This document shows, piece after piece, positions 1 through 64,000 of a stretch of 64,000 nucleotides of DNA. The notes under the pieces are model-generated. The model worked only from the letters and a program-made list of their open reading frames with translations, was not told where the DNA came from and ran no database searches. The stretch's first letter is position 1, and every line of letters begins with the position of its first letter. Made by a program: the position numbers and the translations under genes. Location of the stretch: the NCBI RefSeq assembly GCF_000971215.1, contig NZ_BBMA01000006.1, positions 186,001 to 250,000 of the forward strand. Direction: 5' to 3'. This DNA comes from Demequina silvatica. GTDB taxonomy: Bacteria; Actinomycetota; Actinomycetes; Actinomycetales; Demequinaceae.

Positions 1-119
1 CGTGCGGCGGCCTCGCGGAGCAGGCGCTCGGCGGCTGCGCGGGAGCCTTCGAGCAGGTACGCGTCCGCCCCGAGGCGCGCGATGGCGTCATCAGAGAGCT
101 GCGCGACGGTGCCGCTCAT
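1..119 (-). CDS. hypothetical protein, first 39 codons only
   Basis: This is the 5' end of a gene that runs off the left edge. It opens with ATG at 119, preceded by a strong GGAGGGGG ribosome site. The visible start MSGTVAQLSDDAIARLGADA is acidic, then helical and Ala/Arg-rich, with no signal peptide or recognisable motif. It lies 66 bp downstream of the small membrane gene at 186-404 on the same strand, so it is probably the third gene of the topA transcript. A thymidylate kinase often follows topA in actinobacteria, but the P-loop expected near the N-terminus of that enzyme is not seen. Function unknown. Confidence 0.5.
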   Translation of the reverse strand, partial: MSGTVAQLSDDAIARLGADAYLLEGSRAAAERLLREAAA

Positions 120-185
120 GGAGACCCCCTCCGAGATTCAAGAGTCTCGCTCTCGGAGCGCGCGCGCAAACGGGGCGACGGGGCC

Positions 186-404
186 TTAGAGATCCCCCTG
201 CTTGGGCCCGTACCGCCCGCCGAGGATCCCGCCCAGGAATGCGAGCGCGGCGATGATCGGGACGCTCACGTCGAAGGAGAAGCCGAGCACCGAGACCGAT
301 CCCGAGTCGACCGTGAGCACCACGGCACCGACGCCGACCACCAGGCCGAGGTAGCCCAGCCACCTCACGTTGACCGAGCGCTCCGGCTCCGGCTGCTGCG
401 CCAT
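186..404 (-). CDS. small two-helix membrane protein, function unknown
   Basis: The gene encodes 72 residues. A charged N-terminus (residues 1-13) is followed by hydrophobic segments at about 15-31 and 48-62, the second rich in glycine, then a short polar tail ending KQGDL. It begins 3 bp after the topA stop codon, so it is almost certainly cotranscribed and probably translated by ribosomes finishing topA. I recognise no family. Spacing and strand make it a real gene; a role linked to topoisomerase is not implied. Confidence 0.7.
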   Translation of the reverse strand: MAQQPEPERSVNVRWLGYLGLVVGVGAVVLTVDSGSVSVLGFSFDVSVPIIAALAFLGGILGGRYGPKQGDL

Positions 405-407
405 GGG

Positions 408-3056
408 CTACTTCTTCCGGGTGGTGGGCTTCTTGGCGGCGGTGCGGCGGGCCGGCTTCTTGGCCGGGCCCTTGGCGCGCTTCTCCGCGAGCAGCTCGAT
501 CGCGCGCTCGGGGGTCACCGACTCGACCGTCTCCGTCTTGGGGATGGTGACGTTGGTGACGCCGTCGGTGATGTAGTCGCCGAACCGGCCCGACTTCGCG
601 ACGATCGGCTTGCCCGAGGTCGGGTCCTCGCCGAACTCCTTGAGCGGGGGCGTCGCGGCGCGCCCGCGGCCGCGCTTGGGCTGCGCGTAGATCGCGAGCG
701 CCTCCTCGAGCGTGATGTCGAGCAGCTGCTGCTCGGACTCGATGGTGCGCGAGTCCGTGCCCTTCTTCAGGTAGGGCCCGAAGCGGCCGTTCTGCGCGGT
801 GATCTCCTCGTTGGTGGCGGGGTCCACGCCCACCACGCGCGGCAGCGACATGAGGCGCAGCGCCTGGTCGAGCGTGACCGTCTCGAGCGCCATCGACTTG
901 AACAGGCTCGCGGTCTTGGGGCGGCCCTTGGCGTCCTCGGGCAGCACCTCGGTGACGTACGGGCCGAACCGGCCGGCCTTCGCCACGATCTCGAGGCCGG
1001 ACTCCGGGTGGGTGCCGAGCACGCGCTCGTCGCCGCCCTGGTTCTGGAGCAGCTCCTCGGCCTTGGCGACCGTGAGCTCGTCGGGGGCGAGCTCGTCGGG
1101 CACGGAGGCCGTCTGCTTCTCGCCGTCGACTTCGCGCTCCAGGTAGGGGCCGTACTTGCCGACGCGCAGCGCGATGCCGTCCCCGATCTCGAACGTCGAG
1201 TTCGCGCGGGCGTCGATGTCGCCCAGGTCCTCGACCAGGCGCTTGAGGCCCTGGCCGCGGCCGTCCTCGTCCTCGCCGGACCCGAAGTAGAACTCGCTCA
1301 GCCAGTCGATGCGGGACAGGTGGCCGCCGGCGATCTTGTCGAGGTCCTCCTCCATGTCCGCCGTGAAGTCGTAGTCGATGAGCCAAGCGAAGTGCTCCTC
1401 GAGCAGGCGGATCATCGCGAAGGCGAGCCACGTGGGCACCAGCGCCTGCTTCTCGACGCGGACGTAGCCCTTGTCGATGATGACGTCCACCATGGCGGCG
1501 TACGTGGACGGGCGGCCCAGCTTGCGGTCCTCGAGCTCCTTGATCATGGAGCCCTGCGTGAAGCGCGGCGGCGGGGTGGTCGCGTGGGTGAGCGGCTCGA
1601 TGCCCTCGGCGCCCACCTTCTGGCCCTGCTCGAGGACGGGGAGGCGGGACTCCTTCTCGACCTTGGTCTCGTCCTCCTCGTAGCGCGCCTTGTCGCGCGA
1701 CTCCTCGTACAGCGCCATGAAGCCGGGCGCGGTGAGGATGGTGCCGGAGGCGGAGAACTCGACCGCGTGGTGCGCGGCCGTGGTCGCGCCGATGCGCACG
1801 GTGGACGTGGTGCCCACGGCATCGGCCATCTGCGAGGCGAGCGTGCGCTTCCAGATCATCTCGTACATGCGGAACTCGTCGCCCGTGAGCTCCGCGCGGA
1901 GCGAGTCGGGGGTGCGGAAGCTGTCGCCCGCCGGACGGATCGCCTCGTGAGCCTCCTGCGCGTTCGAGTCGGCGGACGCGTAGACGCGCGGGCTGGCCGC
2001 GACGGCGTCCGCGCCGTACAGCGCGGTCGCCTGCTTGCGGGCCGCGCGGATCGCCTCGCCGGACAGGCCCGGCGAGTCGGAACGCATGTAGGTGATGTAA
2101 CCCTTCTGGTACAGCGCCTGCGCCACGCCCATCGCCTGCCGCGCACCCAGTCGCAGCTTGCGGCTCGACTCCTGGATCAGGGTCGAGGTGATGAAGGGCG
2201 CCGCGGGGCGGCGCTTGTACGGACGGGAGTCCACCCCGACCACGGAGAACGATGCTTCCGCGAGGCCCGCGGCGAGGGCGCCGGCGAGCGCGGCGTGGAC
2301 GTGCACGGCCTTGCTGTTGGTGCGGGTGCCGCGGTCGTCGAAGTCCTTGCCGGTCGCGACGCGCTTGCCGTCGACCGTGGTGAGGCGGGCGTCGAAGCTG
2401 CGGCCCGCGTCCTTGCCCTCGGTCGCGGTGAACGTGCCCTTGAGGTCCCAGTACTCGGCGGACTGGAACGCCATGCGCTCCCGCTCGCGGTCCACCACCA
2501 GGCGCAGCGTCACCGACTGGACGCGGCCGGCGGACAGGCCCGACTGGATCTTGCGCCACAGCACCGGCGAGACCTCGTAGCCGTACAGGCGGTCGAGCAG
2601 GCGGCGCGCCTCCTGCGCCTCCACCAGCTCCATGTCCACCTCGCGCGGGTTCTCGAGCGCCCTCGAGATGCCCTCGCGGGTGATCTCGTGGAACGCGAGC
2701 CGCTTGACCGGCACCTTGGGCTTGAGGACGTCGAGCAGGTGCCAGGCGATGGCCTCACCCTCGCGGTCCTCATCAGTCGCCAGGTAGAGCTCGTCCGCCT
2801 CCTTGAGGCGCTTCTTGATGTCCGCGACGATCTTCTTCTTGTCGGAGTTCACCACGTAGTACGGCTGGAAGCCGCCGTCGATGTCGATCGCGAACTTGCC
2901 GATGTCCGACTTCTTGAGCTCCGCCGGCAGGTCCGACCGCTCGGCGAGGTCCCGGATGTGACCCACCGACGACACCACGTCATAGTCGGCACCCAGGTAG
3001 CCGCCGATGGTGCGCGACTTGGTGGGCGACTCGACGATCACGAGCTTGCGGGCCAT
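408..3056 (-). CDS. topA: DNA topoisomerase I (type IA)
   Basis: The 882-residue enzyme relaxes negatively supercoiled DNA by cutting one strand. The Toprim domain opens the protein (KLVIVESPTKS, then the acidic DEDREGE near residue 100). The motif YITYMRSDS places the active-site tyrosine at about residue 323. The C-terminal third carries four repeats of the GRFGPY type instead of zinc fingers and ends in a Lys/Arg-rich tail, the actinobacterial arrangement. ATG at 3056 is chosen because a purine-rich ribosome site (GAGAGAAGG) precedes it and the protein then starts exactly at the Toprim domain; the longer frame to 3122 would place the start upstream of the likely promoter. A small membrane gene follows after 3 bp. 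Confidence 0.97.
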   Translation of the reverse strand: MARKLVIVESPTKSRTIGGYLGADYDVVSSVGHIRDLAERSDLPAELKKSDIGKFAIDIDGGFQPYYVVNSDKKKIVADIKKRLKEADELYLATDEDREGEAIAWHLLDVLKPKVPVKRLAFHEITREGISRALENPREVDMELVEAQEARRLLDRLYGYEVSPVLWRKIQSGLSAGRVQSVTLRLVVDRERERMAFQSAEYWDLKGTFTATEGKDAGRSFDARLTTVDGKRVATGKDFDDRGTRTNSKAVHVHAALAGALAAGLAEASFSVVGVDSRPYKRRPAAPFITSTLIQESSRKLRLGARQAMGVAQALYQKGYITYMRSDSPGLSGEAIRAARKQATALYGADAVAASPRVYASADSNAQEAHEAIRPAGDSFRTPDSLRAELTGDEFRMYEMIWKRTLASQMADAVGTTSTVRIGATTAAHHAVEFSASGTILTAPGFMALYEESRDKARYEEDETKVEKESRLPVLEQGQKVGAEGIEPLTHATTPPPRFTQGSMIKELEDRKLGRPSTYAAMVDVIIDKGYVRVEKQALVPTWLAFAMIRLLEEHFAWLIDYDFTADMEEDLDKIAGGHLSRIDWLSEFYFGSGEDEDGRGQGLKRLVEDLGDIDARANSTFEIGDGIALRVGKYGPYLEREVDGEKQTASVPDELAPDELTVAKAEELLQNQGGDERVLGTHPESGLEIVAKAGRFGPYVTEVLPEDAKGRPKTASLFKSMALETVTLDQALRLMSLPRVVGVDPATNEEITAQNGRFGPYLKKGTDSRTIESEQQLLDITLEEALAIYAQPKRGRGRAATPPLKEFGEDPTSGKPIVAKSGRFGDYITDGVTNVTIPKTETVESVTPERAIELLAEKRAKGPAKKPARRTAAKKPTTRKK

Positions 3057-3113
3057 GGAACCTTCTCTCTGGGATTCGCGTCCCGGCGGCTTCCGCCTGC
3101 CTGAGACGCACTC

Positions 3114-3119
3114 AATATA
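3114..3119 (-). promoter_or_regulatory. probable -10 element of topA
   Basis: TATATT on the minus strand lies in an AT-rich patch and would give a leader of about 50 nt carrying the topA ribosome site. No convincing -35 hexamer is visible at the expected spacing. Confidence 0.4.
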
Positions 3120-3185
3120 CATATGGGCTCAGACACGCCCACCGGGACCTGGGGAGAACGGGACGGGGTGAACGTCCGGTAGCGG

Positions 3186-3195
3186 CGCATCGTCC
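3186..3195 (-). repeat. GGACGATGCG signal word, intergenic copy
   Basis: An exact copy lies in the divergent gap between topA and the phosphatase gene, 40 bp before the phosphatase start. It is flanked as GGGACGATGCGCCG. Confidence 0.8.
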
Positions 3196-3234
3196 CTGCG
3201 CAATGCTGTCGGACCGCCGTGGTTCGATGGACGC

Positions 3235-4089
3235 ATGGAGCCCATCCTCGATGCCGCCGCTCGGGCGGCCGTCGGCGAGGCCATGCGCCGCGTCGCGGAC
3301 GCCGAGATCCGCCCGCGATTCCGGGCGCTCGCCGACCACCACGTCCACCTCAAGGGGCCAGGCGACTACGTCACCGAGGCGGACCTCGAGGCCGAGCGTG
3401 CGCTCACGCCGCTGCTGCGCGAGATCCTCGACGTGCCCGTGGTGGGTGAGGAGGCGACCGCGGCGGACCCGTCCGTGGTGGACGTGCTCGCGACCGAGGG
3501 CACCGCGTGGACCGTGGACCCGGTGGACGGCACCGCCAACTTCGTGGAGGGCTCGGACACGTACGCCGTGATGGTGGGCCTGGTCGAGGGCGGCGTGCCC
3601 GTGGGCGGCTGGATCCTGCAGCCCGAGTTCGGGCGCATGTTCGAGGCGCTGCAGGGCGTGGGAGCGTTCCTGGACGGGCGGTCGCTCGCCGCGGGCGTCG
3701 AACGCTCGCGCGGGGACGATGCTCGGGCGGCCTGGGAGGGCAAGGAGCCGCGCGGCGCGGTGTCGGTGAGGTACGCGGCGGACGGCGTGCGCGAGGGGCT
3801 GCTCGCGGCGGAGCCCGAGCTGGGCGGCTACGAGGACCTGCGCATGTGCGCCGGCTTCGACTACGCGGACCTGGTCACGCAGCAGGTGGGATTCCTGGTC
3901 TACACGCGTGCCAAGCCGTGGGACCACGTGCCTGGCGCGGCGATCGCGGCGGAGGCCGGGTTCACCGTGGGCCGGCTCGACGGGTCGGGATACCGTCCTG
4001 CGGTCGAGGTGGGCGCGCCGCTGCTGGCCGCCCGCACGGACCGGTGGGAGTCGATCCGCGAGGTGCTCGCGAGGAACCTGGGGTTGTAG
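3235..4089 (+). CDS. inositol-monophosphatase-family phosphatase (HisN/SuhB-like)
   Basis: The 284-residue protein is a Mg-dependent phosphomonoesterase. The metal-binding signatures are all present: GDYVTEAD at 43-50, GEE at 71-73, DPVDGT at 95-100 and PWDHVPGA at about 228-235, followed by EAGF. Members hydrolyse inositol phosphates, histidinol phosphate or related small molecules, and the sequence alone does not decide the substrate. ATG at 3235 fits the family's N-terminus. No classical ribosome site is evident, and a weak TTCGAT six bases upstream hints at a leaderless message. It stands alone, divergent from topA. Confidence 0.88.
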   Translation: MEPILDAAARAAVGEAMRRVADAEIRPRFRALADHHVHLKGPGDYVTEADLEAERALTPLLREILDVPVVGEEATAADPSVVDVLATEGTAWTVDPVDGTANFVEGSDTYAVMVGLVEGGVPVGGWILQPEFGRMFEALQGVGAFLDGRSLAAGVERSRGDDARAAWEGKEPRGAVSVRYAADGVREGLLAAEPELGGYEDLRMCAGFDYADLVTQQVGFLVYTRAKPWDHVPGAAIAAEAGFTVGRLDGSGYRPAVEVGAPLLAARTDRWESIREVLARNLGL

Positions 4090-4108
4090 CGGTCTGTGCC
4101 GCTGCGCC

Positions 4109-4153
4109 CACCCGGCGCGCCCCCACCCGGCGCACCCCCACCCGGCGCGCGCT
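4109..4153 (+). repeat. 15-bp tandem repeat, three units
   Basis: The core CACCCGGCGC recurs at 4109, 4124 and 4139, an exact 15-bp period, directly after the phosphatase gene. Confidence 0.8.
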
Positions 4154-4202
4154 ATGGGGTGCTGAGCGTCGGTTCCGCGCGATCCCGGCGCGCTGTGGGG
4201 AG

Positions 4203-4245
4203 CTGAGCGACGGTCACTGACTCGCTTCGGGCGAGCGTCGCTGAG
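4203..4245. terminator. stem-loop between convergent genes
   Basis: The outer arms CTGAGCGACG (4203) and CGTCGCTGAG (4236) pair with one mismatch, and an inner hairpin CTCGC/GCGAG with a TTCGG loop fills the interior. No T-tract is seen, as is usual for GC-rich actinobacteria. It lies between a plus gene ending at 4089 and a minus gene ending at 4339. Confidence 0.5.
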
Positions 4246-4338
4246 TTCCTCACAGCAATCCGAGACCTCTGGATTCCGTCGGTGACTTCCCCATGGCGCG
4301 AAGGGGCGCGGGAGGCGCCGCGGCGGAGGGACGCAGGG

Positions 4339-5064
4339 TCAGCGGCGCGCGAGGTCCGGGAGGTCCTCGTGGGTGATGACGTCGTAGAGGCCGCGGCCGC
4401 GCAGCGCGCGACGGTAGCCGGCGGAGGCGGTCATGCGGCGCGGCTGCTGCAGCACGGGGGCGTGGAAGCCGCGGTGGATGATCGCGCGCACGGTCGCGAG
4501 GATGTCCTCGCGGGTGTGGACGGTCGGGTCGACGGTGAACTGCACCTCGTAGTCGACGCCGGACTCGTGGATGGCCTCGAGGGAGGCCCACGCCTGGGTG
4601 CCGGCGGTGTCGGAGCCGGTGATGTGCTCGTACATGGCCGGGGTGCCCTTGAGGTCGAAGCCCACCCAGTCGACGTCGGGGAGCACGGAGGCGAGGCGGC
4701 CCGGGTGGGCGCCCATGGTGTGCAGGCCCACGGAGTAGCCCATCGCGCGGACCTCGCGGATCGCGGGGAGGAGGCCGTCCTGGGCGGTCGGCTCGCCGCC
4801 GCCGAACACCACCGCGTCGACCATGCCGCGGTGCGACTCGAGCTGCTCGAGGACGCGGCTCCAGCTGACGCGGCCCTCGCCGGTCGGGTCGTGGCTCTCG
4901 GGGGTGCCGCAGTAGGCGCAGAGCCACGGGCAACCCTGCAGCGTCACGGTGGCGGCGATGCGGCCGGGCCACGCGTGCGTGCACGAGGAGAGGAAGTCCG
5001 CGATGACCAGACCGTGCGCGGTCGGGATCGCGATGGCGGAGGTGTCGAGCTCGGTGGTGGACAT
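4339..5064 (-). CDS. nrdG: radical-SAM activase, NrdG-like
   Basis: The 241-residue protein has C45-x3-C49-x2-C52 within LQGCPWLCAYC, which would hold the 4Fe-4S cluster that cleaves S-adenosylmethionine. FGGGEPT near residue 87 is the second radical-SAM signature. The match is to the anaerobic ribonucleotide reductase activase type, which creates the glycyl radical on NrdD. ATG at 5064 is preceded by a perfect AGGAGG, so the longer frame to 5322 is rejected. The partner nrdD, usually adjacent, is absent from this window, which makes the gene an orphan here. Another glycyl-radical or radical-SAM role is possible. Confidence 0.75.
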   Translation of the reverse strand: MSTTELDTSAIAIPTAHGLVIADFLSSCTHAWPGRIAATVTLQGCPWLCAYCGTPESHDPTGEGRVSWSRVLEQLESHRGMVDAVVFGGGEPTAQDGLLPAIREVRAMGYSVGLHTMGAHPGRLASVLPDVDWVGFDLKGTPAMYEHITGSDTAGTQAWASLEAIHESGVDYEVQFTVDPTVHTREDILATVRAIIHRGFHAPVLQQPRRMTASAGYRRALRGRGLYDVITHEDLPDLARR

Positions 5065-5618
5065 GGGGCGTGCCTCCTGGGTCGGCAGCCCCGCGGGATC
5101 TCCGCGGAGCAACTCTCCGACGTCCTGTCCGGACGTCATCAGGGTGCGCCGACGAGACGCGGTTCGACGCGCCGACACACCGTTGTCATGGGATTCGTTG
5201 ACGAGGGGGCGATGGGGTCCCATCTGCGCCGCCTCGGCATCTCCATTCTTACCCGTCTCCGGGTCCGACGAGGCCGTGCGAGGCGCCTGAGCCTCCGGTC
5301 CCGCCGCGAACGTCGATGTCACCCCTCAAGGGTAGTTTTGCCGCCCGGTGACCACCTCGGACCAGGGTCCCGTATCTGGTGTGGCGGAGCCCATTCCGGG
5401 ACCAATGGCAAGTAAAGTCCCGGGCCGGTTGTGTCAAGCCACGGCAAGTCGGGCGCGCGGGTGAATTCCCAGGAAACTCTCGGGTTCGGGCGACCGTCAG
5501 ATACCGCTGCGGCGCGCGGATCCGCCCGAACCGACCATGGGATACCAATTCGGACACCCCGGGACCGGGACCTCCGCGCCGGGCGGGACCGGGACCCGGG
5601 CGCCCCGGGGGCCGGCCC
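5065..5618. other. 554-bp intergenic region upstream of nrdG
   Basis: No gene is supported here. The likely nrdG promoter lies within it. A perfect inverted repeat CCGGGAC (5396) / GTCCCGG (5417) with a 14-nt AT-richer spacer is a candidate operator. GC-rich GGGACC and CCCGGG clusters at 5560-5625 follow the methyltransferase stop and could act as its terminator. I saw no cobalamin riboswitch core or NrdR box. Confidence 0.4.
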
Positions 5619-7136
5619 CTACTCCAGGAACCCGTCCGCCACCAGCTCGCGGACCGCCGGCACCAGCCCGGCCACCATGCGGGCCGCGTCGACGTCGAGC
5701 AGCGCCGCCAGCGCATGCGCGATCTGGCCCGCGGTGAGCTCCCCGTCGCACGCGCCCACGAACCCGGCGAGCGCGGTGTCCATCGACACCGACCGCCCGA
5801 GCCCGGCGCCCTGCCGCAGCAGCAGATAGGACGGATCCGCCTGCAGCACCGGCCCGTAGCTCTCCCGCGTGACGTCCGAGGCGGCCGTCCAGGCCGTGGC
5901 GAGCAGCGCATCGTCCGTCATCGCGGCGACCCTGTCGTGGGCCGCGAGGGCCGCGACCAGGTAGCCGCCGAACGGCTCCTGCAGCGGGCCCTCGTGCTGC
6001 TCGAGGCGCCGGAGCGTCGGCGACCCGGACACGGGGCGCCGCAGCAGCACCATCCCGAACCCCACTGCCGAGACCCCGCGCGCGTCGAAGTCGGTGAGAT
6101 AGGCCTGGTAGGCGGCCTCGAACTCGGCGCGGCCGCGCTCGGGCGTGACGCCGGCATCGCGCAGCCAGGTCTCGGCGTACTCGGCGGCGTCGAGCTCGTC
6201 GCGCTCGATCACCCACGCGTCGAGCGGCACGGGCGACGCGGCGAGCCACGCTTCCAGCCCCTCCTGCCACGACGATCCGCCGTGGATCTCCCAGTTGCCC
6301 AGCATCTGCGCGACGCCGCCCGGCGCGAGCACCGTCCCGACCGAGGAGACCAGCGTCGACACGATCCCGTCGCCCGGGACCCCCGACGCCCGGTACTCGA
6401 ACTGCGGCGCGCCCTCCGGCGTGATGACGAACGGCGGGTTCGAGACCACCAGGTCGAACTCCTCGCCCGCGACCGGCTCGAGCATCGACCCCTCGCGCAG
6501 GTCCCAGTCCGCGATCCCGTTGAGGACCTGGTTGAAGCGGGTGTAGGCGAGCGCGCGGCGCGAGACGTCCGTGGCCACCACCTCGCGCGCGTGCAGCGAG
6601 GCGTGGAGCGCCTGGATCCCGCAGCCCGTGCCCAGGTCGAGCACGCGACCCACCGGCGCGCGCATGGTCATCCCCGCGAGCGTGAGGGACGCCCCGCCGA
6701 TCCCGAGCACGTGGTCGTCGCGCAGGCGCGCGCCGGTGACGGCCTCGCCCTGGTCGGACGCGACCCACCACTGCGCCTCGCCTCCCTCGTGGGTGGCCGC
6801 ATACGGCCGCAGGTCCACCCGGCCGCGCGCCTCGCCGCCGGACAGCTCGATGAGGCCCAGCCCCGCGGCGCCGTCCGCGCCCACGGACGGCAGCGCGCGG
6901 TCCACGTCGCGGGCGGGCACGGCGTCTCCGAGGAGGAACAGCCGGGTGAGGGTCGCCTCCACGGTGGACGATGCGCGGCTCGCCACCCGCGCCGGCAGCA
7001 CCTGCTCGCGGGCGAGGGCCCTCATGGCCCGGTCCCCGACCACCGCCTCGACTGCGTCGACGGTCCAGGTGGAGAGGTCGGCGCGGAGGGCCTCGGCGGC
7101 GGAGGCGTCGGGCAGCGCGGGTACGTCGAGGCTCAC
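5619..7136 (-). CDS. class I methyltransferase, HemK/RlmG-like, with flanking domains
   Basis: The protein has 505 residues from GTG at 7136. The middle third is a Rossmann methyltransferase: DLGTGCG near residue 167 binds SAM, and VSNPPF near 232 is the signature of enzymes that methylate an amide or exocyclic amine nitrogen. It is flanked by an N-terminal helical domain (about 1-130) and a C-terminal domain (about 330-505), typical of actinobacterial proteins of unknown target. GTG is preferred because TAGCCT lies exactly 7 nt upstream (leaderless pattern), and an upstream start would run into the divergent neighbour. Two signal-word copies (5907, 6966) lie inside the gene and encode Asp-Asp-Ala and Ala-Ser-Ser. 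Confidence 0.85.
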   Translation of the reverse strand: MSLDVPALPDASAAEALRADLSTWTVDAVEAVVGDRAMRALAREQVLPARVASRASSTVEATLTRLFLLGDAVPARDVDRALPSVGADGAAGLGLIELSGGEARGRVDLRPYAATHEGGEAQWWVASDQGEAVTGARLRDDHVLGIGGASLTLAGMTMRAPVGRVLDLGTGCGIQALHASLHAREVVATDVSRRALAYTRFNQVLNGIADWDLREGSMLEPVAGEEFDLVVSNPPFVITPEGAPQFEYRASGVPGDGIVSTLVSSVGTVLAPGGVAQMLGNWEIHGGSSWQEGLEAWLAASPVPLDAWVIERDELDAAEYAETWLRDAGVTPERGRAEFEAAYQAYLTDFDARGVSAVGFGMVLLRRPVSGSPTLRRLEQHEGPLQEPFGGYLVAALAAHDRVAAMTDDALLATAWTAASDVTRESYGPVLQADPSYLLLRQGAGLGRSVSMDTALAGFVGACDGELTAGQIAHALAALLDVDAARMVAGLVPAVRELVADGFLE

Positions 7137-7143
7137 GTGTCTG

Positions 7144-7149
7144 AGGCTA
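7144..7149 (-). promoter_or_regulatory. leaderless -10 element TAGCCT
   Basis: TAGCCT matches TANNNT and ends 7 nt before the GTG start at 7136, so transcription would begin at or next to the start codon. Confidence 0.45.
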
Positions 7150-7197
7150 GTGCGCACGGTGCTTGACCGCGCACGCGACGGGGACGATGCTGTCGCC

Positions 7198-7659
7198 ATG
7201 CCCTCTGCCTGGGGTTTCGCCACCGACGTCGACGTCACCGATTCCGCACCTCGCGACGTCTTCTCGGTGCGCGACGGCGAGCTGATCGACGCGGACATCC
7301 GGTGCTCGGTGAACACCTCGAGCCTGGACTGCGTCGACGCGGTCGAGGGCGAGTTCGTGTTCTCGATGATCGAGGTCGAGTGGGCCTCCGACCCGGTGCC
7401 CGACGGCCGACTGCTCGACGGCGGTCAGGCGGGGTGGTTCGTGATCGTCGGTGAGACGGCGGAGCCGCTTACCGTCGGCGACGGCGTCGCAAGGCCCCTG
7501 TCCGAGGTGATCGCGATGGCCGGGGATCCCGGCTACGACCCGTGGGAGCCCGCGCTCACGCAGTGGGGCCCGTGGCTCGGCGTTGCCGCGCTGGCGGTGG
7601 CCGCCGTGGGGGTGCTCGCCGCGGTGCGACGGCGCCGACCCCGCACGGGTGCGGTCTAG
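7198..7659 (+). CDS. hypothetical protein with C-terminal membrane anchor
   Basis: The 153-residue protein has a mostly soluble N-terminal part with two cysteines (CSVNTSSLDC, residues about 39-48). One transmembrane helix at about 127-145 is followed by an Arg-rich tail (RRRRPR). No N-terminal signal peptide is apparent, so the topology is uncertain. I do not recognise the family. A near copy of the signal word (GGACGATGCT, 7182) sits just upstream; its last six bases fall where a leaderless -10 would be, six bases before the ATG. Confidence 0.65.
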   Translation: MPSAWGFATDVDVTDSAPRDVFSVRDGELIDADIRCSVNTSSLDCVDAVEGEFVFSMIEVEWASDPVPDGRLLDGGQAGWFVIVGETAEPLTVGDGVARPLSEVIAMAGDPGYDPWEPALTQWGPWLGVAALAVAAVGVLAAVRRRRPRTGAV

Positions 7660-7672
7660 CGCACCGACCCCT

Positions 7673-8200
7673 TCACAGCGCCCGCGCCATCTGGAGCTCG
7701 CGGCCCATGGTGGTCGCGAACACGTGGCCGGTCGGGGCGAAGCCGAGCCGCGCGTACGCCGCCCGCGCCCGTGCGTTGTCGGCGTGGACGTCGAGCTCGA
7801 GCCGCGCGAAGCCCAGCGAGCGCGCCCACCCGCACGCGGCGTCGACCAGCGCGTCGAGCGTCCCCGCACCGCGTGCTGCGGGAGCGACGTAGACCCCCAC
7901 CAGCACCGCGCGACGCTCGGGGATGACGGTGTCGAAGTAGTCCCGCTCGCCCGCCTCCTGGGCGAGCACCACCACGGAGCCCACCAGGGCGCCGCCATCC
8001 TCGCCGAGCCACTGCGACACCCGGTCGCCGGCCGACGCCGCGGCGGCGCGCTCGATCCAGAACGCGTCGGGCTGCTCGCTCGCGACCGCGAGGGTCTCGA
8101 GGAACGCGACCGACGCGGCCGGGTCGGCGAGCGCCTCGAGCCGCAGGTCGCGGGCGCGCGCCCAGTCCTCGTGGCGGACGCGTCGGATCGAGACCGCCAT
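7673..8200 (-). CDS. GNAT-family N-acetyltransferase
   Basis: The 175-residue protein has the GNAT fold order: an N-terminal strand with RHEDWARARDLRLEAL, a central strand, then VGVYVAPAARGAG (about 105-117), the acetyl-CoA loop of R-x-x-G type. N-A-R-A-R-A-A-Y-A-R-L-G-F near 145 is the usual motif B. It acetylates an unidentified amine. Its ATG shares one base with the stop of the M20 peptidase gene (TGATG), so the two are translationally coupled, and it is the last gene of the MFS-peptidase-GNAT operon. Confidence 0.88.
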   Translation of the reverse strand: MAVSIRRVRHEDWARARDLRLEALADPAASVAFLETLAVASEQPDAFWIERAAAASAGDRVSQWLGEDGGALVGSVVVLAQEAGERDYFDTVIPERRAVLVGVYVAPAARGAGTLDALVDAACGWARSLGFARLELDVHADNARARAAYARLGFAPTGHVFATTMGRELQMARAL

Positions 8201-9558
8201 CACGCCAGCCTCTCCGACGTCAGCAGCGCGCGGTAGAACGCGACGCCCCGACCGAGCGACTCGACCTCGACCTTCTCGTTGGGCCCATGCACCGCCTCGC
8301 GCTGCGCCTTCGACATCCGCAGCGGCGCGAACCGGTAGGTCGCCCCCGCCGCCGGCGCGAGGTGGCGCGAGTCGGAGGCGGCCAGCATCACGTACGGGAT
8401 GGTGACGGCGTCCGGATACGAGACCGCGACCGCCTCCACCAGCGAAGCCCACCGCGCATCGTCCCCCCGCGGGGAGACCGGGGACGGCTCGGACGGAACC
8501 TCGACGGCGATGGTGACCCGCGCATCGTCCACCGCGCGCCGCACGTGCGCGACCGCCTCCGACACGCTCGACCCGATCGCGACCCGCAGGTTGAGCACCG
8601 CGGTGGCGCGCGTCGCGAGGACGTTGTGCGCGGGGCTGCCCTCGAGCTGCGTGATCGCGACGGTGGTGCGGACCATCGCGGCCAGCTCGGGCGACAGGCG
8701 CGGCATCACGCGCGCGAGCACGCCGCGGAGGGACTGTGCGCGGCGCAGCAGGGCGCCGAGCGGCCCCTTCATCCGGCCACCTACCAGCAAGAGCATCTCG
8801 ACCGAGACGTCGTTGACGGCGGCGGGGTGGGGGTGCGCCTCGATGCGGGCGAGCGCCCGGGCGAGGATGCCGGGCGCGGACTCGCGCGGCGGGGTCGAGG
8901 CGTGGCCGCCCAGGCCCTCGACCGTGAGCCGCAGGTCCACGATCCCCTTCTCCGAGACGCCGATCACCGCCGCCTCGCCGTCGAGCCCGGGGAACGCGCC
9001 GGTCGCGACCGCGCCGCCCTCGTCGAGCACCATCCACGGGGTGACCCCACGCTCTGCCAGGAGGGACGCGGCGGTGATGGCGCAGTCGCCATAGGACTCC
9101 TCGTCGGCGCCCATGAGGAGGTAGAGGTCGCTGGCCGGGGTCCAGCCCTCCGCGAGCAGCGACTCGACGGCCTCGAGCATCACCACCAGCGCGCCCTTGT
9201 CGTCCAGCGCGCCGCGGCCGTGGACCCAGCCGTCGGCGATCACGCCGGCGAACGGCTCGTGCTCCCAGCCCTCGGCGGCCCAGTCGCGCGGGACGGGGAC
9301 CACGTCCTGGTGCGCCATGAGCACCACCGTGTGCTCGGCGTCGTTGCCGGGGATGCGGATCAGCAGGCCCGCCCGCCCCACCGTCTCCACCGCGTGACCG
9401 AAGGTGCGGGGATAGAAGGTGCGCAGCGCAGCGTGCAGCGCGGTGAACGATGCGGCGGTCGCCTCGTCGTGCGGGCCCGCGTCGCGCGGGGTGACGGTGG
9501 GAATGCGGATGAGCGCGGCGAGGCGCTCTGCGACCTTGGTGGGGTCGGGCAGCGTCAT
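8200..9558 (-). CDS. M20-family metallopeptidase (carboxypeptidase/dipeptidase)
   Basis: The 452-residue protein has the family's metal site: MAHQDVVP near residue 92, HGRGALDDKG near 123, and ADEESYG near 157 with the general-base Glu pair. A lid domain with GGHAST (about 230) sits in the middle as expected. The substrate is probably an N-acylated amino acid or dipeptide, not determinable here. Its ATG overlaps the stop of the upstream MFS gene by four bases (ATGA), which suggests the transporter and peptidase handle the same compound. Two signal words (8455, 8521) encode Asp-Asp-Ala in the C-terminal part. Confidence 0.9.
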   Translation of the reverse strand: MTLPDPTKVAERLAALIRIPTVTPRDAGPHDEATAASFTALHAALRTFYPRTFGHAVETVGRAGLLIRIPGNDAEHTVVLMAHQDVVPVPRDWAAEGWEHEPFAGVIADGWVHGRGALDDKGALVVMLEAVESLLAEGWTPASDLYLLMGADEESYGDCAITAASLLAERGVTPWMVLDEGGAVATGAFPGLDGEAAVIGVSEKGIVDLRLTVEGLGGHASTPPRESAPGILARALARIEAHPHPAAVNDVSVEMLLLVGGRMKGPLGALLRRAQSLRGVLARVMPRLSPELAAMVRTTVAITQLEGSPAHNVLATRATAVLNLRVAIGSSVSEAVAHVRRAVDDARVTIAVEVPSEPSPVSPRGDDARWASLVEAVAVSYPDAVTIPYVMLAASDSRHLAPAAGATYRFAPLRMSKAQREAVHGPNEKVEVESLGRGVAFYRALLTSERLA

Positions 9559-11021
9559 CGGGCCGCGCCGGTCTCGGCCTCGACCACGTCGACGTTGTGC
9601 TGGAACGCGACCTTGGGGACGGCGAACAAGCACGCGCCCGCGACCAGCGCGGTGCCGCCGCAGATGGCCCACACGGTCATGTAGCCGGACAGGGTGCCGG
9701 CGGTGGACTCTCCCGCCGTGGCGGCCGTGGACGCGCCGCTCACCAGCGCGATCGCGAAGGCCGTCGACGCGAACGCGCCTCCGATGGTCTTGGTGGTGTT
9801 GGTGAGCCCGGTCGCCATCGCGGTCTGGTGCGGCGGCGCGGCGGAGGCGGCCGCGGCGGGCAGCGCCGCCACGAGCGCGCCCGACCCGAGCCCCGCGACC
9901 ACCATGCAGGTGACCACGGTGGCGACGCTGCCGTGGAACGGGATGAGGGCCAGGTAGCCGCCCGCGACCAGGAACGATGCGGCGATCAGGACCGCGCGCG
10001 GGCTGAAGCGGGCGCTGAGCCGGGCGAACAGCAGCGCGCCCACCAGCAGCGAGACCACGTACGCGCCGATCAGGTAGGAGACGGTGGCGGAGGTGAGGCC
10101 CAGGCCGTAGCCCACCTCGTCGGGGTCGGTGCGGGCGAACGTCGACAGCGGACCCTGCGCGCCCAGGACGCTGACACCGAACAGCGTCGCGGTGAGGATG
10201 ACGGGCCACACCGTGGGGCGCGTGAGGAGCGCGATGTCGACCAGGGGCTGGTCGGTGCCGCGCTCGACGCGGACGAACACCCACATGAGCGCGAGGCCCG
10301 CGAGCACCATGGCCGCCACCCACGGCGTGAAGCCGTCCAGGCGGACCAGCGAGAGGCCGCCGGTGAGGGCGAGCAGGCCCAGCGTGAGGACCACCGTGCC
10401 CTTGGTGTCGATGGTGCCGCCCGCGCGGACGCCGGTGTCGGGGACCTTGAGGATGACCACCGCGAGCGCGACGGTGACGAGCGCGGCGGGGACGCACAGC
10501 GCTGCCCACAGCGGGAGGATGCCGCCCAGTTGGCCGGCCGCGAGCGCGCCGATGATGGCGCCCGCCTGCAGCGCGGCGACGATGATGCCGGCGCCCCGGC
10601 GGGTCAGCGCGGCACCGTCCTCGCGGTCACGTGCGCGCGAGTGGATGATCGCGACGTTGAGAGGCAGCCAGACCACATAGAAGCCCTGGATGGCCCACGC
10701 CAGCACGAACAGCGGGAAGCTCGGCGCGAACGCGAGGGCCCAGGACGCCACCGCGGTGACCACGAGCGAGCCGATGAGGACCTTGCGGTGGCCGATCATG
10801 TCGCCCAGGCGCGCGAGCACCGGCACCACGATGGCGCTCAACAGGAGCTGCGCGGCCTCGAACCAGTTGACGTCCGCATCGTGGATACCCAGGTGCCGGG
10901 CGATGTCGGTGAGGAGCGGGGTGTAGTAGCCCTGGAGGACCCCGGAGGTGCCCTCGACCACGACCAGGGCGCCCACCACTCCCCCGGCCAGCCTGGTGCT
11001 CATGGTGCTCGTGCGTGCCAT
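9555..11021 (-). CDS. MFS transporter, DHA2-like
   Basis: The 488-residue protein has about 14 predicted membrane helices. ARLGDMIGHRKV in the first cytoplasmic loop is the MFS motif A. Proteins of this type usually export drugs or metabolites by proton antiport. The start at 11021 is chosen over the in-frame ATG at 11003 because a weak GGAA lies ahead of it; neither has a strong ribosome site. It is first in a coupled operon with an M20 peptidase and an acetyltransferase, so the substrate could be a peptide or acylated amino acid rather than a drug. Confidence 0.88.
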   Translation of the reverse strand: MARTSTMSTRLAGGVVGALVVVEGTSGVLQGYYTPLLTDIARHLGIHDADVNWFEAAQLLLSAIVVPVLARLGDMIGHRKVLIGSLVVTAVASWALAFAPSFPLFVLAWAIQGFYVVWLPLNVAIIHSRARDREDGAALTRRGAGIIVAALQAGAIIGALAAGQLGGILPLWAALCVPAALVTVALAVVILKVPDTGVRAGGTIDTKGTVVLTLGLLALTGGLSLVRLDGFTPWVAAMVLAGLALMWVFVRVERGTDQPLVDIALLTRPTVWPVILTATLFGVSVLGAQGPLSTFARTDPDEVGYGLGLTSATVSYLIGAYVVSLLVGALLFARLSARFSPRAVLIAASFLVAGGYLALIPFHGSVATVVTCMVVAGLGSGALVAALPAAAASAAPPHQTAMATGLTNTTKTIGGAFASTAFAIALVSGASTAATAGESTAGTLSGYMTVWAICGGTALVAGACLFAVPKVAFQHNVDVVEAETGAAR

Positions 11022-11094
11022 GCGGGAATGGTTCCAGAGGTGTGTGTCGCCGGTGTTGCGGCGCGCCGCCCCGCGGGGCGCGCGTGGACCGTCG

Positions 11095-11553
11095 CTACCG
11101 GACGGTCACCGTCGCGCCTTGGCGTTCGAGCAGAGCCACGACATCGTGCGCCGCCGCCTCCGACAGGCCGGTGCGAACGATCAGCGCGTCGCCGCGGTGC
11201 ATGACGTCGGACAGCACGCTCAGCTCGCGCGCCCCGCCGTCCTCCGCGCGCACGGCCTTGAGCACGTCGATCCGGCGCGGACCCCAGTCGGTGACCGTCA
11301 CCATGAGATCGCCGGCGTCGCGCGCGGGCGGATCGGGGGTCCTCTCGGGGAGGATCAGCGGGCGGGCGAAGATGTCCGTCGCGGTCCATGCCAGGAATGC
11401 GATCGGGAGCACGACCCACCAGGGGGAGCCCAACTGGACCAGCGCCACAAGCCCGGCTATCGCGAGCGCGTACGCCGCGATGCCAGTCGCGATCTCGCGT
11501 CCGCGCTTGCTCACACCGCCCGCATCACGGTGGGCTTCGACCTGCCGTCCCAT
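11095..11553 (-). CDS. membrane protein with probable ribosomal L7/L12-like C-terminal domain
   Basis: The protein has 152 residues. Two hydrophobic segments at about 22-40 and 43-58 form a membrane hairpin. Residues about 92-152 read RIDVLKAVRAEDGG, then LSEAAAHDVVALLERQGA and a strand TVTVR, matching the order and spacing of the bL12 C-terminal domain (vI-K-V-R, then eeAe-ik-kLe-aGA-VeLk). This is a visual family match, not a search. If correct, the domain is tethered to the membrane and would not be the ribosomal stalk protein. It stands alone, upstream of the MFS operon on the same strand with a 73-bp gap. Confidence 0.65.
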   Translation of the reverse strand: MGRQVEAHRDAGGVSKRGREIATGIAAYALAIAGLVALVQLGSPWWVVLPIAFLAWTATDIFARPLILPERTPDPPARDAGDLMVTVTDWGPRRIDVLKAVRAEDGGARELSVLSDVMHRGDALIVRTGLSEAAAHDVVALLERQGATVTVR

Positions 11554-11683
11554 CGCGCTCCGCTCCCTTGATACGCCCGTGCTGGTTTCCGGCTCAAATC
11601 CTGCACCAACGTATCAGCGAGAGGTGGGAGCGCACGGGCCGTGCGCGCGCCTGCGCGCCGCCCCGGGGACCGCACAGAGCCAA

Positions 11684-11726
11684 GCGCGGCGCCTGTCAGC
11701 CGGGGGGCAAACGACAGGCGCCGCGC
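11684..11726 (-). terminator. strong stem-loop after hppA
   Basis: The perfect 14-bp arms GCGCGGCGCCTGTC (11684) and GACAGGCGCCGCGC (11713) enclose a 15-nt loop, 22 bp after the hppA stop codon on the minus strand. Confidence 0.75.
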
Positions 11727-11748
11727 TGCTCGGGGGCGCGCTTGACCC

Positions 11749-14127
11749 TTAGCGCTGCTCCCCGCCCGCGGGCGTGGCCGCGGGGGTCTCGTGGGTGTCG
11801 GTGGGAACGGAGGTGGACTCGGAGTCGGCACCCGGACCGTGCCCCTCGTCCTCGGCGGCGGAGTCCGCCTCGCTGGCGATCCCGCCCGCGTGGGCCCGGC
11901 GCGAGGCCAGCCCGACTGCGACCACGGCGACCACGCCCGCGATGCCGGCGATCAGCGCCCGCATCCACGGGTTCGCCGACTCGCCGTAGGTGAGCAGCAC
12001 CACCGCGGGAGCGATCAGCAGCGCCACCAGGTTCATCACCTTGATGAGCGGGTTGATCGCCGGGCCGGCCGTGTCCTTGAACGGGTCGCCGATGGTGTCG
12101 CCGATCACGGTCGCCTCGTGCGCGGGCGAGTTCTTGCCGCCCCAGTAGCCGTCCTCGACGATCTTCTTCGCGTTGTCCCACGAGCCGCCCGAGTTCGCGA
12201 GGAACACGGCCATGAGCACGCCGGTGCCGATCGCGCCGGCGAGGAAGCCCGCGAGCGCCCCGACGCCGAGCGCGAAGCCCACGAAGATGGGCGCCATCGC
12301 GGCCAGCAGTCCCGGCGTCGCGAGCTCGCGCAGCGAGTCCCGGGTGCAGATGTCCACCACCCGCCCGTACTCGGGCCGCTGGGTGCCGTTCATGATGCCG
12401 GGCATCTCGCGGAACTGGCGACGCACCTCGAACACGATCGCGCCGGCGGCGCGGGTCACCGCGTCGATCGCGAGCCCGGAGAACAGGAACACCGTCGCGC
12501 CGCCGATGATCACGCCGACCAGGGTGAGCGGGTGGATGATCTCGTAGGAGAACGATGCGGCGGTCGCCGCCGCATCGCCGAGCGCCTTCGCGACGGCGTC
12601 GGAGTAGCTGCCGAACAGCGCGGTCGCGGCCAGCACCGCCGTCGCGATCGCGATGCCCTTGGTGATGGCCTTCGTGGTGTTGCCCACCGCGTCCAGGTCG
12701 GTGAGGGTCTTCGCGGCCTCGTCGTCGACCTCGCCCGACATCTCGGCGATGCCCTGCGCGTTGTCGGACACCGGCCCGAACGTGTCCATCGCCACGATCA
12801 CACCCACCGTGGTGAGCAGTCCGCAGCCCGCGAGCGCCACCAGGAACAGCGAGAGCGTCACGGACCCGCCCGCGACGGCGAACAGCACCACCACGGCGCC
12901 CGCGATGACGGTCGCCGTGTAGACGGCGGACTCGAGGCCCACGCCGATTCCCGCGAGCACCACGGTCGCGGCGCCCGTGAGGGAGGTGCGGGCGACCCGA
13001 CGCGTGGGCCGCTTCGCGGTGTCGGTGAAGTAGCCGGTGATCCACAGGATGAGCCCCGCGAGCCCGATCCCGACGAACACCGCGACGGTGGAGACGATGC
13101 GCGGGTCGCCGGTCTCGTCGGCCAGGGACGCGCCGTTGAGGTCGGAGAACGACGAGGGCAGGTAGACGAAGGCGGCGATCGCCGCGAGCACGGCGCCGAC
13201 GGCGGCCGAGGTGTAGAAGCCGCGGTTGATGGCCTTGAGCCCCGGCTCCGAGCCGCGGATCTTGGTGATCGCCACGCCGAGCGCCGCGACCAGCGCGCCG
13301 ATCGCGGTGACGATGAGGGGGAACACAAGCCCCTGCTCGCCGAACGCCGCCTTGCCCAGGATCAGCGCGGCGACCAGGGTCACGGCGTAGGACTCGAACA
13401 GGTCCGCGGCCATGCCGGCGCAGTCGCCCACGTTGTCGCCGACGTTGTCGGCGATGGTGGCCGCGTTGCGGGGGTCGTCCTCCGGGATGTGCTTCTCGAC
13501 CTTGCCGACGAGGTCGGCGCCTACGTCCGCGGCCTTGGTGAAGATGCCGCCGCCGACCCGCATGAACATGGCGAGCAGCGCGGCCCCGAAGCCGAAGCCC
13601 TCCAGCACGGCCGCCGCATCGTCCCGATACAGGAACACCACGGCCGCCGCGCCGCCCAGGCCCATGCCGACCACGGACATGCCCACCGCGCCGCCGGTGC
13701 GGAACGCGATGCGGGCGCCCTCGGCGCGACCGCCCGAGCGCGTCGACGCGGACGCGACACGCACGTTGGCGCGCACCGCGAGCCACATGCCCATGTAGCC
13801 GATGGTCGCCGAGCAGCCCGCGCCCAGCAGGAAGAACAGCGACCGGCCCACCCGCACCCCGGCATCGCCCGGCAGCAGGAACAGCAGCGCGAACACGAGC
13901 GCCGCGAACAGCGCGAGCGTGCGCAGCTGCCGGCTGAGGTACGCGGAGGCGCCCTCCTGGACGGCGGTCGCGATGTCGTTCATGGCGTCCGTGCCCGCGG
14001 GCGCCTGCAGCACGTTGCGGCGCAGGAACCAGGCGGCGACCAGGGATACGCCGGCGATGACCCCGATCACGACCACGATGGCCGCGCTTCCGGAGCTCAC
14101 CTCCACGGCGGTGACTGCGGCACGCAT
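11749..14127 (-). CDS. hppA: proton-pumping membrane pyrophosphatase, K+-independent type
   Basis: The 792-residue enzyme couples pyrophosphate hydrolysis to proton export across the membrane. It has about 16 membrane helices. The hydrolytic site shows DNVGDNVGDCAGMAADLFE and, near the end, GDTIGDPFKDT. The diagnostic segment reads GNTTKAITKG: lysine after GNTT and threonine before KG are the residues of K+-independent pumps. The ATG at 14127 follows AGGAGG. The C-terminal 50 residues are a low-complexity acidic tail (SEADSAAEDEGHG and onward), unlike the usual short end. A signal word (13615) falls in a cytoplasmic loop as Asp-Asp-Ala. Confidence 0.95.
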   Translation of the reverse strand: MRAAVTAVEVSSGSAAIVVVIGVIAGVSLVAAWFLRRNVLQAPAGTDAMNDIATAVQEGASAYLSRQLRTLALFAALVFALLFLLPGDAGVRVGRSLFFLLGAGCSATIGYMGMWLAVRANVRVASASTRSGGRAEGARIAFRTGGAVGMSVVGMGLGGAAAVVFLYRDDAAAVLEGFGFGAALLAMFMRVGGGIFTKAADVGADLVGKVEKHIPEDDPRNAATIADNVGDNVGDCAGMAADLFESYAVTLVAALILGKAAFGEQGLVFPLIVTAIGALVAALGVAITKIRGSEPGLKAINRGFYTSAAVGAVLAAIAAFVYLPSSFSDLNGASLADETGDPRIVSTVAVFVGIGLAGLILWITGYFTDTAKRPTRRVARTSLTGAATVVLAGIGVGLESAVYTATVIAGAVVVLFAVAGGSVTLSLFLVALAGCGLLTTVGVIVAMDTFGPVSDNAQGIAEMSGEVDDEAAKTLTDLDAVGNTTKAITKGIAIATAVLAATALFGSYSDAVAKALGDAAATAASFSYEIIHPLTLVGVIIGGATVFLFSGLAIDAVTRAAGAIVFEVRRQFREMPGIMNGTQRPEYGRVVDICTRDSLRELATPGLLAAMAPIFVGFALGVGALAGFLAGAIGTGVLMAVFLANSGGSWDNAKKIVEDGYWGGKNSPAHEATVIGDTIGDPFKDTAGPAINPLIKVMNLVALLIAPAVVLLTYGESANPWMRALIAGIAGVVAVVAVGLASRRAHAGGIASEADSAAEDEGHGPGADSESTSVPTDTHETPAATPAGGEQR

Positions 14128-14282
14128 ACGTCCTCCTCGACGTCTCCCCGACGCGACTCCGTTGTCACGCCCGCAAGGGGTACCAGGCCACTCTAGGGGA
14201 CAAGGTCGGCGAGCCGTCGAGACCTGCCCCAACGTTTCTGCGACGGTGCTCGTCACCATTGCATCGACGGTGAGGTGGGGCG

Positions 14283-14831
14283 ATGAGCGAGTGGCGGGAG
14301 ATCATGGCGCAGCTGGTGCGCGACCGCGAGCGCGCGCTGCTCGGGTACGCGTACGTGGTGTGCGGCGACGGCGCGATGGCGCAGGACCTGGTGCAGGACG
14401 CGCTGGTGCGGACGTTCTCGCGTCCCCGGCCAGGCCTCACGGCGGTGAAGGCGGAGGCCTACGTGCGCCGCGCGATCACGTCCGTGTACATCGACGGCTA
14501 CCGGCGCGACCAGCGCTGGCGCCGCGTCGAGCACCTGTTCCGGCCCGCGCCGGCGGCGGTGGATCCGCTCGCCGGGGTCGAGGCGGGCGCGGACGTGCTC
14601 GAGGCCCTCGCGACGCTCGCGCCGCGGGAGCGGGCGTGCGTGGTGCTGCGCTTCTTCGACGACCTCACGGTGCCGGACATCGCGCGCCACCTGGGCCTCG
14701 CGCCCGGGTCCGTGAAGCGGTACCTGCACGACGGCCTGGGGCGGCTCGAGCTGCTGCTGGGCCCCCTCGACGACGACACGGCGGAGGACCGGCACGACGT
14801 GCCCACCCGCCGACGGATGGAAGGCGACTGA
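14283..14831 (+). CDS. ECF RNA polymerase sigma factor, SigE-like family
   Basis: The protein has 182 residues. Region 2 (about 12-80) shows LLGYAYVVCGD, AQDLVQDALVRTF and AYVRRAITSVYID. Region 4 (about 112-165) shows LAPRERACVVLRFFDDLTVPDIARHL and a recognition helix around GSVKRYLHDGLGRL. GAGGTGGGG precedes the ATG. The next gene, a large membrane protein, starts one base after the stop, the usual arrangement of an ECF sigma factor with its membrane-bound partner. The stimulus is unknown. Confidence 0.9.
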   Translation: MSEWREIMAQLVRDRERALLGYAYVVCGDGAMAQDLVQDALVRTFSRPRPGLTAVKAEAYVRRAITSVYIDGYRRDQRWRRVEHLFRPAPAAVDPLAGVEAGADVLEALATLAPRERACVVLRFFDDLTVPDIARHLGLAPGSVKRYLHDGLGRLELLLGPLDDDTAEDRHDVPTRRRMEGD

Positions 14832-14832
14832 C

Positions 14833-16674
14833 ATGAAGCTCTCGGATGCCCTGCGGGGCGCCGCCGACCGTGCACCCCTCGACGGGCTCGCGGTGGACAC
14901 GGGTCGGGCCGCGCGCCGCGCCGCGACGCAGCGCGGCCTGCGCACCGGCGCGACCGGCGTGCTCGCGGGCGGGATGGTGGTGGTGGTCGGGTTCGGCGTG
15001 TCGGGCGTCACGGGCGCCGGCACCTTCTCCTCGGCGGACGATGCGGGGGCTGAGGAGTCCGCGGCCGTCGCCGAGGATTCGGCCGGGGACGCGCGGGGCG
15101 ACGGCGAGATGGCCGCCGGGGGCGGCGCGGCTGCCTCCTCGATCGCGTGGGGCCTGTGCGGCGACACCCTGCCGGACCTGAGCGACGTGCGGGCGCCCGT
15201 GTCGCTCGCGACCGCGCTCGACGAGTCCGTGGTCGCGGGGGCGGACGCTCCCGCCGAGCTCACCGGCACCGTGACCGCGACGGTGCTGGTCCCGGGCGCC
15301 TACGAGGGCTTCTCCACCGACGTGGTGGTGCTGTGGGACGGGATCGTGGTGGGGGTCGGCAGCGCCGACGGCCTGCCCGGCGGTGCCGTGAGCTCCGAGG
15401 GTCCGGTCGCGATCGACCTGGTCGAGGGCGAGCAGCCCGCCACCGCCGTGTCCGTGCCGGTGGTGAACTGCTGGGACGGCGAGCCGCTGCCCGCCGGGGA
15501 GTACTCGGTGGTCTCCTCCGTCGAGCTGTGGCAGGCGCCCGAGGTCGCGGAGGACGGCTCCGCTGTCGCGTCGAGCGCGGGCGCGCGGGCCGTGTCCGAG
15601 CCCGCGGCGTTCACCGTGACCGGCGACGCCGTCGACGACCCGTTCGGCGCGTACCTGGGGACCACGGACCCGCCCACGGACCCGACCATCGAGCCCGACG
15701 AGCCAGTCGAGCCCAAGCCCGACGGCACGCCGTCCGACGCGAAGCCCACCGTGAATCCGGCTGCGCTCGACACCGACACCGCGCGGGACCTCTACCGTGA
15801 CGGCCTGGCCGGGGCATGGGACATGGCGGCGGGGACGCAGCGGTGGCTGGTGTCCGGCGACTCGACGGGCGACCTCCGCTCGGGATGGTTCGGGTGCGCG
15901 TGGGAGGGAGACGGCGCGTTCCCGTCGCGGTCCTCCGCGATGGGGCTGATGGACGTCGCGGTCGACGCCCCCGCCTCGATCGACGTGAGCTACGGCTGGG
16001 TGGTCGACGGCAACCCCGCGGTGTCGAGCCGCGTCACCAACGCGTCCGCGTGGGACCTCGACGAGTTCTGGGACGCAGGCAGCCTGCAGCTCGCGCTGGT
16101 GCGCGACGGCCGCGTGGTCGCGGAGGCGTACCCCGTGGATCCGCACCTGCAGGGCGTGGTGGCCTACGGCGGCGTGGCGGAGCCCGCGATCGCCGAGGAC
16201 AAGGCCGCGGAGGGCGCTGCCGGCGCCGCCGAGATGACCATCGCGCCGTACCCCTACCCGGAGGGCGGGCTCGAGCGGGGCGCGACGGTCTCCACGGAGC
16301 TTCTGTGGCGGGACGTGAACGGCTGCTGGGACAACGCGGGCCAGGCCGAGGTCGAGCCGGGCACCTACACGCTGCTCGCCATGCACTACCTCACCGTGGG
16401 CGGCGACGTCATGTGGACCGGCGACGGCGCGGAGGGCACCGAGGGTTCCTCGGGCTCCCTGGGCGACCTGCGCGGCACGCTCGACGACGCGACCGACGGC
16501 CCCTCGCTGGTGGCGCCCGAGACGGGCACGCTCGGCGGCGGAACCTCGCGCGAGGGCGAGCTCGGCGAGGCCACCGCAGGCGGCAGCGACGCCGCGATGC
16601 CGCCTGCGGACGGCGCCTACGACATGGTCGACTTCCAGGTGTGGACCTCGCTGGGGACCATCACCGTCCGCTGA
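14833..16674 (+). CDS. large membrane-anchored protein, probable partner of the ECF sigma factor
   Basis: The 613-residue protein has a short basic cytoplasmic N-terminus with MKLSDALRGAADRAPLDGLA, resembling the start of many membrane anti-sigma partners. A transmembrane helix at about 38-60 is followed by a long exported part rich in Gly, Ala, Asp and Glu. That part looks like two related halves, each with a conserved Trp and Cys (LCGDTLPDLS and NCWDG, then GCAWEGD and NGCWDN). Pro/Thr/Asp-rich linker residues lie around 275-315. No catalytic motif is visible. Its start is one base after the sigma factor stop. Anti-sigma function is inferred from position only. Confidence 0.7.
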   Translation: MKLSDALRGAADRAPLDGLAVDTGRAARRAATQRGLRTGATGVLAGGMVVVVGFGVSGVTGAGTFSSADDAGAEESAAVAEDSAGDARGDGEMAAGGGAAASSIAWGLCGDTLPDLSDVRAPVSLATALDESVVAGADAPAELTGTVTATVLVPGAYEGFSTDVVVLWDGIVVGVGSADGLPGGAVSSEGPVAIDLVEGEQPATAVSVPVVNCWDGEPLPAGEYSVVSSVELWQAPEVAEDGSAVASSAGARAVSEPAAFTVTGDAVDDPFGAYLGTTDPPTDPTIEPDEPVEPKPDGTPSDAKPTVNPAALDTDTARDLYRDGLAGAWDMAAGTQRWLVSGDSTGDLRSGWFGCAWEGDGAFPSRSSAMGLMDVAVDAPASIDVSYGWVVDGNPAVSSRVTNASAWDLDEFWDAGSLQLALVRDGRVVAEAYPVDPHLQGVVAYGGVAEPAIAEDKAAEGAAGAAEMTIAPYPYPEGGLERGATVSTELLWRDVNGCWDNAGQAEVEPGTYTLLAMHYLTVGGDVMWTGDGAEGTEGSSGSLGDLRGTLDDATDGPSLVAPETGTLGGGTSREGELGEATAGGSDAAMPPADGAYDMVDFQVWTSLGTITVR

Positions 16675-16842
16675 CCCGCCCGACAGCGCAGGTAAACGAT
16701 GTGGGCTTTGTCACAAATCACGCACAAGCACCCCAACACGCGCCACGCTGTTATGGAAATCATGCCGATAAGACGTATTGAATCGGCTTACGCGTTCGCC
16801 ACCGGCGGTCGCGGATAGATTTCCTGACAGCGGCACGATCCC

Positions 16843-17259
16843 TCAGCCGTCCGCTCTCAGGAAAAAGTCGGCGGCGGTCCGACCCCCCTCAGCTCGGGCC
16901 GCCGCCGGCACCTCCCTCCCGGCTCTCGCGGAGGCGCTCCTCCCCTCGACCTCCACGGTCACCGTCACGTCGCCGCGCGCGTCCGCGCCGCACGCGACGA
17001 GCGCACCCCCGGCCCGGACCGCCGCGACTCGCGCCACCGTGCACGCCGCAGCGACGTCGACGGGCGACGCGCGTGCCAGCGCCCCGCGCGCCTCGACGGC
17101 GCCGGCGAGCGCCGCGACGTCCGCGGCCGCCTGAGCCCGGGCGTGAGACGCCACCGCGCCGGCCGCCACCGCGAGCGCGAGCACCGCGACCAACGCCGCC
17201 AGCGCGACCCCGATCGCCACCACCGAGCCCGCGCCGGTGTCGCCACCCGGCCCGCGCAT
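16843..17259 (-). CDS. TadE-like helicase/secretion-neighbourhood protein (Rv3654c-like)
   Basis: The protein has 138 residues from ATG at 17259. A short charged start (MRGPGGDTGAGS) leads to a hydrophobic helix (about 11-37) and then AQAAADVAALAGAVEARG, the Ala-rich continuation typical of pseudopilin-like TadE/TadG relatives that usually close this locus. Two cysteines follow. The ATG lies 2 nt after the TadE stop codon. The start context is a one-mismatch signal word (17255-17264) extended by GCGGGCCGGG. The longer frame to 17313 overlaps tadE and is not preferred. Confidence 0.7.
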   Translation of the reverse strand: MRGPGGDTGAGSVVAIGVALAALVAVLALAVAAGAVASHARAQAAADVAALAGAVEARGALARASPVDVAAACTVARVAAVRAGGALVACGADARGDVTVTVEVEGRSASARAGREVPAAARAEGGRTAADFFLRADG

Positions 17260-17261
17260 CG

Positions 17262-17588
17262 TCACCCCTGCGCGGGCAGGGCCGCGCTCGCGGACGTCGC
17301 GCCCCATGGCCACCCCCGATCCACCGTCACCGTCACCTCGACCCAGCCGTCCGCCCGCCCGACGCCCACCGCTGCGCCGGAGCCGGCGGCGCGGGTCGCC
17401 GCCGCGATCCCGGCCTCGTCACCCGCGATCACCGCCTCCCGCGCCCCGGCCACCGCGGCGGCGGGCACCGCGACCCCGACCGCCGCCGCTTGGACGGCGG
17501 AGAGCGTCGCGGCGAGCACGGCGACCGCGGCCGGGAGGGCGAGCGCGAGCTCGACCGTCACGGACCCGCGATCGCCGCGCGCCCTCAT
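17262..17588 (-). CDS. TadE-family pseudopilin
   Basis: The 108-residue protein starts MRARGDRGSVTVELALALP: a short basic leader, then G-S-V-T-V-E-L-A with the conserved Glu about five residues into the hydrophobic helix, the hallmark of TadE-like minor pilins. The rest is a small Ala/Val-rich exported domain. ATG at 17588 overlaps the stop of the DUF4244 gene by four bases (ATGA), indicating coupling. The frame is open upstream to 17774, but that stretch is a shadow of the neighbouring gene. Confidence 0.8.
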   Translation of the reverse strand: MRARGDRGSVTVELALALPAAVAVLAATLSAVQAAAVGVAVPAAAVAGAREAVIAGDEAGIAAATRAAGSGAAVGVGRADGWVEVTVTVDRGWPWGATSASAALPAQG

Positions 17589-17746
17589 GTGCCGAGCGCC
17601 CCGCGCAGGATGCCCATGAGCAGCCCGCGCACCTCGTCCGACTTGAGGATCACCACGAGGAGGCCGGCGAAGCCCGCCGCGGCCACCGTCACGAGCGCGT
17701 ACTCGACCGTGGCCATCCCCTCGTCGTTGTGCAGATCCCTCTTCAT
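17585..17746 (-). CDS. DUF4244 family Flp-pilin-like protein
   Basis: The protein has 53 residues. MKRDLHNDEGMATVEYALV shows a short charged leader, the E-G-M-A-T-V-E-Y pattern of Flp/Tad pilins, and a single hydrophobic helix to about residue 34. This is the expected size and position for the small pilin-like gene of the actinobacterial tad locus (Rv3656c counterpart). GAAGGGAG precedes the ATG. Because the ClC gene separates it from the ATPase and membrane genes, it probably uses its own promoter in the 180-bp gap upstream. Confidence 0.82.
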   Translation of the reverse strand: MKRDLHNDEGMATVEYALVTVAAAGFAGLLVVILKSDEVRGLLMGILRGALGT

Positions 17747-17926
17747 TCCCACTCCCTTCTCCGGTGCTCTCCACGCTCCGCAGAACCGGGCGCGGCGGCC
17801 AGGCCGCCCCCCGGATCTGTGGGGAGGGACGGGGACGCGAGGGCCCGTGGACATCGGCCGCGCACCCGCGCGGCCTAGAGTGTGCGGAGGGCGGTCAACG
17901 CCCTGGCACACGCTTCGAGGGGGACC

Positions 17927-19231
17927 ATGAACGACGTCGCGCAGAGCCCCAGCCCCGCGCTGCTGGCGAAGTCCGCCGTCCCCGCGGCGATCGTGGGCGT
18001 CGGGTCCGCGCTGGTGCTGTTCGGCGTCGACGCGATCGCGCACCAGCTGCACCACGTGTGGTGGGAGTGGCTGCCCGACGCGCTCGGCGTCGACGGCGAG
18101 GCACGCTGGTGGGCCGCGCTCATCCTCATCCTCACGGGCGCGCTCGTGGGCCTCACGCTGTGGAAGGCTCCGGGACACGGCGGCCACGACACCGCGACGG
18201 TCGAGCTGGTCTCGCCGCCCCTGCCGCTACGCACGCTCCCCGGCGTCGCGGTCGCGCTCATCCTGGGACTCGCGGGCGGCGTCAGCCTGGGCCCGGAGGG
18301 GCCGATCATCATGATCGCGACAGGCCTCACCGTGATCGCCTACCGGAGGTTCCTCCCGCAGGTGCCGGTGCCGCTCATCCTCATGATCTCGACGGCGGCG
18401 ATGCTGGGCGCGATGCTCGGCACCCCGGTCGCGGCGGCGCTGGTGCTCACCGGCGTGCTCGGCGGGTCCGCGCCGGGCCAGCTGTGGGACAGGCTGTTCG
18501 CCCCGCTGGTCGCGGCCGGCGCGGGCGCGGCGGTCTACCACCTGCTCGGCGGCGCGTCGTGGGACATGGGCCTGCCCGACTACTCGGTGCAGTGGATCGA
18601 CCTGCTCTCCGCCTCCGTCATCGGCGTGGCCGGCGCGGCACTGGGCGCGGCCGCCGCCGCAGCGTTCACGCCCGCGCACCGCATGTTCCGCCGCCTGGGT
18701 CACCCGATGCTGTACGTCACCGCGGGCGGCGCGCTCCTCGCGGTGCTGGTGCTGATCGGCGGTCAGATCACCACCGGCAAGGGCGCCGACCAGACGGCCG
18801 AGATCCTCGCGACCTGGCAGGACTACTCGGTCGCCGGCCTCGCGCTCATCGTGCTGGTGAAGCTGGTCGCGATCGTGGTCTCCGGCGCCGCGGGCTTCCG
18901 CGGCGGCCGCATCTTCCCCGCCATGTTCACGGGCGTGGCGCTCGGCCTGTTCGCCCACGCGCTGGTGCCCGACGTGCCGATCACCCTCGCGGTCGCGGCC
19001 GGCGTGCTCGGCGTGGTGTTCGCGGTGGGCCGCGACGGCTGGCTCGCGCTGTTCGCCGGCGTGCTCATCTCCGGCTCGATCACCGTGCTGCCCGTCCTGT
19101 CCATCGCGGTGCTGCCCGTGTGGCTGGTGCTCACGCGCGCGCCGCACATGCTGGTCCACGAGGAGCCGGCGCACGCGGCCGCGGGATCCGCCGCGCCCCC
19201 CGCGCCCCCCGCCCCGCCGGCGGCCGGCTGA
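17927..19231 (+). CDS. ClC-family chloride channel or chloride/proton antiporter
   Basis: The 434-residue protein has 10-12 hydrophobic segments. GGVSLGPEGP near residues 117-126 is the ClC selectivity motif and includes the gating glutamate (about 123). GFRGGRIFPAMF near 325 is the second filter motif. The C-terminus is a short Ala/Pro tail without CBS domains. GAGGGGG precedes the ATG, and TAGAGT at 17876 is a possible -10. The gene reads convergently into the tad membrane gene, with only 4 bp between the two stop codons, and so splits the tad locus in two. Confidence 0.9.
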   Translation: MNDVAQSPSPALLAKSAVPAAIVGVGSALVLFGVDAIAHQLHHVWWEWLPDALGVDGEARWWAALILILTGALVGLTLWKAPGHGGHDTATVELVSPPLPLRTLPGVAVALILGLAGGVSLGPEGPIIMIATGLTVIAYRRFLPQVPVPLILMISTAAMLGAMLGTPVAAALVLTGVLGGSAPGQLWDRLFAPLVAAGAGAAVYHLLGGASWDMGLPDYSVQWIDLLSASVIGVAGAALGAAAAAAFTPAHRMFRRLGHPMLYVTAGGALLAVLVLIGGQITTGKGADQTAEILATWQDYSVAGLALIVLVKLVAIVVSGAAGFRGGRIFPAMFTGVALGLFAHALVPDVPITLAVAAGVLGVVFAVGRDGWLALFAGVLISGSITVLPVLSIAVLPVWLVLTRAPHMLVHEEPAHAAAGSAAPPAPPAPPAAG

Positions 19232-19235
19232 CCGC

Positions 19236-20096
19236 TCAGGGCGCTCCGCCCGCCAGCACGCTGCCGCCCACGACGGCGACCAGCAGCGGCGCGAGCCCCA
19301 CCGCGAGGAACGCCGGCAGCAGGCACAGCGCGAGCGGCAACGCGACCCGGACGCCCAGCTCCCCGGCCGCGACGGCGGCCTCGGTGCGCGCCCGTCGCGC
19401 GGCCGCCCGGGACACCGCCTCGAGCGACGCCGCCGGGCTCGCCCCGGCGCTCACCGCCGGCAGCACGGCGCGCGCGACGCCGTCCCACGGCGGGTCCGCG
19501 CCCTCCATCCCGTCCGCGAGCGCCGCGAGGCCCGGCTCCTCGAGCGCCTCCCCGACCGCCCGGAGAGCGCCCGGCACTGACGCCCCCGCCTCCAAGGCCG
19601 CGGCGACCAGGGCCGCTCCGGCGACCACCGCATCGGCCTCCCCTCCGGCGGCGCCGGCGCGCGTCACGATCCGCACGGTCCATGCGCGGCCGGCCCACGT
19701 GAGCGAGCCCCCGATCGCGAGCAGCGCCCATCCGAGCGGCGTCAACGCGAGGACGCGGATGGTGCGCGGGTCGACGAGCGCGCCGAGCGCGAGGCCGGCG
19801 AGCGGCAGCCACATCAGCACCCGCGCGCTCAGCCGGGGTCCGGCGAGGGCCGCGCGGCGCAGCGCGTCCGCCTCGCGCGCGTCGGCGGCGGCCTCCGCGA
19901 TGGCAAGCAGCATCGAGGCCAGCGGCGCCCCGGTGCGCAGCGCGAGGGCGTCCGCGGCCGCGACGGCCCGCTCCAGCGTGCCCGCCGGCCGCGCGGGCAC
20001 CTGAACCCCGGCGCGCGCCCATGCCTCGCCGGCGGGCAGGCCCGCGCGCAGCAGCCCCACCACCCGCGGGAGCGACTGGTCCCACCCCTCGCTCAC
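19236..20096 (-). CDS. TadB/TadC-type secretion system F-domain membrane protein
   Basis: The protein has 286 residues. The N-terminal part is a helical cytoplasmic domain (LRAGLPAGEAWARAG, then LALRTGAPLASMLLAIAEAA). Two hydrophobic segments at about 90-125 and a pair near the C-terminus (about 255-285) flank the F domain. Such proteins form the inner-membrane platform of Tad pili. GTG at 20096 overlaps the tadA stop by four bases (GTGA). Most tad loci carry two such genes in tandem and this one has only one. Confidence 0.82.
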   Translation of the reverse strand: MSEGWDQSLPRVVGLLRAGLPAGEAWARAGVQVPARPAGTLERAVAAADALALRTGAPLASMLLAIAEAAADAREADALRRAALAGPRLSARVLMWLPLAGLALGALVDPRTIRVLALTPLGWALLAIGGSLTWAGRAWTVRIVTRAGAAGGEADAVVAGAALVAAALEAGASVPGALRAVGEALEEPGLAALADGMEGADPPWDGVARAVLPAVSAGASPAASLEAVSRAAARRARTEAAVAAGELGVRVALPLALCLLPAFLAVGLAPLLVAVVGGSVLAGGAP

Positions 20097-21091
20097 GCCG
20101 CCACCCCCTCCGCGAGCGCGCGCAGCCCGGGCCACGCGGGCCCGTACCGCTCGCCGGCGTCGTCGCGCTCGATCGCGGTGACCGTCGCGAGGCTGCCAGA
20201 GTCGGCCCTGAGCCGTGCGACCTCCCGCACCCGCCGTCCCGCCGCCGCACGCTCGACGTGCACCACCACCGCGAACGCCGCCGCGGCCTGCGCCGCCAGC
20301 TGGGCCGGCGACATCCCGGCGAGCACCGCGAGCGCCTCCAGCCGCGCGGGCACGTCGCGCGCCGAGTTCGCGTGCACGGTGGTGAGCGCGCCGCGATGAC
20401 CCGTGTTGGCGGCCGCGAGGACCTCCCGCAGCTCCGCGCCGCGGCACTCCCCGAGCACGATCCGGTCGGGCCGCATCCGCAGCGCCTCCCGCACCAGCCG
20501 CTCGAGCGGCACGCCGCCCGCGCCCTCGACGTTGGGACGCCGCTCGACCAGCCGCACCACGTGCGGGTGCCCGAGCGCGAGCTCGCCCGCCTCCTCCACC
20601 AGCACGATCCTCTCGCCCGGATCCGCGGCCGTCAGCAGAGAGGCGAGCAGCGTGGTCTTGCCCGCGCCCGTCCCGCCGGACACCAGCAGCGGCACGCGGG
20701 CGCGCACCAGGGCGGCGAGCATCTCTGCCAGATCGTGCGACAGCATCCCGCCCGCGACCAGGTCCTCGAGCGCGAACGGCGTCGCGCGGATCCGCCGCAG
20801 GGAGATCGCGGCGCACCCGTCCGCGATCGGGGGCAGGACCGCATGGAGCCGCGTGCCGTCGGCGAGCCGGGCGTCGACGGTGGGCGCGGCATCGTCCAAC
20901 CGCCTGCCAGCCGAGGCAGCCAGGGCGACCGCGAGCGCGCGCACGTCCTCCGCCGTCGCGAGGTCGACGGCATGGCGCTCGATCCCGCGCCCGCGGTCCA
21001 CCCAGGCGACGCCGGGCGCCTGCATCATGACGTCCGTCACGCCGGGCAGCGCGAGCAGGGGCGCGAGGGGTCCCGCAGGGAGGTCGGTCAC
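20093..21091 (-). CDS. tadA: Tad pilus/secretion ATPase, CpaF/TadA family
   Basis: The 332-residue ATPase powers pilin assembly or export. Walker A is GGTGAGKTT at 139-147. The Asp-box-like VLVEEAGEL is at 163-171, a His-box HPHVV near 175, and RPDRIVLGECRG at 208-218 is Walker B. TTVHANSARD near 235 is the second His region. The N-terminal domain is shorter than in full CpaF proteins (about 130 residues before Walker A), as in other actinobacterial TadA. The ssd gene expected upstream in this locus type is absent; the divergent HAD gene follows at once. A near copy of the signal word (20888) lies inside. Confidence 0.93.
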   Translation of the reverse strand: MTDLPAGPLAPLLALPGVTDVMMQAPGVAWVDRGRGIERHAVDLATAEDVRALAVALAASAGRRLDDAAPTVDARLADGTRLHAVLPPIADGCAAISLRRIRATPFALEDLVAGGMLSHDLAEMLAALVRARVPLLVSGGTGAGKTTLLASLLTAADPGERIVLVEEAGELALGHPHVVRLVERRPNVEGAGGVPLERLVREALRMRPDRIVLGECRGAELREVLAAANTGHRGALTTVHANSARDVPARLEALAVLAGMSPAQLAAQAAAAFAVVVHVERAAAGRRVREVARLRADSGSLATVTAIERDDAGERYGPAWPGLRALAEGVAA

Positions 21092-21145
21092 CCCACGAGC
21101 GTCGCCGCGACCGGGGCCGCGCGCCAGGCCCGGCGGCGCGCCTGT

Positions 21146-21155
21146 GGACGATGCG
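21146..21155 (+). repeat. GGACGATGCG signal word, intergenic copy
   Basis: This copy lies in the divergent gap between tadA and the HAD gene. It extends as GGACGATGCGCGGGTCGCC, one of the best matches to the longer consensus. Confidence 0.8.
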
Positions 21156-21221
21156 CGGGTCGCCCGGTCCCGGGGACATCGGCACCGCGCGGGGCCGGGC
21201 GGGGATGTCGGGGGCGGCGGC

Positions 21222-21227
21222 TACGCT
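21222..21227 (+). promoter_or_regulatory. leaderless -10 element TACGCT
   Basis: TACGCT ends 6 nt before the ATG at 21234. No ribosome site is visible, so the message is probably leaderless. Confidence 0.45.
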
Positions 21228-21233
21228 GACGTC

Positions 21234-22043
21234 ATGGCGGCAGCGGGTCCGCGGCAGAGCGCGGCGTTCTTCGACCTGGACAAGACCATCATCGCGAGGT
21301 CCTCGTCCATGGCGTTCTCGCGCTCGTTCTTCGAGGGCGGGCTGCTCACGCGCTCCAAGGCGCTGCGCACCGCGTTCGCGCAGTTCCTGTTCGAGGTGGG
21401 CGGCGCGGACGAGCGTCAGACGTCACGCCTGCGCGACGCGCTCAGCGAGCTCATCGCGGGCTGGGACGTCGCCCAGGTCGACGAGATCGTGGCGGAGACG
21501 CTGCACGAGCACATCGACCCGATCGTCTACCAGGAGGCGCTCGACCTCATCCGGCGCCACCAGGCCAACGGGCGCGACGTGGTGATCGTGAGCGCGTCCG
21601 CGCTGCAGGTGGTCGAGCCGATCGCGCGGCTGCTGGGCGCGGACGCCGTGGTCGCGTCGCGCATGGAGGTCGAGGACGGCCGCTTCACCGGGGAGATCTC
21701 GTTCTACGCGTACGGTCCCGCGAAGGCGGAGGCGATCCGCGAGCTCGCCGACCGGCTGGGCTACGACCTCCCCACCAGCTACGCCTACTCGGACTCCATC
21801 ACCGACGCCCCCATGCTCGACGAGGTGGGCCACGGCTTCGCGGTCAACCCCGACCGCGCGATGCGCCGTGCCGCGCGCCGTCACGGCTGGGGCGTCCTGG
21901 TGTTCCGCAAGCCCGTGGGGCTGCGTTCCCCCGCCGGCACACGCCCGGCGATCGTCGCCTCGATCGCGCTGGCCGCCGTCGCGGCCGTGTGGATCATCTC
22001 GCTCGCCGCGCGCCGCGGACAGGGCTCGGACCAGGACATCTGA
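21234..22043 (+). CDS. HAD-IB family phosphatase with C-terminal membrane helix
   Basis: The protein has 269 residues. FFDLDKTI (Asp14 nucleophile, Asp16) is HAD motif I, IVSASA near 120 is motif II, and SYAYSDSITDAPML near 185 supplies the motif III lysine region and motif IV acids. The SerB-like cap lies between. A hydrophobic helix at about 242-260 and a polar tail anchor it to the membrane. The same gene flanks the tad locus divergently in mycobacteria (Rv3661 position), which supports the synteny. The substrate is unknown; phosphoserine or a phospholipid headgroup are possibilities. Confidence 0.88.
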   Translation: MAAAGPRQSAAFFDLDKTIIARSSSMAFSRSFFEGGLLTRSKALRTAFAQFLFEVGGADERQTSRLRDALSELIAGWDVAQVDEIVAETLHEHIDPIVYQEALDLIRRHQANGRDVVIVSASALQVVEPIARLLGADAVVASRMEVEDGRFTGEISFYAYGPAKAEAIRELADRLGYDLPTSYAYSDSITDAPMLDEVGHGFAVNPDRAMRRAARRHGWGVLVFRKPVGLRSPAGTRPAIVASIALAAVAAVWIISLAARRGQGSDQDI

Positions 22044-22124
22044 CCCGATTTCGGGCGCCCGTGACTGCGTTAGTGTGTTCTCGCCGAGGCGCGGAGGTCG
22101 TGTCACGGCGGGGGGAAGACAACG

Positions 22125-22277
22125 ATGAACAAGGCTCTGGTCGCGGCGCTCGTGGGCGTGCTCGGGCTCGCACTAGGCTTCGGCGCCGGCTACCTGTGGG
22201 ACAACGCCCGCGACGGCGACGGCGACCCTGCGGACAGCCCCACGCCGACCGCGACGGCGACCGCCGCATCGTCCTGA
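22125..22277 (+). CDS. 50-residue single-helix secreted or membrane peptide
   Basis: The peptide starts MNKALVAALVGVLGLALGF: a single lysine, then a hydrophobic helix to about residue 24 (GYLW), then Asp/Pro/Thr-rich residues ending TATAASS. GGGGGGAAG lies 7-8 nt upstream of the ATG. The final Ala-Ser-Ser codons form an exact signal word (22265-22274) that abuts the stop codon. The family is not recognised. The good ribosome site and codon pattern argue that it is real. Confidence 0.6.
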   Translation: MNKALVAALVGVLGLALGFGAGYLWDNARDGDGDPADSPTPTATATAASS

Positions 22278-22428
22278 AACCCGCCTCGTGTGCAGTACGT
22301 CACACGAGGCCGAATCGGGCCCGCGCACGCGGGCGAGGCGAGTCCGAATCGTCCCTTCGATGACGTATCCTCGCCACAGCCCCCTCGCGTCGCCGGTGGG
22401 CTGAGCACACCCTTCTCGAGGACGTCAC

Positions 22429-23388
22429 TTGCGCAAGATCCTTCTCGCCCTCGCCGCGCTGATCATCGCGGTGGGCTCCGCCGCCGCCGGATGGTTCGGC
22501 GTGAAGGCGTGGAAGGCGTCGCAGGTCGCGGGCACCCCGCTGCCGAACCCGGTCACGTCCGAGACGGCCAGCGGGGAGACGGTGCCGCTGACGTTCCGCC
22601 TGTCCGAGGTGGTCGCGTCCGGCAACGACCTGTTCGACCCGCCCGCGTGCGGCGAGACGTGGACGCCCGACGGCGCCGACGCGAACGGCGTGCTGCCCGT
22701 GGTCGACGCGTCGCTGAGCGAGGTCGACGGCGTCGACACCGTCACCGTCATCCCCGGCTACACCACCGAGACGGCCGGCCTGGGCTTCCTCGCGTCCGAG
22801 GGCAACGTGATCGTGACCAGGGACGATGTGGTGGTCACCCCGGACTGGGGCGGCGAGTTCGTCCCGGAGTACTTTGTCGCGACGCCGGGCGAGACCACGC
22901 TCACGCAGAACAACCTGTCGATCACAGCGGCGCTGCTGTGCGACGTCTCGGACGAGCTCAACGCCATCTGGCAGGGCTTCGACTGGTCCACCGCGACCGA
23001 GGAGCAGATCGCCGCGAAGCAGGCCGAGGCGGCCGAGTTCTACGCCGCCCACGAGTCGCTGCCCGCGGGGACCTACCGCGTGTACCAGTGGTCGCCGATC
23101 ATCCTGGGCGCGCCCGCCGCGAGCGCGCGCGTGCTCGCCGAGGAGGGCATCACCGGGCTCTCGGGCCTCCAGTACAACGCCGGCTACACCGACCTCTACG
23201 ACGACCCGCGCGTGCAGGAGCACTGCACCGACCAGGTCGACGCGGACGGCAACCTGCTCCAGCGCAGCTGCGATGTCCCCGAGGACGTGCTCGCCGAGGT
23301 GCTCGAGCGCGACGTCCCGGTCGAGTACATCGCGGACGTGCCGCCGGCGGTGGCGTTCTCCCTCGCTGCCGAGTTCACGGTCGAGTAG
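22429..23388 (+). CDS. secreted hypothetical protein
   Basis: The protein has 319 residues from TTG at 22429, with GAGGA 8 nt upstream. The start RKILLALAALIIAVGSAAAG is a typical signal peptide or N-terminal anchor. The exported part is acidic with six cysteines, including PPACGETW, LLCDVS and the pair in EHCTDQ and RSCDVP, which could form disulfides. It has no catalytic signature and the family is not recognised. It is preceded by a 151-bp gap and followed by a convergent small gene. Confidence 0.7.
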   Translation: MRKILLALAALIIAVGSAAAGWFGVKAWKASQVAGTPLPNPVTSETASGETVPLTFRLSEVVASGNDLFDPPACGETWTPDGADANGVLPVVDASLSEVDGVDTVTVIPGYTTETAGLGFLASEGNVIVTRDDVVVTPDWGGEFVPEYFVATPGETTLTQNNLSITAALLCDVSDELNAIWQGFDWSTATEEQIAAKQAEAAEFYAAHESLPAGTYRVYQWSPIILGAPAASARVLAEEGITGLSGLQYNAGYTDLYDDPRVQEHCTDQVDADGNLLQRSCDVPEDVLAEVLERDVPVEYIADVPPAVAFSLAAEFTVE

Positions 23389-23399
23389 CGGCGCCCGCC

Positions 23400-23672
23400 T
23401 CAGCCGGACTTGCGGCGGAACTGCTGAGGCGAGTGCGCGGAGCCGTTGCCGTGCAGGTGCGCACCCGGTCCCTGCGCGGATCCGTGGACCCCGCCGCCCT
23501 GCCCGTCGTTGCCCACCGCGGCGGCCATGACCGCTTGTGCGTCGCCGTCCTTGACGGAGGACAGGAAGGACTGCGCGGGCTCGTCCTTGAGCATCTTCGC
23601 GAGCTTCCCGTGGTGGAAGATGTGCACCTCGCCGTTGGTGCGGGTCCGGTAGTCGAAGCCTTCTGCGCTCAT
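23400..23672 (-). CDS. small hypothetical protein, Gly/His-rich C-terminus
   Basis: The protein has 90 residues from ATG at 23672. The N-terminal half ([29 protein letters not shown]) looks like a compact basic domain. The second half is Gly, His and Ser-rich (about 55-85) and ends RRKSG. It has no signal peptide. The domain half reads like a conserved actinobacterial small protein, but I cannot name it. It converges with the secreted protein gene upstream. Confidence 0.6.
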
Positions 23673-23718
23673 CGCCCCAGGCTCGCACGGACTGGACGCG
23701 AGCGCGCGGGGAAACCGG

Positions 23719-23728
23719 CGCATCGTCC
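23719..23728 (-). repeat. GGACGATGCG signal word, intergenic copy
   Basis: This copy lies between a divergent pair, 47 bp from the small gene's start and 85 bp before acetyl-CoA synthetase. It is flanked as GGGACGATGCGCCGG. Confidence 0.8.
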
Positions 23729-23799
23729 CTTGCGACACGCGCAACCGATCGAATACCAGGCCGTCTAACAAAGCCTTCCCAGCCCTGGGACCTTGGTCC

Positions 23800-23805
23800 T
23801 AGGGT
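23800..23805 (+). promoter_or_regulatory. leaderless -10 element TAGGGT
   Basis: TAGGGT ends 7 nt before the ATG at 23813. This supports that start over the in-frame GTG at 23804. Confidence 0.4.
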
Positions 23806-23812
23806 GGCGCGC

Positions 23813-25801
<1,989 letters not shown>

Positions 25802-25808
25802 TCCCGGC

Positions 25809-25868
25809 CCGCGCCCCCTGCGCCGCCCGCCCCTGCGCTGCCCACTCCTCCGCTGCCCGCCCCTGCGC
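25809..25868 (+). repeat. degenerate 15-bp tandem repeat after acs
   Basis: GCCCGCCCCTGCGC occurs at 25825 and 25855, with a diverged unit between them, giving a 15-bp period. The last unit can pair with the GCGGGCGGGG that follows, which could end the acs transcript. Confidence 0.6.
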
Positions 25869-25910
25869 GGGCGGGGCGCCCGGCGTAACGTGACATGAGG
25901 GGAGGTCCTC

Positions 25911-26309
25911 ATGCGCGGTGCGACGACCCGGGCGCTCCGGGGCGCGGCGGTGGTGGCGGCGGTCGCGCTCGCCCTCGCGGGCTGCGGCGGCTCGGACACC
26001 GACGCCCCGTCGGTCACGTCGCCCCAACCGGCGGACGCGACCGTGGTCGAGGTGAGCGCGGTCGAGTACGGCTACACCGCCTCCGCGACGGAGATCGACG
26101 CGGGCTCGATCACGTTCGAGCTCACCAACGACGGCGAGATGTCCCACGACCTGGTGCTCGACGGCGATCCCGGCGGCGCAACCGCGGTGATCGGGCCCGG
26201 CGAGACGGACCGCTTCACGGTCGACCTCGAGCCGGGGAGCTACACGCTTTACTGCTCGGTGGGCAACCACCGCGCGCTCGGGATGGTGCTGACGATCACG
26301 GTTACCTGA
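25911..26309 (+). CDS. cupredoxin-domain lipoprotein (plastocyanin-like)
   Basis: The protein has 132 residues. A signal peptide ends in the lipobox LALAGC (Cys25), so the protein is lipid-anchored outside the membrane. The cupredoxin domain spans about 45-132, with type-1 copper ligands His79 (SHDL), Cys115, His120 and Met125 in the usual C-x4-H-x4-M order. It probably shuttles electrons or carries copper. GGGGAGG precedes the ATG. There is no adjacent copper oxidase; the gene stands alone between acs and the peptide transporter operon. Confidence 0.88.
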   Translation: MRGATTRALRGAAVVAAVALALAGCGGSDTDAPSVTSPQPADATVVEVSAVEYGYTASATEIDAGSITFELTNDGEMSHDLVLDGDPGGATAVIGPGETDRFTVDLEPGSYTLYCSVGNHRALGMVLTITVT

Positions 26310-26349
26310 CCGCGGGCGCCGTGGTGGCCCGCGCGCCCCGCGGGACGGC

Positions 26350-26458
26350 CACCGCGCTTTCTCGGGCTTCGATGCGCGCTGCGGGACAGCCGCCCCGGGC
26401 CGCATGTCCCGCCCGAAGCACAGCCCGACAAGAAAGCACGGTGAGTGTCCCGCAGCGC
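26350..26458. other. interleaved inverted repeats, possible pseudoknot-type RNA
   Basis: Arm A at 26350-26362 pairs with 26431-26443 (12 of 13), and arm B at 26376-26388 pairs perfectly with 26446-26458. The order A, B, A', B' is that of a pseudoknot rather than a simple hairpin. A smaller pair CGGGCT (26363) / AGCCCG (26422) sits inside A. The element fills the gap between two convergent genes. Confidence 0.5.
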
Positions 26459-26519
26459 GAGGGTGGCGCGACGGTGGCGCGAGGGCTGCACGGCGCGATC
26501 CTGCACCCCGCCCCGCACC

Positions 26520-28226
26520 TCAGCCCCTCAACGCCTCCCACTGCGCCCGCCGCTCCGCCTGCTCCACCGGGTCCGGCACCGGCAGGGACGCGAGCAGCCG
26601 CTGCGTATACGCATCCGAAGGCGCCCCGAGCACCTCAGCACCCGTCCCCTCCTCCACCAGCCGCCCGCGGTGCAGCACCGCGATCCGGTCCGCGAGCATG
26701 TCCACCACCGCGAGGTCGTGGCTGATGAACAGCGCCGCGAAGCCCAGCTCGCGGTGGAGCTCGTCGAACAGGTCGAGCACGCGCGCCTGGACGGAGACGT
26801 CGAGCGCGGAGGTCGGCTCGTCGGCGATGAGCAGCTCGGGGTCGAGCGCGAGCGCCCGCGCGAGCGAGGCGCGCTGACGCTGGCCGCCCGACAGCTCATG
26901 CGGGTAGCGGTCGCCGTACGAGGCGGGCAGCTGGACCGCCTCGAGCAGCTCGTCGACGCGCGCCCGGGCGTCCTCCGCGGACCCGAAGCGCCCGTTCACC
27001 ACCAGCGGCTCCGCCACGCACTGCGCGATGGTGAGCAGCGGGTTGAAGCTGGTCGCCGGGTCCTGGAACACGAACCCGATGCGCGGCCGGATGGGGCGGA
27101 TGTCGCGCTCGCGCGCGCCCGCCATCTCCACGCCGAGCACCTCGAAGGATCCGCCGGAGACCCGCGTGAGGCCCGCCATCGCGCGCCCGATCGTGGTCTT
27201 GCCCGAGCCGGACTCGCCCACCAGGCCCAGCACCTCCCCGGGCCGGATCGCGAAGGACACCCCGTCGACGGCCACGAAGTCGGGCTGTCGGAAGCGCCCC
27301 GGATAGACGATGCGCAGGTCGCGGGCCGCGACCACCGGCGCCTGGTCCTCCCAGCCGGCCGGGCGACGGGAGGCGCGCTCCTCGGCGCGGGCGAGGCCCT
27401 CGCCGATCCGCGGCACCGCCGCGAGCAGCTGCCGCGTGTACGGCTCCTGCGGGTTCGCGAACAGCTCGCGGACCGGCGCCTGCTCGACCAGCTTGCCCTG
27501 GTACATCACCGCGACGCGGTCGGCCAGGTCCGCGACCACGCCCATGTTGTGGGTGATGAGGACGATCGCGGCGCCGAACTCGTCGCGGCAGCGGCGCAGC
27601 AGGTCGAGGATCTCGGCCTGCACGGTGACGTCGAGCGCGGTGGTCGGCTCGTCGGCGACGATCACGCCGGGGTCGAGCGCCAGCGCCTGCGCGATCACGA
27701 TGCGCTGCTTCTGGCCTCCCGAGAACTGGTGCGGGTAGTGGTCGACGCGCGTCTCGGGGTCGGGGATCCCGACGCGGCGCATGATGTCGATCGCCTTGTC
27801 GCGCGCCTCCTGCTTGGACAGCCTGCCGTGCGCGCGCAGGCCCTCGGCGATCTGCCACCCGACGGTGAAGACGGGGTTGAGCGACGTCGAGGGCTCCTGG
27901 AACACCATCGCGGCGTCGCGGCCGCGCAGCTGACGGAGCCGGGACGCGGACATGGGGACCACGTCGCCGCCCCCGGCGGACGCGCCGCCCCCGGCCGCCG
28001 CATCGTCCCTCCCGCGGACCACCACGGCGCCGCGGACCGTCGCGGTCTCGGGCAGGAGGCCCAGGATGGACTTCGCGGTGACGGTCTTGCCGGAGCCGGA
28101 CTCGCCGACCACGGCGAGCACCTCGCCCGGATGGACGGCGAGCGAGACGCCGTCGACGGCGCGGACGGGGCCGTGGTCGGTGGCGAAGGTCACCGCGAGG
28201 TCGCGGATGTCGACGATCTCGGTCAT
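26520..28226 (-). CDS. peptide ABC importer, fused dual ATPase (DppD-DppF type)
   Basis: The protein has 568 residues in two nucleotide-binding halves. Half one has Walker A GESGSGKT at 41-48, signature FSGGQKQR and Walker B VIVADEPTTALD. Half two has Walker A near 331-339, signature LSGGQRQR and LLIADEPTSALD. Each ends in the oligopeptide-transporter type C-terminal region (YTRQLLAAVP, YTQRLLASLP). It energises uptake of di- or oligopeptides by the two permeases upstream. The ATG overlaps the permease stop (ATGA). A Gly/Ala insertion near residues 70-90 of half one contains an exact signal word (27999). Confidence 0.93.
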   Translation of the reverse strand: MTEIVDIRDLAVTFATDHGPVRAVDGVSLAVHPGEVLAVVGESGSGKTVTAKSILGLLPETATVRGAVVVRGRDDAAAGGGASAGGGDVVPMSASRLRQLRGRDAAMVFQEPSTSLNPVFTVGWQIAEGLRAHGRLSKQEARDKAIDIMRRVGIPDPETRVDHYPHQFSGGQKQRIVIAQALALDPGVIVADEPTTALDVTVQAEILDLLRRCRDEFGAAIVLITHNMGVVADLADRVAVMYQGKLVEQAPVRELFANPQEPYTRQLLAAVPRIGEGLARAEERASRRPAGWEDQAPVVAARDLRIVYPGRFRQPDFVAVDGVSFAIRPGEVLGLVGESGSGKTTIGRAMAGLTRVSGGSFEVLGVEMAGARERDIRPIRPRIGFVFQDPATSFNPLLTIAQCVAEPLVVNGRFGSAEDARARVDELLEAVQLPASYGDRYPHELSGGQRQRASLARALALDPELLIADEPTSALDVSVQARVLDLFDELHRELGFAALFISHDLAVVDMLADRIAVLHRGRLVEEGTGAEVLGAPSDAYTQRLLASLPVPDPVEQAERRAQWEALRG

Positions 28227-29239
28227 GCGACGGTCTCCTTCGAGACGACGGCGGGCGCGGGATCGACGCCGGGGTCGAGCAGCTCCTCCGCGGGCTCCTC
28301 TCCCGCGGCGCGCTTGCGCAGGCGCGGGTCGGACAGGTCGTTGAGGCTCTCGCCCACGAGCGTGAGGCCCAGTACCACCAGCACGATCGCGGTGCCGGGG
28401 AACACGGCCGTCCACCACACGCCGCTGGAGACGTCGGCGACGGCCTTGTTGAGGTCGTAGCCCCACTCGGCGGCGGCGGTGGGCTCGATGCCGAAGCCCA
28501 GGAAGCCCAGGCCCGCGAGCGTGAGGATCGCCTCGGACGCGTTGAGCGTGAGGATGAGCGGCAGCGTGCGGGTCGAGTTGCGCAGCACGTGGCGCGTCAT
28601 GATGCGGACGTGGCTCGCGCCCACCACGCGGGCGGACTCGACGAACGCCTCGGACTTGACGCGGATCACCTCGGCGCGCGTGACGCGCAGGTACTGCGGG
28701 ATGAAGATCACAGTGATCGACAGCGCCGCGGCGAGGATGCCGCCCCACATCGAGGACTGCCCGCCGCTGATGACGATCGCGAGGACGATCGCGAGCAGCA
28801 GCGACGGGAACGCGTAGATCGCGTCGGCGATCACCACGAGGACCCGGTCGAGCCAGCCGCCGAAGTACCCGGCGACCAGGCCCAGCGCGACGCCGATGAG
28901 GATCGACGCGACCACCGCGACCACGATCACGAGCAGCGCGGTGCGGGAGCCCCAGATGAGGCGGGACAGGACGTCGAAGCCGCCCTGGGTGGTGCCGAGC
29001 AGGTGCTCGGCGGACGGCGGCTGGGTCGCGCCGAACGCGCCGTCGGGCCCGCGCAGCTGCGCGAAGCCGTAGGGCGCGAGGACGGGCGCGAGCAGCGCGG
29101 TGAGCAGGAACAGGCCCGTGAGCACGAGGCCCACGACCAGCATGCCGCGCTGCAGACCCACGGACTGGCGCAGGTGGGAGACCACGGGCACGCGCGCCCA
29201 CAGCGGGCGGCGGGACGATGCGGTGGCGGGGGTGGTCAT
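28223..29239 (-). CDS. peptide ABC importer permease, DppC type
   Basis: The 338-residue protein has about six membrane helices. An N-terminal extension precedes the first helix (about 30-52), as in DppC/OppC. The EAA loop that contacts the ATPase is at VESARVVGASHVRIMTRHVL (about 200-220). The C-terminal tail is long and acidic. It starts 2 bp after the DppB-type gene and overlaps the ATPase start, so the operon is tight. An exact signal word lies at codons 7-10 (29213), encoding Ala-Ser-Ser before the first helix. Confidence 0.92.
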   Translation of the reverse strand: MTTPATASSRRPLWARVPVVSHLRQSVGLQRGMLVVGLVLTGLFLLTALLAPVLAPYGFAQLRGPDGAFGATQPPSAEHLLGTTQGGFDVLSRLIWGSRTALLVIVVAVVASILIGVALGLVAGYFGGWLDRVLVVIADAIYAFPSLLLAIVLAIVISGGQSSMWGGILAAALSITVIFIPQYLRVTRAEVIRVKSEAFVESARVVGASHVRIMTRHVLRNSTRTLPLILTLNASEAILTLAGLGFLGFGIEPTAAAEWGYDLNKAVADVSSGVWWTAVFPGTAIVLVVLGLTLVGESLNDLSDPRLRKRAAGEEPAEELLDPGVDPAPAVVSKETVA

Positions 29240-29241
29240 GG

Positions 29242-30330
29242 TCAGTACCTCACCCTCGGGTCGAGGAGCGCCGCGATGATGTCGACGATGAAGTTGGTCA
29301 CGGCGACGATCACGGCGAGCACCACCACGATGCCCTGGACCGCCACGAAGTCGCGGGCCTGCAGGTACTGCGACAGCTGGAAGCCCAGGCCCTTCCACTC
29401 GAAGGTGGTCTCCGTGAGGACCGCGCCGCCGAGCAGCAGCGCGATCTGGAGGCCCACCACGGTGACGATGGGGATGAGCGCGGGCCGGTAGGCGTGCTTG
29501 CGCAGCAGGCGGCGCTCGGAGACGCCGCGCGAGCGGGCCGCGTCGACGTAGCCTGCACCGAACGTCGAGATCACGTTGGTGCGCACCACCCGCAGGAACA
29601 CGCCGGCGGTGAGCAGGCCGAGCGTGACGGCGGGCAGGATCGCGTGCTGGAGGACGTTGCCGAGCACCGCGGGGTCGCCGGTCCTGATGGCGTCGATGAG
29701 GTAGATGCCGGTCGCGCCGTCCCCGCGGGACAGCGTGAGCTCGGTGCGGGTGTCCGCGCGTCCCGCGACGGGCAGGACGTCGAGCCACACGGAGAAGATC
29801 AGCTTGAGGAGCAGTCCCGCGAAGAACACCGGCGTCGCGTAGGCGAGGATGCCGCCCACGCGGAAGATCGCGTCGGGCCAGCGGTCGCGGTGGAACGCGG
29901 CGAGGCGGCCGAGCGGGATGCCCACCAGGAACGCGACGATCAGCGCGTAGAACGCGAGCTCGAGCGTCGCGGCGCCGAACGTGGCGATCACCTCGGTGAC
30001 CTCGCGCCGGTCGGACAGCGTGGTGCCGAAGTCGCCGCTGAACACGCCGCCGAGGTAGTCGAGGTACTGCACCAGGATGGGGCGGTCGTAGCCCGCCTCA
30101 TGGATCCGTTCGGCGAGCTGGTCGGCGGGGAGCCGGCCGCCCTGAGCGGCGGTGATCGGGTCGCCCGTGAGGCGCATCAGCACGAAGACGGTGGTGACGA
30201 GGATGAAGACGGTGGGGACGATGAGCAGGGCGCGGACGGCGATGTAGCGTCCGAGCGACCCGCCGGGCTTCTTCGCCCAGGCGCGGGGTGCGCCCGCCCT
30301 GGCCGCGGGAGCGTCCGAGGTGGTGGTCAT
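29242..30330 (-). CDS. peptide ABC importer permease, DppB type
   Basis: The 362-residue protein has a first helix at about 29-52, then the extracytoplasmic region with LTGDPITAAQGG characteristic of DppB/OppB, and five further helices. The EAA loop is YVDAARSRGVSERRLLRKHA. ATG at 30330 gives the family's standard N-terminus; the frame to 30405 adds only a shadow peptide. It follows the binding-protein gene by 86 bp and precedes the DppC-type gene by 2 bp. Confidence 0.92.
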   Translation of the reverse strand: MTTTSDAPAARAGAPRAWAKKPGGSLGRYIAVRALLIVPTVFILVTTVFVLMRLTGDPITAAQGGRLPADQLAERIHEAGYDRPILVQYLDYLGGVFSGDFGTTLSDRREVTEVIATFGAATLELAFYALIVAFLVGIPLGRLAAFHRDRWPDAIFRVGGILAYATPVFFAGLLLKLIFSVWLDVLPVAGRADTRTELTLSRGDGATGIYLIDAIRTGDPAVLGNVLQHAILPAVTLGLLTAGVFLRVVRTNVISTFGAGYVDAARSRGVSERRLLRKHAYRPALIPIVTVVGLQIALLLGGAVLTETTFEWKGLGFQLSQYLQARDFVAVQGIVVVLAVIVAVTNFIVDIIAALLDPRVRY

Positions 30331-30416
30331 GCGAGGTCCAGACTGGCCGCGAGCGGCCCGAGGGAACGCCCAGGGGCGTGGGGAGGGCCGGACGGCCCTC
30401 CCCACGCCCGAGAGGT

Positions 30417-32081
30417 TCAGCCCTTGGCGAGGGCCGCGTAGCGGAACTTGAACGAAGCGTCGAGGGTGTCCTCGGCGCCGGTGACCGTGGTGCCGGTCAC
30501 CGCGACCTGGGCGCCCTGCAGCAGCGGCAGGGTGGACAGGTCCGCGGCCACGGTGTCCTGGATCTCCTCGATGATCCCGGCGCGCTCCGCCGGGTCGGCG
30601 GTGGTGGCCTGGGCGAGGATCAGCTCGTCCACGGTGGGGTTCGAGTAGTGGTTGCCCAGGAAGTTCTCCGTGAGGAAGAACGGCGTGAGGTAGTTATCCG
30701 CGTCCGAGTAGTCCGGGAACCAGCCGAGCTGGTAGGCCGGGTACACGTCCGAGGTGCGGTCCTTCGAGTACTGGACCCACTCGGTCGACTGGAGGTCGAC
30801 GGTGAACAGGCCGCTGGCCTCGAGCTGGTCCTTGACCAGCGCGTACTCGTCGGCCGAGCCCGAGCCGTAGTGGTCCGGGTTGTACTGCAGGCTGAGCGCG
30901 ACGGGGGTCTCCACGCCGGCCTCCTCGAGCGTGGCCGCGGCCTTGTCGAGGTCGGGCGCGCCCGCGCCGTCGCCGTAGAGCTCCTTGAGCGACTCGGTGG
31001 CGCCGGTGAGGCCCGCCGGGACGTAGGAGTACAGCGGGGTGAAGGTGCCCTGGTAGACCTGGTCCGCGATCTCCTGACGGTCCACGATGTCCGCCACCGC
31101 CTGGCGCACGGCCAGCGACTTCGCCTCGTCGGCCTCGGCCGTGGTGGCGCCGTACGGCATGGTGTCGAAGTTGAAGACGATGTAGCGGATCTCGCCGCCG
31201 GGGCCGTCGACGACGTTGACGTTCTCGTCCTCGCGCAGGTCGGCGACGTCGGTCGCGGACAGCGAGCGGAACGCGACGTCGATGTTGCCCTGCTGGATGT
31301 CGAGCTTTAGGTTCGACTCCTCGGCGTAGTACTTCACGTCCACGATCGGCGTGATCGCGGCGCCCAGGAGGCCCTGGTAGTCCGCGTTGACCTCGTAGCT
31401 GAGGAGGTTGTTCTGGTCGTAGTCGGTGATGACGTACTGACCGGCGAACGCGTTGCCCGCGACGATGTCGGCGTCCGGGGTCAGCGCGTCGGCGGCGAAG
31501 ACCTCCTCGTCGACGATCGGCCCGGCGGGCGAGGACAGGATCTGCGGGAACACCTGGTCGTTCTCGGACTTCAGGTGGAACACGACCGTGACGTCGTCCA
31601 CGGCCTCGACCGAGTCGAGGTTGTACAGCAGCGAGCCGGGGCCGTTGCCGTCGTCCGCGCCCGACGCGAAGATCGAGAGCATGCGGTCGAAGGTGAACTT
31701 CACGTCGGAGGACGTGAGGTCGTGGCCGTTCGCGAACGTGAGGCCCGGCTTGAGGACCACGGTGTACTCGGTGGGGCCGGTGAACTCGGCGGACTCCGCG
31801 ATGTCGGGCTCGACGTCGGGGCTGCCGTACGGCGTGTTGAGCAGGAACGGGTACACCTGGTTCATCACCGCGAACGAGCCGTTGTCGTACGAGCCGGCGG
31901 GGTCGATGGTGGTGATCTTGTCGGTGGTGCCGACGATGATCGACTCGGCGGTCTCGACCTCGCCCGCGGGGGCGCTGGAGTCGGACTCGGAGTCGCCGCC
32001 GGAGCAGGCCGCGAGGGTGAGCGCGGATGCTGCGATGCCGGCCATGAAGGCCGCGCGACGGAGGTTGGACGGGTACGGCAT
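30417..32081 (-). CDS. peptide ABC importer solute-binding lipoprotein (SBP_bac_5)
   Basis: The protein has 554 residues. The signal peptide ends at the lipobox LTLAAC (Cys26), so it is tethered outside the membrane. Family landmarks include IVGTTDKITTIDPAGSYDNG at the mature start, YTVVLKPGLTFANGHDLTSSDV and the fold-closing LGWFPDYSDADNYL. It binds oligopeptides or a similar solute and delivers it to the two permeases downstream. GGAAGGAAG precedes the ATG. It is first in the operon, with the promoter somewhere in the 528-bp gap upstream. Confidence 0.93.
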   Translation of the reverse strand: MPYPSNLRRAAFMAGIAASALTLAACSGGDSESDSSAPAGEVETAESIIVGTTDKITTIDPAGSYDNGSFAVMNQVYPFLLNTPYGSPDVEPDIAESAEFTGPTEYTVVLKPGLTFANGHDLTSSDVKFTFDRMLSIFASGADDGNGPGSLLYNLDSVEAVDDVTVVFHLKSENDQVFPQILSSPAGPIVDEEVFAADALTPDADIVAGNAFAGQYVITDYDQNNLLSYEVNADYQGLLGAAITPIVDVKYYAEESNLKLDIQQGNIDVAFRSLSATDVADLREDENVNVVDGPGGEIRYIVFNFDTMPYGATTAEADEAKSLAVRQAVADIVDRQEIADQVYQGTFTPLYSYVPAGLTGATESLKELYGDGAGAPDLDKAAATLEEAGVETPVALSLQYNPDHYGSGSADEYALVKDQLEASGLFTVDLQSTEWVQYSKDRTSDVYPAYQLGWFPDYSDADNYLTPFFLTENFLGNHYSNPTVDELILAQATTADPAERAGIIEEIQDTVAADLSTLPLLQGAQVAVTGTTVTGAEDTLDASFKFRYAALAKG

Positions 32082-32609
32082 CGGTACTTCCTTCCTGAGG
32101 TCCAACGGCCTGCGAGGTATCGCTGCGGCCGTGGGATGAATTCCTAGCACCACGTGCCTCAATCCGAGCGGGCGTGCCGGGTTTATTTACAGCCCTGCAA
32201 CATTTCGCCGCTTCCGTCCCGTCTAGCGTGACCGAATCGTTACGAAGGTGGACGCCGAGGTCCGAATGGTGAGACGACCGACAGGAACGGGTGGATCAGA
32301 TGTCCGATTCGCCCCGTCTGGGACCGCTCCCAAACGTCGTCATCCCTGTGAAGTGAGGGCCCCTCTCCCAATTGGCGAAAAAGTGGCCAACGTGGCGAAA
32401 AACGGCGCCGGAAGTGATGGACGCGTACCTCGGGGAGCCCTATGCTGTTCAACGGCGACGGGCCGGATCACCGCCCGGATCGCCGAAGACGTCCCCGGGG
32501 CGGGACGGCCGCGGTGCCCCCCAGCGCAGCCGACCCCCCGGGGCACCTTCGTCTTCGGGCCCCTCTCACGCGGGAGGCGCGTCACCTGCGACGCGCGGCC
32601 CCCGAGCCC
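32082..32609. other. 528-bp regulatory gap upstream of the peptide importer
   Basis: No gene is supported. The stretch 32170-32410 is markedly AT-richer than its surroundings and probably holds the importer promoter. TGGCGAAAAA occurs at 32373 and again at 32393, a 20-bp (two helical turns) direct repeat that could be an operator. At 32484-32557 nested arms CGAAGACG/CGTCTTCG and GGTGCCCC/GGGGCACC form a large stem just after the PAP2 stop, probably its terminator. Confidence 0.5.
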
Positions 32610-33350
32610 TCAGGCCCAGTCGACCGGCGCATCGTCCTCCTCGGACAGCGGCCGCGGCCGCTCGGGCGGGTCGCGGCGCTCGAGCCAGAGGTCGTGCCAG
32701 CGCTCGACCGCGACCACCAGGCCCAGCACCACCACCGCGGCGCACACGCCCGCGAGCACGTCCGTGAGGAAGTGGTAGCCCAGATACATGCGGCTCGCTC
32801 CCACGAGCCCGATGATGCCGAACGCCAGCACCGTCCAGCCGGCCAGCGCCCAGGAGGCCTCCGCGTCCTCGTGCCACAGCAGGTAGCCGACCACCAGCAC
32901 CAGCGTCGCGGCGCCGATGGTGTGGCCCGACGGGAACGAGCCCGACGTCTCGCCGCCCGGGATCGACATGAACTCCTGGCCGGGGCGCGAGCGGCCCACG
33001 GTCGCCTTGAGGACCACGGACAGCCCCGTCGACAGCACCATCGCGCCCACCAGCACCGCCGGCTCCCACCAGCGGCCGGACAGGCGCCACCACAGCAGCG
33101 CGATCACGGTCACCACCAGGGGCAGCAGGAACGGCCCGAACAAGTTGGTGACCGCGGTGAAGAACGTGGTGAGACCGGGGCTGCGGTTGGCGGCCAGCCA
33201 CTCGAGCAGCGGCTGGTCGACCAGGTACAGGTCCTCCTGCTCGACCACCCAGTCGAGCAGCCCGACGAACCCGGCGACGCCGAGCACCACCAGGATCAGG
33301 CCCGGCCACACGGCCGAGGCGACGTCCCGCGCACGCATCCGCTGAGTCAT
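32610..33350 (-). CDS. PAP2-family membrane phosphatase
   Basis: The 246-residue protein has about six helices. The three catalytic motifs are intact: K115-x6-R122-P123, PSGH at 140-143, and S186-R187 with H193 and D197. Such enzymes dephosphorylate phosphatidic acid, undecaprenyl pyrophosphate or related lipids on the outer face. The final residues read EEDDAPVDWA, where Asp-Asp-Ala is an exact signal word (32628). TAGGGT six bases before the ATG suggests a leaderless message. Confidence 0.92.
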   Translation of the reverse strand: MTQRMRARDVASAVWPGLILVVLGVAGFVGLLDWVVEQEDLYLVDQPLLEWLAANRSPGLTTFFTAVTNLFGPFLLPLVVTVIALLWWRLSGRWWEPAVLVGAMVLSTGLSVVLKATVGRSRPGQEFMSIPGGETSGSFPSGHTIGAATLVLVVGYLLWHEDAEASWALAGWTVLAFGIIGLVGASRMYLGYHFLTDVLAGVCAAVVVLGLVVAVERWHDLWLERRDPPERPRPLSEEDDAPVDWA

Positions 33351-33356
33351 CAGGCC

Positions 33357-33362
33357 ACCCTA
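33357..33362 (-). promoter_or_regulatory. leaderless -10 element TAGGGT
   Basis: TAGGGT ends 6 nt before the ATG of the PAP2 gene at 33350. No ribosome site is visible. Confidence 0.45.
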
Positions 33363-33402
33363 GGCATGTCCGGGCCGGATCCCGGGATGGCACGATGACG
33401 CC

Positions 33403-33861
33403 ATGCACATCTCCGCAACCGACCCCGCCACCCCCGACGTGGTCGAGCTCCTCACCGAGCACCTGGCGGACATGCACGCCACGTCGCCCGCGTGCTCGGT
33501 GCACGCGCTCGACGTCGAGCGGCTGCGGGCGCCGCACGTGACGTTCGTGGCCGCGAGGGACGATGCAGGGGTCCTGCTGGGCGTGGGCGCGCTGGCCGAT
33601 CTGGGCGAGGGTCACGCGGAGCTCAAGTCGATGCGCACCGCGACCGCGGCGCGCGGCCGGGGCGTCGCCGCCGCGGTGGTGGAGGAGCTGCTCGGCGTCG
33701 CGCGGCAGCGCGGGGTCGCGCGCGTGAGCCTCGAGACGGGGACGGGCGAGTACTTCTCCGCCGCGCACCGTCTCTACGAGCGCGCCGGGTTCACGGAGTG
33801 CGGCCCGTTCGGGAGCTACACGCTCGACCCGTTCTCGCGGTTCTACACGCGCGTGGTGTGA
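33403..33861 (+). CDS. GNAT-family N-acetyltransferase
   Basis: The 152-residue protein has GHAELKSMRT, then ARGRGVAAAVVEELLGVAR, which is the acetyl-CoA pyrophosphate loop (R-G-x-G-V-A) and following helix. GEYFSAAHRLYERAGF and the GPFGSY end are typical of YsnE/PaiA-like acetyltransferases. The substrate is unknown. It is divergent from the PAP2 gene. A near copy of the signal word (33558) reads Arg-Asp-Asp-Ala. Confidence 0.88.
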   Translation: MHISATDPATPDVVELLTEHLADMHATSPACSVHALDVERLRAPHVTFVAARDDAGVLLGVGALADLGEGHAELKSMRTATAARGRGVAAAVVEELLGVARQRGVARVSLETGTGEYFSAAHRLYERAGFTECGPFGSYTLDPFSRFYTRVV

Positions 33862-34006
33862 CCCCAGCCCAGCAGCGCGATGACTTCCAATGACGTTTGT
33901 GACAGGAGTGTCGGAGATCGACTCGTGAGGCGTTCACATCCTTCACACGAGGACCATCGCGTCACATCTGTCATCGGCAGTCGACGCGCTGGCAGGCCGC
34001 GCGTGC

Positions 34007-35662
34007 TCACCCCTTGAGGTCGCGCCTCACGTAACCCGCGACCCCTGCCGCGAACAGAGCCGCCGCCGCGCCGAAGAGCACCACGGGCTGGTACCAGTAC
34101 AGGCCGTTGTCGAGCGGGAACTCCCACGTGTAGTAGTAGAAGGGCGAGAGGTGCGCGAGGGGGACCAGCGCATCGTTCACCGCGGCGAAGGCGGTCAGCG
34201 CCCACCCGATCACCGCGACCCCGGTGCCCGCACCCGTCGCGATGCGCGGCACGCCGGTGAGCCCGCCGGCCAGGAACGCCGCACCGCCCAGGACGGCGCC
34301 GAGGCCCCACACCAGCACGCCGGTCGCCGCGATGTTCGCGTAGCTCATCCCGAGCCCGGCGATCCAGTTGCCGAGCGCGATGCCCGCCGTCACGGCGACC
34401 GCGATCACCAGCGCGACCACGAGGGTCGCGATCGCGCGTCGCCACGCCACCTGCGCGCGCGACAGCGGCGAGCCCAGCAGCACCGCGATGGTGCGGCGGC
34501 GCTCCTCGCCCGCGAGCGCGCCGCCGGCGGAGATGGCAGCGACCGCGACCGCGATGGGCACCGTGATGGACAGCATCTCGCCGTGGTACCAGCCCTCGGG
34601 CCGGGAGTAGTCGGCGAAGCCCACCATGGCCATGACCTTGTCGGGGAACGCGCCGGCGAACTCGCCGATGAAGTCGGACATCAGCGTGAACAGCGGCCCC
34701 ATGATCACCGTCATGACGAAGATGCCGCCGCCCGCGATGGTGAGGATGGCGCGGCTCTCGCTGAGCGCCTTGCCCACGATCCCGCGCGTGCTGGAGGTCC
34801 CGCGCAGCAGCTCGAGCGCCTTGGCGACGCGCGCGTCCTCGGTGAGGCGGGCGACCAGCGCGATGGACCTCTCCCCCGCGAGCAGGTCGCGGCGCAGGTA
34901 GAGGACCCAGCCGACCAGGACGAGCGCTGCGGAGATCGCGGTGAGCACGCCCACCTGCGCCCAGTCGGTGCCGTTCGCCAGCGGCGCGGCGCCCTTGATG
35001 TAGTACCAGGGGAAGATCTTCGCCCAGTCCTCCCAGCCCTCGATCATGGGCAGCAGCCCCGACGCGAAGAAGGACACCACCAGGAAGCCGGTGGCCGCGC
35101 CCGAGGCGATGCGCTGGTGCCCCGTCGCGGCGCCGAGCGCGAAGGCGACGGCGCCGTAGAGCACGGCGACCGCGGTGACGTGGAGGGTGGCGGCGCCGAT
35201 GTTGACCGCCTCGGTGGACTCCCCGAACGCGACGATCGACAGCGCGTAGCCCGCCCAGGCGGCCAGGTTGACGGCGACCGCGATGGTGAGAGCGGCGAGC
35301 CCCTTCGAGGCGAGCAGGCGGGTGCGCGAGCGGGGCGCGGTGGTGAGGACGTTCATGGTGCCGTCGCCCTCCTCGCCCGCGAGCGCGGCGGCGCCCATCG
35401 AGATCGCGATGCCGGCGACCACGAACGGGCCGATGAAGTTGAACATCATGCTGAGCATGAGGCCCGCGGTGCCGGCGTCGCCGGTGATGCCCACGAGGTC
35501 CGTGTAGAAGGCCGGCATCTCGTCGAAGAAGGACACCGCGTCGTCGCCCAGGCCCGCGTAGGCCCACATGCCGAACACCGCGACGAACCACAGCGAGGAG
35601 ACGCCTATGAGCGCCCCGACCGCGCGGTCGCGGATGGTCTTGAGGTAGAGCGTCCGGAGCAT
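34007..35662 (-). CDS. ABC-2 type exporter permease, duplicated
   Basis: The 551-residue protein has about 12 membrane helices in two similar halves. Each half begins with a basic cytoplasmic stretch (YLKTIRDRAVGALIG; VGKALSESRAILTIAG) and contains an ALAGEE motif followed by a short RT sequence (LAGEEGDGTMNVL; LAGEERRRTIAVL). It is thus a fused pair of ABC-2 permease units and probably works with a dimer of the ATPase encoded upstream. Its ATG shares one base with the ATPase stop (TGATG). It likely exports a drug, antibiotic or lipid; the substrate is not evident. Confidence 0.88.
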   Translation of the reverse strand: MLRTLYLKTIRDRAVGALIGVSSLWFVAVFGMWAYAGLGDDAVSFFDEMPAFYTDLVGITGDAGTAGLMLSMMFNFIGPFVVAGIAISMGAAALAGEEGDGTMNVLTTAPRSRTRLLASKGLAALTIAVAVNLAAWAGYALSIVAFGESTEAVNIGAATLHVTAVAVLYGAVAFALGAATGHQRIASGAATGFLVVSFFASGLLPMIEGWEDWAKIFPWYYIKGAAPLANGTDWAQVGVLTAISAALVLVGWVLYLRRDLLAGERSIALVARLTEDARVAKALELLRGTSSTRGIVGKALSESRAILTIAGGGIFVMTVIMGPLFTLMSDFIGEFAGAFPDKVMAMVGFADYSRPEGWYHGEMLSITVPIAVAVAAISAGGALAGEERRRTIAVLLGSPLSRAQVAWRRAIATLVVALVIAVAVTAGIALGNWIAGLGMSYANIAATGVLVWGLGAVLGGAAFLAGGLTGVPRIATGAGTGVAVIGWALTAFAAVNDALVPLAHLSPFYYYTWEFPLDNGLYWYQPVVLFGAAAALFAAGVAGYVRRDLKG

Positions 35663-36576
35663 CACACCACCTCCGCCTCCGCGACCTCGTCGCGGTAGAA
35701 CTCGAGGAAGATCTCGTCGAGGTCGACCGAGGAGGACTCGAGCGAGAGCACGTCGTGCGCGGTGGCCACGCGTAGCAGCGGGCCCATCGAGCCCTCGTAC
35801 TGCGCGGTGACGCGGGCGCCCTCCGCCACGACCCCGTGGACGCCCTCGACGCCGTCGAACGCGCCCGCGGGGACGGGCGAGGCGAACTCGAGCGTGACCC
35901 GGCGCAGCGCCTTGTCCATGAGCTCGCTCATCCGCTCGACCGCGATGAGGTGGCCGCGGCGGATGAAGCCCACGCGGTCCGCGACGCGCTCGACCTCGGA
36001 CAGGGTGTGGCTGGAGAGGAACACCGTGCTGCCCTCCGCCACGTGCTCCCGCATGAGCGTGTGGAACTCGAGCTGGACCAGCGGGTCGAGGCCGGTGATC
36101 GGCTCGTCGAGGATGACCACCTCGGGACGGTTCATGAACGCCTGGATCAGCCCCACCTTCTGGCGGTTGCCGCTCGACAGCTCGCCGACCTTCTTGGACA
36201 GGTCCGCGTCGAAGCGGTCCGCGAGGGTGTCCACCCACGCCCAGTCGACGCCGCCGCGCAGGTTCGCGAGGAACTGCAGCGTCTCGCGACCGGTGAGGTT
36301 CGGGTACAGCGCCAGGTCCGAGGGCAGGAAGCCCAGGTGGCGGCGGATCTCCACGGCGTCGCGCCGCGAGTCCAGCCCGACGATGCGGCACTCGCCTTCC
36401 GAGGGACGGATGAGATCGAGGAGGCACCGGATGGTGGTGGACTTCCCGGCCCCGTTGGGGCCGAGGAAGCCGAAGATCTCGCCGCGCTCGATGGTGAGCG
36501 ACACGTCCTGCACGGCGGCGAGGTCGCCGAACCTCTTGGTGAGCGCGACGGTCTCGATGGCGGGGGTGGCGGTCAT
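35662..36576 (-). CDS. ABC exporter ATP-binding protein
   Basis: The protein has 304 residues. Walker A is GPNGAGKST at 39-47, the signature is LSSGNRQK (a variant of LSGGQ seen in antibiotic-type exporters), and Walker B is VVILDEPITGLDP. The C-terminal 80 residues form the extra domain of drug-exporter ATPases. The ATG overlaps the stop of the regulator gene (ATGA). It energises the duplicated permease downstream. Confidence 0.92.
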   Translation of the reverse strand: MTATPAIETVALTKRFGDLAAVQDVSLTIERGEIFGFLGPNGAGKSTTIRCLLDLIRPSEGECRIVGLDSRRDAVEIRRHLGFLPSDLALYPNLTGRETLQFLANLRGGVDWAWVDTLADRFDADLSKKVGELSSGNRQKVGLIQAFMNRPEVVILDEPITGLDPLVQLEFHTLMREHVAEGSTVFLSSHTLSEVERVADRVGFIRRGHLIAVERMSELMDKALRRVTLEFASPVPAGAFDGVEGVHGVVAEGARVTAQYEGSMGPLLRVATAHDVLSLESSSVDLDEIFLEFYRDEVAEAEVV

Positions 36577-37031
36577 GACGGTCCCTTCGTGAGGTTCGCT
36601 TGCATGCGCTCGAGCAGCGGCGGCCACTCGCGCGCGAAGAAGTCGGCCAGGTCGGCGAGCTCCGTGACGCGCTCGGGGCGGTCCCGGGGGAGCACCGGTC
36701 CGGCGGCGCGCGCGATGTCGCCCATCGCGTGGATGCGCCCGAGCTCGGAGGACATCACCTCGAACCACGCACCCGGGCGTAGGCGGTAGCGCTGCGTGCG
36801 GTCCCCGCGGACCCGGACCTGCTCGACCATGCCCAGCTGGACGTGCGCGCGCAGCTGGGTGGACACGGTGCCGGCGCTCAGCCCCAGGTCCTCGGCGATC
36901 TGCGCCTGGGTGCGCTCCGCGGGCTCGCAGATCATCAGCCAGCCCAGGATCTCCGCCCATGCGCGCGCCGACCCGAACATGGTGAAGAACGTGGCGACCT
37001 TGTCCACGTACTGGTGCTGCGCATCGTTCAT
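36573..37031 (-). CDS. GbsR/MarR-type winged-helix regulator
   Basis: The protein has 152 residues. The helix-turn-helix lies at about 40-65 ([20 protein letters not shown]), followed by a wing with [12 protein letters not shown] and a C-terminal helical domain for dimerisation. It is first in the exporter operon and so is probably an autoregulator that senses the exporter's substrate. ATG at 37031 fits the family start ([16 protein letters not shown]); the frame to 37502 is a shadow of ppk. Confidence 0.85.
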
Positions 37032-37131
37032 CGACACGATTTCAGTATCACCTGAACTCACTGAAGCGGGCAAGCGGGGGCGGGGCGGCGCGGGGGTAGC
37101 GAGCGCCCGGCGCGCGTGGAAGCATGGCCCC

Positions 37132-39372
37132 ATGCCCGAGAGCCTCGACATCAACGACGCACCCGCCCCGCCGTCCGCGCCCGCACCTGCGGATTCGGAG
37201 GAGACGTACCCCGTCCCGACCGTCGAGTTCGAGGAGGACGACGAGGCGCCGTCGCCGCTTCCCGACGACCGGTTCCTCGACCGTGAGCTGTCCTGGCTCG
37301 CGTTCAACGAGCGTGTGCTCGAGCTCGCGGAGGACCCGCAGACGCCGCTGCTCGAGCGCGCCCGCTTCCTCGCGATCTTCGCGTCCAACCTCGACGAGTT
37401 CTTCATGGTGCGCGTGGCCGGCCTCAAGCGCCGCATCGCCGCCGGCTTCGCGGTGCCGTCCGCGACGGGCATGAGCGCGACCCGCCAGATCGAGGCGATC
37501 ATCGAGCGCGCTCACGAGCTCATGGACCGCCACGCCGAGTGCTTCGAGGACCAGGTGCGGCCCGCCCTCGCGCTCGAGGGCATCCAGCTGGTGCGCTACG
37601 ACGACCTCGAGGACCCCGAGCAGGAGCGGCTGCGCAAGCTGTTCCGCTCCGACATCTTCCCGGTGCTCACGCCGCTCGCCGTCGACCCCGCCCACCCGTT
37701 CCCCTACATCTCGGGCCTCTCGCTCAACCTCGCGATCGAGATCCGCGACCCCGACACCGGCAAGGACTACTTCGCCCGCGTCAAGGTGCCCGAGACGCTC
37801 CCCCGCTTCCTGTCCGTCGACGCGGCGGGCCACGTGGGGCAGGTGACCGACGCATCGTCCCTCTCGGACGAGCCGCGCTCGTTCGTGCCGCTCGAGGACG
37901 TGATCGGCGCCCACCTGGACTACCTGTTCCCCGGCATGGAGGTGGTGGACCACTACACCTTCCGCGTCACGCGCAACGAGGACGTCGAGGTCGAGGAGGA
38001 CGACGCGGAGAACCTCCTCAAGGCGATGGAGAAGGAGCTGCTGCGCCGCCGGTTCGGACCCGCGGTGCGGCTCGAGGTCGCCGACGACCTCCCCACCAAG
38101 ATCCGCGAGCTGCTGGTGCGCGAGCTCGGCATCACGGACAACGACGTGTTCCACCTGCCCGCGCCGCTGGACCTCACGGGCCTCAACGTGATCGCGGACC
38201 TGGACCGGCCGTCGCTGCAGTTCGCGCCGTTCCGACCCACCACGCACCACAAGCTCGCGCCGGTCGAGACGGCCGACGAGCAGAACGTGTTCGAGGCGAT
38301 CACGCGGGCCGACGTGCTGCTGCACCACCCGTACGACTCCTTCTCGACGTCCGTGCAGGCGTTCCTCGCGCAGGCCGCGGCGGACCCCAAGGTGCTCGCG
38401 ATCAAGCAGACGCTGTACCGGACATCGGGCGACTCGCCCATCGTCGACTCGCTCATCGAGGCGGCGCACGCGGGCAAGCAGGTGCTCGCGCTGGTGGAGA
38501 TCAAGGCGCGCTTCGACGAGAAGCGGAACATCTCCTGGGCGCGCAAGCTCGAGCAGGCCGGCGTGCACGTGGTGTACGGCCTCGTAGGACTCAAGACGCA
38601 CTGCAAGCTGTCGCTGGTGGTGCGCCAGGAGGACGACGGCCTGCAGCGCTACAGCCACATCGGCACCGGCAACTACCACCCCAAGACCGCGCGCCTGTAC
38701 GAGGACTACGGCCTGCTGACCAAGAACCCCGACGTGGGCGCCGACCTCACCAAGCTGTTCAACCAGCTGTCGGGCTACGCGCCCAAGTCGAAGTTCCGCC
38801 GCCTGCTGGTCGCGCCCGTCGGGGTGCGCGCGGGCCTGATCGAGCGCATCCGCAACGAGGCGCGCAACGCCGCGGCGGGCAAGGAGGCGTGGGTCAAGAT
38901 CAAGGTCAACTCGATCGTCGACGAGAAGACCATCGACGCGCTGTACGAGGCGTCGCGCGCCGGCGTCAAGGTCGACGTCAACGTGCGCGGCATCTGCGCG
39001 CTGCGGCCGGGCGTGCCCGGGTTCTCGGAGACCATCCGGGTGCGGTCCATCCTGGGCCGGTTCCTCGAGCACTCCCGCATCTACGCGTTCGCGAACGACG
39101 GCGACCCGGAGGTGTTCATCGGCTCCGCGGACCTCATGCACCGCAACCTGGACCGCCGCATCGAGGCGCTCATCACGGTGACTGACCCGACGCAGGCGGC
39201 GCTGCTGGTCGAGAACATCGACATGGCGATGAGCGACCGCGTGGCCGGCTGGGAGCTGCACGAGGACGGAACGTGGAGCCACGGCGTCACCGACGGCGAG
39301 GGCGCGCGGCTGCGCGACCTGCAGGAGACGTACATCCGCCGCCAGCCCAAGCGGAGGGCCAAGGGCAAGTGA
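37132..39372 (+). CDS. ppk: polyphosphate kinase 1
   Basis: The 746-residue enzyme reversibly transfers the terminal phosphate of ATP to polyphosphate. An acidic low-complexity start (residues 1-42) precedes the N-domain ([17 protein letters not shown]). The catalytic core has [11 protein letters not shown], whose histidine (about 490) corresponds to the autophosphorylated one, and [17 protein letters not shown] with the second histidine (about 509). [16 protein letters not shown] near the end is also conserved. It overlaps the Nudix gene by four bases (GTGA). A signal word (37851) encodes Ala-Ser-Ser in a surface loop. Confidence 0.95.
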
Positions 39373-40340
39373 GCCACCACCCGGAGGGCACCGTCGTTGC
39401 CGCCGGTGCGCTGGTGTGGCGCGTCCGGGACGGCGAGCTCCAGGTGCTCGCCGTGCATCGCCCCCGGTACAACGACTGGTCGTGGCCCAAGGGCAAGCTC
39501 GACCCGGGCGAGTCCCTGCCCGAGTGCGCGGTGCGCGAGGTGGCCGAGGAGACCGGCAAGCAGGTGGTGCTGGGCCAGCCGCTGCCCACCATCCGCTACC
39601 CCATCGGGGAGAAGCAGAAGGTGGTGAAGTACTGGGCGGCGCAGGTCGCGTCCGCCGGCTCGCACGCGCTGCAGGCGCGGCCCACCTACAAGCCGGCGTC
39701 GAAGAACGAGATCGACCGCCTGCGCTGGCTGTCCGTGGCCGAGGCGCACAAGATGATCACCTTCCCGGACGACCTCCGCCCGCTCGACGCGCTCGTCGAC
39801 GCGTATGCCGCCGACCGGCTGGACTCGCGGCCGTTCATGGTGGTCCGGCACGCACGGGCGCGGCGGAGGGCCGCGTGGCACCGGTCGGACCAGCAGCGCC
39901 CGCTCACCACGAACGGGCGCGCACGGGCGCGCGACCTGGTGCCGCTGATCGCCTGCTTCGGGATCACCAAAGTGGAGTCCTCACCGGCACGACGCTGCCT
40001 CGACACGGTGGCGCCGTACGCGGAGGCGATCGGCGTCGAGGTGCGCACCCACGAGCCCCTCACGGAGCCCGGGCATGCCGCGAAGCCGCTCGACACGGCC
40101 AAGACCTTCACCGCTCTGCTGCGCAAGCGGTCGCCGCGGGCCGTGTGCGTCCACCGGCCCACGCTGCCGACCATCATCGAGATGCTGCGCGCGGCCGTGC
40201 GGCCCTACACGCGCGGCGCGCTGCCCCGCTCCAACCCGTACCTGCCCGCGGGCGGCGTGCTGGTCGCGCACGTCGCGGACTGGGAGTCGGGCCCGGTGGT
40301 GGTCGCGGTGGAGACCCACCTGCTGCGCGTGCACGTGTAG
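39369..40340 (+). CDS. mutT1: Nudix hydrolase with histidine-phosphatase domain (MutT1-like)
   Basis: The protein has 323 residues from GTG at 39369. The Nudix box is at 42-63: G-K-L-D-P-G-E, seven residues, then REVAEETG. A linker leads to a histidine-phosphatase-like domain (about 155-323) with VRHARARRR and VHRPTLP. This is the layout of mycobacterial MutT1, which hydrolyses 8-oxo-dGTP and diadenosine polyphosphates. Coupling to ppk by a GTGA overlap matches the ppk-mutT1 neighbourhood seen in mycobacteria and links nucleotide-pool cleansing to polyphosphate. Confidence 0.9.
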
Positions 40341-40349
40341 CCCGTAATT

Positions 40350-40439
40350 CGCTGCGCACGGTTTCAGCGCCGACACCCCGGCGGGGCGCCGTCGCAGGCG
40401 GCTGGGCGCGGCGCGTCGCCGGCCAGACCGTGCGCAGCG
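40350..40439. other. large stem structure 1 downstream of mutT1
   Basis: The perfect 13-bp arms CGCTGCGCACGGT (40350-40362) and ACCGTGCGCAGCG (40427-40439) enclose about 64 nt that contain smaller hairpins such as CCCC-GGC-GGGG. It starts 10 bp after the mutT1 stop and could terminate it, but it is larger than a normal terminator. Confidence 0.6.
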
Positions 40440-40482
40440 GACTCGCGCGGGGTAGCGGCGGCGCCGCGGCGGGGGTGTGAAC

Positions 40483-40566
40483 GACGTCGGACCGGGAGCG
40501 CCAGTCGGCGCGAAGGCCGCTCGAAGCGGCTGGATTTGGAGCCCGGGGCTACCGCGGTCCGACGTC
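40483..40566. other. cloverleaf-like stem structure 2
   Basis: The perfect 12-bp arms GACGTCGGACCG (40483-40494) and CGGTCCGACGTC (40555-40566) enclose two clear hairpins, GCGCC-AGTC-GGCGC (40498-40511) and GCCGCT-CGA-AGCGGC (40516-40530), and a weaker AGCC/GGCT pair near 40541. It is not a tRNA: there is no T-arm. It lies in the 456-bp convergent gap 40341-40796, which holds no gene I can support. Confidence 0.6.
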
Positions 40567-40684
40567 ACCCCCACCATACGCCGGACGGGCCGCCTGGCAA
40601 TGCGACTGTGGACCCTTCTCGCGGATCGCGAACATCTCTGCCGCGCGGGCGCCGCACGCGCCCACCCGCGCGCTCCTCCACACG

Positions 40685-40694
40685 GGACGATGCG
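40685..40694 (+). repeat. GGACGATGCG signal word, intergenic copy
   Basis: This copy extends as GGGACGATGCGCCGGTCGCC, the fullest form of the consensus. It lies 103 bp from the end of the minus-strand gene that follows. Confidence 0.8.
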
Positions 40695-40796
40695 CCGGTC
40701 GCCCCGTCCGGACGTGTGTCCGTTCACATCGGGCCGGGCTGGTGGAGGGGTGCCTCGGGCGCGTGGATAGGCGTCCGTCCGCGAGGGCGGCGCAGC

Positions 40797-41426
40797 TCAG
40801 TCCAGCCGGCCCTCGCGCCACATCGCGGCGCACCGCTCGAGATCCTCGCCGGTCCGCAGAAGCTGCGACGCGCGCAGGGTGGTGCGGTGGGCGCGGCGGT
40901 CGGCGTGGCCCTCGTCGGACTCCGCCTCGAACGCGGCGCCGGTGGCGACCACGCGGCAGAACGCGCCGGCGCGCTCGAGCGCGACCGCCAGGTCTCCCGA
41001 GAAGACGCCCGAGAGCACCGCGTCGGCGAGGGTGCGCACCTCGTCGGGACCGGGCGGGTCCTCGACGCCGGCGATCGCATGGCGGACATGCGCCGCGTGG
41101 ACCCCCTGGTGGTACGAGCGGGCCACGGCCGCGGCATCGTGCTTCACCCATTCGCGGATCATGTAGATCCGCCACAGGGCGCCGGGCAGCGTGTGCTCGC
41201 CGGCCTTCGCCCACATCATGGCGACGGTGTCGATGCCTTCCTCGTCGACCAGCTTCACCAGCCGCTCGACCAGCGCCGGATCCCCGGACTGTCGCGCCTG
41301 CGACACGATCGCGAGCGCCGTCTCATGGGCGATCAGGGCGCGGTCGGCAGGGTCGATGTCGCCCTCGATCTCGTCGGCCATCTCGATGTCGAGCATGGCC
41401 GGACGGCGGAAGCGCGGCTCGACCAT
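40797..41426 (-). CDS. hypothetical soluble helical protein
   Basis: The 209-residue protein is almost entirely helical, with no signal peptide or membrane segment. Notable stretches are HETALAIVSQARQSGDPALV, a central AMMWAKAGEHTLPGALWRIY and DAVLSGVFSGDLAVALERAG. It reads like a conserved actinobacterial protein but I cannot assign a function. Its ATG shares one base with the msrB stop (TGATG), so it is translated with msrB and may have a role in oxidative stress; that is inference from position. Confidence 0.72.
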   Translation of the reverse strand: MVEPRFRRPAMLDIEMADEIEGDIDPADRALIAHETALAIVSQARQSGDPALVERLVKLVDEEGIDTVAMMWAKAGEHTLPGALWRIYMIREWVKHDAAAVARSYHQGVHAAHVRHAIAGVEDPPGPDEVRTLADAVLSGVFSGDLAVALERAGAFCRVVATGAAFEAESDEGHADRRAHRTTLRASQLLRTGEDLERCAAMWREGRLD

Positions 41427-41842
41427 CAGGCCTGCTCGCCCGCGCCGCCCTGATCGAACGTCAGGGACACCGAGTTGATGCAGTAGCGGTCGCCGGTGGG
41501 GGTCTGCGGCGCGTCGGGGAACACGTGCCCCAGGTGCGAGTCGCAGGCCGCGCAGCGGACCTCGGTGCGGACCATGCCGTGCGAGCGGTCCTCGAGGAGC
41601 ACCACCGCGCCGGGGTCGGCATCGTAGAAGCTGGGCCAGCCGCAGTGGCTGTCGAACTTGGTGCCGGAGGCGAACAGCTGGGCGCCGCACGCGCGGCACC
41701 GGAACACGCCGTCGCGCTTCTCCTCGATGAGCTCGCCGGTCCACGGGCGCTCGGTGCCCGCCTCGCGCAGCACCGCGAACTCGAGGTCCGTCAACTGGGC
41801 GCGCCACTCGGCGTCGGTCTTGACGATCTTGTTGAGACTCAA
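41426..41842 (-). CDS. msrB: peptide-methionine (R)-S-oxide reductase
   Basis: The 138-residue protein repairs oxidised methionine in proteins. The zinc-binding pairs are C49-x2-C52 (CRAC) and C97-x2-C100 (CAAC). [10 protein letters not shown] contains Cys67, and RYCINSVSL gives the catalytic Cys121. The start is TTG at 41842, behind GGAAGGGAG; no ATG or GTG gives the standard MsrB N-terminus. It is coupled to the hypothetical gene at 40797. Confidence 0.95.
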
Positions 41843-42218
41843 GGGGACTCCCTTCCTTGGAAGAGCGTACGCGCGCGACGCGCACCCGAATCGCGCGTCG
41901 TGCTCGTCGCCAGCGACCCGGGCCCGAAGGAAGACGCGAGGCGCCCGACCTCCGAGGGGGGGAGGAGGTCGGACGCCACGCGTTCTCACCTGGGCGTCCC
42001 ATGCGGCTTCGCGCCGTGGTGGGTACATGGATAGAGACGACGGGGAGGCTCCGTTTGTTCCCGCGTCACCCAACTTTCTTGACGCCTGTACGGACGATGC
42101 GGGGGCCGGGTCAGGCGCGGCGGCGCGCGTCAGGCGCGCCGGGCGGGATTATCGAAACACCGCTCGAATGGAATTCCACGGAAATGGGAAACGCAATTCG
42201 CGCATATATCCGGAACGC
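41843..42218. other. long divergent gap between msrB and the DUF1540 gene
   Basis: No gene is supported. A hairpin with 9-bp arms CCGACCTCC (41945) / GGAGGTCGG (41964) lies about 100 bp before the msrB start and could be an attenuator or leader element of msrB. A signal word is at 42092. GTCAGGCGCG recurs near 42110 and 42130. From about 42150 the base composition shifts strongly to AT. Confidence 0.45.
42092..42101 (+). repeat. GGACGATGCG signal word, intergenic copy
   Basis: This copy lies in the divergent gap between msrB and the DUF1540 gene and extends as GGACGATGCGGGGGCCGGG. Confidence 0.8.
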
Positions 42219-42246
42219 TTGATATCCGCATTTCCGCGCGTATATT
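42219..42246 (+). promoter_or_regulatory. near-consensus housekeeping promoter of the DUF1540 gene
   Basis: TTGATA (42219), a 16-bp spacer and TATATT (42241) give a leader of about 45 nt ending in the CGGAGGAAG ribosome site. This is the best -35/-10 pair in the window. Confidence 0.65.
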
Positions 42247-42296
42247 GGCGAATGTCAGCACTTTCCGTACACGCCCGACCACCCCCGGAGGAAGCC

Positions 42297-42587
42297 ATGC
42301 CCGTCTCGATCGGACTGCCTATCGTCTCGTCCTGCTCGGTCGCGAGCTGCGGCTACAACCACGACGGCTGCCACGCCGGCGCCATCTCGGTGGGCGGCGC
42401 GCACGCGCACTGCAACACCTTCACGGAGACCGACCACAAGGGCGGCGCGGACCCGACCGCGACCGTCGGCGCCTGCAACCGCGAGGACTGCCAGCACAAC
42501 AAGGACCTCATGTGCACCGCAGACTCGATCGCGGTGGGCGGCAGCACCGACGTCGCCGACTGCCTCACCTTCATGGCCCGCGTCTAG
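42297..42587 (+). CDS. Cys-rich protein with two DUF1540 repeats
   Basis: The 96-residue protein has two copies of a short metal-binding-like unit. The first covers about 12-42 (CSVASCGYNHDGCHAG, then HCNTF) and the second about 61-92 (CNREDCQHNKDLMCTAD, then DCLTF). Each unit has four cysteines and a His, the DUF1540 pattern; the units share the phrase ISVGG/IAVGG. It probably binds zinc or another metal. The role is unknown. Strong promoter and ribosome signals predict high expression. Confidence 0.85.
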   Translation: MPVSIGLPIVSSCSVASCGYNHDGCHAGAISVGGAHAHCNTFTETDHKGGADPTATVGACNREDCQHNKDLMCTADSIAVGGSTDVADCLTFMARV

Positions 42588-42653
42588 ACCGTCACACCAC
42601 CCGGCCCCGGCCGCGCCCCTACCCGGGCGACGCCGGGGCCGAGCGGTGCCCGG

Positions 42654-42663
42654 CGCATCGTCC
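42654..42663 (-). repeat. GGACGATGCG signal word, intergenic copy
   Basis: This copy lies between the DUF1540 gene and azlC, 55 bp before the azlC start, and is flanked as GGGACGATGCGCCGGGC. Confidence 0.8.
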
Positions 42664-42718
42664 CTCCCGACGCCGTGCCGACACACCGCTGTCACACCCG
42701 GGTGAGAGACTCGCCCAC

Positions 42719-43483
42719 GTGACCCCCTCCCGCACCCTGCTCGGCGTCGCGCCGCCCCAGTGGGCGGACGCGTGGTCGGGCCTCAAGGCCATCGCGCCGC
42801 TCATGCCCGGATCGGCGCTCTTCGGGCTGGCGTTCGGCGCGCTCGTCAACGTCGCGGGCATCAACCCGTGGGTGGGCAACTTCGCGTCCGTGTCCGTGGT
42901 GGCCGGGGCCAGCCAGATCGCGATCGTCGAGTCGATCCGCACGGGCGCGCCCGCGGTGATCGCGGTGCTCACGGCGCTGGTGATCAATGCGCGGTTCGCG
43001 CTGTACTCGGCGGCGCTCGCGCCCGTGTTCGCGGCCTTCCCGCGACGCTGGAAGCTGGGCCTCGCGCACCTCATGACCGACCAGGCGGCGGTGGTCGCGC
43101 TCCAGGAGCACGAGCGGTGGCCGGACCCGGTGCGCCGCCGGTGGTTCGTGGTGGGTGGGGCGCTGCCGTTCGTGGCGGTGTGGTGCGTCGGGTCGGCGGC
43201 GGGCATCGCGCTGGGCCCGGTGATCCCCGAGGCGTGGCAGATCGGGTTCATCGTGCCGCTCATGTTCCTCGCGGTGCTGGTGCCCGGGCTGCGCGGGGCG
43301 CCCGCACTCACCGCGGTGGGCGTGTCGACCGTGGTGGTGCTCGCCGCGCACGGACTGCCGTACGGGCTCAACGTGCTTGCGGGAGCGATCGCGGGCATCG
43401 TGGTGGGGTCGCTCGTGCCCGACCGGGCCGCGCATCCCGACACCGACGACGGCCTCGCTCATGATCCGGGGGCGGGCGAATGA
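42719..43483 (+). CDS. azlC: branched-chain amino acid exporter, large subunit
   Basis: The protein has 254 residues from GTG at 42719. It has about five to seven helices, with PLMPGSALFGLAFGAL and VVAGASQIAIVESI typical of AzlC, then NARFALYSAALAP and MTDQAAVVA. It pairs with a small AzlD protein to export branched-chain amino acids or analogues. Its stop overlaps the azlD ATG (ATGA), so the two subunits are made together. Confidence 0.93.
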   Translation: MTPSRTLLGVAPPQWADAWSGLKAIAPLMPGSALFGLAFGALVNVAGINPWVGNFASVSVVAGASQIAIVESIRTGAPAVIAVLTALVINARFALYSAALAPVFAAFPRRWKLGLAHLMTDQAAVVALQEHERWPDPVRRRWFVVGGALPFVAVWCVGSAAGIALGPVIPEAWQIGFIVPLMFLAVLVPGLRGAPALTAVGVSTVVVLAAHGLPYGLNVLAGAIAGIVVGSLVPDRAAHPDTDDGLAHDPGAGE

Positions 43484-43794
43484 AGACCTTCCTGATCTTC
43501 CTCGCGGCCGGGATCGGCACCTACGCGATCCGCGTGTCCGGGATCGTGATGTTCGGCGGCGAGCGGCGGCTGCCGCCCCGGGTCGAGCGCTCGCTGCGCC
43601 TGGTGGGCCCGGCCGCGCTGGCGGCGATCATCGCGAACTCGCTGCTGCTCGACCAGGGTGAGTGGCGGGCGTTCGGCGCGTGGCACCTCGCGGCGCTCGT
43701 GGCGGTCGGGGTCGCGCTGTGGAAGCGCTCCTCCGGCTGGACCATGGCCGCCGGCGCGGCCGCCTTCGCGGCGCTGCTGCTCGCGGGGCTGTAG
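43480..43794 (+). CDS. azlD: branched-chain amino acid exporter, small subunit
   Basis: The 104-residue protein has four hydrophobic segments. GTYAIRVSGIV near the start and ERSLRLVGPAALAAIIANSLL are AzlD hallmarks. It is translationally coupled to azlC and forms the exporter with it. It converges with the DUF1349 gene after a 1-bp gap. Confidence 0.9.
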   Translation: MKTFLIFLAAGIGTYAIRVSGIVMFGGERRLPPRVERSLRLVGPAALAAIIANSLLLDQGEWRAFGAWHLAALVAVGVALWKRSSGWTMAAGAAAFAALLLAGL

Positions 43795-43795
43795 C

Positions 43796-44386
43796 TCAGT
43801 TCTCGGGGTGCAGGGAGGCGTCCGCCGGGCCCACTCGCACGCCCGTGAAGCGCACTGCCAGGCCCGGGCGCGTGGGGGCCGCGCAGAACGGGCCGGCCAG
43901 CACGACTGCGTCCGAGTCGAGCGGGGCCACGCGGACTAGGCGCCATGGCTCGTCGCCCGCCCGGGCACGGAGGGTCACGGCGTCGCCCGAGCGCGAGGCA
44001 CGGATGGTGACCTCGCGGCCGGCCCACTCGGGCACCGGTGCGACCGACCAGTCCGAGACTCCCCTGGTGACCACCGCGCCCACCTGGGGCTCGCCGTCGG
44101 AGACCTCGACGCCAGCCTTGATCCAGCTCTCGGCGTCGACGCGTAGCATCACGCCGCCCTGATCGAACTGCGCGTCGTAGTCGAGCATCCAGCTCACCTC
44201 GATGGCCGCACCGTTGTCGAGGGGGACTACCAGGGCATGGGCGTCGTCGTGGATGAAGCCGTAGCTGGTGACGCGCCACGCGTCCGAGCCCTCGCGCGCC
44301 TCCACCTCGAGGACGCCGTCGCTCAGGGCGGCGGCAACGGGCGGGGTGGTCCAGGTGCCGGTCTCCAGCAGCGATGCGAGGTCCAT
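43796..44386 (-). CDS. DUF1349-family protein
   Basis: The 196-residue, beta-rich, cytosolic protein has no signal peptide. LDYDAQFDQGGVMLRVDAESWIKAGVE (about 68-94) is the recognisable DUF1349 core, a concanavalin-like jelly-roll fold found in YesU-type proteins. The family may bind carbohydrate, but no activity is established here. ATG at 44386 is supported by TACGCT exactly six bases upstream. Confidence 0.85.
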   Translation of the reverse strand: MDLASLLETGTWTTPPVAAALSDGVLEVEAREGSDAWRVTSYGFIHDDAHALVVPLDNGAAIEVSWMLDYDAQFDQGGVMLRVDAESWIKAGVEVSDGEPQVGAVVTRGVSDWSVAPVPEWAGREVTIRASRSGDAVTLRARAGDEPWRLVRVAPLDSDAVVLAGPFCAAPTRPGLAVRFTGVRVGPADASLHPEN

Positions 44387-44392
44387 GCCGCC

Positions 44393-44398
44393 AGCGTA
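44393..44398 (-). promoter_or_regulatory. leaderless -10 element TACGCT
   Basis: TACGCT ends 6 nt before the ATG at 44386, the same hexamer and spacing as at 21222. Confidence 0.45.
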
Positions 44399-44420
44399 GG
44401 CGTGCTTCCTGGGCGTCGCG

Positions 44421-44434
44421 TCCTGCATGCAGGA
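44421..44434. promoter_or_regulatory. 14-bp palindrome, candidate operator
   Basis: TCCTGCATGCAGGA is a perfect palindrome in the divergent gap between the DUF1349 and PadR genes. Nearby ATAC (44458) and GTAT (44475), 13 nt apart, resemble a PadR-type half-site pair, and TATCCT (44476) could be the -10 of the padR gene. Confidence 0.4.
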
Positions 44435-44514
44435 CTCACGGAGTCGCCGCGCTCGCCATACCTTGCACCTCTATGTATCCTGCTGTGAGGGTTGCCGAGA
44501 CGGAGGAGTCCGAG

Positions 44515-44889
44515 ATGAAGGTGGGCAAGGACCTCATGGCCGCGAGCGCCGCACCGCTGGTGCTCGCGATCCTCGCGGAGGGCGAGAGCTACGGCTACGC
44601 GATCGTGAAGCGCGTGCGCGAGCTGTCCGGCGGCGAGATCGAGTGGACCGACGGCCTCCTCTACCCCCTGCTCCACCGGCTCGAGGACGCGGGCCACGTC
44701 ACCTCCCGCTGGGGCGCCTCCGAGACCGGCCGTCGGCGCCGCTACTACGAGGTCACGCCGTCCGGCCGCGCCGAGCTCGTCGAGCACCGCCGCCAGTGGG
44801 CCGCGGTGGTCGGGGCGCTGCAGTCCGCCTGGAAGGACGTCGCGAACGCGGCCGCGCTGGGGACGATGCGCCCGGGAGTCGCGCTGTGA
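44515..44889 (+). CDS. PadR-family transcriptional regulator
   Basis: The 124-residue protein has an N-terminal winged helix (about 1-85): PLVLAILAEGESYGYAIVKRV, then EWTDGLLYPLLHRLEDAGHV and a wing with GRRRRYYEVTPSG. The short C-terminal helix is the minimal PadR-s1 type. GGAGGAG precedes the ATG. Its stop overlaps the next gene (GTGA), the common arrangement in which PadR represses its own operon with a membrane protein. A signal word (44861) near the C-terminus reads Gly-Thr-Met-Arg. Confidence 0.92.
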   Translation: MKVGKDLMAASAAPLVLAILAEGESYGYAIVKRVRELSGGEIEWTDGLLYPLLHRLEDAGHVTSRWGASETGRRRRYYEVTPSGRAELVEHRRQWAAVVGALQSAWKDVANAAALGTMRPGVAL

Positions 44890-46259
44890 CCGGCACCGAG
44901 GCGTCGGGCCCGGTGGGCACGCCGGGCGTGGGCCCCGAGGTCGAGGCCGAGATCGGCCGCTGGCGGCAGTACATCTTCGCGCGCGGGTCCGTCTCGAAAG
45001 AGGACGCCGACGAGCTCGAGGACCACCTGCGCGGACACGTCGACGGGCTCATGGATGCGGGTCTCGCCGACGACGAGGCGCTGCTGGTCGCGGTGAAGCG
45101 CATGGGCAGCCAGGCCGAGGTGGCGCGCGAGTTCGCACGCCAGCACTCCCGCCGGCTGTGGCGCGACCTGGTCCTCGACGGTGGGGCGCCACGCTCGCGC
45201 ATGGGTGTCGCCGCGGCGCTGGGATTCGGGGTCCTCGCGGGACTCGCCGCGAAGATCGGCTGGCTCGTCGGCCCCGAGGAGAACCCGCAGGACACCTTCC
45301 TGGTGATGATCCCCCTGGTGCTCGGCGTGCTGGCGACGTTCCTGTGGTGGCGGCGCCGCGCATCGTCCCGCGTGCTCGCCGCGATCGGAGGCGCGACCGT
45401 CGGTCTGGTCGCGCTGGGGCTCTCGTACCCGTTCGATGCGCAGGCCGACACGGCGGTGCTGTTCGCGATCCACGCCGTGATCGTGATGTGGATCGCGGTG
45501 GGCGTGGGCTACGCCGGCGGGCACTGGCGGTCGCGCGCGGCGCGGATGGACTTCATCCGATTCACCGGCGAGTGGGCGATCTACATGTTCCTCATCGCCA
45601 CCGCCGGCGGTGCGCTGGTCGGCGTGTCGCTCGCCGTGTTCAACGGCCTCGGGATCGCGATCGAGGACGCGATCTTCTTCTGGGTGCTGCCGCTCGGCGC
45701 GGGCGGCGCGACCGTGGTCGCCGCGTGGCTGGTCGAGTCGAAGCAGGAGGTGCTCGAGACCATCGCACCGGTCCTCACCCGGGTGTTCACGCCGATCGCG
45801 ACGCTCGCCGTGCTCGCGATGCTGGCCGGCGCGGTGGTGTCGGGCGGCTTCGAGGAGAGCCGCGAGTCGCTCATCGCGGTCGATCTGCTGCTGGTGGTGG
45901 TGCTGGGCCTGGTGCTGTACTCGCTGACGGCGCAGTCGCCCGCAAGCCCGGTGAGCTGGGCGGACCGGATGCAGCTCGCGCTCGTGGTGGCGGCGCTGCT
46001 GCTCGACCTGGCGGCGCTCGCCGCGATGGCGGGGCGCATCGCGGACTTCGGCTTCACACCCAACCGCCTCGCGACGCTCGGCATGAACCTGGTGCTGGTC
46101 GCCAACCTCGCGGTGACGGCGTGGCTGTACGTGCAGCGCGTGTTCCGGGGCCGCGATCTCACTCCCCTGCTGCGCTGGCAGACCGGCTACATCCCGGTCT
46201 ACGGCGCCTGGGCCCTGGCCGTCTGCGTGGTGGTTCCGCCGCTGTTCGCATTCGCGTGA
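44886..46259 (+). CDS. permease-prefix-domain membrane protein
   Basis: The protein has 457 residues from GTG at 44886. The N-terminal cytosolic part (about 20-90, IGRWRQYIFARGSVSKEDAD, ELEDHLRGHVDGL) is the permease prefix domain that often accompanies PadR. About nine or ten membrane helices follow from about 105 to the C-terminus, without transporter signatures I recognise. It probably senses or responds to membrane stress. An exact signal word (45359) encodes Ala-Ser-Ser in a loop after RRR. Confidence 0.82.
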   Translation: MTGTEASGPVGTPGVGPEVEAEIGRWRQYIFARGSVSKEDADELEDHLRGHVDGLMDAGLADDEALLVAVKRMGSQAEVAREFARQHSRRLWRDLVLDGGAPRSRMGVAAALGFGVLAGLAAKIGWLVGPEENPQDTFLVMIPLVLGVLATFLWWRRRASSRVLAAIGGATVGLVALGLSYPFDAQADTAVLFAIHAVIVMWIAVGVGYAGGHWRSRAARMDFIRFTGEWAIYMFLIATAGGALVGVSLAVFNGLGIAIEDAIFFWVLPLGAGGATVVAAWLVESKQEVLETIAPVLTRVFTPIATLAVLAMLAGAVVSGGFEESRESLIAVDLLLVVVLGLVLYSLTAQSPASPVSWADRMQLALVVAALLLDLAALAAMAGRIADFGFTPNRLATLGMNLVLVANLAVTAWLYVQRVFRGRDLTPLLRWQTGYIPVYGAWALAVCVVVPPLFAFA

Positions 46260-46312
46260 TCGGTGGGCGTCGCGCAGACTGGGCCCAGGCCCGCTGAGCG
46301 CAGGGAGGCGCG

Positions 46313-46663
46313 ATGTCCGAGTTCATGCTGTCCGTCCACCACGACTACTCGCAGCCGGTCCAACCCGAGGGCACCGACGTCGATGCGATGTACGCCGCGG
46401 TCGCCGCCCTCAACGAGGAGCTGATGTCCACCGGCGCATGGGTCTACGGCGGCGGGCTGCAGGAGCCGGCCACCGCGAGCGTGGTGTCCGTGGTCGACGG
46501 CGAGGTCACGGTCGCCGACGGCCCGCGCAACCCCCTGGCGCCGCAGCTGGGCGGCTACTGGGTGATCGACGTCGCGGACGCCGACGCCGCGCGCGCCTGG
46601 GCCGAGCGCATGTCCGTCGCAGTCAACGGACCCGTCGAGATCCGGCCGCTCCAGGGCGAGTAG
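46313..46663 (+). CDS. YCII-domain protein
   Basis: The protein has 116 residues. MSEFMLSVHHDYSQP and the late DGPRNPLAPQLGGYWVIDV are the DGPF/YCII fold pattern, a ferredoxin-like dimer. Many members sit beside ECF sigma factors; this one does not. No function is established for the family beyond a possible small-molecule or enzyme-like role. GCAGGGAGG precedes the ATG. Confidence 0.88.
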   Translation: MSEFMLSVHHDYSQPVQPEGTDVDAMYAAVAALNEELMSTGAWVYGGGLQEPATASVVSVVDGEVTVADGPRNPLAPQLGGYWVIDVADADAARAWAERMSVAVNGPVEIRPLQGE

Positions 46664-46701
46664 CGCGGGCGCGCGGGTCGCTGGGCGCGGGCGCGCGGGT
46701 C
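46663..46701 (+). repeat. 17-bp direct repeat after the YCII gene
   Basis: GCGCGGGCGCGCGGGTC occurs at 46663-46679 and 46685-46701, a 22-bp period, in the convergent gap. Confidence 0.75.
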
Positions 46702-46720
46702 CTGAGGCGCGGACGCGGCG

Positions 46721-46930
46721 CTACGCGGCGCGGCCCGACCCGGTCGCCTCGGCGGCGCCGCACGCCGCGGCGTGCGCGATGGGATCGGCGAGGTCGGCGA
46801 TGCCGCGGCGGATGAGATGGGCGACCACGTCCTGGGCGACGCGCGCGGCGACCGCCTCATCCGACACGACCCCGAGCGCCGCGCGGTAGGCCGCGGCACG
46901 CATCCCCTCAAGCAGCTGCACATCGATCAC
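46721..46930 (-). CDS. small helical hypothetical protein
   Basis: The protein has 69 residues from GTG at 46930: MIDVQLLEGMRAAAYRAALG, then two further amphipathic helices (ARVAQDVVAHLIRRG). It has no membrane segment. No strong ribosome site is seen, and the protein is Ala-rich, so a chance frame is possible. The charge pattern is regular enough to list it. Confidence 0.4.
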   Translation of the reverse strand: MIDVQLLEGMRAAAYRAALGVVSDEAVAARVAQDVVAHLIRRGIADLADPIAHAAACGAAEATGSGRAA

Positions 46931-46987
46931 GGATCAGAAGATAGCGGCGCCCTCCGACAACGCCCGCCGGGGCGGGGACCCAGCCCG

Positions 46988-46997
46988 CGCATCGTCC
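46988..46997 (-). repeat. GGACGATGCG signal word, intergenic copy
   Basis: This copy lies between divergent genes, with its left end 17 bp before the -10 hexamer of the phosphotransferase gene, so it covers the -35 position. Confidence 0.8.
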
Positions 46998-47010
46998 CTC
47001 CGGCCGCTGG

Positions 47011-47016
47011 TAATTT
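47011..47016 (+). promoter_or_regulatory. leaderless -10 element TAATTT
   Basis: TAATTT ends 6 nt before the ATG at 47023. Confidence 0.5.
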
Positions 47017-47022
47017 CGCAGG

Positions 47023-47931
47023 ATGATCCGCGACGCCGGCCCGCCGCCCGCCCACCCGGCGATCTCGCGCGCGCTCGCGAGGGCGCTGGTGGACCGGCAG
47101 CTGCCGGGGCTGGCGCACCTCGAGATCGGCGAGCGGTTCGACGGCTGGGACATGGTGGTCTACCGCCTGGGCGAGGAGCTGGGGCTGCGGCTGCCGCGCG
47201 TCGAGGCGGCGGTGGGGCCGCTCGCGCGCGAGTCGCGGCTGCTCGAGCACGTGGGCGCCGCGTGGACGTTCCCCCACCCGCGCGTGGTCGCGAGCGGCGT
47301 CGCGCAGGACGGCTACCCGTGGCCGTGGGCGGTGGTGAGCTGGCTGCCCGGCGCGACCGCGGACACGGCGCCGCTGGACGCGAGCTCCGGGCCGGACCTG
47401 GGGCGCGCGTTCGCCCAGGTGCACTCGCCAGCCGGCGAGGACGCGTGGTTCAACCCCGAGCAGTCGATCACGCTGGTCGAGCGCGAGGACAACCTCGACT
47501 GGGCGCTCGGGATGCTGGTGGACGCTGAGGGTCCGCACGGCGAGCGGCTCGACCGCGCCGCGCTCAGGGAGGTCTGGCTCGAGGCGCTCGAAGCGCCCGC
47601 CCCCACCGAGGTGGTGTGGTCGCACGCGGACCCGCACGGCTCCAACCTGCTGGGCGTCGACGGCGGGTTCGCGGGGATCATCGACTGGGGCAAGATGGCG
47701 GGCTGCGAGCGCGCGGTCGACCTGTCCTTCCTCTACACCGCGATGCCCGCCGCGGGGGTGTCGCTGGCGGTGCAGGCGTACCGCGAGGCGTCCGGATGCG
47801 AGGACCCCGGGCTGGAGGCGCGGATGCGCGGCATCGCGGTGGCGAAGTGCGCCTCGTGGGCCGTGCTCGACCGTCCGCTCAACATCGCGATGGCGTGGCG
47901 GGGTTTCGGCGAGCTGCACGTGCTGCGCTGA
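47023..47931 (+). CDS. aminoglycoside-phosphotransferase-like kinase
   Basis: The protein has 302 residues. The APH/choline-kinase fold is shown by SHADPHGSNLL (about 205-215; catalytic Asp and Asn) and GIIDWGKMAGCERAVDLSFL, where IIDWG supplies the metal-binding Asp. The N-lobe has RLPRVEAAVGPLARES. Such proteins phosphorylate sugars, aminoglycosides or small alcohols; the substrate cannot be predicted and resistance should not be assumed. Confidence 0.88.
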   Translation: MIRDAGPPPAHPAISRALARALVDRQLPGLAHLEIGERFDGWDMVVYRLGEELGLRLPRVEAAVGPLARESRLLEHVGAAWTFPHPRVVASGVAQDGYPWPWAVVSWLPGATADTAPLDASSGPDLGRAFAQVHSPAGEDAWFNPEQSITLVEREDNLDWALGMLVDAEGPHGERLDRAALREVWLEALEAPAPTEVVWSHADPHGSNLLGVDGGFAGIIDWGKMAGCERAVDLSFLYTAMPAAGVSLAVQAYREASGCEDPGLEARMRGIAVAKCASWAVLDRPLNIAMAWRGFGELHVLR

Positions 47932-48005
47932 GGCGGGCGGTTCCGAGCGCGGGCACGCGCGCGTAGTCTCGGGCGTTGACCCCGCGAACCCCTTGAGGAG
48001 GGACG

Positions 48006-48557
48006 ATGCCCGCGCTCCAACCCGCGTCCGCGACGGCAGGCATGCTGCCGATCGCGGCGATCGGCGCCGTGCTGGTGCTGGTCGCGTGGGGCGTGGGTGC
48101 GATCTTCGGGCACGGGCGCCGGACCGCGCTGTGGGCCGCGATGCTCACGTGCCTCGCGGTGATCCTGTGGGTGACCATCGGGCTCACGGTGGTCACGCAC
48201 TCCGGCGGCACCGGCGGCGTCAACCTCACGCCCGGCCAGGAGATCCGCCGCGCGCTCGAGACCGGCGCGGGCGCGCCGTGGATGAACCTCGTGGGGAACG
48301 TGCTGCTGTTCGTGCCGTTGGGGACGGTCGCGGCGATGATGACGCGTGGCGGATTCTTCCTGCGCGTGGTCACGGGGACCGGGCTCGGGCTCGCGCTGTC
48401 CGCGGCGATCGAGGCGACGCAGTACCTGCTGGGGCGCGTCGCGGACGTCGACGACATCATCCTCAACACCGCCGGCGCCTTCCTCGGCGCGTTCGCGGCC
48501 GCGCTGGTGCTGTCGCTCGGCGGGTCCTCCGGACGGGCGGAGCGGGCGCGGGCCTGA
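48006..48557 (+). CDS. VanZ-like membrane protein
   Basis: The 183-residue protein has four or five helices. NLVGNVLLFVPLGTVAAMM and SAAIEATQYLLGRVADVDDI are the VanZ signature, including the I-E-x-x-Q and D-x-D-D elements. In vancomycin clusters VanZ gives teicoplanin tolerance, but chromosomal homologues are common and of unknown role. GAGGAGG precedes the start. The ATG itself lies inside a one-mismatch signal word (GGACGATGCC, 48001). Confidence 0.85.
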   Translation: MPALQPASATAGMLPIAAIGAVLVLVAWGVGAIFGHGRRTALWAAMLTCLAVILWVTIGLTVVTHSGGTGGVNLTPGQEIRRALETGAGAPWMNLVGNVLLFVPLGTVAAMMTRGGFFLRVVTGTGLGLALSAAIEATQYLLGRVADVDDIILNTAGAFLGAFAAALVLSLGGSSGRAERARA

Positions 48558-48595
48558 GTTCGCTCGCGGGTATCGTCCGGTTCGCCGGTTGCGAG

Positions 48596-48605
48596 GGACG
48601 ATGCG
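48596..48605 (+). repeat. GGACGATGCG signal word, intergenic copy
   Basis: This copy lies 22 bp before the tRNA-Lys gene, where the tRNA promoter should be. Confidence 0.8.
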
Positions 48606-48627
48606 CGGCGCGGCTAGCATTGGCCGT

Positions 48628-48700
48628 GGGCCTCTAGCTCAGTCGGTAGAGCAGCGGACTTTTAATCCGTAGGTCGTGGGTTCGAGCCCCACGGGGCCCA
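48628..48700 (+). tRNA. tRNA-Lys, anticodon UUU
   Basis: The 73-nt cloverleaf has acceptor GGGCCTC/GGGGCCC with one G-U pair, D-arm with AGCTCAGTCGGTAGAGC, anticodon loop CTTTTAA (UUU) and T-arm GTGGG-TTCGAGC-CCCAC. The discriminator is A and CCA is not encoded. No duplicated 3' end was seen downstream to suggest an integrated element. Confidence 0.97.
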
Positions 48701-48709
48701 CTCGAGGCG

Positions 48710-49294
48710 TCACGACCATTGCTCACCTCCGATGATCGGCACGGTCGGACTGTTGCGCACCTGGTCGAGGAACCCGGAGTCCCCGCGAGCCTCATCGGGT
48801 GTGAGGATCGTCGCGTTGACCGGCCGATGCACCCACTCCTCGGCACGATCGCATGCCCGGTACACCGACTCCGGGTCGGGCGCGCCAATCACCATCACGT
48901 CGATGTCATTCGGCGCCGCCCCCGTGACGCCACGCATGCGGGCGGCGAACGAACCGTAGAGGAACGCAGCCTCGATTCCATCTATCCGCGCGAACTCCTC
49001 GGCGAGGAGCGCCACCGGCCCCGTCGCGATGAGGAGGATCTCGCGCAGCGGCGGAACCAGCGGGCTCGCGTCGCTTGCGCGGAGCATGCGTGTGCGTCCG
49101 ACAAGCCGTTCGGCAAGGATGCCGGCATCCAGCAGTCGCGCGACTTCTCGGTGCGCGGTGGGATAGGCCAGCTCAGCCCGTGACGCGAGATCGGTCAGGC
49201 TGATCTCATCGTCGCCAAGGATCACGACCGAGAGCAGGCGCGCTTGCCCGTCCGACCGGAAGATCGGGGCGAGGAGCGGCGGCTCTGTTCTCAT
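48710..49294 (-). CDS. winged-helix protein with nucleotidyltransferase domain
   Basis: The protein has 194 residues from ATG at 49294 (201 if TTG at 49315 is used; neither has a good ribosome site). Residues about 20-80 form an ArsR-like winged helix (SLTDLASRAELAYPTAHREV). A MNT-type nucleotidyltransferase follows, with FLYGSFAARM and NDIDVMVIGAPDP, where G-S and D-x-D are the catalytic core. This fusion is widespread and may act as a self-regulating antitoxin-like or nucleotidyl-transferring factor. It has a less GC-biased composition than its neighbours. Confidence 0.8.
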   Translation of the reverse strand: MRTEPPLLAPIFRSDGQARLLSVVILGDDEISLTDLASRAELAYPTAHREVARLLDAGILAERLVGRTRMLRASDASPLVPPLREILLIATGPVALLAEEFARIDGIEAAFLYGSFAARMRGVTGAAPNDIDVMVIGAPDPESVYRACDRAEEWVHRPVNATILTPDEARGDSGFLDQVRNSPTVPIIGGEQWS

Positions 49295-49315
49295 ATGGTG
49301 GAGGTTATTCTCCAA

Positions 49316-49959
49316 AATATCGATTGGTCAATGTTTGAGCCCCATAGGACTCGGAACCGCGGTTGCCCCCATACCCACCTCCACCCTTATCGCGACCCCA
49401 TAGGCCGCAAGGGATCAGATGCCTTCCGCGTAACAACAATTTGACAGCCGCCGAACTAGATCGGCTCAGATCGCGAGCCAACTGAAGTTGGCGACCGCCA
49501 ACTTCAGTTGGCTGCACGCCACCCTTCGTTGCCGGGGCGCGCCGCGCCCAGGAACCGTTCGCGACGCTCGCCGTTTTCATGCACTTCCACGCGCGATCGA
49601 CGGCGAGCACACAAGCGCTGGAAGTTCCAGATGCGATCTACCAGGCGTTTCACGTGATGGGTGAGTGCGCGATGCGCTCGCGGCCGCCCCAAACCCCGCG
49701 AAAGTGCATGAAATCGGCGAGCGTGCGCACACCCCTGCGCCACGGGCACGTGTGAGGCGCCGACCACGGAGAACACTCGCAGCATCGCATCGCCCGCGGC
49801 GCGCCCCTTGGGAGCCGCCGCTGATGCAGGCAAAGCCCGTGTGTCGCCGCGGCACCGCCGCGGATGCACGACTGACCTAGGCTGGCGCTGGGGAAGTGGC
49901 GGCAGCCGGACGGCGAGCGATGCGCGCTCCCCACTCCCCGACTCACCAGGGATCGCAAC
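49316..49959. other. 644-bp gene-poor patch after tRNA-Lys region
   Basis: No convincing gene is present. A perfect 16-bp stem, GCCAACTGAAGTTGGC (49477) and GCCAACTTCAGTTGGC (49497), has a 4-nt loop, and each arm is itself nearly palindromic. A 25-bp inverted repeat (23 of 25) joins 49564-49588 to 49700-49724. Composition is clearly lower in GC up to about 49510. The frames between the repeats look like remnants in several phases. Confidence 0.5.
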
Positions 49960-50316
49960 GTGACCGAGCACGCTTCGCACGACGAGTACATCGACGCCGC
50001 ACCCGAGCGCTTCCGGCCCGCGCTGCGCGCCTTGCGCGCCGCGATCACGACCGCCCTTCCTGACGCGGACGAGGTGATCGCCTATGGGATGCCTGGCTTC
50101 CGCGTCGGCGACGCGACCATGATCGGATACGCGGCCTTCAGCAAGCAGTGCGGCCTCTACCTGCCTGCCGAGGCGGTCGCGGAGTGCGCCGAAGCCATCG
50201 AGGACGCTGGCCTCAAGCACACCAAGACCGGCGTGACGTTCACCGACAGCACGCCGATCCCTGGCGAGCTGCTGACAGGCCTCCTTGACGCGGCGCGGCG
50301 GTCCGTCGGCTCGTAG
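49960..50316 (+). CDS. DUF1801/YdhG-type protein
   Basis: The protein has 118 residues from GTG at 49960, with AGGGAT upstream. YIDAAPERFRPALRALRAAI, DEVIAYGMPGFRVGD and YAAFSKQCGLYLP are the DUF1801 (frataxin-like fold) pattern. The family is common and its function is not settled. The gene stands alone between the gene-poor patch and convergent dinB. Confidence 0.82.
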   Translation: MTEHASHDEYIDAAPERFRPALRALRAAITTALPDADEVIAYGMPGFRVGDATMIGYAAFSKQCGLYLPAEAVAECAEAIEDAGLKHTKTGVTFTDSTPIPGELLTGLLDAARRSVGS

Positions 50317-50401
50317 CCACCCGGCCTGAAGAGGGTCCGCGCGGTCCCGTGGAGGCCCGCCGTGACAGGGCCGCGCTTACCGCGCGGCTCCTGCACCGTG
50401 C

Positions 50402-51610
50402 CTACTCGTGTTCAGGCAGGCGCGGCGCCGACACACCAGGGTCACGACCGATGAGCGCCGCGCGTGTGACGGCGGCGGAGCCGAACCGATCACGGACCGC
50501 GTCGAGGGCGGTGTCGAGCGCGGCGTCGATGCGCGCCCCGTCGTTCCAGTCGATCGGAAGCTCCGCCTGAACCTCGCCGGCGCTGGTCAGCTGCGAGAGC
50601 GAGACGCCGATGAGGGTGATGCCGCGTGCGGCGATGTCGGGACCCGCCGCAGCGAGCAACCGCTGGGCGACGGCGAGCAGTACCTCGGTGCGATCGGTAG
50701 GCGCGGCGAGCGTGTGCGATCGCGTCGCCTTCGCGAAGTCGCCGTAGCGCAGCCTCAGGACCACGGTGGCGCACGACGATCCGCGATCGCGCAGGCGCTT
50801 CGCGAGGGCGTCGACGATCTGCGTGAGGATCAGCCCGAGCTCGCCACCTGCATACGACCGATTGCCGAGCGCGCGCTGCGAGCCGATGGATCCGTGGCGC
50901 TTGGTCGTGTCGACGGGCCGCGGGTCCCGGAGCCGGGCCAGCGCATGCAGATGCGCGCCGGCAGCCTTGCCAAGCCATCGCTCGGCGGTCGCGGACTCGA
51001 GCTCTGCCAGCTGCCCGACCGTGTAGACGCCGTTGCGGTGCAGCTTCTCCGCGGTCACCGCGCCCACGCCCCAGAGCCGTTCGACCGGGAGCGGGTGAAG
51101 GAACGCCTCCTCGCGGTCCGGCCCCACCACCAGGAGCCCGTCGGGCTTGCTGACCGCGCTCGCGACCTTCGCGAGGAACTTGGTCCTCGCGACGCCCACC
51201 GAGATCGGGAGCCCGACCTCGGCACGCACGCGTTCCCGCAGGCGCACGGCGATCTCCTCGGGGGTCCCCGCAATACGGCGCAGGCCCCCCACCTCGAGGA
51301 ACGCCTCGTCGATCGAGATTCCCTCCACGTACGGCGTGGTGTCGTGGAAGATCGCGAACACGGCACGGCTCGCCGCGGAGTAGGCCTCCATGCGCGGCGC
51401 AACGACGATCGCGTCGGGACAGAGCGCACGCGCCCGATGCACCCCCATCGCGGTGCGCACGCCCCGGGCCTTCGCTTCATAGCTCGCGGCCGCCACGACG
51501 CCGCCGCCCACGATCACGGGCCGTCCCCGAAGTGCGGGCTCGTCGCGTTGCTCGACCGAGGCGTAGAACGCGTCGAGGTCGGCGTGGAGCACCGTCGCTT
51601 CGCCGCGCAT
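50402..51610 (-). CDS. dinB: DNA polymerase IV (Y family)
   Basis: The protein has 402 residues. The catalytic acids are in HADLDAFYASVEQ (Asp11) and SIDEAFLEV (Asp101, Glu102). SYEAKARGVRTAM is the palm/fingers loop and the little-finger domain follows (about 240-345). It copies damaged templates at the cost of fidelity. AGGAGG precedes the ATG at 51610. A SOS box could not be identified with confidence. It ends without an obvious clamp-binding peptide, though the final residues PRLPEHE are short. Confidence 0.94.
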   Translation of the reverse strand: MRGEATVLHADLDAFYASVEQRDEPALRGRPVIVGGGVVAAASYEAKARGVRTAMGVHRARALCPDAIVVAPRMEAYSAASRAVFAIFHDTTPYVEGISIDEAFLEVGGLRRIAGTPEEIAVRLRERVRAEVGLPISVGVARTKFLAKVASAVSKPDGLLVVGPDREEAFLHPLPVERLWGVGAVTAEKLHRNGVYTVGQLAELESATAERWLGKAAGAHLHALARLRDPRPVDTTKRHGSIGSQRALGNRSYAGGELGLILTQIVDALAKRLRDRGSSCATVVLRLRYGDFAKATRSHTLAAPTDRTEVLLAVAQRLLAAAGPDIAARGITLIGVSLSQLTSAGEVQAELPIDWNDGARIDAALDTALDAVRDRFGSAAVTRAALIGRDPGVSAPRLPEHE

Positions 51611-51710
51611 CCCACACCTCCTGCCCGCACACGGTCCTCCAGGAATGGTCTCACCGGTGGCCGACATCGCACTCGCCAGGTGCCGGGCCGACGGGTCACG
51701 CCGACTCGGG

Positions 51711-52346
51711 CTAGCGATGCGCCAGCGCCAGGCGGACCCCCATCGCGACCAGCACAGTCCCCGCGACGGCGTCGACCACCCGCACGCCGCGCACGCTCGC
51801 GAGCCATCGCCGCGCGTAGCCCGCGCCCAGGATGATCAGCGCGAACCACACCAGCCCCAGCGCCGCGTGCACCGCCGCGAGCAGCAGCCCCACGGCCAGC
51901 GGCGAGTACCCGTCCGGGATGAACTGCGGGATTGTCGCGATGTAGAAGACCCCGGTCTTGGGATTGAGCAGGTTGGTGGTGAAGCCCGTCGCGAGCGCCC
52001 GCCCAACCCCGCGCGGACCGGGCGTGGGCTCCAGGGCGACCGCCGCATCGTCCCCTCGCACGGCCCGCCACAGCATGCGTCCGCCCAGGTAGACGATGTA
52101 CGCCGCGCCGCCCCACGTCACCACCCGGAACGCCCACTCGGAGGCCGCGAGCAACGCGGCCGCGCCCACCGCGGCGGCGGCGCCCCACACGAACAGCCCG
52201 AGCGTGATCCCGAACGCGGCCGCGGCGGCCTGGCGACGGCCGCCCACCAGGGTTGAGCGCAGGACCAGCGTGGTGTCGATCCCGGGCACGACGGTGAGCA
52301 GCAGTGCCACCGCGCCGAAGCCGAGCACGGCCTGAGAGAGCGTCAT
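51711..52346 (-). CDS. LysE-family amino acid exporter
   Basis: The 211-residue protein has five or six helices. LTVVPGIDTTLVLRSTLVGG at the start corresponds to the LysE/RhtB motif (P-G-P-x replaced by P-G-I-D), and NLLNPKTGVFYIATIPQF is the central signature. It probably exports amino acids or small metabolites. A signal word (52044) reads Gly-Asp-Asp-Ala in the large cytoplasmic loop. Confidence 0.9.
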   Translation of the reverse strand: MTLSQAVLGFGAVALLLTVVPGIDTTLVLRSTLVGGRRQAAAAAFGITLGLFVWGAAAAVGAAALLAASEWAFRVVTWGGAAYIVYLGGRMLWRAVRGDDAAVALEPTPGPRGVGRALATGFTTNLLNPKTGVFYIATIPQFIPDGYSPLAVGLLLAAVHAALGLVWFALIILGAGYARRWLASVRGVRVVDAVAGTVLVAMGVRLALAHR

Positions 52347-52352
52347 GGGGCG

Positions 52353-52358
52353 ACTCTA
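52353..52358 (-). promoter_or_regulatory. leaderless -10 element TAGAGT
   Basis: TAGAGT ends 6 nt before the ATG at 52346. Confidence 0.5.
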
Positions 52359-52377
52359 GGCGGCGCGGGCGAACCGG

Positions 52378-52974
52378 TCAGCCGAGGTCGCGCGGCAGCG
52401 GGTCCGGCCCGGTCGCGGTGACCAGCTGCTGGGGCCGCCAGCCTTCCACGTGGCGGAACCCGTCGAACGTGCCGCCCTGCAGCTCGACCACCTCACGCAG
52501 CGGACGCTGGTGGAACTTCACGTGGGTGAAGTCCCCGAACAGGATGTAGTACGGCTCGTTCCACTCGTTCTGGAACTGCTGCCCCGTGAGCACCGCTCGG
52601 TGACGGCGAGAGAACTCCTCGGCCTCCGCGCCGACCACCAGCCCCACGTGCTCCATGCCCATCTTGTAGACGCGCTGGTGGACCGGCGGGATCAGCTCGA
52701 TGAGCGGGATGCCGCGCCCGTCGAGCACTCGGAGCGGCTCCGCGAGCACCAGCATCGACATGGGCCTGCCGTTCCAAACGCCCTCCATGTTCGCCACCGA
52801 ATCCCGCTCGAGCAGGTCCCTCACGTGGACGTACTGGTCCCACTCCGGCAGGCGGTAGGCGAGGTGGCTGAACTCATAGGGAGAGATGTCGATCCCACGG
52901 TCGAGGAGGCGATCGCGCTGGCGCGCGACGAACGCGCGGTAGTCGCCGATGATGTCGCCGACCCGGTCGCCCAT
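52378..52974 (-). CDS. YecM-like VOC-superfamily protein
   Basis: The 198-residue protein has SPYEFSHLAYRLPEWDQYVH, GRPMSMLVLAEPL, LIELIPPV and MEHVGLVV in the order of the YecM branch of vicinal-oxygen-chelate folds, with candidate metal ligands His (SHLAYR), Glu (IELIPP) and His (EHVGLV). The activity of the family is unproven. The ATG at 52974 follows GAGGGGG. It lies upstream of lysE on the same strand with a 31-bp gap. Confidence 0.75.
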   Translation of the reverse strand: MGDRVGDIIGDYRAFVARQRDRLLDRGIDISPYEFSHLAYRLPEWDQYVHVRDLLERDSVANMEGVWNGRPMSMLVLAEPLRVLDGRGIPLIELIPPVHQRVYKMGMEHVGLVVGAEAEEFSRRHRAVLTGQQFQNEWNEPYYILFGDFTHVKFHQRPLREVVELQGGTFDGFRHVEGWRPQQLVTATGPDPLPRDLG

Positions 52975-53062
52975 GGCATACCCCCTCGATCCGCGGGTGG
53001 CGACCCCCGGGTGCCACCACGTCTCGTGTCTACCCCGGACGCTCAGCGTCCGCAACGGCGAG

Positions 53063-53072
53063 GGACGATGCG
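53063..53072 (+). repeat. GGACGATGCG signal word, intergenic copy
   Basis: This copy is between two minus-strand genes and extends as GGGACGATGCGCGGGCCGGG, nearly identical to the context of the start codon at 17259. Confidence 0.8.
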
Positions 53073-53095
53073 CGGGCCGGGCGGGCACGCGACGT

Positions 53096-53452
53096 TCAGT
53101 CCGCGGTCTCCCGCGGGGTCATGAACCACTCGATGAACCGCGCCGCGCGGCCGTCCGGCGCGAACCACACCTCCCAGAGGTTGGTGTAGCTCTCGTGGCC
53201 CGGATAGTCGACCGTGCCCGTGATGATCCCGAGCTCGCTGTTCTCGATGAGGACCGCGAGGCTGTAGGTCGGGTTCGACGGCTCGGGCTCCTTCCACGCC
53301 TCGATGATCGCGTCGATGCCCTTGACCGGTTCCGGGTCGTTGGGCCGGAACCAGTACTCGGCGTCGTCGGTGAAGAGGGCGCGGATGTCCGCGTCCTCCT
53401 TGGATGCCCAGGCCTTGATGTAGCCGTCCAGCCAGTCGCTCGTGCGGGTCAT
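53096..53452 (-). CDS. SnoaL/NTF2-like protein
   Basis: The protein has 118 residues. YIKAWASKEDADIRALFTDD, AEYWFRPNDPEPVKGIDAII and LWEVWFAPDGRAARFIEWF give the cone-shaped NTF2-like fold. Members are isomerases, hydrolases or small-molecule binders. No partner gene indicates the substrate. Confidence 0.85.
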   Translation of the reverse strand: MTRTSDWLDGYIKAWASKEDADIRALFTDDAEYWFRPNDPEPVKGIDAIIEAWKEPEPSNPTYSLAVLIENSELGIITGTVDYPGHESYTNLWEVWFAPDGRAARFIEWFMTPRETAD

Positions 53453-53506
53453 GCTTCGTGTCTACCCGGCCCGGCGCGAAGGCGCCATCGGAGCGGGCGG
53501 GGCCGG

Positions 53507-53516
53507 CGCATCGTCC
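53507..53516 (-). repeat. GGACGATGCG signal word, last copy in the window
   Basis: This copy lies between the SnoaL-like gene and the GH1 gene. No further copy was found in the remaining 10.5 kb. Confidence 0.8.
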
Positions 53517-53533
53517 CGTGGGCCTCGGGCGAT

Positions 53534-54772
53534 TCAGACCCGCGATGCGCGGACGACCTCCGCATACCAGCGTGCCGAAACCTTGGGGGTGCGCGCGAAG
53601 GTGGTCCGGTCGACAGAGTGCATGCCGAAGTGCGGCGCGAACCCGAACTGCCATTCGAAGTTGTCGATCAGGCTCCACGCGATGAAGCCACGGACGTCGG
53701 CGTCCGCGTCCATCGTCGTCCGGAGCGCGGCGAGGAATCGCGCGTAGTACTCGATGCGCTCATCCTCGTTGTCGGTGGTGACGCCTGTTCCGGTGATCAT
53801 GATGGGCACCTCCGCGACACGCGCCGCGAGCGGGACCGTGTGCAGGACCGCCTCGGGCGAGTAGAGGTAGCCGAGATTGGTGACGCGCCATTCCGGCGGC
53901 ATCTCCAGGGCCTGACCCTTGGATCCCACGTGCTGGGTCATGTAGGTCTGGACGCCGATGAAGTCGTCGCGGCGCGCGGCCTCAAGGTAGACGGTGGTGA
54001 GGAGCGCGGTGAGGCGCGGGGTGGGGTCTGCCTCCGGATGGTCGACGAGGTGCACGCCGGGCGATCGCGGGTCATCGTCCACATGGACGACGACATCCTG
54101 GAGCGACACCGTGAGACCGACGGGGAAATCGCCGGGCCCCTCGCGCAGAGCGCTGGCACCCGCCCGGTGCGCGGCGAGAAAGGTGTCCGTGGCGCGCTCG
54201 AGAGCCGCGACGTCCTGCTTGAAGCCCGGCGGAAAGACGCCGTTCCAGTAGCCCTGGCTCGTGACGGTGTTGGGCTCGTTGAACGTCACCGCGACATCGA
54301 TGAGCTCGCCCAGCTGTGCAGCGACGATCCCGGCGTAGCGCGCGAACAGGTCGGCCGTGTCCGCGGCCTCCCATCCACCTCGATCCACCACCCACTGCGG
54401 CGTGGTGAAGGAGTGCAGCGTCACCATGGTGCGTAGGCCCAGGTCGCGCGCGCCGCGCAGCATCGCCGCATAGGTGTCGAGTGCAGCCTGGTCGATCACG
54501 CCGTCCTGCGGCTCGATCCGGCTCCACTCGAGGGAGAACCGGTACGCATCGAGTCCCATGCCCGCGACCAGGCGCAGGTCCTCCGGCCAGCGGTTCCACG
54601 AGTCGCACGCAGCGCCGCTCGGCTCAGCGGTCCGCACGCCTGGCGGCTGTTCCCACCGCGACCAGTCGTTGCCCTCGTTGCCGCCCTCGACCTGGTGCGA
54701 CGACGTCGCGATGCCCCACAGCCAATGGGCGGGCACTGCTCCGAACGGCGCGATCGTGTGCTCGGACCGCAT
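53534..54772 (-). CDS. GH1-fold protein lacking the catalytic nucleophile
   Basis: The protein has 412 residues. The family-1 barrel is clear: FLWG-like HWLWGIATSSHQVEGG, YRFSLEWSRIEP, TFNEPN (acid/base Glu166) and the closing WSLIDNFEWQFGFAPHFG. But the nucleophile motif, normally I-T-E-N-G, reads I-T-G-T-G at 326-330, so the Glu is Gly328. Other sugar-site positions differ too: the usual His-His-Phe is HSF at 120-122, and N-Y-Y is QTY near 275-277. It may be a non-hydrolytic binder or act by another mechanism. A strong purine tract precedes the ATG. It is third in the regulator-ribB-GH1 operon. Confidence 0.85.
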   Translation of the reverse strand: MRSEHTIAPFGAVPAHWLWGIATSSHQVEGGNEGNDWSRWEQPPGVRTAEPSGAACDSWNRWPEDLRLVAGMGLDAYRFSLEWSRIEPQDGVIDQAALDTYAAMLRGARDLGLRTMVTLHSFTTPQWVVDRGGWEAADTADLFARYAGIVAAQLGELIDVAVTFNEPNTVTSQGYWNGVFPPGFKQDVAALERATDTFLAAHRAGASALREGPGDFPVGLTVSLQDVVVHVDDDPRSPGVHLVDHPEADPTPRLTALLTTVYLEAARRDDFIGVQTYMTQHVGSKGQALEMPPEWRVTNLGYLYSPEAVLHTVPLAARVAEVPIMITGTGVTTDNEDERIEYYARFLAALRTTMDADADVRGFIAWSLIDNFEWQFGFAPHFGMHSVDRTTFARTPKVSARWYAEVVRASRV

Positions 54773-54791
54773 CTCTACCACCTGCCCCTGC

Positions 54792-55397
54792 CTAGACCGC
54801 CATGTACTCGACGAGCTCGTCGATCGACACCTGCACAAACCCGTGTGCCTCGGAGAACGCACGGAGGTCGGCCCCGCGGAGCATCTCCCCGTCCTCGCCC
54901 GCGATCTCGCAGATCACGCCCGCCGGCTCCCAGCCGGCGAGCCGCGCGAGATCGACGGCGGCCTCGGTATGCCCAGGTCGCGCGACCACACCGCCCTCGG
55001 CCGCGACGAGCGGGAACAGATGGCCAGGACGTACCAGGTCGCCAGAGCCGCGCGCCGGATCGACAAGAATCGCGATCGCCTTGGCGCGATCGCTGGCGGA
55101 GATGCCCGTCGTCACGCCCTGCGCCGCATCGACCGAGACGGTGAACGCGGTCCGCAACGCCTCGGCGTTCTGCGGCACCATGGGCGGCAGGCCCAGCTCG
55201 TCCGCGCGGGCCGCGAGGATGGGGGCGCAGATGAGCCCGCGACACTCCCGCATCATGAACGCGACCCACTCCGGCGATGCGCATTGCGCGGCGATCACCA
55301 GGTCGCCTTCGTCCTCACGGTCCGGGTGGTCGGTGACCACCACGGGCAGGCCCTCCCGGATCGCGGCGATCGCCGCCTCGACTGGCCTTTGACTCAC
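54792..55397 (-). CDS. ribB: 3,4-dihydroxy-2-butanone-4-phosphate synthase
   Basis: The protein has 201 residues from GTG at 55397. The acidic metal loop is DREDEGDL (about 27-34), TTGISASDRA and RPGHLFPL follow, and RPGHTEAAVDLARLAG completes the active site, all as in active RibB. It makes the four-carbon riboflavin precursor from ribulose 5-phosphate. It is a stand-alone RibB without the usual RibA half and without other rib genes. It overlaps the regulator stop (GTGA) and sits 19 bp before the GH1-fold gene, an unusual sugar-operon setting. Confidence 0.92.
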   Translation of the reverse strand: MSQRPVEAAIAAIREGLPVVVTDHPDREDEGDLVIAAQCASPEWVAFMMRECRGLICAPILAARADELGLPPMVPQNAEALRTAFTVSVDAAQGVTTGISASDRAKAIAILVDPARGSGDLVRPGHLFPLVAAEGGVVARPGHTEAAVDLARLAGWEPAGVICEIAGEDGEMLRGADLRAFSEAHGFVQVSIDELVEYMAV

Positions 55398-56389
55398 CTG
55401 TGCTGCTCACTCTCCACTAGCGCGCGCGCGATCGCGACATCCGTGACGAGGACGTTCACCCACCCACCATGCAACGCTCCGCGGATCGCCGCGAGCTTGC
55501 GGGTGCCGCCCGCGACGCCGATACGGCGCGGGATCGAGCGTAGGACGTCCGGGCTGATGCCGATGACACGACCGTCGAACCCCGATCGCACCGGCAACCC
55601 GTCCGCATCGAAGTAGCGCAGACAGACGTCGCCGACCGCACCGACCGCGCGCAGCGATGCCTCGTCCGCCTCAGTGACCGCGTTTCCGGAGCTGCGCAGC
55701 AGCGGCGATGGCTCCGTGGTGCCGATGCCGAGCAACGCTATCGTCAGATCGGGCCAATGCGAGGCGACCGACATGACCGAGGGATCAGCCATGAGCGACT
55801 CCCGCGCAGACGAACTTCCTAGCAGGCCCGGCGCGGGAAGGAACACCGGCTCCGCACCCGTGGCCGCGGCGAACCGGGTCAGCATGCGCGTCGCCTCGAC
55901 CTGCACGCGCGACTCACCGACGCCACCCATGAGTTGCACCACGGAGGTTGCCACGACCGAGTGGGCGGGCCGCATGGCGTCGACGGCCGCGATCAATGAC
56001 GCGCTCCACGAGGAGATCCCGACCCGGTCGCCGCCGGTCATCGTGGTCTCGAGGTACGCCGCGGTCGCGCTCCCGACCGCACGCACCTCATCCTGGCCTC
56101 CGGGGTCGACGACGACCGCCTCCACCAGGCCGAAGGCCCGCTCCAACCGTCGTTCCAGCTCTGTGAACACGCCGCCCGGCTCCGACACGGTGGTGCGCAC
56201 GATCCCGGCGTCGACCGCGCGCTTGAGAAGGCGCGACACCCGCGGCTGCGATACGTGGAGGCGCGCGGCGATCTGCGCCTGGCGGAGCCCCTGCTCGTGA
56301 TACATGCGTGCGATGCGCACCATCAGCCTGGTGTGGTCGTCGACATGAGAGTAAGCATCGCCCCGCGTCGCCGCGTCAGACTCCGACAT
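55394..56389 (-). CDS. SorC/DeoR-type sugar-responsive regulator
   Basis: The 331-residue protein has a helix-turn-helix at about 33-58 (GLRQAQIAARLHVSQPRVSR) and the SorC sugar-phosphate-binding domain with VGISSWSASLIAAV, VVQLMGGVG, FLPAPGLLGSSSARESL and IALLGIGTTEP. It probably senses a phosphorylated sugar and controls its own operon with ribB and the GH1-fold gene, and perhaps the divergent secreted gene. AGGAGG precedes the ATG at 56389. Confidence 0.9.
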   Translation of the reverse strand: MSESDAATRGDAYSHVDDHTRLMVRIARMYHEQGLRQAQIAARLHVSQPRVSRLLKRAVDAGIVRTTVSEPGGVFTELERRLERAFGLVEAVVVDPGGQDEVRAVGSATAAYLETTMTGGDRVGISSWSASLIAAVDAMRPAHSVVATSVVQLMGGVGESRVQVEATRMLTRFAAATGAEPVFLPAPGLLGSSSARESLMADPSVMSVASHWPDLTIALLGIGTTEPSPLLRSSGNAVTEADEASLRAVGAVGDVCLRYFDADGLPVRSGFDGRVIGISPDVLRSIPRRIGVAGGTRKLAAIRGALHGGWVNVLVTDVAIARALVESEQHR

Positions 56390-56406
56390 GGCCCTCCTCG
56401 GCTTCA

Positions 56407-56418
56407 TTCGCTTGCGAA
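56407..56418. promoter_or_regulatory. palindrome in the regulator leader, candidate operator
   Basis: TTCGCTTGCGAA is a perfect 5-2-5 inverted repeat 18 bp upstream of the SorC-type start, well placed for autoregulation. Confidence 0.45.
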
Positions 56419-56518
56419 CAGATATGCAACCGTACCCTGAACTGCCCCGCGACAACCGCCCGCCGTGCGGGCCGTGCGCGGTCCCACCGATCACGCAGCT
56501 CCGATTTGCGGCTTCCGA

Positions 56519-56548
56519 TTGACATCCGTCGAGTCGCGTCAATAGAGT
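56519..56548 (+). promoter_or_regulatory. promoter of the secreted nucleoside-hydrolase-like gene
   Basis: TTGACA (56519), an 18-bp spacer and TAGAGT (56543) give a leader of about 85 nt. Confidence 0.55.
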
Positions 56549-56554
56549 GGCGAG

Positions 56555-56588
56555 TGCATAGGCATGACTGAATATTAATGCAGATGCA
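56555..56588 (+). promoter_or_regulatory. TGCAT/ATGCA repeats at the start of transcription
   Basis: TGCAT at 56555 pairs with ATGCA at 56578, and a second ATGCA follows at 56584. They straddle the predicted transcript start and could bind the divergent SorC-type regulator. Confidence 0.35.
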
Positions 56589-56642
56589 GCTCGGGCGCCC
56601 CACGAGCCCGGCCGTTGTCAACGTCGATGAACGGAGAAAGTC

Positions 56643-58202
56643 ATGGGGTTCACCCTTGCTCGACCAGCACTGCCGACACGCGCTCGATCCCTCGGCGGCG
56701 CAGCCGTCCTCGGGCTCGCCGCACTCGGGTGCGGCATCGCGGCGGCGGCGCCCGCCGTGGCCGCACCGCCCGAGGCTGCACCCATCCAGGCCGCCCAGGC
56801 CAAGGCGACCGAGGACGCCAAGCCACGCGTCATCCTTACCAACGACGGTGAGGTCGACGACATGGACAGCTTCATCCGCTACCTCTACTACGCGAATGAG
56901 TTCGACACCGAGGGCATCGTGCTGACCAGCTCCATGTACCACTGGGCCGGCAACGGCGACGACGTCGCACCGTTCCGGTGGACCGGCACCGAATGGATCT
57001 CGGACTACATCGACAAGTACGGCGAGATCTACCCGAACCTGGTCAAGCACGACGCGGACTACCCGTCGCCCGAGGAGCTCCACAGCATCTACAAGATCGG
57101 CAACATCTCCAACGTTCACGAGATGGAGGAGGTCACCGAGGGTTCGGAGCTCATCGTCGATCGCATCCTCGCCGACGAGCCGGGCCCGCTCTACGTCCTC
57201 GCCTGGGGCGGCACCAACTCTCTCGCTCGCGCGCTGAAGTCGATCGAGGAGGAGTACTCGAGCTCCCCGGAGTGGCCCGCGATGCAGGCCGAGATCTCCG
57301 AGAAGGTCGTGGTCTACAACATCCTCACGCAGGACAACACCCTCGCGAACTACATCAAGCCCGCCTGGCCCGACGTCAAGATCATCGACAACCAGGGGGC
57401 ATTCTGGGGCTTCGCGTACTTCTGGCGGAACGCGCTTCCCGCTGATCAGCTCGACACCTTGAGAGGCGACTGGCTCGGCCCGAACATCGTGAACGACCAC
57501 GGCCCCCTCGCGTACGAGTACCGCACCATGCGCGACGGCAAGCCGACGCCAGGCGACGACCAGAACAACCGCTGGCGCCCGGACCAGAACACCGGCTTCA
57601 ATGTGTACGACTTCCTCTCCGAGGGCGACTCTCCGTCGTTCATGTACCTGCTCGACTTCAACGGCCTCCGCTCGTCCGAAGACCCGACGTGGGGTGGTTG
57701 GGGCGGTCGCTTCGACACCGTCTCGTACGGCTGGAAGGACGCGGCGGACCAGAGCCCGTTCGTGAGCTCGTGCGGCGGTGGGTTCATCGATCCCTGCAAG
57801 ATGTATGCGCAGATGCGGTGGCTCGACGAACTCCAGAACGACTTCGCTGCTCGCGTGGACTGGGGCATCGCGGACGACTACTCCGAGGCCAACCACAACC
57901 CGACCGCCCGCGTGGCGCAGGGAGTCGACATCACGGCCATGCCGGGCAGCACGGTTCCGTTGCGGGCGATCGTCGGCGATGTCGACGGCGACGCCGTGGC
58001 AACGTCGTGGTGGCAGTACGAAGACGCCGACACCTACGCGGGCACGGTCGAGATCGTGCAGTCCGGGAACAACGGTGCGGTGAGGTTCAAGGTGCCGACG
58101 GACGCTGAGCCGGGTCAGACGATCCACCTGATCCTCGAGGCGACCGATGATGGCACGCCGGCCCTGACGCACTACCAGCGCGTGGTGGTCACCGTCGGTT
58201 GA
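56643..58202 (+). CDS. secreted DUF1593 nucleoside-hydrolase-like protein
   Basis: The protein has 519 residues. A signal peptide with a likely cut after AVA (about residue 40) exports it. VILTNDGEVDDMDSFIRYLYY (66-76 core) is the acidic metal-binding loop of nucleoside-hydrolase-like proteins, and WGGTNSLARALKS and the WRPDQNTGFNVYDFL stretch are typical of the Sde0182 type. The C-terminal 100 residues form an Ig-like domain (VRFKVPTDAEPGQTIHLILE). It probably cleaves a glycosidic bond in a plant or microbial saccharide. GGAG precedes the ATG. It ends in a strong terminator. Confidence 0.88.
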   Translation: MGFTLARPALPTRARSLGGAAVLGLAALGCGIAAAAPAVAAPPEAAPIQAAQAKATEDAKPRVILTNDGEVDDMDSFIRYLYYANEFDTEGIVLTSSMYHWAGNGDDVAPFRWTGTEWISDYIDKYGEIYPNLVKHDADYPSPEELHSIYKIGNISNVHEMEEVTEGSELIVDRILADEPGPLYVLAWGGTNSLARALKSIEEEYSSSPEWPAMQAEISEKVVVYNILTQDNTLANYIKPAWPDVKIIDNQGAFWGFAYFWRNALPADQLDTLRGDWLGPNIVNDHGPLAYEYRTMRDGKPTPGDDQNNRWRPDQNTGFNVYDFLSEGDSPSFMYLLDFNGLRSSEDPTWGGWGGRFDTVSYGWKDAADQSPFVSSCGGGFIDPCKMYAQMRWLDELQNDFAARVDWGIADDYSEANHNPTARVAQGVDITAMPGSTVPLRAIVGDVDGDAVATSWWQYEDADTYAGTVEIVQSGNNGAVRFKVPTDAEPGQTIHLILEATDDGTPALTHYQRVVVTVG

Positions 58203-58240
58203 CACACGTCTCCGTCCGTGGGGGACGGATGGCGATACCG

Positions 58241-58273
58241 GATGCGCCGGGACCCTCGGGGTCCCGGCGCATC
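58241..58273. terminator. bidirectional terminator
   Basis: The perfect 15-bp stem GATGCGCCGGGACCC / GGGTCCCGGCGCATC has a 3-nt TCG loop and lies between two convergent genes. Confidence 0.85.
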
Positions 58274-58293
58274 TGTGCGCGCTTCCGCGCGGC

Positions 58294-59367
58294 TCAGCCC
58301 ACCAACGCCGGGTAGTCCGTGTAGCCGCGGTGATCGCCTCCGAACGCCTTGCTCCTGTCCGCCTGTGCGAACGGCCCACCCTGCGCGAGGCGACGGGGAA
58401 GGTCCGGGTTCGCGAGGAACAGCGCGCCCCACGAAACCAGGTCGGCGAGACCATTCTCGATGAGGGCGACCGCGTCGGGGCCGGTCGGCGCGGGCATCGT
58501 GTCGGGGTTGAGGATGACCGTGCCCGAGTACGCCTCTCGGATAGCGCGGGTCAGCGCCCGCTGCCCGGGCGCCTCCGCGATGTGGAGGTATGCAAGCCCG
58601 AGTCCGTCGAACTCCCGCACCAATGCGAGGTAGGTGTCCTCCGCATCCGGCTCGACGATGCTCTGGAAGGGCATCCGCGGCGACAGGCGGATGCCCACAT
58701 GCTCGGCGCCGATCGCGTCGACCACGGCGCGCACCACCTCGAGTGCGAAGCGGATCCGAGCGCCGACCGGACCGCCCCACGCATCCGTGCGCCGGTTGGC
58801 GCTCGGCGCGAGGAACTGGTGGATGAGATAGCCGTTGGCACCGTGCAGCTCGACGCCGTCGAAGCCGGCGCGCATCGCGTTGCGGGCCGCCGCCGCGAAA
58901 TCGTCGACGGTCGCGAGGATCTCCGCCTCGGTCAAGGCGTGCGGAACGGGGTAGGCCCGGGGCCCGGCATGCGTATAGACGGTGCCCTCCGCGGCCACTT
59001 CGGACGGCCCGACCGGAGTCAGGTCACCCGGCAGCAGATCCGCGTGGCCGATCCGGCCCGCATGCATGAGCTGCGCGAAGATCCGTCCGTCCGCCTGATG
59101 CACGGCATCCGTGACCTCACGCCACGCGTCGATCTGAGCATCGGAGTGCAGCCCAGGGGTGTCGGGATACCCCTGTCCGACGACGGACGGCTGGATGCCC
59201 TCGGTGACGATAAGGCCTGCGCCCGCCCGCTGCGCGTAGTACGTGGCCATCAGCGGGGTCGGCGTCGCGCCGTCGCCGTAGGCGCGGCTTCGGGTCATCG
59301 GCGCCATCACGATGCGGTTGCTCAGCGTCAGGCCGGCGAGGTCGTACGTGTCGAATGCGGTCGGCAT
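58294..59367 (-). CDS. Old Yellow Enzyme-family alkene reductase
   Basis: The 357-residue, FMN-dependent barrel has NRIVMAPMTRSRA at the start (flavin Thr), QLMHAGRIGH, then ELHGANGYLIHQFLAPSANRRTD with the His-x-x-Asn substrate pair, and a closing GALFLANPDLPRRL. It reduces activated C=C bonds with NADPH. AGGAGGAG precedes the ATG at 59367. It is divergent from a MarR-type gene that probably represses it. Confidence 0.93.
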   Translation of the reverse strand: MPTAFDTYDLAGLTLSNRIVMAPMTRSRAYGDGATPTPLMATYYAQRAGAGLIVTEGIQPSVVGQGYPDTPGLHSDAQIDAWREVTDAVHQADGRIFAQLMHAGRIGHADLLPGDLTPVGPSEVAAEGTVYTHAGPRAYPVPHALTEAEILATVDDFAAAARNAMRAGFDGVELHGANGYLIHQFLAPSANRRTDAWGGPVGARIRFALEVVRAVVDAIGAEHVGIRLSPRMPFQSIVEPDAEDTYLALVREFDGLGLAYLHIAEAPGQRALTRAIREAYSGTVILNPDTMPAPTGPDAVALIENGLADLVSWGALFLANPDLPRRLAQGGPFAQADRSKAFGGDHRGYTDYPALVG

Positions 59368-59410
59368 GGGTGGGCTCCTCCTAGGAACGGCGTCGTGGAT
59401 GCGAAAGTTA

Positions 59411-59455
59411 TTGAGCAACTCAAACGTTCGGCACCGTACCACAACAGTTAAGTTG
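59411..59455. promoter_or_regulatory. candidate MarR operators
   Basis: TTGAG-CAA-CTCAA (59411-59423) and CAAC-N6-GTTG (59442-59455) are two inverted repeats in the AT-rich divergent gap between the reductase and the MarR gene. Confidence 0.45.
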
Positions 59456-59477
59456 GTAAACAATTGACCAGTCGCGC

Positions 59478-59483
59478 TATTGT
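59478..59483 (+). promoter_or_regulatory. leaderless -10 element TATTGT
   Basis: TATTGT ends 6 nt before the ATG at 59490. No ribosome site is seen. Confidence 0.5.
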
Positions 59484-59489
59484 CGACCC

Positions 59490-59942
59490 ATGGAATCGCG
59501 CAGGGAACGCATAGCCGAGGCCCATCAGCTGTCCCAGCTGCTGGTGGACGCGGCCGCTCAGTCGAAGGCGGGGTTCACCGCGATCGCGGGCGAGCTGGGC
59601 CTGCCCGTCGCGCTCGCGCGCGCGGTGCTTCAGCTCGAGGACCCGATGCCGATGCGCGCGCTCGCCGATCTGCTGTCATGCGACCGCTCGTATGTCACCG
59701 CTCTCGCCGACCAGCTGGAGGAGCACGGGCTGGCGACGCGCGAGAGCGGCGCGGACCGCCGAATCAAGCAACTGCAGCTGACGCCCGCCGGCCAGAGCAT
59801 CCGATCCCGGCTCACCCGCGCCGTCGAGCGGAGCAGTCCCGTCATGCTGCGCCTCTCGCCCGACGACCGGGCGGCCCTGATCCCGCTGCTCGAGAAGCTC
59901 GTCGGCAACGCGCACCCCGGCGTCGACGACGCCGCCTGCTGA
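59490..59942 (+). CDS. MarR-family transcriptional regulator
   Basis: The protein has 150 residues. The winged helix spans about 40-105: PMRALADLLSCDRSYVTALA is the recognition part and ESGADRRIKQLQLTPAG the wing with the usual D-R-R. It probably represses the divergent reductase and its own operon in response to an electrophile or quinone, as is common for MarR/OYE pairs. The Cys in the recognition region (SCDRS) could be redox-sensitive. A Rossmann-fold gene follows after 26 bp. Confidence 0.9.
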   Translation: MESRRERIAEAHQLSQLLVDAAAQSKAGFTAIAGELGLPVALARAVLQLEDPMPMRALADLLSCDRSYVTALADQLEEHGLATRESGADRRIKQLQLTPAGQSIRSRLTRAVERSSPVMLRLSPDDRAALIPLLEKLVGNAHPGVDDAAC

Positions 59943-59968
59943 TCGCCACCCTAGGAAGGAATGACTCC

Positions 59969-60613
59969 ATGACAGATCCCGCATCCCCTCACGTCCTGAT
60001 CGCTGGCGTCGGCGGCCTGGGCGCCCACATGGTCGACGAGGCGCTGAGCCGCGGCGCGCGCGTGTCGGTGCTCGTACGCGACGAGGGCCGGTTGCTTGCA
60101 CGGATCGGTACCGACACGATGGCCCGGCTCGAGTCCGTCATCATCGGGGATGCCACCGACCCCGAGGCGCTCGACCTGGCTCTGCGCGGCGTGGACGTAG
60201 TGCTGTCCGGGAACGGCGCCCACCGCACCATGGCGCGTGAGCTCGCCGCCGCCTGCCGGCGCAACGGCGCGAAGAAGCTGTGCTGGCCCGCCGGCGGCAC
60301 CAACGTGATGTCGGAGGACGGCGTCACACCCGCGTACGTCCAGTTCGTGTCCCAGTGGCCAGCTGCCGAGGCCGTGTACCGCGCACACCAGGCGTGCATC
60401 GACGCGATCCGCGACGAGGGCATCAACTACGTGATCTTCTGCCCGGGTCGCATGGCGTCGATCGGGCATCTCAGCGCCGAAGTCCGTGGTGCCATCCGAG
60501 TCAACCGACCCGCGGGCATGTTCGTGTCCTATGAGGACGCCGCGTGGGTCATGCTCGAGGCCGCGTTGACCGACGCATACGATCGCGAGCTCATCAGCGC
60601 CGCGACAGCCTGA
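59969..60613 (+). CDS. NAD(P)-binding Rossmann-fold protein
   Basis: The 214-residue protein has HVLIAGVGGLGAHMVDEALS at the start (G-x-G-G-x-G), then a second strand with VLVRDEGRL and GDATDPEALDLAL, as in NmrA/atypical short-chain dehydrogenases. There is no Tyr-x3-Lys catalytic pair, so it is probably an NAD(P)H-sensing or quinone-reductase-like protein. AGGAAGGA precedes the ATG at 59969. It lies in one operon with the MarR regulator. Confidence 0.85.
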   Translation: MTDPASPHVLIAGVGGLGAHMVDEALSRGARVSVLVRDEGRLLARIGTDTMARLESVIIGDATDPEALDLALRGVDVVLSGNGAHRTMARELAAACRRNGAKKLCWPAGGTNVMSEDGVTPAYVQFVSQWPAAEAVYRAHQACIDAIRDEGINYVIFCPGRMASIGHLSAEVRGAIRVNRPAGMFVSYEDAAWVMLEAALTDAYDRELISAATA

Positions 60614-60664
60614 ATCGCCGCGCGCGCCGTACGGACCCGCCAAGCGCACCCCCAGGTGTCACAG

Positions 60665-60697
60665 CAGCGCCCCCGCGGGGATCCCGCGGGGGCGCTG
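60665..60697. terminator. bidirectional terminator
   Basis: The perfect 15-bp stem CAGCGCCCCCGCGGG / CCCGCGGGGGCGCTG has a 3-nt loop and lies between convergent genes. Confidence 0.88.
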
Positions 60698-60723
60698 CCT
60701 CTCTGGAGGAGGTGGGGTCGGCG

Positions 60724-61749
60724 TCAGCCCTCGAGGGCGAACACCGTGTACTTGTCGACGTTGGACTCGTCGATGAGCACGCAGTCCACGGACTGCTTCT
60801 CGGGCTGGCCGGTCGAGCCGTTGCGGATGTACTCGTCGGCCTGCTGAACCGCCATCTGCGAAATCAGCACGGCGGGCTGGAGGCCGGTGGACAGCAGCTT
60901 GCCGTCCTTGATCGCCTGAGCGGCGTCGGGGCTTCCGTCGAAGCCGGCCACGATCACCTTGCCGGTGAGGCCGGCCGCGTCGACGGCGGCGACGGCGCCG
61001 AGCGCCATCGTGTCGTTGCCCGCGATGATGCCCTTGACGTCAGGGTTGGCCTCGAGCAGCGTCTGGACCTTGTTGAAGGCCTCCTGCTGGTCCCAGTTGG
61101 CGGTCTCCTGCGCGACCATCTCCATGTCGGCGTACTGGTCGATCACCGAGTGGTACGCCTCGGAACGCACGGCAGCGTTCGTGTCGGTCTCGCGGCCGAG
61201 CAGCTCGATGTACGTGCCCTCGCCCTCCATGGCGGCCACGAAGGACTCGCCCACAAGGCCGGCGCCCTGCGAGTTGTTCGCCACGATCTGCGAGACGGCG
61301 ATGCCGGTCTCGTTGATCTCTCGGTCGATCAGGAACACGGGGATGCCCGCGTCCTTCGCCTTCTGGACGGCGCCGATGGTGACGTCGGCACCGGCGTTGT
61401 CGAGGATGATCGCGACGGCGCCGTTGGAGATCGCCGAGTCGATGAGCTCCGACTGCTTGTTCGGGTCGTCGTCGTGCGAGTCGGCCTGGGCCGTGTAGCC
61501 GAGCGCCTCGGCCTCAGCGACCGCGGCGTCCGCCTCCGCCTTGAAGAAGACGTTGGAGTGCGACGGGGTGATGACCGCGATGAGGCCGCCGGCCTCGCCG
61601 CCGGTGGCGGGAGCGCTGGCCTCGGTGGTCGGTGCCGCCGCGGACGAGGACGTCTCGGTGGACGAGCCGCCGGACGAGCACGCGCTCAGGGCGACAATGG
61701 ACATGGCTGCTGCGGCAATCACAGCGCCTTTGCGGAACTTGCCTAGCAT
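60724..61749 (-). CDS. sugar ABC importer solute-binding lipoprotein (ribose type)
   Basis: The 341-residue protein has a signal peptide ending at the lipobox ALSAC (Cys24), followed by a Ser/Thr/Ala linker. The periplasmic-binding fold has AVITPSHSNVFFKAEADAAV, IDREINETG, GIIAGNDTMALGA and VAGFDGSPDAAQAI, as in RbsB-like proteins for ribose or related pentoses or hexoses. GGAGAG precedes the ATG. It is the last of the three transporter genes (ATPase, permease, binding protein), 28 bp after the permease. Confidence 0.93.
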   Translation of the reverse strand: MLGKFRKGAVIAAAAMSIVALSACSSGGSSTETSSSAAAPTTEASAPATGGEAGGLIAVITPSHSNVFFKAEADAAVAEAEALGYTAQADSHDDDPNKQSELIDSAISNGAVAIILDNAGADVTIGAVQKAKDAGIPVFLIDREINETGIAVSQIVANNSQGAGLVGESFVAAMEGEGTYIELLGRETDTNAAVRSEAYHSVIDQYADMEMVAQETANWDQQEAFNKVQTLLEANPDVKGIIAGNDTMALGAVAAVDAAGLTGKVIVAGFDGSPDAAQAIKDGKLLSTGLQPAVLISQMAVQQADEYIRNGSTGQPEKQSVDCVLIDESNVDKYTVFALEG

Positions 61750-61777
61750 CTTCTCTCCTTGTATTTCCTGGGTTGGA

Positions 61778-62917
61778 TCAAGCAGCCTTGGCGGCTTCGC
61801 GTTCCGCCGCCTCCTGCTTGACGCTTTGTGCGGCCTGTGCCGCCGCTCTCGCCTTCTTGAGGCGCTCCTGGCCCTGGTCGAGGATCACCGCGAGGACGAT
61901 CACCAGACCCTTGATGACGGTCTGCCAGAAGCTTGAGACGCCCACGAGGACGAGTCCGTCGGACAGGAAGCCGATGACGAACGCGCCGATCAGCGCACCC
62001 TTCACCGTGCCTCGACCACCCGCGAGGGACGCTCCGCCGATGACGACGGCCGCGATGGCGTTGAGCTCGAAGGTGTTGCCCGTCTGAGGCGCGGCGGACG
62101 TGAGCTCAGACGCGATGATGAGGCCCGCCATCGCGGCACAGATGCCGCTGATGATGTAGACGCGCATCTTGACCTTCTTGACCGGCACGCCGGACAGCTG
62201 GGCGGCGCGCTCGTTGCCGCCGGTCGCGTAGAGCCACCGGCCGAACCTGGTCTTGTTCACCAGCAGTGCGATCACGATGGCGAAGGCCACCATGATCCAG
62301 ATCGCCGTCGGGATCCCCAGGGGCCGCGCGACGCCGAGGAAGGAGAAGCCGGTGTTGCCGAGTTCGGGGTCACCCTGCAGCTTGGGGAACGTCGAGCCGT
62401 TCGAGATGAGGAGCGCGGCGCCGCGGGCGATGTACATGGTGCCCAGCGTCGCGATGAATGGCGCGACGTTGAATCTTGTGACCAACAAGCCGTTGAGAGA
62501 ACCGACCAAGGCGCCTACCGCCAGCGCGACGATGATCACCACCCAGACCGCGGGATACGCCGTGACGTCGAAGAGGGACAGCTGCCAGCCTTGCAGCATC
62601 ACCCCCGCCACGATCCCGGAGAGGCCCACGATCGACCCGACGGAGAGGTCGATGCCCGCGGTGGTGATGACCAGCAGCATGCCGAGCGCGAGGATCGCGT
62701 TGTAGGCGACGTGCTTGGTCATGGTGATGAGGTTGCTCGGCGTGAGGAACGCGTCAGAGAGCAGGGCGAACACGATCACCAGGACGATCAGCGCGACGAA
62801 AGCGCGCTGATCGAGGAGGAACTCGCCCACCCCCCGGTCCCCGATGATCGGCCTGCGGGTCCGACCCGTCGTCGCGACGGATCCGGAGGTCTTGGGCGAC
62901 TGCTGCGTTGCGGTCAT
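61778..62917 (-). CDS. sugar ABC importer permease (RbsC type)
   Basis: The 379-residue protein has about ten helices. ILALGMLLVITTAGIDLSVGSI and the late GRGTVKGALIGAFVIGFLSDGL are the RbsC signatures. An N-terminal cytosolic stretch (1-40) and a C-terminal charged Ala/Lys tail (350-379) flank the core. It starts 1 bp after the ATPase stop. Confidence 0.93.
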   Translation of the reverse strand: MTATQQSPKTSGSVATTGRTRRPIIGDRGVGEFLLDQRAFVALIVLVIVFALLSDAFLTPSNLITMTKHVAYNAILALGMLLVITTAGIDLSVGSIVGLSGIVAGVMLQGWQLSLFDVTAYPAVWVVIIVALAVGALVGSLNGLLVTRFNVAPFIATLGTMYIARGAALLISNGSTFPKLQGDPELGNTGFSFLGVARPLGIPTAIWIMVAFAIVIALLVNKTRFGRWLYATGGNERAAQLSGVPVKKVKMRVYIISGICAAMAGLIIASELTSAAPQTGNTFELNAIAAVVIGGASLAGGRGTVKGALIGAFVIGFLSDGLVLVGVSSFWQTVIKGLVIVLAVILDQGQERLKKARAAAQAAQSVKQEAAEREAAKAA

Positions 62918-62918
62918 G

Positions 62919-64000
62919 TCATGCCTCGTTTCGGGCGTTGGTGGCCTGCGCGGGGGAATCAGCGATGGCCATGAGCTGCTCTCGACTGGTGGTGCGCGGG
63001 TCGAGCTCCGCGACGACTCGCCCTCGTGCCATGACGATGATCCGGTCGCTCGCGTAGAGGACCTCGTCGAGCTCCGAGGTGGCGAAGAGGACGGCGCGAC
63101 CCTCGCGGGCCTGCGACGCCATGAGGGCGAAGATGTCTGCCTTGGCGCCCACGTCGATGCCGCGGGTCGGCTCGTCGAGCACCACCACGCGCGGCTCGGT
63201 CATGAGCGCCTTGCCGATGACGACCTTCTGCTGGTTGCCGCCGGACAGCGAGCCGATGGCGGCGTCGAAGCCTGCCATCTTCACCTTGACGCCGCGCGCG
63301 GTCTCAGCGAGCAGCTCCGACTCGGGCTTGGGGTTGAGGAACAGCCCCTGGACGAACTTCCCTACCGAGGCGAGCGCCATGTTGCGGCCCACCGAGAGCA
63401 CCTGAACGAGCCCGTCGCGCTGCCGATCCTCCGGGACCAGGATGAGTCCGCGGTCGATGCGGTCCTCGACGCTGAGCCCCGTCAGATCCTTGCCGTCGAG
63501 AGTGACCGAGCCGGCGAGGATGGGGTTCCGTCCCGCGAGCGCCTCGAGCAGCTCGGTGCGGCCGGCGCCCATGAGCCCGTAGATGCCCACCACCTCCCCC
63601 GCGTGGACGTCGAACGAGACGTCTCGCGCGGCCAGGCGGCCTGGGCTGTCGGGGTCCGAGACGACGACTCCGTCGAGCGAGAGCAGCACCTCACCCGGGT
63701 CGTACGCCATGGGCGCGTACAGGTCGCCCGACTCGCGCCCGACCATCTGCGACACGATCCACGGCAGGTCGACCTCGGCCATGGGGGCGCGCGCGACGAT
63801 CTCGCCGTCGCGCAGCACCACCGCGGTGTCCGCGAGCTCGAGGCACTCGTCCAGGTGGTGCGAGATGTAGACCACGGAGACGCCACGCGACGTGAGCTCG
63901 CGAATGAGGCGGAACAGCACCTGGACCTCGGCGTGCGACAGCGCGGAGGTCGGCTCATCCATGATGAGGATGCGTGCGTCCTCGCTGAGCGCGCGCGCGA
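62919..64000 (-). CDS. sugar ABC importer ATPase (RbsA/MglA type), C-terminal part
   Basis: About 360 codons are visible and the gene continues past the right edge. The first residues belong to the end of ATP-binding half one (ILIMDEPTSAL is Walker B, SHHLDECLELAD the switch). Half two has the degenerate Walker A GLMGAGRTEL typical of this family, signature LSGGNQQK and VVLDEPTRGID. It powers the permease and binding protein downstream. The frame is open through to the edge, so no start can be given. Confidence 0.93.
   Translation of the reverse strand, partial: ARALSEDARILIMDEPTSALSHAEVQVLFRLIRELTSRGVSVVYISHHLDECLELADTAVVLRDGEIVARAPMAEVDLPWIVSQMVGRESGDLYAPMAYDPGEVLLSLDGVVVSDPDSPGRLAARDVSFDVHAGEVVGIYGLMGAGRTELLEALAGRNPILAGSVTLDGKDLTGLSVEDRIDRGLILVPEDRQRDGLVQVLSVGRNMALASVGKFVQGLFLNPKPESELLAETARGVKVKMAGFDAAIGSLSGGNQQKVVIGKALMTEPRVVVLDEPTRGIDVGAKADIFALMASQAREGRAVLFATSELDEVLYASDRIIVMARGRVVAELDPRTTSREQLMAIADSPAQATNARNEA

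Follow-up and report, generated by a model that had tools for sequence, protein, structure and literature searches.

The window, the 64,000-nucleotide stretch of Demequina silvatica DNA analysed here, encodes a GH1-fold protein in which the catalytic nucleophile Glu is replaced by Gly. Taking tree, alignment and codons together, a duplicated GH1 β-glycosidase most likely lost its nucleophile before the two copies now known, one in the window and one in a second species of the genus, diverged from each other. We consider it about an even chance that the window protein is now a sugar-binding pseudoglycosidase, a reading that draws on comparison with characterised GH1 proteins.

Catalytic motifs and overall fold

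The gene and the positions that bear on its activity are as follows.

53534..54772, minus strand: GH1-fold protein without its catalytic nucleophile, 412 amino acids (from translation, Pfam, AlphaFold and PDB matches)
54410..54412, minus strand: Ser121, in both clade members, where a −1 subsite His (His123 of SGR_2426) is otherwise invariant
54269..54280, minus strand: NEPN (residues 165–168), with the acid/base Glu166 intact
54098..54100, minus strand: Gln225, equivalent to the +1 subsite Gln229 of SGR_2426; none of 13 intact sisters has Gln here, most having Pro
53867..53869, minus strand: Tyr302, in both clade members, at the position of the +1 subsite Trp (Trp291 of SGR_2426)
53783..53797, minus strand: ITGTG (residues 326–330), the nucleophile motif, with Gly328 for the catalytic Glu and Thr329 for Asn

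The translated protein begins MRSEHTIAPFG. Its membership of the GH1 family follows from a match to the Pfam Glyco_hydro_1 profile (PF00232; 246.5 bits against a cut-off of 22.6) together with the GH1 (β/α)8 fold, and the domain search of the window protein found the GH1 domain only. Against TIGR03356, the NCBI equivalog for the GH1 family β-glucosidase, it scores 255.3 bits, far below the cut-off of 478.5, a low score that, taken on this protein with no intact sister beside it, is weak by itself. The AlphaFold model has a pLDDT of 93.6, and in the PDB it is matched best by 8kap and 9u98 (Z 54.0 and 53.9; 38% identity), the top entries all being GH1 β-glycosidases with Z of 49–54.

The acid/base motif TFNEPN is complete (N165-E166-P167), so that the catalytic Glu of the NEP motif is present. 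Where active GH1 enzymes read ITENG, however, the window protein reads ITGTG (codons ATC ACC GGA ACA GGC), and neither it nor its relative has the nucleophile Glu of the (I/V)TE(N/H)G motif of retaining GH1 enzymes. Two-step retaining GH1 hydrolysis depends on this Glu, and its replacement by Gly is the change that chemists engineer to make glycosynthases. Translation confirmed the coordinates, the residue numbers, TFNEPN with Glu166 and ITGTG at 326–330 as reported in a preliminary description of this DNA.

A two-member clade within intact GH1 sisters

Other genomes yielded 27 related matches when 44 genomes of the genus were searched. The two proteins that carry Gly-Thr-Gly (GTG) form a single clade with support of 100/100 in a 31-protein maximum-likelihood tree; their stem measures 0.47 changes per site, and they lie among intact sisters from the same genus and family. 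The nucleophile Glu is present in all 29 other rows of the alignment. The Gly thus defines a clade, as the preliminary description had proposed to establish by alignment and tree, and this clade has two members.

Searches of the 44 genomes of the genus, the 47 of the family and a 396-genome sample of the order brought up no third member. When 395 genomes of the class were scanned for the DNA pattern, the window locus was the only GTG-type GH1 among the matched loci. The order and class sets are samples and not full surveys. Matches in a plasmid collection, known by identity and not by motif, were at most about 40% identical among those listed, and a genome-contig search for related loci gave one distant relative only.

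The second member, L004, comes from another genome of the genus (G041). It is 58% identical to the window protein and reads SGTG, encoded by TCC GGG ACC GGC; its Gly and Thr codons are thus synonymous with the GGA ACA of the window. Nearly all intact sisters have GAG AAC at these two positions. A single base change each leads from GAG to GGG and from AAC to ACC, and a further synonymous step from GGG ACC to GGA ACA. The Gly-Thr pair therefore probably arose once and was then kept while its codons drifted. As this pattern is the one expected of a maintained Gly-Thr, a base-calling error is unlikely, and a sequencing or frameshift artefact is ruled out by an independent genome having the same residues in other codons. 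G041 additionally holds an intact paralogue with ENG (L024), so that the Gly form stands beside the family as a paralogue and has not displaced it.

For the two proteins, dN (0.36) over dS (1.07) comes to 0.34, and three intact pairs span 0.15–0.34; these values are rough, given strong codon bias and high dS. Since the ratio is near that of the intact pairs, purifying selection appears to continue. At 124 positions invariant in the intact sisters, the two proteins keep 103 and 101. For the intact sister that diverges most, the figure is 86% of the positions at which the others do not vary. The model of the G041 protein has a pLDDT above 90 over most of residues 10–420. The two members thus share a missing catalytic Glu that has become fixed in a lineage under purifying selection, one of the marks of a pseudoglycosidase.

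Some irregularities were noted among the relatives. The G041 gene (L032 7535–8947, plus strand) continues about 55 residues beyond the usual GH1 end into a convergent GH3 gene; this tail is mostly predicted to be disordered, with pLDDT below 50 from residue 435, and looks as if the stop codon had been lost or the sequence misassembled. An intact-motif sister in G037 (L014) is split over two frames near residue 306, by a frameshift or a sequencing error, and another in G043 (L013) has TEIG for TENG, with Ile replacing the Asn that follows the nucleophile.

Changes in the active-site pocket

Pocket positions were mapped by alignment to SGR_2426, a GH1 β-glucosidase of Streptomyces griseus, and its sophorose complex (PMC12369401). 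Sixteen changes are common to the two GTG proteins and absent from the 13 intact sisters. Those at ligand-contact positions are E328G (Glu318), H121S (His123, −1 subsite), P225Q (Gln229, +1 subsite) and W302Y (Trp291, +1 subsite). Shared derived changes thus occupy 4 of 12 contact positions and 12 of 399 others (Fisher p = 0.0006, with contact positions taken from PMC12369401; the value is somewhat generous, as Gly328, the starting point of the analysis, is counted among the four). N329T, adjoining the nucleophile position, is also shared.

Among the 31 rows, E328G and H121S are confined to the GTG pair. The preliminary description had read HSF where HHF is usual, and HSF indeed stands at residues 120–122. 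It had also read QTY for NYY; QTY is present at 275–277, but Q275 is common to nearly all intact relatives and is no sign of lost function. Both members retain the remainder of the −1 sugar site, namely Q27, N165, E166, Y277, W366, E373 and W374, as well as R78; Y277 and R78 are invariant residues. We take R78 and Y277 to be the residues that contact the nucleophile in GH1 enzymes. L004 carries further changes, from N371 to Gly and from H120 to Ala.

None of the 16 shared changes introduces a new acidic residue; the only candidate, D336E, falls where the sisters are already acidic. E236R is the only shared gain of positive charge and lies in a different region of the sequence from the pocket. 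No alignment shift was found that places a Glu at the nucleophile motif. Another conserved Glu at that position, the observation against which the preliminary description had staked its claim, is thus missing from the alignment.

Comparison with known GH1 proteins

The closest structural comparator is SGR_2426, known as the wild type (8kap) and as an E318G–sophorose complex (9u98); the E318G mutant has drastically decreased activity, and its crystal binds sophorose at 500 mM (PMC12369401). The window protein matches it in fold (Z 54, 38% identity) and length class, and has equivalents of all its −1 residues Gln29, Asn167, Glu168, Tyr267, residue 363 and Trp364, while the +1 residue Gln229 corresponds to Q225. 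Native SGR_2426, in contrast, has Glu318, His123 and Trp291 where the window protein has Gly, Ser and Tyr. The natural window protein thus resembles the laboratory E318G nucleophile mutant of SGR_2426. Residue 363 of SGR_2426 is given as Gln in the text of PMC12369401 and is Glu by count in the sequence.

Engineered GH1 glycosynthases such as Abg E358G and TnBgl1A E349G carry the same Glu-to-Gly change at the nucleophile (PMC6151457), and azide, formate or acetate can restore activity to nucleophile mutants (PMC6151457, PMC8950772, PMC12018205). These enzymes are laboratory-made, whereas the window protein is natural and additionally has H121S, W302Y, P225Q and N329T. The KL2 domain of β-Klotho keeps its acid/base Glu693 and has lost the other catalytic Glu (Ala889), and its pocket binds a Ser-Pro-Ser peptide where a sugar would otherwise sit (PMC10628560). 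The window protein has the same combination of a kept acid/base and a lost second Glu; Klotho, however, is an animal, extracellular co-receptor with tandem domains, and the window protein is bacterial and single-domain. Plant myrosinases and rice Os4bglu14/Os9bglu33 also miss one catalytic Glu, but in the reverse pattern, with the acid/base lost (Gln) and the nucleophile kept (PMC1781453), so that the window protein does not belong to this type.

GH1 pseudoenzymes (Klotho) and plant GH1 proteins without the acid/base are already known, and the GTG clade is found in two species only. The literature searched yielded no natural bacterial GH1 protein without its nucleophile, which is not proof of absence.

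Operon and genome context

On the minus strand of the window, the gene order is a SorC/DeoR-type regulator, a ribB-type gene, GH1 and a SnoaL-like gene.

55394..56401, minus strand: SorC/DeoR-type sugar-responsive regulator, its stop codon lying in a 4 nt overlap with the start of ribB
54792..55397, minus strand: second RibB copy (3,4-dihydroxy-2-butanone-4-phosphate synthase), immediately upstream of GH1 with a 19 nt gap
53096..53452, minus strand: SnoaL-like protein; in G019 directly after ribB, with no GH1 between

Because the regulator and ribB overlap by 4 nt and only 19 nt separate ribB from GH1, the three genes are probably co-transcribed. A gene for a Sde182-type nucleoside-hydrolase-like protein with a C-terminal domain (56643–58202, plus strand) adjoins this regulator operon.

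A ribB match is present in all genomes of the genus; genes closely related to the window copy (65–78% identity) occur in five other genomes, in four of which the regulator adjoins them (L072, L074, L075 and L076 loci compared). Near this conserved ribB–regulator pair, several genomes encode transketolase halves, an FGGY-type sugar kinase or a sugar isomerase-like protein, and genes of these kinds lie close to the pair in G019, G026 and the window's own contig. The second, stand-alone ribB may thus serve sugar catabolism and not riboflavin synthesis.

GH1 adjoins ribB in none of the four larger neighbourhoods of other genomes. At the corresponding site of G019 (L101 7855–7870 against window 53517–54804) there is no GH1, and so the gene is an extra one at the window site, gained here or lost there. 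The SnoaL-side flank of that site is about 92% identical to the window, whereas the regulator–ribB segment is only 76% identical, which suggests that this segment was swapped as one unit. The G041 copy follows a tRNA-Arg gene and lies beside a GH3 gene and near uronate-catabolism genes. Since the two GH1 contexts have nothing in common, they give only a weak hint towards sugar catabolism. Two further frames considered as neighbours of the G041 copy (L032 5852–6505 and 6717–7538) have no family match, the second overlaps a tRNA-Arg gene, and they are probably not genes.

Function of the window protein

According to our preferred reading, Glu was lost to Gly together with the Asn-to-Thr, His-to-Ser and +1 site changes, and the protein would since have been kept folded. 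With the nucleophile gone, the two-step retaining route of GH1 hydrolysis would be closed, a loss of activity that we infer from the engineered counterpart of the window protein, SGR_2426 E318G. Contacts with Q27, N165, E373 and W374 would hold a sugar or small glycoside in the old pocket, its glycosidic oxygen at E166, and the protein would act as a binding protein with a logic comparable to that of β-Klotho KL2. Both sugar binding and such a biological role are extrapolated from these parallels. The pentose-phosphate-type gene set beside the operon suggests a ligand from sugar catabolism. A binder is favoured because the −1 His is also lost, the distribution is narrow and the literature searched holds no GH1 phosphorylase, but disfavoured because the acid/base Glu with its NEP motif, R78 and Y277 are kept, which a pure binder need not do. 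Its affinity may be weak, given that E318G took sophorose only at 500 mM soaking. The existence of two members only, their differing neighbourhoods and a sequence that indicates neither ligand nor partner also count against it.

The kept E166, R78 and Y277 lean instead towards catalysis without a nucleophile, by a natural glycosynthase-like enzyme or an inverting phosphorylase, which we hold to be possible though somewhat doubtful. Loss of Glu328 and His121 would leave a cavity, bordered by R78, Y277, T329 and S121, with room for an anion (phosphate, acetate, another carboxylate or a group of the substrate) that attacks C1 or leaves an α-glycosyl donor, E166 serving as acid or base, with phosphorolysis or glycosyl transfer as the outcome. 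Retaining glycosidases whose nucleophile is changed to Gly, Ala or Ser are glycosynthases (PMC6151457, PMC8950772, PMC12018205), and one point mutation made a GH84 hydrolase a phosphorylase (PMC8950772). The pair, however, gained no positive charge at the pocket, the genomic context gives no pointer to a sugar 1-phosphate, L004 has lost N371 and H120 as well, and the searched literature's silence on GH1 phosphorylases weighs here too. That a naturally evolved nucleophile-free GH1 enzyme breaks or makes β-glycosides with phosphate, another anion or an α-glycosyl donor is, as a specific proposal, unlikely.

We regard it as rather improbable that the two genes are functionless, decaying paralogues that survive by chance in two species. 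Such decay would fit a clade of two in 47 family genomes, the loss of some sister-invariant positions by both members, the overrunning, mostly disordered tail of the G041 copy and the frame-shifted G037 sister, by which loss is seen to occur in this family. It fits poorly with full-length frames without stops, a dN/dS near that of intact genes, an identical Gly-Thr kept through synonymous codon change over a long separation, changes concentrated in the pocket while other contacts are kept, and the tight placing of the window gene in its operon. An ordinary glycosidase that uses another acidic residue as nucleophile might be expected from the largely intact remainder of the active site, yet with no non-acidic residue turned acidic among the shared changes, and no shifted alignment supplying a Glu, it is very improbable.

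The preliminary description had offered a pseudoenzyme, a sugar sensor or a different mechanism. The first and last of these gain from the two-member Gly clade, the lack of a new shared Asp or Glu and the near inactivity of E318G. The sensor specifically finds no support here, as the GH1 domain stands alone and the regulator/ribB operon occurs without GH1 in other genomes.

Evolution has here fixed the glycosynthase-type Glu-to-Gly change in a lineage with matching pocket changes, on a modest scale, with evidence from two species. A nucleophile-free enzyme, should the protein prove to be one, would count as a glycosynthase of natural origin or as the first phosphorylase known to us in GH1. Whether a Klotho-like bacterial binder or a nucleophile-free catalyst, it would bear on how glycosidases are repurposed.
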